Origin: a virus
Virus record (IMG/VR): IMGVR_UViG_3300042326_001109
Span: 1-20,185 of that record
Direction: 5' to 3' (one strand)
Length of the DNA stretch: 20,185 nucleotides
The position numbers were made by a program, and so were the translations under genes. The notes under the pieces are model-generated. The model saw nothing but the letters and a program-made list of their open reading frames with translations, was not told the origin of the DNA and made no database searches. Positions 1 to 20,185 of the stretch are shown here, piece after piece (positions within the stretch are counted from its first letter, which is position 1; each line of letters begins with the position of its first letter).

Positions 1-1
1 C

Positions 2-271
2 GATTGTATTGCTGAGTTCGATGGTGAGTTATCCGTAATTGATTTTAAAACATCCAAGAAGATTAAATCAAGTGCAGACATTGAAGATTATTATTGGCAA
101 ACGGCAGCATACGCTTTGATGTATGAAGAAATGATTGGCATACCTATAAATAACTTAGTTATTATTATGGCGGTTGAAGATGAACAGCCATTGATATTTA
201 AACAACAGACACAAGACCACATTCTTGGTTTGGTAAAAGCTATACAATTTTATAAGGACCAATACAAATGA
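2..271 (+). CDS. PD-(D/E)XK nuclease, C-terminal part (5' end outside window)
   Basis: The frame is open from the first complete codon and ends in TGA at 269-271, leaving 89 visible residues. The stretch GELSVIDFKTSKK gives the D-x-K half of a PD-(D/E)XK active site (Asp and Lys of DFK, on a beta strand). About 15 residues later comes YYWQTAAYALMYEE, a Q-x-x-x-Y helix of the kind that follows the active site in RecB/Cas4-like exonucleases. Phages of this type carry such an exonuclease among their DNA metabolism genes, and it probably acts in recombination or host-DNA breakdown. The stop overlaps the next start as ATGA, which suggests translational coupling. The N-terminal part with the first acidic residue is not visible, so the exact subfamily is open. 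Confidence 0.7.
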   Translation, partial: DCIAEFDGELSVIDFKTSKKIKSSADIEDYYWQTAAYALMYEEMIGIPINNLVIIMAVEDEQPLIFKQQTQDHILGLVKAIQFYKDQYK

Positions 272-552
272 CAACCGTGATGACATTTAAATTCCCAACT
301 TGGCCACCTGTTTTTTGGGATGTGCCTGAAAATTTTATTCAAACCAGAGATGAATATCTAACCACAAATAAAATAATTGATAATTATAAAGTTGAAAATG
401 AAAACCAAAAAACGGTAGTTTTTACTACAATTTTTAAAGATGCCGAAACTTTTGAAAAATGGAAATTAGAACCAGCTGTTGAATCGTTTTTTAATTACAG
501 AAACGACTATTGTAAAAATAATGGTATAGAAAAAACGGCAGAATTTTTTTAA
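268..552 (+). CDS. hypothetical protein, 94 residues
   Basis: The ATG overlaps the upstream nuclease stop by four bases (ATGA), and AAGGA at 254-258 is a well-spaced ribosome binding site. The protein is soluble in composition and rich in aromatic and acidic residues, with an N-terminal FPTWPPVFWDVP segment. I see no signal peptide, membrane segment or catalytic motif. The second half (VVFTTIFKDAETFEKWK) reads like a small alpha/beta dimer of ABM/ferredoxin type, but that is only an impression. Coupling to the nuclease suggests shared expression; the function is unknown. Confidence 0.7.
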   Translation: MTTVMTFKFPTWPPVFWDVPENFIQTRDEYLTTNKIIDNYKVENENQKTVVFTTIFKDAETFEKWKLEPAVESFFNYRNDYCKNNGIEKTAEFF

Positions 553-601
553 AACTAATTACACACATAATTATAATGACCAAAAATGGTAATTCTCTAA
601 G

Positions 602-609
602 TATAAATA
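602..609 (+). promoter_or_regulatory. T4-type late promoter octamer TATAAATA
   Basis: An exact TATAAATA, the consensus -10 element of T4 late promoters, lies in the noncoding gap between the 94-residue gene and the small membrane protein. By T4 geometry the start of transcription would be about 615, giving a leader of roughly 28 bases before the ATG at 643. No -35 element is expected for this promoter class. Confidence 0.65.
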
Positions 610-642
610 CTAATAGTACAAACACTAATACGAAAGAAAAAA

Positions 643-762
643 ATGAGTAAAGATAACTTCGAAAACTATTCGGAAGAAAAAATTGAACAGAGATTAGGTA
701 CATTGATAGTACTTGCAGCCGGTTTGACCGTTTTGTTTACGGTATTTTACCTGTTCGGTTAA
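643..762 (+). CDS. small single-pass membrane protein, 39 residues
   Basis: This short frame starts at ATG 643 and ends in TAA at 760-762. The product has a charged N-terminal half (MSKDNFENYSEEKIEQR) followed by one long hydrophobic stretch at residues 19-38 (LGTLIVLAAGLTVLFTVFYLF), which is a convincing membrane helix. The purine-rich GAAAGAAAAA just upstream may serve as a weak ribosome binding site. An exact late promoter octamer lies 34 bases upstream. Size and topology fit a phage membrane effector such as a holin- or spanin-like partner of the hydrolase downstream at 1254, but no family is recognised and this role is a guess. Confidence 0.6.
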   Translation: MSKDNFENYSEEKIEQRLGTLIVLAAGLTVLFTVFYLFG

Positions 763-800
763 TTACCAGTTTCACATTGTAAGATAATTGCAGCAACCGC

Positions 801-829
801 TTGACATTTATGTTGGATTAGTATACACT
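801..829 (+). promoter_or_regulatory. probable sigma70-type promoter
   Basis: A perfect TTGACA (801-806) is followed after 17 bases by TACACT (824-829), which matches four of six bases of TATAAT including the key first TA and last T. The next gene starts at 919. A late-type CATAAATA lies only 23 bases further on, so this gene may be served at two times. Confidence 0.5.
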
Positions 830-851
830 CCAAGAATGTAGATTAACTCTG

Positions 852-859
852 CATAAATA
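852..859 (+). promoter_or_regulatory. late promoter variant CATAAATA
   Basis: One mismatch to TATAAATA. The same CATAAATA variant sits upstream of gp48 at 10338. The predicted start of transcription is about 865, giving a leader of about 54 bases. Confidence 0.5.
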
Positions 860-862
860 AAG

Positions 863-888
863 TACCAGCAACACACAAACCGCTGGTA
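863..888 (+). other. inverted repeat / leader hairpin
   Basis: TACCAGC (863-869) pairs with GCTGGTA (882-888) around a 12-base loop. It begins three bases after the CATAAATA octamer, so the late transcript would start inside its 5' arm. No U-tract follows, so it is not a terminator. Confidence 0.5.
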
Positions 889-918
889 ATACACATAAAC
901 ACACACAAGGAGAAGTAA

Positions 919-1197
919 ATGAGTATGACACCTTATGAGATTCGGCTAGAACTCTTAAAAATGGCCAAAGAAATGCTCACCGATGACTATTATGGCAAGC
1001 GTGAAGTTATTTCAAACGAGTGGACAACCAAGGTAGAAGAATCCAAGATTAACGGAACTCCTTCACCACAACATCCAGGTTTTCCACCATTTCCCTCCGA
1101 AGAAGAAATCATTAAAAAAGCAGAGATGCTCAATGGTTTCGTTTCTCAAACCACTCCACAACCTGAAGTAAAAATTACAAAGAAAACGAATTCGTAA
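919..1197 (+). CDS. conserved-type small hypothetical protein, 92 residues
   Basis: The ATG is preceded by a strong AAGGAGAAG ribosome binding site. The N-terminal half (MTPYEIRLELLKMAKEML) looks helical. It is followed by an Asn/Pro-rich middle with GFPPFPSEEEIIKKAEMLNGFVS, then a charged tail. The pattern resembles small proteins of unknown function that recur in aquatic T4-like phages, but I cannot name a function. It has its own promoters (sigma70-like at 801, late-type at 852) and a leader hairpin. This suggests it heads the transcript that continues into the hydrolase, gp33 and gp59. Confidence 0.75.
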   Translation: MSMTPYEIRLELLKMAKEMLTDDYYGKREVISNEWTTKVEESKINGTPSPQHPGFPPFPSEEEIIKKAEMLNGFVSQTTPQPEVKITKKTNS

Positions 1198-1206
1198 TTG
1201 GAGAAA

Positions 1207-1234
1207 TCTGGCCGCCTGATGTTTGGTGGCCAGA
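1207..1234 (+). other. strong hairpin upstream of the hydrolase gene
   Basis: TCTGGCCGCC (1207-1216) pairs with GGTGGCCAGA (1225-1234) as ten pairs with one G-U and an eight-base loop. It lies just before the ribosome binding site (AAGGAAGAAAG) of the gene at 1254. There is no U-run after it on either strand, so it is more likely an RNA stability, processing or translational element than a terminator. Confidence 0.55.
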
Positions 1235-1253
1235 ACATCAAAAAGGAAGAAAG

Positions 1254-1796
1254 ATGTATTTCAACAAAAAAGTAACTAATAAATTTTTAATTGCAACCTC
1301 AGTAATATTAATTGCGGTTAATCTATTCGTGCCTGTAGCAAAAGCTCAGGTAGAAAAACAAACAATGAAAGTTGCCAGTCAACATTTCAATAATGAAATT
1401 CAATGTTTAGCTGAAAACATTTATTATGAATCTGCTGGTGAATCATTTGAAGGTAAATTGGCAGTTGCACAAGTAACACTCAATCGTGTAAACTCTGGCA
1501 AATTTCCAAACACCGTTTGTGGTGTAGTAAAACAGAAAGATGTAATCAATGGTAAAATGATTTGCCAATTCTCTTGGTTCTGTGGCCATGTATACTCGAT
1601 GGTTCGTAACCCATATCAATGGGAAGAATCGGTACTTGTTGCAAAGAAAGCCTTGACAAGTGAAGTTGCTCATGTTACACTCCATAAAGAGAAAGCAATG
1701 TTTTATCATGCCAATTATGTAAAGCCTAATTGGAATTTACCAAGAATCACACAGATTGGTAATCACATTTTTTATAAAGAGAGAAGTAAAATATAA
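1254..1796 (+). CDS. SleB-family cell wall hydrolase with signal peptide
   Basis: The 180-residue product has a classical signal peptide: positive MYFNKKVTNKF, hydrophobic residues 11-28, and a likely cleavage after VAKA (residue 31). Residues about 50-155 match the SleB/Hydrolase_2 pattern: CLAENIYYESAGE (acidic residues E54, E59, E63), then AVAQVTLNRVNSGKFPNTVCGVV, QFSW, and a closing FYHANYVKPNW. This family cuts peptidoglycan glycan strands, usually as lytic transglycosylases in spore germination and phage lysis. Export through the Sec system would let it act as a lysis enzyme without a large-pore holin. The start is supported by AAGGAAGAAAG six to ten bases upstream and by the signal peptide. 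The frame is open upstream to 1167 but lacks another start codon. Confidence 0.85.
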   Translation: MYFNKKVTNKFLIATSVILIAVNLFVPVAKAQVEKQTMKVASQHFNNEIQCLAENIYYESAGESFEGKLAVAQVTLNRVNSGKFPNTVCGVVKQKDVINGKMICQFSWFCGHVYSMVRNPYQWEESVLVAKKALTSEVAHVTLHKEKAMFYHANYVKPNWNLPRITQIGNHIFYKERSKI

Positions 1797-1797
1797 T

Positions 1798-2019
1798 ATG
1801 CCAACAAAAAGTGAGATTAAAGATTTTAGTATGATGATTGAAGAATTGGCATCCAAATTGAGATGTAATCACATGGATGCCATTCTACAACATTGCAAAG
1901 AAAAAGGATTAGAAGTTGAAGTGGCATCTACATTAATTTCTTCCGCACTCAAAGCAAAAATTCGTGAAGAAGCACAAGAATTAAATTTGATTAAAAAGAG
2001 TTCAAAACTCCCTCTATAA
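1798..2019 (+). CDS. 33: gp33-like late promoter transcription coactivator
   Basis: I choose ATG 1798, one base after the hydrolase stop, over an upstream in-frame ATG at 1756 that would overlap the hydrolase by 41 bases. The 73-residue product is helical. Its pattern MDAILQHCKEKGLEVEVAS, then LKAKIREEAQELNLIKK, ending SKLPL, follows the C-terminal half of T4 gp33 (LEATTAFLEENSIPE, then IIEKIQSEAIDENLL, with a hydrophobic C-terminal clamp-binding tail). gp33 bridges host RNA polymerase and the sliding clamp at late promoters. The neighbour is gp59, as in T4, and TATAAATA promoters occur in this window, which both support the call. It is shorter than T4 gp33 (112 residues), lacking the N-terminal extension. 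Confidence 0.65.
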   Translation: MPTKSEIKDFSMMIEELASKLRCNHMDAILQHCKEKGLEVEVASTLISSALKAKIREEAQELNLIKKSSKLPL

Positions 2020-2025
2020 TTTGTT

Positions 2026-2646
2026 ATGACAGAAAATTCAGGTTTTGCCGCATATGCATTATGGAATGCCTTGAAGTTGCATTTTACTTCCGAATCTTAC
2101 GATTACTTTAAGTATAACGGAAAAACAAATGTATCTAAACAGACATTCACCATCAACAAATCAAAATACCAATTCTATAAATTATCCCGTAAATACGATA
2201 TAGAAGAATTAAAAAACTTCTATATTGCCAACTTTATCCAAGGTAAAGGTGATTGGGTGGGCGACTTACTTCAGGATGGTGATGAGAACTATACCAAGTG
2301 GCAAAAAACCCAACAGAGCTTGACATATACCTTTGAGAATGATATAATGTATATGTTTGATAGTGTTGATGGTGCTGAGTTCTGGCATATTGATGATTAC
2401 TTTAAACCAATCGATGGTGGTTGGCCAATGTTAATTACCAAAATGATGCACGATAAGATTTCATTGGAAACAGTTTGTATCCTAGTTGATATACTTGGTT
2501 GTATGCCAAAATGGGAAAAACAAATCACCGAAGATATTATTTGGCCAACACACCGAAGAATTATAAAGAAATATACACCGTTTATACAATACGATAAAGA
2601 AAAGTTTACGAAGTTTTTAAAAGAAAAGATTAAAGAATATGCATAA
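2026..2646 (+). CDS. 59: gp59-like replicative helicase loader
   Basis: The 206-residue product is close to the 217 residues of T4 gp59. It shares the general pattern: an N-terminal helical region with YDYFKYNGK, then KYQFYKLSRKYDIEELKNFYIANFIQ, WVGD, a central FENDI, and a helical C-terminal half ending in basic residues. gp59 loads the gp41 helicase onto gp32-coated single-stranded DNA at forks and recombination intermediates. Its position between gp33 and gp32 fits the T4 gene cluster. The last eight bases overlap the HAD gene (ATGCATAA), so translation is coupled. Confidence 0.85.
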   Translation: MTENSGFAAYALWNALKLHFTSESYDYFKYNGKTNVSKQTFTINKSKYQFYKLSRKYDIEELKNFYIANFIQGKGDWVGDLLQDGDENYTKWQKTQQSLTYTFENDIMYMFDSVDGAEFWHIDDYFKPIDGGWPMLITKMMHDKISLETVCILVDILGCMPKWEKQITEDIIWPTHRRIIKKYTPFIQYDKEKFTKFLKEKIKEYA

Positions 2647-3124
2647 GATTACCAAGATTTACTTGGACATGGATGGTGTGATTGCTGATTTCAATAAGCG
2701 ATACAAAGAATTGTATAAGATTGAACCAAAAGATGCAGACACATACAAAACATTTGATAAGTTTTTTACCATGTTCATTGCTGAAAGACAGTTTGCCAAA
2801 TTAGATTTAATGCCTGATGCTCTGATGCTAATTAACTACCTCAGGTCATTATCAATACCAACAGAGATTCTATCTTCAACATCATCCGAAAAGCGTGATG
2901 CAGAAATTAGAGAACAAAAAATTGATTGGTTGAATAAACACAACATTGAGTTTCCTGTTAATTTAGTACCAGGTAAAAGATTTAAGAGAGATTTCTCTAA
3001 TGAAAATTCACTATTGATTGATGATACTTCACAGAACATCGACCAATGGAGAGTAGAGGGTGGTATTGGTATACTTCATACTGATGCTATGACCACCATC
3101 GGTATTTTGAAAATGTATACTTGA
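2639..3124 (+). CDS. HAD-superfamily phosphatase, possibly a 5'(3')-deoxyribonucleotidase
   Basis: The 161-residue protein has the HAD motifs in order: motif I IYLDMDGV with nucleophile D10 and acid/base D12, motif II ILSST near residues 78-81, a Lys around 113-117 (PGKRFKRD) for motif III, and motif IV LLIDD with D128-D129. Length and motif spacing match the small phage and bacterial 5'-nucleotidase C-like group, which removes phosphate from (deoxy)nucleoside monophosphates. Substrate specificity cannot be read from the sequence. It overlaps gp59 by eight bases. The stop codon TGA at 3122-3124 lies inside the -35 hexamer of the gp32 promoter. Confidence 0.75.
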   Translation: MHKITKIYLDMDGVIADFNKRYKELYKIEPKDADTYKTFDKFFTMFIAERQFAKLDLMPDALMLINYLRSLSIPTEILSSTSSEKRDAEIREQKIDWLNKHNIEFPVNLVPGKRFKRDFSNENSLLIDDTSQNIDQWRVEGGIGILHTDAMTTIGILKMYT

Positions 3125-3149
3125 CATTGGATAAATATTCTTATATAAT
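3121..3149 (+). promoter_or_regulatory. consensus sigma70-type promoter of gp32
   Basis: TTGACA at 3121-3126 and TATAAT at 3144-3149 are both perfect hexamers, separated by the ideal 17 bases. The transcription start should be near 3156, giving a leader of about 58 bases. This is the strongest host-type promoter in the window and fits early expression of gp32. Confidence 0.85.
3130..3137 (+). promoter_or_regulatory. late promoter variant GATAAATA nested in the gp32 promoter
   Basis: GATAAATA matches the late octamer at seven of eight bases and sits in the spacer between the -35 and -10 hexamers of the early promoter. A start near 3143 would also lead into gp32. T4 gene 32 is also transcribed from more than one class of promoter. 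A chance match is possible in AT-rich DNA. Confidence 0.35.
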
Positions 3150-3165
3150 GAATAATGTGGACAAG

Positions 3166-3198
3166 CCGTTTTATACACCGTTAATAATCCGTTTATAC
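3166..3198 (+). promoter_or_regulatory. CCGTT repeats in the gp32 leader (candidate autogenous operator)
   Basis: Three copies of CCGTT followed by A/T-rich bases start at 3166, 3178 and 3189. The first and third extend to CCGTTTTATAC and CCGTTTATAC. They lie between the predicted transcript start and the AAGGAAG ribosome binding site (3201-3207). In T4, gp32 represses its own translation by cooperative binding to an unstructured leader. This repeated, weakly structured leader is a plausible counterpart, by inference. Confidence 0.4.
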
Positions 3199-3213
3199 GA
3201 AAGGAAGTAAATT

Positions 3214-4101
3214 ATGAGTTCATTTGCGAACCTCAAACGCCAATCTGGCAACCTCGATAAGTTATCTAAAGCAATCGAGGCACTCAATACCTCATCCGAG
3301 GGTAACGAAAAATCCGATAATTTCTGGCGACCAGAAGTAGACAAAGCTGGCAACGGCATGGCTACGATTCGTTTTCTACCAGCACCTGCTGTAGATGGCG
3401 ATGATGCATTACCATGGGTCAAAGTATTCTCACATGGATTTCAAGGTCCTGGTGGTTGGTTAATTGATAACTGTTTAACCACCAAAAATCAACAATGTCC
3501 TGTGTGTGAACACAATTCTGCATTGTGGAATTCTGGTATCGAAGCGAATAAAGATATTGTTCGTAAACAAAAACGTAAACTAAATTACATTGCCAACGTT
3601 TATATTGTGTCCGACCCAAAACATCCTGAGAATGAAGGTCAGGTTAAATTGTTTAAGTTTGGTAAGAAAATCTTTGATAAGATTACTGAAGCGATGAATC
3701 CTCAGTTTGAAGATGAAACAGCAGTCAATCCATTTGATTTATGGAAAGGTGCCAACTTCAAATTAAAGATTCGTAAGGTTGAAGGTTATCAGAACTATGA
3801 CAAGTCTGAATTTGAATCATCATCTCCATTGTTGAGTGATGATGATGAATTGGAAAAGATTTGGAAGTCAGAGTTCTCTTTGTCTGAGATGACTTCTGAT
3901 AAAGAATTCAAGTCATATGATGTTCTGAAACAACGCCTTGATAAAGTTCTAGGTCTCAATGGTGAAGCACCAAAGACAACCGTAGAACAAACCAAAGCGA
4001 AGAACTTTGACGCCAAAACTAAATCTAATGATTCTCCTTTTAAAGATGAATCGGAAGATGATGATATGGCATATTTCAGCAAGTTAGCTGAAGAAGATTA
4101 A
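3214..4101 (+). CDS. 32: gp32-like single-stranded DNA binding protein
   Basis: The protein has 295 residues (T4 gp32 has 301). Basic N-terminal LKRQSGN resembles the LAST motif used for cooperative binding. A zinc site H74-x12-C87-x7-C95-x2-C98 matches the T4 ligands His64, Cys77, Cys87 and Cys90, with only the middle spacing shorter. The core ends in an acidic tail (SEDDDMAYFSKLAEED) like that which recruits gp59 and other replication proteins. It coats single-stranded DNA in replication, recombination and repair. A perfect promoter and a good AAGGAAG site precede it, and an intrinsic terminator follows 24 bases after the stop, so it can be a single-gene transcript. Confidence 0.93.
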   Translation: MSSFANLKRQSGNLDKLSKAIEALNTSSEGNEKSDNFWRPEVDKAGNGMATIRFLPAPAVDGDDALPWVKVFSHGFQGPGGWLIDNCLTTKNQQCPVCEHNSALWNSGIEANKDIVRKQKRKLNYIANVYIVSDPKHPENEGQVKLFKFGKKIFDKITEAMNPQFEDETAVNPFDLWKGANFKLKIRKVEGYQNYDKSEFESSSPLLSDDDELEKIWKSEFSLSEMTSDKEFKSYDVLKQRLDKVLGLNGEAPKTTVEQTKAKNFDAKTKSNDSPFKDESEDDDMAYFSKLAEED

Positions 4102-4125
4102 TTCTTCTATATAAGAGTAACACGG

Positions 4126-4164
4126 CCACACCCTCTGTCGAAAGATACGGTGTGGTTTTCTTTT
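4126..4164 (+). terminator. intrinsic terminator after gp32
   Basis: CCACACC (4126-4132) pairs with GGTGTGG (4149-4155) and is followed directly by TTTTCTTTT (4156-4164). It stands between gp32 and the convergent minus-strand operon. Read on the minus strand, the hairpin is not followed by a T-run, so it should terminate mainly the plus-strand transcript. Confidence 0.85.
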
Positions 4165-4169
4165 GGTTA

Positions 4170-5540
4170 TTATACGACTCTGGTGCTGTATAATATCATT
4201 CTTTGAAATGTTTCTTCCATATTCCTTACTGAAGGAATCTCGGTAACACTTTGAGATGGTTGATTTTGTGCATTGATATTTGTTGTATTGATTGTTTCAT
4301 TAGCCGAAGTTGAATCCGTTGGTAAATTCATTTCTAAATTCTCATTAGTTGCTGGCATTACGGCTGCTGATGCAGGCGCCGAAGGCATTGGTGTGGCCGT
4401 GTCGGAAGATTCTGCTGAAGCCGTTGGTGTCGCTGTGGGTCCTGAATCAGCCTTTGGTGTCGCTGTGGGTCCTGAATCAGCCTTTGGTGTCGCTGTGGGT
4501 CCTGAATCAGCCTTTGGTGTCGCTGTGGGTCCTGAATCAGCCTTTGGTGTTGCTGATGTTGGTACCGTAGCCGGTTTGCCAAGTAACTTATCTCTTTCAA
4601 TTTTATAATCTTGAACTGCTCGTGCAGCTTCTGGACCTCTCTCTGCATATCCTTTTAATTGTGCATCATTTAATTTTTCACTTTCATTATAGTTCTTTTC
4701 AAAATTGGCAATTTCAGCTTTTGTTTTTTCATATTCAGGAAGTTTTCTAATACGGTCTTCCTCATCTTTAACACCGGCAAGGCCACCAACTGATTCTGCT
4801 TGTTTTAAGGCCAAATTAAAAGGTGAGTTTGGATCTTTATCGTAACTGGATTCATCAGTCAAAACTTTATACATGAAATAAGCAATACCAGCTGCAGCTG
4901 CTCCGCCTAATAAAACTCCACCAGCACCAGTAACAGCGGCTGTTGCTAAACTTCCCAATCCTCTAATTGCTAATTTACCAAGGTCTTTTAATCCAAACAT
5001 ATCCAAGATATTATCAAATATTGAAACATCTGGTTCTTCTTTCTTTGTTGCCGTTTCTTCTTTTGTTGTTTTATATTTTAAAGCCTCAAGCAATTCTTTA
5101 TGCCGTTGTTTAGCTTTTAATTCCCTTTCAAATATTTCTTCTTCTGTTGGTGATAGATTTTTAAGTGAGTGTCGAGAATCTTCTAACAAAAGATAAATCT
5201 CATTCAGCATCTCTAACATACCTTCTTCATTTTCACGAGTGGGTTTTATCTTTGATGCTGTATCCATTTTACCTTGTTTACCGGTAAAATATTTCATATC
5301 CTTTTCACTTCTACCCATCAATCTACCAACAAGAGCAGGAGCTAAATTTGAACCACCAGTCATAAATTTAGCAATGTTCATTGGATCAAACTTTTTCTTT
5401 AAGTTTGTCATTCTTGCTTGGCTGCCTTCTGAAACGGATTTAGAAATGGATTTACCAAAAGATTCTCCACCGACCATTTTCTCAGAGATTCTATCTGATA
5501 ATGTTTTTTTTCTTATTCTATCGGCTTGTTCGTAGTTCAT
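4170..5540 (-). CDS. tape-measure-like / tail hub structural protein 2
   Basis: This 456-residue protein shares its first 80 or so residues with the next gene upstream (ADRIRKK, FDPMNIAK, TGGSNLAPALVGRLMGR), so the two are paralogues in their N-terminal domain. It continues with charged helices (about 103-170) and an Ala/Gly-rich hydrophobic segment at 192-227 that could span a membrane. More charged helix follows at 255-320, then four perfect TPKADSGPTA repeats (331-370), a Ser/Thr/Ala/Pro-rich stretch and a low-complexity tail. Helix plus an internal hydrophobic segment downstream of a tail-chaperone pair is typical of tape measure proteins. T4 gp29 is 590 residues. ATG 5540 follows the upstream stop by two bases. 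The function is inferred from position and architecture, not from a named family. Confidence 0.5.
   Translation of the reverse strand: MNYEQADRIRKKTLSDRISEKMVGGESFGKSISKSVSEGSQARMTNLKKKFDPMNIAKFMTGGSNLAPALVGRLMGRSEKDMKYFTGKQGKMDTASKIKPTRENEEGMLEMLNEIYLLLEDSRHSLKNLSPTEEEIFERELKAKQRHKELLEALKYKTTKEETATKKEEPDVSIFDNILDMFGLKDLGKLAIRGLGSLATAAVTGAGGVLLGGAAAAGIAYFMYKVLTDESSYDKDPNSPFNLALKQAESVGGLAGVKDEEDRIRKLPEYEKTKAEIANFEKNYNESEKLNDAQLKGYAERGPEAARAVQDYKIERDKLLGKPATVPTSATPKADSGPTATPKADSGPTATPKADSGPTATPKADSGPTATPTASAESSDTATPMPSAPASAAVMPATNENLEMNLPTDSTSANETINTTNINAQNQPSQSVTEIPSVRNMEETFQRMILYSTRVV
4426..4545 (-). repeat. four perfect 30-bp tandem repeats (in-frame)
   Basis: A 30-base unit is repeated identically at 4426-4455, 4456-4485, 4486-4515 and 4516-4545, with a degenerate partial copy after it. 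Read on the minus strand each unit encodes ten residues (TPKADSGPTA). There are no spacers, so it is a coding minisatellite and not CRISPR. Confidence 0.95.
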
Positions 5541-5542
5541 TC

Positions 5543-7186
5543 TTAACCTTTACTCTTTTCAAGAATTGCTGGCCTGTCATTCTCTTTTTGTTTTTTATTT
5601 GTTTGTTGTGTATTATTTGTTTGATTAACATTGGTGGTATTTACAATGTTTGCATTCTTATCTGATTCAGTTTGTTTCAAATCTTTATTTTCAACAGAAG
5701 CTGCGTTAATTTGATTACCGGTGTTTAAACCTTGTGATTCAAATTCTAAAGCCAATTCCGCTCGTTTGGTAGCTTTTTCACCTGTAGGATCAGAAAAACC
5801 AACGGCTTTATTTACTAATGATATATTTTCAAGAGATTTTGGATCTCCTTTAGTTAAATATGATTTATAATTTAAAAAGAACCAAGGTATAGATTTTGCA
5901 GCAACTTCAGGACTATTAAGTAAATCTGGATTAGAAATTAAATCCATTTTAAGATAATCACCTAAAGATTTATATGCATTTTTTCCTGTAATTTGTAAAA
6001 AACCTCGGCCTCTATATTTCCACCCGTCACCTGGTTGAGAATTACCATCTGTTTTTGCATATACATGATTTGCTAGTGCTTCTGGATTTTTAACAAATTG
6101 TTGAGCAAATTCTTCACTAGGTATTCTATTTTTACCAAAAGTATTTTGAATTGCTTTTGCGGAAGAATAATTTAAATTTTCACTTTTTGCCACGAAATTA
6201 GATTCTGATTTTACTTGTGCCAATACATTTGCTTGTGCTTTAGAAGAAAGGCCAGCAGCAGCCAATGAAGAAATGACGATTGCTGCAGACCCACCTAGTT
6301 TACCTGCCGCACCACCAACTATTGGAGGTTTAGCAGTTGGTGTTGCTGTTGGTGGTTTTACTTCTGGTTTTGGTGCAGGTGCCGTAGTTGACGGCTTAAC
6401 TTCAGGCTTGGGAGCAGGCGCTGCCGAGGGTGGCTTTACTTCTGGTTTTGGTGCAGGTGCGGCCGTGGGTTTTTCTGCTTCTTTAGCAGGAGGCTTTGGT
6501 GCTTCTTTAACTGGTGGCTTTGGTGCTTCTTTAGTAGGAGGCTTTGGTGCTTCTTTAGCAGGTTCTTTTGGTGCTTCTTTAGCAGGTTTTTTACCTTTGC
6601 CTTTACCTTTACCTGGTGGTGTAGGTTTTGTTGGTGCACCAGGTTTTTCTTTTACTTCTTCTTTCTTTTTTCTTTTCTTTTTATCTTCTTCTTCTTTTTT
6701 CTTTCTGACCGTCAAAGCTGCAATGATGGCTTTATTTCTTTGTGTTTCTCTTTCCTCATTTGCATCATCTTCATTTCTTCTGGCTTTGGCCAATGACTTT
6801 CGAGTTTCTTCAGCCATTTTTAATTCTTCATAAATCATTCCCAATACTTTAGTTGCTTCACCACCTTCTTCTAATGCACCACCAGTTTCAAAATTAACTC
6901 CTCGTGCAGAAGGTCTTTTTCTTGGTTTGGCAAAATGTTCTATTGTGGATTGTTTACGACCCATTAAACGGCCGAGAAGTGCTGGTGCTAGATTAGAACC
7001 GCCAGTAAGTTTCTTGGCAATATTGAGTGGGTCGAACTTTTCTTGAATGCCAGTGAATGTGGCTTTGGTTCTATCGGATATAGCAGAACCAAAAGACGAA
7101 CCAATGCCTTGACCTTCAACCAAATTGTCGGTGATGAGGCCTGCTAGTCCTTTTTTTCGTATGCCTTCAGCTTTGCCGTATTCCAT
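5543..7186 (-). CDS. tape-measure-like tail protein with GH19 lysozyme/chitinase domain
   Basis: This 547-residue protein is modular. Residues 1-80 are the domain shared with the following gene (AEGIRKK, FDPLNIAKKL, TGGSNLAPALLGRLMGR). Residues 115-182 form a highly charged Lys/Glu helix and 183-290 a Lys/Pro/Ala linker with repeats. Residues about 303-485 form a GH19-type domain with NVLAQVKSESNF, SENLNYSSAKAI and YRGRGFLQITGKNAY. By analogy with GH19 enzymes, E328 and E336 are the likely catalytic acids. The last 60 residues are Asn/Gln/Thr-rich. GH19 domains in phages cut peptidoglycan; fused to a virion protein this would open the cell wall at infection. It starts at the first ATG after the gp51-like stop (TAAATG). 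Whether it is the true tape measure or a hub-bound lysozyme cannot be decided here. Confidence 0.65.
   Translation of the reverse strand: MEYGKAEGIRKKGLAGLITDNLVEGQGIGSSFGSAISDRTKATFTGIQEKFDPLNIAKKLTGGSNLAPALLGRLMGRKQSTIEHFAKPRKRPSARGVNFETGGALEEGGEATKVLGMIYEELKMAEETRKSLAKARRNEDDANEERETQRNKAIIAALTVRKKKEEEDKKKRKKKEEVKEKPGAPTKPTPPGKGKGKGKKPAKEAPKEPAKEAPKPPTKEAPKPPVKEAPKPPAKEAEKPTAAPAPKPEVKPPSAAPAPKPEVKPSTTAPAPKPEVKPPTATPTAKPPIVGGAAGKLGGSAAIVISSLAAAGLSSKAQANVLAQVKSESNFVAKSENLNYSSAKAIQNTFGKNRIPSEEFAQQFVKNPEALANHVYAKTDGNSQPGDGWKYRGRGFLQITGKNAYKSLGDYLKMDLISNPDLLNSPEVAAKSIPWFFLNYKSYLTKGDPKSLENISLVNKAVGFSDPTGEKATKRAELALEFESQGLNTGNQINAASVENKDLKQTESDKNANIVNTTNVNQTNNTQQTNKKQKENDRPAILEKSKG
6344..6460 (-). 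repeat. three 39-bp coding repeats (13-residue Ala/Pro/Lys units)
   Basis: Residues 243-281 of the GH19-bearing protein are three near-identical 13-residue units built on APAPKPEVKPP. They form the second half of a long extended linker before the enzyme domain. Confidence 0.85.
6461..6580 (-). repeat. five 24-bp coding repeats (8-residue KEAPKPPx units)
   Basis: Residues 203-242 are five eight-residue units: KEAPKEPA, KEAPKPPT, KEAPKPPV, KEAPKPPA and the degenerate KEAEKPTA. Such Lys/Pro repeats form stiff extended linkers. Confidence 0.85.
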
Positions 7187-7378
7187 TTACTTTTTTCTTT
7201 GTCTTTCCCGTATCTTTTGGTTTTCTTCTTCAATATACGCAATCAACATAGAAACGTAAATGTCCCGCTCCCAAGGCATCATATTTTCAAGCTCTGACAA
7301 ACTATACTTATGGTGATGTATCAACGCAAAGTTTGTCTTATAGTAATTCTTTAAATTGTCATGACGAAATATTAAACG
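7187..7378 (-). CDS. gp51-like reading frame without start codon; probable -1 frameshift extension of gp26
   Basis: In the -1 frame relative to gene 26, translation is open from just before the gene 26 stop to TAA at 7187-7189. It gives 63 residues that start RLIFRHDN and include YSLSELENMMPWERDIYV, then a charged helix IEEENQKIRERQRKK. The first in-frame ATG is residue 33, inside what looks like the conserved core. A TGA at 7390-7388 closes the frame upstream, so ordinary initiation cannot produce it. A slippery T TTT TTC at the overlap would produce a gp26-gp51-like fusion of about 303 residues. The LSELENMMPWER pattern resembles the small second-frame chaperone partner next to tape measure genes and annotated gp51-like hub assembly proteins. 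T4 gp51 itself is longer. Confidence 0.6.
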   Translation of the reverse strand, partial: RLIFRHDNLKNYYKTNFALIHHHKYSLSELENMMPWERDIYVSMLIAYIEEENQKIRERQRKK

Positions 7379-8097
7379 AAAAAACTTTCAAGTCCTTCTA
7401 CTTCAATTTTGTGGTCAAAACCACATTTGTTACATTTAATATCTAATGTTTCTTTTAGTTTTGGTAAATTATTAAAAAAGTTTTCTATCTTACCAAATTG
7501 TTCTTGGTTTAAACCTTCAACAAACTCCATTAATTCTTCTGGTGTTGATTCAGTTGCGTAGTAAAATTGTTCACCATCATAAATGTATTCAATACTCTGT
7601 GCAATCATATGAAAGGTGACATCATTAATATTTTCATATTGCAAAGAATCTTTAACAATACCAAACTCTGGATACTTTAACTTAATTGAAATGTTTGATG
7701 TGAGATTAATCTCAGCCGAAACATCTTCATTCATTTGTACCTGAATTTGAGTTAAATCAACTTCTTTCTCCATAATATTACCACATTCAACATCGTCAAC
7801 CACATTATTACAACGATACCGTGATTCAACTATCTCACCAACTGATTTGGCACGAAGATTGACGAAGTAATATTCAACATCAATGATGGGCAACTTCTCT
7901 ATGTTCACACCTTCAGTAAGTGTGCAGTTATACAAAATGTCTTTAATGTTCTGTTGAATGGTAGACGATTCAGACGATTCAATCGCCATTAATAGATTTC
8001 TTTGTTCTTTAACAAGAAACGGTCTATATTTAATTTTAGTTTTTGAAACCGGCAACTCAATTTCATATGTCGGCACGTCAAGTTTTGGTAAAGCCAT
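7372..8097 (-). CDS. 26: gp26-like baseplate hub assembly protein / tail chaperone
   Basis: The 241-residue product begins MALPKLDVPTYEIELPVSK and follows the T4 gp26 baseplate family pattern (KIKYRPFLVKEQRNLLMA, DVEYYFVNLRAKSVGE). T4 gp26 has 208 residues. Four cysteines in two pairs, C96/C105 and C222/C225 (CNKCG), form a probable zinc ribbon. gp26 acts in assembly of the central baseplate hub. The start has an excellent TAGGAGTTAATTATG site. The last codons read GAA AGT TTT TTC GTT TAA and contain a -1 slippery heptamer. The next frame has no start of its own, so part of the product is probably extended. It is cotranscribed with the tube protein upstream and the tape-measure-like genes downstream. 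Confidence 0.8.
   Translation of the reverse strand: MALPKLDVPTYEIELPVSKTKIKYRPFLVKEQRNLLMAIESSESSTIQQNIKDILYNCTLTEGVNIEKLPIIDVEYYFVNLRAKSVGEIVESRYRCNNVVDDVECGNIMEKEVDLTQIQVQMNEDVSAEINLTSNISIKLKYPEFGIVKDSLQYENINDVTFHMIAQSIEYIYDGEQFYYATESTPEELMEFVEGLNQEQFGKIENFFNNLPKLKETLDIKCNKCGFDHKIEVEGLESFFV
7378..7384 (-). promoter_or_regulatory. candidate -1 frameshift site T TTT TTC with upstream SD-like element
   Basis: On the minus strand the last T of AGT plus codons TTT and TTC form a canonical X XXY YYZ heptamer. Slipping back one base keeps perfect pairing in the P site and near-perfect pairing in the A site. GAAGGA at 7398-7393 ends eight bases upstream, similar to the internal Shine-Dalgarno stimulator used by bacterial dnaX. 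No convincing downstream stem or pseudoknot is visible by eye. Confidence 0.6.
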
Positions 8098-8128
8098 AAT
8101 TAACTCCTATAATAAATTAATAAAATTA

Positions 8129-8839
8129 TTACACATTCGGTAGTTGCCTTGGTGTCTGCTCGTTTGGTATTGAAGGTATATTTTGAGTCGCTAAGGAATT
8201 TGGAATTAAATTACCCGCTTGACCTAAAGCACCAATTGCATTACCACCTAAACCACCAATTGCATCAGAAACAGCTGCAATACCGGCATCAACCAATTGC
8301 ATACCGTAAGCCTGCAACGAATTGTTCTGCCAGTATGTGTATGCAAAAGTAACTCTTAGTTTGTGATAACCATCAACCGCCCAATCTAAATCTAAAGCTT
8401 CAATAGAAACAGGATAAGCATCATATAAATTACAAGAATATGATATTTGATTCGTAACGTCATACTGATTTACAGTAATAACTGTTGCATAATCACCTTT
8501 GTATCTAAAATTGTAATTGTATTGTGGGTTGATAAAGTTTAACCAAGCGTCAAAAAATACCTTTTGGCTCATATCATCATCAACAATGAATGTTAATTGT
8601 ATATCATTAAATGTTGTAAGATAAGGATATTTCTCAACAGGATTTGAACCAATCTTTTGTTCTGTTGTTGCCAAAGACCTGCCAGGTAAACTAGCACTTT
8701 CACACCGATAGTTCAAACTCTTTGCATTATTGACATAAGGTATCAAAGTTAATGGAACAGGAATGTTGACATCAAACTTATTTGGTCGTGCAATTTCTTT
8801 TCTAAAACTTGCTTTAAATTCGGTAATCGAACCTGCCAT
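8129..8839 (-). CDS. tail tube family protein (gp19/gp54 type)
   Basis: The 236-residue protein has features of the T4 gp19 tube fold: an N-terminal RPNKFDV strand, YRCESASLPGRS, FNDIQLTFIVDDDM followed by FFDAWLNFI, and a C-terminal strand pair LRVTFAYTYW. After about residue 175 there is a Gly/Ala/Asn-rich extension (DAIGGLGGNAIGALGQAG) ending in NEQTPRQLPNV. gp19 forms the inner tail tube, and the related gp54 and gp48 start it on the baseplate. Because gp48 is encoded nearby and the main tube gene normally sits next to the sheath gene, this could be the gp54-like tube initiator. The start has a clear AAGGAAAC site. It lies ten bases after the gp2-like gene. Confidence 0.7.
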   Translation of the reverse strand: MAGSITEFKASFRKEIARPNKFDVNIPVPLTLIPYVNNAKSLNYRCESASLPGRSLATTEQKIGSNPVEKYPYLTTFNDIQLTFIVDDDMSQKVFFDAWLNFINPQYNYNFRYKGDYATVITVNQYDVTNQISYSCNLYDAYPVSIEALDLDWAVDGYHKLRVTFAYTYWQNNSLQAYGMQLVDAGIAAVSDAIGGLGGNAIGALGQAGNLIPNSLATQNIPSIPNEQTPRQLPNV

Positions 8840-8848
8840 TTTGTTTCC

Positions 8849-9433
8849 TTATCGTATCTGCTCTAGTGATTCTTGCCACACCTGAGATGTGGAAGCTTTT
8901 CTAAACTGTTGAATTGGCAAGAATGCCGCAACGTCCCATTCATTTGGCTGCACGGCAAGTATTTTTGACTGAACATGGCTCATCAGATACTTTTTGAAGC
9001 ATGGTTTAAACTCTTTAAACCGTCTGGAGGCGTTTAATATGTCGTAGGTGACATTCATACGCTGTATGTCTTTATTGCCGTCAACTACCGCAAAATCCAT
9101 CAATTTATCCAAAAAGGCGACTCGGTACTGAATTGGTAAATAATGCAGGTTCAAACCAGTAAAACTATCTGCCTCAATGTTGAGTACCAATACCAATGGA
9201 AATCGGTCATAATATGGTAAATCTGCTTTTGTTTTTGGATCATAATAAAAGAAATATAAACCACCATTGTAAAAGTGATTACCTCTATCTTCTCGTGCAA
9301 TCGTAGAAGCGATGCCTGTAGGATTACTAAGCGAACTAATCTTCTTGGTCATCCAACGATAAGCATCTCGGCTCATCGTTTGAAGTTCCGAAGCGGTTTT
9401 TTGTCTTGCTAGTTGTGTAAGTTTAGAGCTCAA
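8849..9433 (-). CDS. virion protein, possibly gp2-like DNA end protector
   Basis: The 194-residue product contains GGLYFFYYDPKTKADLPYYDRFPLVLVLNIEAD, then FTGLNLHYLPIQYRVAFLDKLMDF. I associate this pattern with proteins annotated as DNA end protector (gp2) in T4-like aquatic phages. T4 gene 2 neighbours gene 4, and here gp4 is only one gene away, which supports the idea. The start is a TTG at 9433 with a modest GGAAA seven bases upstream; the first in-frame ATG would be residue 20, so the N-terminus is uncertain. It heads the minus-strand tail operon, about 88 bases downstream of an exact minus-strand TATAAATA. The function is tentative. Confidence 0.5.
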   Translation of the reverse strand: MSSKLTQLARQKTASELQTMSRDAYRWMTKKISSLSNPTGIASTIAREDRGNHFYNGGLYFFYYDPKTKADLPYYDRFPLVLVLNIEADSFTGLNLHYLPIQYRVAFLDKLMDFAVVDGNKDIQRMNVTYDILNASRRFKEFKPCFKKYLMSHVQSKILAVQPNEWDVAAFLPIQQFRKASTSQVWQESLEQIR

Positions 9434-9448
9434 TATATTTCCAAGTGT

Positions 9449-9456
9449 TATAAATA
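9449..9456 (+). promoter_or_regulatory. late promoter TATAAATA (+), upstream of the NUMOD3 gene
   Basis: An exact octamer on the plus strand. The predicted start is about 9462, 54 bases before the ATG at 9516. It faces the minus-strand late promoter at 9521-9528. Confidence 0.6.
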
Positions 9457-9459
9457 GGT

Positions 9460-9490
9460 GTAGGCCACGATATTAACGGTATCCGCCTAC
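9460..9490 (+). other. inverted repeat in the shared late leader region
   Basis: GTAGGC (9460-9465) pairs with GCCTAC (9485-9490), and inside it GATA (9469-9472) pairs with TATC (9480-9483). It begins three bases after the plus-strand TATAAATA and also lies in the leader of the minus-strand tail operon, so both transcripts can fold it. Confidence 0.55.
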
Positions 9491-9515
9491 TCTAACATTG
9501 TAAAGGAATGCCAGT

Positions 9516-9917
9516 ATGAGTATTTATAAGCTCACCAAAGAAGAACAAAGAATAGTAGATATTAATCTTTGTAGACATTTCAACATAGAATATACACCAA
9601 GAGAATATGAGGACGTCTGCTTTGAATATAACCACAACGGTTGGGGTGGTGCAACTATGGGTACCACAGGTTACAAATACACAGAACAACAAAGAAAGAA
9701 TATAAGCAATAGTTTAAAAGGTAAATGCAAAGGTTTTTCTGGAAAACATACTCTAGAAACAAAAAAGAAAATATCTTTAAAACAAACTGGTAAGAAAGCT
9801 TCCGAAGAAACAAAACTAAAGATGTCTAAAACACGAAAAGGAAAAGGACATTCAGAAGAAACTAAGCAAAAAATGCGAGAATTGGCTTTAATTAGGGAAG
9901 CACTAAAAAGACGGTAG
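9516..9917 (+). CDS. orphan NUMOD3-repeat DNA-binding protein (homing endonuclease relative)
   Basis: The 133-residue basic protein has about four tandem NUMOD3-type units in residues 50-125, such as YTEQQRKNISNSLKGK, TLETKKKISLKQTGKK, SEETKLKMSKTRKGKG and HSEETKQKM. These modules bind DNA and normally follow a GIY-YIG or HNH nuclease domain in phage homing endonucleases. Here residues 1-48 show neither a GIY-YIG pair nor an HNH motif. The gene is therefore a domain-only derivative or a remnant. It has its own RBS (AAGGA at 9503-9507) and an exact late promoter, and its 3' end overlaps the convergent gp4 gene by 15 bases. It lies between head/tail completion genes, a common insertion site for homing-type genes. 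Confidence 0.75.
   Translation: MSIYKLTKEEQRIVDINLCRHFNIEYTPREYEDVCFEYNHNGWGGATMGTTGYKYTEQQRKNISNSLKGKCKGFSGKHTLETKKKISLKQTGKKASEETKLKMSKTRKGKGHSEETKQKMRELALIREALKRR
9521..9528 (-). promoter_or_regulatory. late promoter TATAAATA (-) for the tail operon
   Basis: The plus strand reads TATTTATA, an exact late octamer on the minus strand. It lies inside codons 2-5 of the NUMOD3 gene and points toward the gp2-like/tube/gp26 operon. The predicted start is about 9515, giving a leader of roughly 80 bases before the TTG at 9433. Confidence 0.6.
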
Positions 9918-10340
9918 GTGATCCTCCGTTAATATTACAAAGTCCCAGCCTCGGTCCGCACAATATTCTTTAGCTTGTTGCCACTTTGCCTGATTAACTC
10001 CCCAGGTTGTCACTTCCGTAATATATCGTTTTGTCACTCTTTTTTGTTTTTCTGGTGGCTGTGTCTGTTTTTTTGGTTTAACTTCAACCATCCATGTCTT
10101 TAAAATGCCATCTTTGGTACGAACTTTAATTATGAAATCAGGAAAGTATCTATGGTATCGGCCGTCTACTGGTGACATATAAGGAATGGCAGTTTCTTCA
10201 CTTGACCACGAAACACACCAATCGGCTTTATCAAAATGATGCATAAACCTCACCTCCCACGAACTGCGGTAGATGATATTATTATAATCCCCAATGTATT
10301 TTTGGGGGTTAGAGGGTGTAAATCGTCCAGAATATGCCAT
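9903..10340 (-). CDS. 4: gp4-like head completion nuclease
   Basis: The 145-residue product matches T4 gp4 (150 residues) along its length: MAYSGRFTPSNPQKYIGD, YRSSWEVRFM, AIPY, RRYF-like HRYFPDF, VEVKPKKQTQPP, and a C-terminal WGVNQAKWQQAKEYC with FVILTED. The PD-(D/E)XK-like acidic and basic residues are visible as E29, D68, E86 and K88. gp4 is needed to finish heads after packaging so that tails can attach. The gene is convergent with the NUMOD3 gene (15-base overlap). Its start codon on the complementary strand coincides with the CATAAATA late promoter of the plus-strand baseplate operon, so the two operons diverge from here. Confidence 0.92.
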   Translation of the reverse strand: MAYSGRFTPSNPQKYIGDYNNIIYRSSWEVRFMHHFDKADWCVSWSSEETAIPYMSPVDGRYHRYFPDFIIKVRTKDGILKTWMVEVKPKKQTQPPEKQKRVTKRYITEVTTWGVNQAKWQQAKEYCADRGWDFVILTEDHLPSF

Positions 10341-10345
10341 AAATA
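10338..10345 (+). promoter_or_regulatory. late promoter variant CATAAATA for the baseplate operon
   Basis: One mismatch to TATAAATA, and identical to the variant at 852-859. The predicted start is about 10351, 28 bases before the gp48 ATG. Its first three bases are the complement of the gp4 start codon. Confidence 0.55.
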
Positions 10346-10378
10346 TAGTATTATGTATCTCTCTTTTAGGACAACCTA

Positions 10379-11323
10379 ATGGCTATCATTTCAATACCAA
10401 CATCCATCGGCGGTGTATCCATACCCGGTGCAGTAGTCAACGGACCACTTGGTGCTCTTTATCAAAACAAGTTTGGTCGAACCGATTTACAGTATCCAAG
10501 AGATTTGCAATCGGCCACCAGAGGCCATTATGTTCAGTTTACAATTGGTGAAATTAAACCAGCCACATTTAATGAAGTAACAGATAAACTTCTTGGTGCA
10601 GCCAAGTCAGCGGCCGCTGGAATCACAGATGCAATTACGAGTCCTTTAGAAACATACAATCAATTAGCTAGTGGTATTTCTAAGTTTCGTGAAGATCCGA
10701 ACAGTATTTTAAAATCAGTTCAGTTCACTCAGCCAGAATTAAAAACAGTTGGAACAATTTCATTATATATTCCAGAAACAGTAAACTTTACATATGCAGC
10801 TCAGTATGACAAATTAAGTTTAGCCACTGCAGCACAACAAACACCTATTATTGGTAAAGCAGCTAAAACTGTTTTGGGAGCCATTAATTCAGGACCAGCC
10901 AAATTATTATTAAGAGGTCAAGGTTACGCTTTTAACCCACAACAACAAATTTTGTTTGAAGGTATTGATTTTAGAACTTATCAAATGGCTTTTACATTTA
11001 CACCATATTCAAGACAAGAAGCCGCAACTGTAGAAAAGATTATTAAACTATTTAAAGTTCATGCCGCTCCTCGACTTGCTACAGGTTCAGCCGGTATGTT
11101 TTTTGTACCACCCTCTATTTTTACACCAAAATTCTTTTTTAATGGTCAAGAAAATAAAAAAATTAATAAGATAACAAAAAGTGTTATAGAAAATATTGAT
11201 GTGAATTATGCACCAAATGGTTTTACCACTCAATCTGATGGTGCACCAACTCAAATTCAATTAACTATTAATTTTAAAGAAATCGAACTCTTGACAAGAG
11301 ATAGAATAGAACAGGGATATTAA
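10379..11323 (+). CDS. 48: gp48-like baseplate tail tube cap protein
   Basis: The 314-residue protein (T4 gp48: 364) has the family hallmarks near the N-terminus, LQYPRDLQSATRGHYVQFTIGEI. It continues with a variable linker, then a tube-like beta domain: VGTISLYIPETVNFTYAAQYDKLSL, a middle FRTYQMAFTFTPYSRQEAATVEKIIKLFK, and a final IQLTINFKEIELLTRDRI. gp48 caps the baseplate hub and, with gp54, nucleates tube polymerisation. It is the first gene of a tightly packed plus-strand operon under a CATAAATA promoter, with AGGA ten bases before the ATG. The next gene starts two bases after the stop. Confidence 0.85.
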   Translation: MAIISIPTSIGGVSIPGAVVNGPLGALYQNKFGRTDLQYPRDLQSATRGHYVQFTIGEIKPATFNEVTDKLLGAAKSAAAGITDAITSPLETYNQLASGISKFREDPNSILKSVQFTQPELKTVGTISLYIPETVNFTYAAQYDKLSLATAAQQTPIIGKAAKTVLGAINSGPAKLLLRGQGYAFNPQQQILFEGIDFRTYQMAFTFTPYSRQEAATVEKIIKLFKVHAAPRLATGSAGMFFVPPSIFTPKFFFNGQENKKINKITKSVIENIDVNYAPNGFTTQSDGAPTQIQLTINFKEIELLTRDRIEQGY

Positions 11324-11324
11324 A

Positions 11325-11924
11325 ATGCAATATTTTAATACATTACCAAAAATTATAAAGACAGACGCAAATCGTAATTCTGTTGTTATGACCGATTTGA
11401 TGGCTCGGTGTTCCATTATACCTGAGATATTAAAAAATCCAATGGTGTATTATGACTACGATGTGCAAGATGGTGACACACCTGAAATTGTGGCATACAA
11501 ATACTATGGTGATTCTTATCGATATTGGATTGTTTTATTTGCAAATCAAATAACAGACCCACAATGGGATTGGCCATTATCAACTAATGATTTTGATGCT
11601 TACATAGCAAATAAGTATACTTCATTTAATCCTTATTCAACTGTGCAACATTATGAAAAAATTGTTACACAATACGATGCATCAACTCAAACCACTACAA
11701 CCAAAAACATCGTTATTGATGAAGATACATATAACTCATTGGTCATAGGTACTAGCACTTATGTGTTACCAACAGGAAGTGTAACAATCACTACCACAAA
11801 GGCTGCTGTAAGTTATTATGACTATGAATTAAATTTAAATGAATCAAAAAGAAGTATTAGAATTTTAAATTCTGCTTATGTTGACCAATTAGAAAAACAA
11901 TTTACTGATTTGATGGCTGCTTAA
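11325..11924 (+). CDS. 53: gp53 baseplate wedge protein
   Basis: The 199-residue product is close to T4 gp53 (196). The N-terminal half carries the typical pattern YFNTLPKI, then YYDYDVQDGDTPEIVAYKYYGDSYRYWIVLFANQITDPQWDWPLS, a LysM-like fold region. The C-terminal half (beyond residue 100) is more divergent, with a short helix at the end. gp53 joins wedges around the hub to form the star-shaped baseplate. It sits between gp48 and the hub gene in a run of genes with gaps of one to three bases. Confidence 0.92.
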   Translation: MQYFNTLPKIIKTDANRNSVVMTDLMARCSIIPEILKNPMVYYDYDVQDGDTPEIVAYKYYGDSYRYWIVLFANQITDPQWDWPLSTNDFDAYIANKYTSFNPYSTVQHYEKIVTQYDASTQTTTTKNIVIDEDTYNSLVIGTSTYVLPTGSVTITTTKAAVSYYDYELNLNESKRSIRILNSAYVDQLEKQFTDLMAA

Positions 11925-11927
11925 AAT

Positions 11928-13310
11928 ATGGCTGAAATTGACCAAAATATTTACACCGATGTAGAAAATCCTGGTGCGTATTATCCGCAAGATTATTCTT
12001 TAGAATCTATTAATTTTTTAACAGGTTCTGGCCAACGATTTGAAATGAAAAAGTTGTTAATAGAATTATCATATTATGAAGATATCTACAGTTTTTCTGT
12101 GTCTGGTTATGTTACGATTGTAGATGCTCAAGGATATATTGAGCTGTTGGATTTGACAGGAAATGAATTTGTTGAAATAATCTTTGCAAAATCTAAAAAT
12201 GCTTCAAATACAAATAAACAAGTATATCGAGTATACAAAATAGGAGATAGAAAACCTGTTGGTAACTTAAACTCTGAATATTATACTTTTTACTTTTGCT
12301 CGGAAGAATTATTATTATCAGAACAAACTAAGATTAGTAAGTCATACAAAGGTAAAGAAATTGATAAGGTTATTACTGATATATTAGTTGACAAATTAAA
12401 AGTAAAAAAAGAGAAAATACGAATTGAGAAAACAAATGGTATAAATGATTTTATTGTGCCTCGTTTCAAACCTTTTGAAGCAATCAGCTGGTTGTCAACA
12501 TATGCAAGGCCTAAAGGTGCAGGTGAAATTGGTGCTGATATGTTATTTTTTGAAACAAAGGACGGGTTTAATTTCCGTTCTTTGCAATCAATGTTTAAAG
12601 ATAACATTTATACCACATACAAATATCAACAACAAGGTATAGAAGATAAAACACAATCTTTTCAAGAAAAAACAATAAGTGTTTTAGACTATGAGTTTGT
12701 TAAAGTTTATGATATGATGAATGATGTTAATTCTGGCACATTGTCAAATCGACTTATATCTCTTGATACCATGTCTAGAACAAGTAAGGTTACAGATTTT
12801 AATTATATCAAATATAAATCTCAGGCAAAAACATTAAATCCTGGAAGCCCAACAAATACATTAAAAAATAGACTAGGATTAACAAATTCTGATTCTTACA
12901 ATGCCTCATTTAAGGTGGCTACTAGTAATGCTTTTCAACAAAATCAGCCATATATAAAGCAAGTTGTTGATGGTGTTGCCAAAAACATTGCAATTGAAAC
13001 ATATGTGCCAAATAGAACTGCTCAAATTTCATTGGCAAACTATACTGTGTTAAAGATTAAAATACCTGGTGATTCAGGAATTACTGTTGGTCGAACAATT
13101 AACTTTAATTTACTAACTTTAAAACCAACCACAGAAACAAAAAACTTGGACGAATTTTACTCTGGTAAATATTTGGTGACTGCTGTAAGGCACATTATAC
13201 AACCAACAGCATTTCAAACTGTCCTTGAAATTGCGAAAGATAGCACACCTAAACCATATACTGGTATCAACAATGATTCTGGTGTTTGGCAAAATACAGT
13301 TAAATTATAA
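11928..13310 (+). CDS. 27: gp27-like central baseplate hub protein
   Basis: The 460-residue protein (T4 gp27: 391) has the N-terminal tube-like segment MKKLLIELSYYEDIYSFSVSGYVTIVDAQGYIELL, LTGNEFVEIIF, and the central FIVPRFKPFEAISWLSTYARP. It ends in a C-terminal beta domain containing VGRTINFNLLT and YLVTAVRHII. These segments are typical of gp27/gpD-type hub proteins, which form the trimer that holds the gp5 spike and the tube. Position directly before the gp5 OB gene, with stop and start overlapping by one base (TAATG), supports the call. The extra length relative to T4 lies in the region about 250-340, which is Ser/Asn-rich. Confidence 0.8.
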   Translation: MAEIDQNIYTDVENPGAYYPQDYSLESINFLTGSGQRFEMKKLLIELSYYEDIYSFSVSGYVTIVDAQGYIELLDLTGNEFVEIIFAKSKNASNTNKQVYRVYKIGDRKPVGNLNSEYYTFYFCSEELLLSEQTKISKSYKGKEIDKVITDILVDKLKVKKEKIRIEKTNGINDFIVPRFKPFEAISWLSTYARPKGAGEIGADMLFFETKDGFNFRSLQSMFKDNIYTTYKYQQQGIEDKTQSFQEKTISVLDYEFVKVYDMMNDVNSGTLSNRLISLDTMSRTSKVTDFNYIKYKSQAKTLNPGSPTNTLKNRLGLTNSDSYNASFKVATSNAFQQNQPYIKQVVDGVAKNIAIETYVPNRTAQISLANYTVLKIKIPGDSGITVGRTINFNLLTLKPTTETKNLDEFYSGKYLVTAVRHIIQPTAFQTVLEIAKDSTPKPYTGINNDSGVWQNTVKL

Positions 13311-13600
13311 TGCAAAATTTTATAGGAAAAGATGGTTTTACTTGGTTCATCGGTGTAGTTGAAAACCGAGTAGATCCTTTGGGTATGGGAAGATGTCAAC
13401 TTAGAATATTTGGTTGGCACACAGACAATATTAGTGAATTACCTACACAAGATTTACCATGGGCTCAACCAATGTATCCAATTAACAATTCAAAATCATT
13501 TTCAGCACCACTATTAGGTGATTGGGTGGTCGGTTTCTTTATGGACGGAGATTCAGGACAGGCACCAATTATGATGGGCGTTTTACCGGGAATAGCATAA
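13310..13600 (+). CDS. 5: gp5 N-terminal OB-fold domain as a separate gene
   Basis: The 96-residue protein matches only the N-terminal OB domain of T4 gp5: GFTWFIGVVENRVDPLGMGRCQLRIFGWHTDN, LPWAQPMYPI, LLGDWVVGFFMDGDSGQAPIMMGVLPG. In T4 this domain is followed in the same chain by a lysozyme and a beta-helix (575 residues in total). Here the chain stops after the OB fold, and the helix is encoded 821 bases further on. The start overlaps the hub stop by one base, and the next ATG follows its stop directly, so the genes are translationally coupled. It should sit on the hub trimer as the base of the spike. Confidence 0.85.
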   Translation: MQNFIGKDGFTWFIGVVENRVDPLGMGRCQLRIFGWHTDNISELPTQDLPWAQPMYPINNSKSFSAPLLGDWVVGFFMDGDSGQAPIMMGVLPGIA

Positions 13601-14419
13601 ATGGCAAATGAAATTCAATTACCTCCTTCTATTGTATCTGTAACTTTTGTTGGTGGCACAGCCGTTGAATCACCAGCACCATCTCCAACTCAGGTTAATG
13701 ATGGACAAACTAAAGGTAATCCTCAAGTACCTGCTGGTGCAAGAAGTATTGTTGCCAATACTAGTGTTGGTTTTGCCAATGATAACTTGGCTCATGTGTG
13801 TGATTTTGTTACCGATATACAAAAAAATATTGAATTTAAAAAATATGCAAAGGCTACGGCCAAATATATTAGAGATGCAATTAGAGCAGTTTTAAGAGCA
13901 TTGGGTTTTGCTGACCCTACAGGCGAAACTTCTTGGCTGGCAACCACACTAAAAGCCATTGCTAGAGAAGTTAATCGTATCAATAAAGAAATTTTGCAAC
14001 CAATTTTAGATTTTCAAAAATATGTTATTGCTTACATTGCCAAATTAAGAGCAATCATTGCTTGGATTTTAAGTTTACCTGCAAAATTTTTAGCACTACT
14101 TCAAGATTGTTTGTCAAGATTAATTAAATTAATTGGTTCTGTTTTTTCTGATATTGGTGCTGGTCTTTCAGAAGGTTTTTCAGAAGGACCTAGTAATTAT
14201 GATGACATTATTAAAGAAGCAAAAGCCTTAGCCGAGTCGGCAGCCAAAACAGTAACCGCAACAGTTGCTGTTGTAGCAGGTACAGTTAATATTGCTGGTG
14301 CGGCAACAGTTGGTCTTTTGATACCCACAAATCAAACAGAACTTGATGCAGCCAATGCAATTATTGCATCATACGAAGCTCCGGCCAAACCACCATCACA
14401 AAATAAATCGGCACCTTAA
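13601..14419 (+). CDS. helical virion protein of unknown function, between the two gp5 parts
   Basis: The 272-residue protein has a flexible N-terminal region of about 60 residues rich in Pro/Val/Ser. A long helical region follows (NLAHVCDFVTDIQKNIEFKKYAKATAKYIRDAIRAVLRALGFADPTGE). Next come amphipathic to hydrophobic helices around residues 140-190 (YVIAYIAKLRAIIAWILSLP, then AKFLALLQDCLSRLIKLIGSVF), and an Ala/Val-rich C-terminal part ending in Lys/Pro/Ser. I recall similar proteins annotated only as virion structural in aquatic T4-like phages. It starts immediately after the OB gene stop. The hydrophobic helices suggest contact with membrane or packing inside the hub; neither is proven. 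Confidence 0.75.
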   Translation: MANEIQLPPSIVSVTFVGGTAVESPAPSPTQVNDGQTKGNPQVPAGARSIVANTSVGFANDNLAHVCDFVTDIQKNIEFKKYAKATAKYIRDAIRAVLRALGFADPTGETSWLATTLKAIAREVNRINKEILQPILDFQKYVIAYIAKLRAIIAWILSLPAKFLALLQDCLSRLIKLIGSVFSDIGAGLSEGFSEGPSNYDDIIKEAKALAESAAKTVTATVAVVAGTVNIAGAATVGLLIPTNQTELDAANAIIASYEAPAKPPSQNKSAP

Positions 14420-14421
14420 TT

Positions 14422-15195
14422 ATGGCAATATTACCACCATCACCTTCAGATAACTCTTGGACAGAACCAGAATCGGCTAGAAATACCGAAACTCCACCAG
14501 TATATCCATATAATAACATACAACAGACGGAATCTGGTCATTCCTTTGAGATGGACGACACTCCAACAAGAGAACGAGTTCGGTTACAGCACCGTATAGG
14601 TACTTTCTTGGAAATGCATCCTGATGGCGATGAGGTGCATAAGGTATATGGTACTGGATACGAGATTTACTTAAAAGGTAAAAATGTTCTAATCAAAGGT
14701 ACCTGTAATATTACCATTGAGGGTGATGCCAATATGGAAGTTAAAGGTGACCACAATGTTCAGGTAGCAGGTGATTACAATCTATTAGTTGGTGGTAAAA
14801 TGAACACCAGAGTTGTAGGTGATATTTCTCAATCTAGTGATGGTGATATGTCAATTACTGCTAATGAGAACTTTGGTGGTGCAATCCGTATGGCTGCGTC
14901 TGACCATGTTTACATAGACTCTGATTTGGTAGTTGCTGGCTCTGCTTCGGCTGATTTAATTACTGCTGAAACACGAATTAATGCTGGTACTGGATTGTAT
15001 GCAGGTTTATTGGGTGTATATTCACAAGGACCAATTACTTCATTAACTTCAGTTGAAGCACCTTTGGGAACATTTGGTATTATGAATGCTGTATTGATGT
15101 CTGATATTATTAACAAAGGCATCTATAACACCCATATACACAATTCACCAAAAGGACCAACCAGTCCGCCTTTGACACCTTTCTTTGGAGTTTAG
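14422..15195 (+). CDS. 5: gp5-like central spike beta-helix protein
   Basis: The 257-residue product starts with a short Pro-rich linker. It then shows the spike entry motif GHSFEMDDTPTRERVRLQHRIGTFLEMHPDGDEV, followed by short repeats of YEIYLKGKNVLIKG, NITIEGDANMEVKGDHNVQVAGDYNLLVGG type. This is the triple-stranded beta-helix of gp5/VgrG spikes. The C-terminal THIHNSPKGPTSPP contains H238-x-H240, similar to the metal-binding HxH at the tip of P2 and phi92 spikes. It should form the membrane-piercing needle together with the separate OB protein. No lysozyme domain is present. Calling it gene 5 refers to the C-terminal part of T4 gp5. Confidence 0.85.
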   Translation: MAILPPSPSDNSWTEPESARNTETPPVYPYNNIQQTESGHSFEMDDTPTRERVRLQHRIGTFLEMHPDGDEVHKVYGTGYEIYLKGKNVLIKGTCNITIEGDANMEVKGDHNVQVAGDYNLLVGGKMNTRVVGDISQSSDGDMSITANENFGGAIRMAASDHVYIDSDLVVAGSASADLITAETRINAGTGLYAGLLGVYSQGPITSLTSVEAPLGTFGIMNAVLMSDIINKGIYNTHIHNSPKGPTSPPLTPFFGV

Positions 15196-15198
15196 ATA

Positions 15199-16002
15199 AT
15201 GGCATTAGTTAATAACGCAACTGGAGTATATGCAACATTAGGTTATAATTTTAGTGACCCAAATGGTGATGTATTAAATCTTTCTGCAAATACAGTTGCA
15301 CATCTAAACTCTATGCCGGCGTTTATTGAAACTTGGCAGGCACAAGACATTGCAAATAACGCAGTTGGCGGATATTATCAAAACCCCGTGGCTTCTAATA
15401 CCGGTTCAATCATTACAATTTCACAAACCATGATAACTGTGGCAAATACTGGGGCCAGTCAAAACATTGCAAATTGTGATTTGATTGTTACAGCTGCAAA
15501 TACACTTGCGAATGTTGCAACTTCGTTTTTAGCACACACTAACAGAATATCAGGAGTAACACCCTTTGTTGGCCAAGAAGTTGAGAATCCATATTATGAC
15601 ACGGCCATGGGATTAGGTAAGACTGCCTTGTATATCACCAATCAAACTGACAATATAACCAATACTTCACCTATTTTAGGTAGCTTTACTAGTATACTGA
15701 TTGGTCCTCAAGTAGGTTCAACAAATGTTACTTTGGCCAATAGTCTTGTAACTCTAACAAATGGAGTGACAGCCAACAATTTGACAGAAGCACAAATATC
15801 ACAGATTCTTTCTGATATATCAAATACCAACACACTTTTGATAACCAGACAAAATGCTGATGTAACCTACTATACTAATTTGCGTAGTTTTGTAGACAAA
15901 TACAATCAGGTGAAGAAATTTACCAATATGGGTGAAACGGAGACCTATTTGGTCAACAACTTTGTTGGTACAGACAAGATTAAAGAAAGAATAAACTCAT
16001 AA
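15199..16002 (+). CDS. virion-type protein of unknown function, 267 residues
   Basis: The protein is rich in Asn, Thr, Ser and Ala, with little charge in the first 200 residues (LVNNATGVYATLGYNFSDPN, NTGSIITISQTMITVANTGAS). It ends in a charged helical region (LRSFVDKYNQVKKFTNMGETETYLVNNFVGTDKIKERINS). There is no signal peptide or known motif. It follows the spike gene by three bases and precedes gp25, so it is probably a baseplate or needle-associated protein. I do not recognise a T4 counterpart at this position. Confidence 0.7.
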   Translation: MALVNNATGVYATLGYNFSDPNGDVLNLSANTVAHLNSMPAFIETWQAQDIANNAVGGYYQNPVASNTGSIITISQTMITVANTGASQNIANCDLIVTAANTLANVATSFLAHTNRISGVTPFVGQEVENPYYDTAMGLGKTALYITNQTDNITNTSPILGSFTSILIGPQVGSTNVTLANSLVTLTNGVTANNLTEAQISQILSDISNTNTLLITRQNADVTYYTNLRSFVDKYNQVKKFTNMGETETYLVNNFVGTDKIKERINS

Positions 16003-16006
16003 TTCC

Positions 16007-16048
16007 AAAATTCGAATTTTTTGATTCCGGCCCAAAAATTTTTTAGGC
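16007..16048 (+). other. two palindromes in the 99-base gap before gp25
   Basis: AAAATTCGAATTTT (16007-16020) is a perfect 14-base palindrome. It is followed by GCC-C-AAAAA (16030-16038) opposite TTTTT-A-GGC (16040-16048), an imperfect inverted repeat. The gap (16003-16101) is the only sizeable one in the plus-strand baseplate operon. These could be weak termination or processing signals, or operator sites. Confidence 0.4.
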
Positions 16049-16101
16049 GCATTTCAAGATGCTAAAAAGCAAATTTACTTCCAGAGCAGAATAAATAAAC
16101 A

Positions 16102-16494
16102 ATGGCAACCATAAAGAACTTATATTCCGACATAGATTTCACATTCACCCGTAAACCGGTGACCAATGATGTCGCTTTAAGTTATGACGAAATGGCTGTT
16201 ATAAGGTCGGTTCGTAACCTTTTATTGACGAACCACTATGAAAGGCCGTTTCAACCAGAGTTAGGTTCCAATATTAACAATTTATTGTTTGAACCTATTT
16301 CACCCATTACATCGTCATCGTTGCAGACCGAAATTGAAAACATGATTACGAACTATGAACCTCGTGCTCTGTTAAAAAGTGTCACCGTAAATGCACAACC
16401 AGACCAAAATGCGTATGAAGTGAGTTTAGAATTTTACATACAAAATGCAACGCTACCAACAACAGTTACCATCCTTTTAGAGAGAAATAGATAA
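16102..16494 (+). CDS. 25: gp25 baseplate wedge protein
   Basis: The 130-residue product is nearly the length of T4 gp25 (132). It carries the family pattern: SDIDFTFTRKPVTNDVAL, AVIRSVRNLLLTNHYERPFQPELGSNI, the conserved NYEPRA (EPR at residues 86-88), and a closing VSLEFYIQN. gp25-like proteins form the core bundle of the wedge with gp6 and connect baseplate to sheath; they are shared with R-pyocins and type VI secretion. The ribosome binding site is weak. AATAAATA lies just before the ATG but too close to act as a promoter. The gp6 start follows the stop by one base. Confidence 0.93.
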   Translation: MATIKNLYSDIDFTFTRKPVTNDVALSYDEMAVIRSVRNLLLTNHYERPFQPELGSNINNLLFEPISPITSSSLQTEIENMITNYEPRALLKSVTVNAQPDQNAYEVSLEFYIQNATLPTTVTILLERNR

Positions 16495-16495
16495 A

Positions 16496-18568
16496 ATGGC
16501 AGGCGAAAATTCAAATATTCAAATTACCGATTTGGATTTTAATACAATTAAAACCAATCTAAAACGGTACTTACAATCTCAAACCACACTTCAAGATTAT
16601 AATTACGAAGGTTCTGCACTTTCTACTCTGTTGGATGTTCTTGCATACAATACACAATATCAGGCATACTATCTCAACATGGTGGCCAACGAGATGTTCT
16701 TGGATTCAGCATTGCAAAGAAGTTCTGTTGTTTCTCATGCCAAACTATTAAACTATACACCACAATCGGCAGCCGCACCACGAGCTCAGATTGATTTGGT
16801 GATGAACAATGTAACTACCAGTTCTTTAACTTTACCAAAATTTACCAGTTTTCTTTCTGAGGCGATTGATGGCGTCAGTTATAGGTTTGTTACACTTAAC
16901 TCAACGACACAAAACACCGATTTGGCCAACAACACAGTAACTTTTAATGATTTAGTTATCAAACAAGGTGAACCAGTTACTCTTTCATTTACCTATGATT
17001 CTGCGGCCAATCCAACAGCAATCTTTGAATTACCTGACACCAATGTAGATACGACTACTATCTCTGTTGTTGTTCAACAAAGCACATCCAATACTTCTTC
17101 ACAAGTATTCACATTAGTTGATGACTATTTGGCACTCAACGGCACAACCAAGGCTTTCTTTTTACAAGAAGCAACAAATGGTTTCTATCAAATTTATTTT
17201 GGTGATGGCATATTAGGTGAAGCGTTAACAGATGGTAATGTGGTGTCTGTATCATACATCATCACTTCAGGTACAGCTGCAACCGATGCCAATAACTTTG
17301 TGTTGATGGATACAATCTCTGGTTTTTCAAGTTCAACAATTACACCAGTGCAAGCAGCAACTCAAGGTGCAGAAAGAGAAAGTATTGAATCAATTAAATA
17401 TACTGCACCAAAATCGTATGCTGCTCAAGGTCGTGCAGTAACCAAAGAAGATTACATTTTCTTAATTCAAAACAATTCGGGTATATTTCCAATTGATGCG
17501 GTCAATGTGTGGGGTGGTGAAGAAAATGATCCACCAGTTTATGGTGTGGTGTTTGTGGCTATTAAACCAAGTGGTGGTTATCTATTAACACAATCACAAA
17601 AATCAGTCATTGAAGAACAAATCATTAAACCTATTTCTGTTCTGACAGTTCAACCAAGAATTATTGATGTTGATTATAATTATTTGGTCATCAATTCAAA
17701 TATACTATACGATACAAAGTTGACAACACTTACTTCTTCACAGTTACAGACACAAGTATTGACTGCTATTCAAGGATTTGCAACTGATACACTCAATACA
17801 TTTAACTCTACATTCCAACTTTCAACATTAATTTCTACGGTACAATCGGTCAGTCCTTCTTTTATTACAAATGATGCTTCGATTGCTTTACAGAAACGAC
17901 TTGTTCCGAGTTTAACTTCATCAACAACATACACATTGAAATATGGAACGTCACTAAAAAAAGATATTTTTGGTAAAAGTATTAGTGTCACACCAACATT
18001 TCAAGTAATTGATGTTGATAATAATAGTGTGGTACGAGATTCTGTATACTTAGAAGAAACTCCATCGTCAACCACATTTGTTGAATCAATTTCTATTAGT
18101 AATCCTGGTTTTGGTTACACATCAACACCAACTGTAACTATCCTTGGTGATGGTACAGGTGCCACAGCAAGAGCAACTGTTGTGAATGGTCAAGTAGATA
18201 GTATTACAATGATTGATGTTGGTGTTAATTATACACAGGCTATTGTGCAAATCACATCAACTGATGGTAATGGTTCTTTGGCATCTGCTGTGGCTGTTCT
18301 TGCTGGTAATAAAGGTACATTGAGAACTTATTATTTTGAAAACAATGTTAAGAAGATTCTCAATGCCAATGCCGGTACAGTAGATTATGCTCAAGGTATT
18401 GTAACACTCATCGATTTCAATCCGTCTGCAATTAATAATCCTTTAGGTGTATTGGGTGTGCAAGCCGTGCCAACATCCACGATTGTATCTTCTGCAAGAG
18501 ATAAAATTATTACTCTCGATAACACCGACCTTAATGCTATCAATATTAGTATTGTAGCCAAAGTTTAA
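16496..18568 (+). CDS. 6: gp6 baseplate wedge protein
   Basis: The 690-residue product (T4 gp6: 660) shows the gp6/gpJ signature at the N-terminus: YNYEGSALSTLLDVLAYNTQYQAYYLNMVANEMFLDSA. The middle has GFYQIYFGDGILGEALTDGNVVSVSYI and the J-like KSYAAQGRAVTKEDYIFLIQN. Near residues 527-610 there is an insert-like segment with ISNPGFGYTSTPTVTILGDGTGATARA, a Gly-rich repeat also found in the next gene. gp6 dimers form the inner ring of the baseplate and drive its change of shape. It sits between gp25 and the gp7-like gene, as in T4-type wedge clusters. Confidence 0.92.
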   Translation: MAGENSNIQITDLDFNTIKTNLKRYLQSQTTLQDYNYEGSALSTLLDVLAYNTQYQAYYLNMVANEMFLDSALQRSSVVSHAKLLNYTPQSAAAPRAQIDLVMNNVTTSSLTLPKFTSFLSEAIDGVSYRFVTLNSTTQNTDLANNTVTFNDLVIKQGEPVTLSFTYDSAANPTAIFELPDTNVDTTTISVVVQQSTSNTSSQVFTLVDDYLALNGTTKAFFLQEATNGFYQIYFGDGILGEALTDGNVVSVSYIITSGTAATDANNFVLMDTISGFSSSTITPVQAATQGAERESIESIKYTAPKSYAAQGRAVTKEDYIFLIQNNSGIFPIDAVNVWGGEENDPPVYGVVFVAIKPSGGYLLTQSQKSVIEEQIIKPISVLTVQPRIIDVDYNYLVINSNILYDTKLTTLTSSQLQTQVLTAIQGFATDTLNTFNSTFQLSTLISTVQSVSPSFITNDASIALQKRLVPSLTSSTTYTLKYGTSLKKDIFGKSISVTPTFQVIDVDNNSVVRDSVYLEETPSSTTFVESISISNPGFGYTSTPTVTILGDGTGATARATVVNGQVDSITMIDVGVNYTQAIVQITSTDGNGSLASAVAVLAGNKGTLRTYYFENNVKKILNANAGTVDYAQGIVTLIDFNPSAINNPLGVLGVQAVPTSTIVSSARDKIITLDNTDLNAINISIVAKV

Positions 18569-18571
18569 TAC

Positions 18572-20185
18572 ATGATACCGAACGATTATAAAACATCACT
18601 ACTGATTCCTCAGCAGCTTCCCGAATTTGTTCGGGATAATATTAACTATTCCACTTTTGTTGATTTTATTCAGGCATACTATGAATGGTTAGAAACTGCT
18701 TACTCAGCCAACGGATCCGTTACGACAGCCAATACAAGTGGTGAAGGTGTAACTTATGGTGCCAAGAATCTACTCAATTATATGGATGTGGATTCTACAT
18801 TAGATGGTTTTGTTTCATACTTTCTAAAAGATTTTCTACCTTATATACCAGAAGATGCTCTAACAGATAAAAGAAAACTGTTAAAGATTGCAAAAGAGTT
18901 TTATCTTTCAAAAGGTACTGAGAAATCATATCAGTTTTTATTTCGTGCATTGTATGATTCACAGGCCGAGATTTTCAATACATCAGATGTAATATTAAAA
19001 GCTTCTGATGGTAAATGGATTGTATCTAAATCATTACGAATCAATTCGGTTGATTTGAATTGGTTACAAATTAACAGCTTAAGGTTGTTTGGTGAAACCT
19101 CACAGTCATATGCAACAGTTGATTATTCTGCGGCAGTAGGAGATAAAACAGAAGTTTTCATCTCAAACATTCAACGTCTGTTTGAATCTGGTGAGTTTGT
19201 CCGTGTTGTGGATAATAATAATCTTGATGTATACTTCTATAATGGTGAAGTATACATTCAAAATCAAGGTGTAAGTATACCAACTGGCGCCACAATACTT
19301 AGAGGTAAAGTTGTAGGTGTTTTATCTTCTATAACAATTAATCCAAGAAATCGAGGATTGTTCTATGAACCTGGCGATCCAGTTATTGTTGTTGGTGGAT
19401 TAAGTCCTGATGTAACAAACCCGATTGGTGCAACAGCAGAAGTTGGTCGAACAACAACAGGATCTATTGAGAGTTTAGTTGTAACTGACCCTTCTCATGG
19501 TTATAGAGTATTTCCAAATTCAGCCATCACATTTTCTGGCGGCGGTGGTACCGGTGCCGCTGCTAGAATTAATTTATTAGATGATGCTAGATTAGCCAAT
19601 GTTACACTTATTACAAGTAACACATTAGGCATTGTAGCTAATGTTGCAATTGGAAATTCAACCTTTGCTCAGACATATACATCATTTGCCGTCAGCGCAA
19701 ACACAAATTCTACTTTGCGTGACACTTTAACTTTTAGAACTCTACAAGTTGGACCAATCGGTTCAATACAAGTTACCAATCAAGGTGGAGGATATTCTTC
19801 TGCACCTGCTGTCGATGTAAGTTCTTTGTATACAACTGATGTAGGAACTGATTCACTTAGTTTCCTTGGCATACTTCAACCAATTCAAGTATTAAATGGT
19901 GGCCAAGGATATGGTAATGCAAACACAGTATTAATTACTGGCGGCACGGGTGTTGGAGCATTTGCCAATGTAACTGTTAATACGGCTGGTTCAATTATCA
20001 ATGCACGATATGTTTATGCCAACAACAATACAAATCAATCATTTCCTTTAGGTGGGTTAGGCTATACAAAAGATAGTTTACCCACAATCACAGTCACAAG
20101 TAGCACAGGTTCTAATGCGTCACTTGTTGTCACAGGAATTATGGGTGCTGATGCAATTTTAACACCTACAACCGATAGAACGGGC
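18572..20185 (+). CDS. gp7-like baseplate wedge protein, N-terminal 538 residues (runs off the window)
   Basis: ATG 18572 follows the gp6 stop by three bases and the frame stays open to the window end. The N-terminal region has LLIPQQLPEFVRDN, FVDFIQAYYEWLE, YGAKNLLNYMDVDS and RKLLKIAKEFYLSKGTEKSYQFLFRALY, a pattern I associate with gp7-type wedge proteins after gp6 in aquatic T4-like phages. From about residue 300 there are at least four Gly-rich GxGY segments (near 306-333, 402-416, 441-469 and 494-523), for example TNQGGGYSSAPAVDV and NGGQGYGNANTVLITGGTG. T4 gp7 is 1032 residues, so roughly half may be missing. It could also be a larger wedge/fibre-connector fusion. Confidence 0.65.
   Translation, partial: MIPNDYKTSLLIPQQLPEFVRDNINYSTFVDFIQAYYEWLETAYSANGSVTTANTSGEGVTYGAKNLLNYMDVDSTLDGFVSYFLKDFLPYIPEDALTDKRKLLKIAKEFYLSKGTEKSYQFLFRALYDSQAEIFNTSDVILKASDGKWIVSKSLRINSVDLNWLQINSLRLFGETSQSYATVDYSAAVGDKTEVFISNIQRLFESGEFVRVVDNNNLDVYFYNGEVYIQNQGVSIPTGATILRGKVVGVLSSITINPRNRGLFYEPGDPVIVVGGLSPDVTNPIGATAEVGRTTTGSIESLVVTDPSHGYRVFPNSAITFSGGGGTGAAARINLLDDARLANVTLITSNTLGIVANVAIGNSTFAQTYTSFAVSANTNSTLRDTLTFRTLQVGPIGSIQVTNQGGGYSSAPAVDVSSLYTTDVGTDSLSFLGILQPIQVLNGGQGYGNANTVLITGGTGVGAFANVTVNTAGSIINARYVYANNNTNQSFPLGGLGYTKDSLPTITVTSSTGSNASLVVTGIMGADAILTPTTDRTG

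Follow-up and report, generated by a model that had tools for sequence, protein, structure and literature searches.

Gene 26 of the T4-like phage analyzed here very likely specifies, through a -1 frameshift, both a short gp26 and a long gp26-51 that would together constitute a tail assembly chaperone pair. The window (i.e., the whole stretch of DNA analyzed, a 20,185-base virus record) carries, on its minus strand, genes for a gp4-like head closure protein, a gp2-like end protector, and a tail-tube-like protein as well as gene 26, a 63-codon frame, a 547-aa gene, and a 456-aa gene. On the evidence of the sequence, -1 ribosomal frameshifting at the heptamer of gene 26 is almost certain, and gp26/gp51 are probably tail assembly chaperones. 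In the mechanism we propose, most ribosomes that pass AGT TTT TTC would read GTT TAA and release the 241-residue gp26, and a minority would shift back by one base at T TTT TTC, with two tRNA-Phe re-pairing on TTT TTT; slipped ribosomes would then read CGT TTA ATA ..., bypass the gp26 stop, and yield a 303-residue gp26-gp51 fusion. Short and long forms would work as a chaperone pair after the manner of lambda gpG/gpGT: the gp26 domains may bind the tape-measure or baseplate hub protein, and the additional 51 domain, found on the less abundant long form, may recruit partners from the tube or the hub. The occurrence of the frameshift, its frequency, and the roles of both proteins are what we infer here.

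The product of gene 26 is a T4-like gp26 by curated profile, matching PF12322 with 202.5 bits (cut-off 24.5) over residues 9-240. On direct reading, the gene ends GAA GGA CTT GAA AGT TTT TTC GTT TAA, and the -1 frame begins with CGT (7378) and ends with TAA (7189-7187); the first ATG in this frame is residue 33, and TTG codons are present at residues 19 and 27. This reading reproduced the coordinates and counts that an earlier note on this DNA had given for the heptamer, GAAGGA, the 63-residue frame, the ATG at residue 33, and the TGA (Table 1). The same note had placed the end of the frame one base before the next ATG, which needs correction, as the ATG at 7186 (the start of the 547-aa gene) abuts the TAA with zero bases between them. 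The -1 frame aligned with profile positions 58-118 of 121 in phrog_634 (gp51) and also matched the final columns 234-276 of 282 in phrog_150, the gp26 family, which suggests that some gp26 proteins already carry the 51 domain fused. A Pfam MobI match of the 51 frame (E 0.02) did not reach the cut-off and was taken as chance.

Table 1. Features at and around the gene 26 junction, in window coordinates.
Feature	Position	Strand	Evidence
Tail-tube-like protein upstream of gene 26	8129-8839	minus	phrog_45 E 4e-42, PF23849
Gene 26 (gp26, 241 aa; putative short form, TAC-N like)	7372-8097	minus	PF12322 T4_baseplate E 9e-60; phrog_150 E 7e-64
SD-like GAAGGA, candidate stimulator	7393-7398	minus	8 nt upstream of heptamer
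TGA closing the -1 frame, just upstream of heptamer	7388-7390	minus	direct reading
Slippery heptamer T TTT TTC	7378-7384	minus	region of gp26 codons 238-239 plus last base of preceding codon; direct reading
-1 frame, 63-residue gp51 domain plus TAA	7187-7378	minus	phrog_634 'baseplate hub assembly catalyst' E 9e-29
547-aa gene with endolysin/GH19 domain, at the place of the tape measure in other phages	5543-7186	minus	phrog_181 E 1e-38 (residues 315-447), PF00182
456-aa gene, candidate tape measure or hub protein	4170-5540	minus	N-terminus resembles that of the 547-aa gene (by eye)

Comparison with T4 indicates what the two frames would make when joined. Residues 21-241 of gp26 aligned with residues 13-201 of T4 gp51, ending at the FF position (hhalign, E 1.9e-9), and the profile comparison of the 63-residue frame with T4 gp51 proposed in the earlier note also gave a match, to residues 206-245 (hhalign, E 1e-7). 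Taken together, these alignments indicate that T4 gp51 is a full-length fusion of gp26 plus 51, joined at the place of the slippery site; the gp51 of the T4 record is itself filed in phrog_150. T4 gene 26 ends GAG TTC TTT GAG TTA CTA TAA, which keeps FF in a non-slippery order, and at loci where a T4-type gp26 lies beside a separate fused gp51 no in-frame heptamer was found in that gp26, with FF usually encoded as TTC TTT. A single in-frame fused long form is present in Campylobacter phage CJLB-12 (L092 2290-3030) and Vibrio phage phiKT1024 (L098 2467-3156).

Within the genes of the window, in-frame T TTT TTN occurs once in 6,225 codons, namely at the gene 26 site. Related loci were collected by gp26 similarity rather than by their junction and comprised close relatives (80 loci from a gp26 search of IMG/VR, 79 of which reach beyond the junction) as well as 116 gp26 representatives (<90% identical), a set widened by further gp26 searches and by named phages and reaching down to about 25% gp26 identity. 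The earlier note had suggested conservation of the heptamer and the frame among relatives as a check and their loss in close relatives as a refutation; T TTT TTC and the -1 frame are kept in all 79 close relatives whose sequence continues beyond the junction, and T TTT TT[C/T/G] is in frame in 110/116 representatives, with T4 gp26, four Ackermannviridae, and Vibrio D531 as the six without it. In the 110 slippery representatives, the codon before TTT always ends in T although the encoded residue varies (S in 63, D in 39, N in 7, and A in 1); codon usage alone would give this pattern with a probability of about 10^-44 on the assumption of independent loci, which these loci are not. In the stretch that separates the gp26 stop from the first possible start (i.e., over the first 13 codons past the stop), pN/pS in the -1 frame was 0.06 among 38 different junction sequences from the window's clade; the -1 frame is free of stops in this start-less stretch, and the other two frames contain stops in every one of the 38 sequences. 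The single in-frame heptamer in the window, its retention among the representatives, and this low pN/pS argue that the junction is not due to chance.

Start codons downstream of the gp26 stop follow a different pattern. In 72 of the 110 slippery representatives, the first ATG is at least 47 nt away from the stop, which places it within the conserved core or beyond it. A start codon no more than 26 nt from the stop was found in about a quarter of slippery relatives and in none of the window's clade; the lack of a start for the small frame is, for that quarter, a weaker point of the interpretation in the earlier note. Mapped onto a maximum-likelihood gp26 tree, the presence of a nearby start shows 9 changes, at least 7 of which are required by supported branches, against a heptamer that stays in place; this suggests that the frame can do without a nearby start codon but not without the heptamer.

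With regard to stimulatory signals, SD-like matches of at least 5 nt just upstream of the heptamer were present in a fraction of 0.47 of the representatives, compared to 0.19 in a synonymous-codon null, and a comparable excess was seen at 0/8 other gp26 positions. This enrichment, confined to the site among the positions tested, makes it plausible that GAAGGA functions as a stimulatory SD, as the earlier note had proposed. A search for a conserved downstream pseudoknot or stem as stimulator identified none in the window's clade (z +0.7 for the 77-nt fold of the window); an 8-bp stem that the window can form is disrupted in many of its relatives, and relatives display a mild excess of structure.

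The -1 frameshift put forward in the earlier note is supported by the conserved heptamer and frame, by selection ahead of any start, and by the natural in-frame fusion represented by T4 gp51; retention of the -1 51 frame without a heptamer in Ackermannviridae and D531 counts against it, as does the lack of a conserved downstream stem in the window's clade. Other explanations fit these observations less well. Termination-reinitiation (translational coupling), with a stop at the end of gp26 and a restart nearby in the -1 frame that would give a free small gp51 and no fusion, finds some encouragement in the TAATG or TGATG at the junction of Vibrio D527, Rhizobium RL2RES, Stenotrophomonas YB07, and S-CRM01 and in the ATG located 2-11 nt past the stop in P-SSM2, S-PM2, and others, where annotators call a separate gp51. 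However, neither the window nor its 26-row clade on the gp26 tree has a start near the stop, most slippery representatives have none until well past it, the residues that precede such starts are conserved as protein and match T4 gp51, and the heptamer is located ahead of every such start, so that reinitiation would provide no reason for its retention. We thus regard this explanation as very unlikely indeed, even if reinitiation could supply additional free gp51 in relatives with TAATG or with an ATG within a few codons. Transcriptional slippage, in which RNA polymerase would add or drop a U at the T6 run and place part of the mRNA in the fusion frame, is also very unlikely; while the site is a homopolymer run that extends to T7-T8 in some relatives, most sites consist of six T and a C, which is short for polymerase slippage, the T that precedes TTT TTC retains the in-frame placement that tandem tRNA slippage needs, and SD-like sequence is enriched just upstream. 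A homopolymer run is also where a sequencing error might be expected to break a frame, but an artefact or a decayed gene can be practically dismissed, given that the same break occurs in some 180 sequences, counting separately assembled contigs and finished phage genomes together, and that the -1 frame is under strong purifying selection.

By sequence, the products predicted under -1 frameshifting form a pair of the G/GT type, with a short form, a frameshift-extended long form, and a canonical slippery site near the end of the short form. Both T4 gp26 and T4 gp51 have been classed as hub assembly chaperones, the latter being required for assembly and absent from the particle (PMC3004832). In the lambda model, gpG and gpGT alike attach to the tape measure, while binding of the tube protein is assigned to the T part (PMC5009743). 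The earlier note had proposed gp26/gp51 as the tail assembly chaperones (TACs) of the T4 branch, which appears right, though already published; according to two later papers (PMC10885494, PMC12846349), the TAC genes of T4-like phages were identified by Vladimirov, Gautam & Davidson (2022, Virology 566:9-15), who are cited there for some T4-like TACs being separate short and fused long genes (PMC10885494) and for some having poly-T frameshift signals (PMC12846349).

Structural and profile comparisons with known chaperones gave no significant match. The AlphaFold model of gp26 is confident (pLDDT 88), and its top fold match among 350,542 PDB chains was the HK97 tail assembly chaperone 2ob9, a match that is not significant (E 1.5, probability 0.47, TM 0.37 by target); 3fgx ranked 14th in the same search, also without significance (E 6.5). 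A fold search of the PDB with T4 gp51 found no match, and PDB sequence searches with gp26, gp51, and the 51 frame found nothing credible. The profile comparison with second-frame chaperones that the earlier note had called for was likewise not significant, either with lambda T (hhalign, single sequence, relatives being near-identical; E 0.59) or with P2 E' (hhalign, 53-row profile, 14 columns; E 0.07); the latter alignment, of KYSLSELENMMPWE with HWPPSELYPMSLTE, is suggestive only. As these families are very divergent, such scores do not exclude kinship. It has also to be considered that the frameshift is real and gp26 and gp51 serve as parts of the baseplate hub or as hub-folding factors and do not act on the tape measure; T4 genetics places both in hub assembly, with gp26 in the hub according to some studies (PMC3004832), no fold match to a known chaperone is significant, and the next gene lacks a tape-measure profile match. 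We judge this unlikely in view of a frameshift-made short/long pair just upstream of a long gene, the absence of T4 gp51 from the particle, the HK97 chaperone as the top fold match, albeit not a significant one, and the published TAC gene assignment cited in PMC10885494 and PMC12846349.

The earlier note had also located the junction directly upstream of tape-measure-like genes. A long gene does follow directly, most lineages examined have a long gene behind the 51 frame, and in Vibrio D527, Ochrobactrum OC, and S-CRM01 the gene at this place has weak tape-measure matches (E 1e-6, 4e-8, and 1e-4). In the window, by contrast, profile searches found no tape-measure match for the 547-aa gene, which carries an endolysin/GH19 domain, so 'tape-measure-like' rests on position; the same searches found no family match for the 456-aa gene. 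These tandem genes have in common an N-terminus of ~100 aa with FDPxNIAKxxTGGSNLAPALxGRLMGR, and both contain proline-rich repeats (PKADSGPTAT, KEAPKPP). Elsewhere in the window, a counterpart of T4 gp5 is apparently split (13310-13600 and 14422-15195), with the OB domain and the beta-helix in separate genes and an unmatched 272-aa gene between them; the endolysin/GH19 domain is meanwhile part of the 547-aa gene that follows gp51. A homing-endonuclease remnant (9516-9917; phrog_314 E 7e-8, profile 272-338 of 574) is located on the opposite strand, flanked by the gp2 and gp4 genes.

Sullivan et al. (2010) described cyanophage and vibriophage gp51 as lacking the first ~200 residues ('~20% length') and gp51 as missing only in Aeh1 (PMC3037559). 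The short gp51 would be explained if its first ~200 residues come from gene 26. Aeromonas phage AS-zj (Ceceduovirus; L093 3669-3857) has an unannotated 51 frame after AGT TTT TTC GCA TAA, in which the first ATG comes 86 nt beyond the stop of gp26; the same region of L104 likewise holds an unannotated -1 gp51 frame, the Ceceduovirus junction being AGT TTT TTC GC[A/T] TAA. We take this genus to include Aeh1, and a 51 frame left unannotated as in AS-zj would explain why gp51 seemed to be missing there. The 51 frame of Ackermannviridae, YSIFEISESMPWHLDLLTE, lies behind gp26 in the -1 frame (L089 4235-4408, L096 3789-3965, L100 3795-3956) and is unannotated in L089; the junction GAA ATT TTC ATT TAA contains no canonical heptamer, and gp26 is followed by TAATG in Aglimvirinae and TAATT in Kuttervirus. 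Vibrio phage D531 (L099 3552-3752) has the 51 domain in the -1 frame with TAATG and no heptamer. A second 'gp26' in the Kuttervirus record ('gp26 base plate hub subunit', L089 1758-2369) was considered as a paralogue and rejected, since its counterpart in L096 is annotated as a RuvC-like resolvase; the label is likely a misannotation.

The wide spread of the heptamer suggests that the frameshift came first and the split later. Somewhat better than evenly, the odds favor a history in which the frameshift pair is the older state in the whole T4-related branch, T4 26/51 arose by duplication and split with subsequent loss of the heptamer from gene 26, the 'reduced' cyanophage and vibriophage gp51 and the 'missing' Aeh1 gp51 are annotation artefacts, and Ackermannviridae exchanged the heptamer for another route to the -1 frame. 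A 2016 review regarded T4 as an exception to the near-universal tail-chaperone frameshift (PMC5009743). As T4 relatives from the sea and phages of Aeromonas, Vibrio, Rhizobium, and Stenotrophomonas carry the frameshift signal, T4 would be the odd one, and one frameshift gene versus two paralogues offers a natural comparison for why the ratio of short to long form matters. In hundreds of deposited genomes, gp51 is listed as separate or absent where a joined product should be annotated. The frameshift pair in this environmental T4-like phage appears to be a well-supported new case of an arrangement that has mostly been described for T4-like phages already; how widely the heptamer is conserved, that T4-type gp26 lost it through synonymous change, and why gp51 looks short or missing were not found stated in the accessible literature, and Vladimirov et al. 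(2022) may contain some or all of them.

Among known systems, the nearest named phages are the Kyanoviridae (P-SSM2, S-PM2, S-WAM1), which have the same gene, heptamer, -1 frame, and gene order; in many of them, unlike in the window, an ATG occurs within a few nt downstream of the gp26 stop, and gp51 was annotated as a separate 'reduced' gene (PMC3037559). T4 shares with the window a gp26 of PF12322, a C-terminal gp51 domain corresponding to the -1 frame, and short and long forms with a common gp26 domain, but encodes these two forms in a pair of divergent paralogues that lack a slippery site, whereas the window has one gene and a probable -1 frameshift. Lambda G/GT, located upstream of the tape measure, resembles the window in having a short chaperone and a long form extended by frameshifting in the -1 direction, and differs in its slippery sequence (GGGAAAG, by sight) and in showing no detectable sequence homology to the pair described here. 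P2 E/E+E', which is followed directly by the tape measure gene, does not match significantly by profile, and the T4-type gp26 is much larger than gpE; P2 nevertheless has a slippery heptamer of the same type, T TTT TTG, just before the stop of the short form and a second frame similar in size to that of the window.
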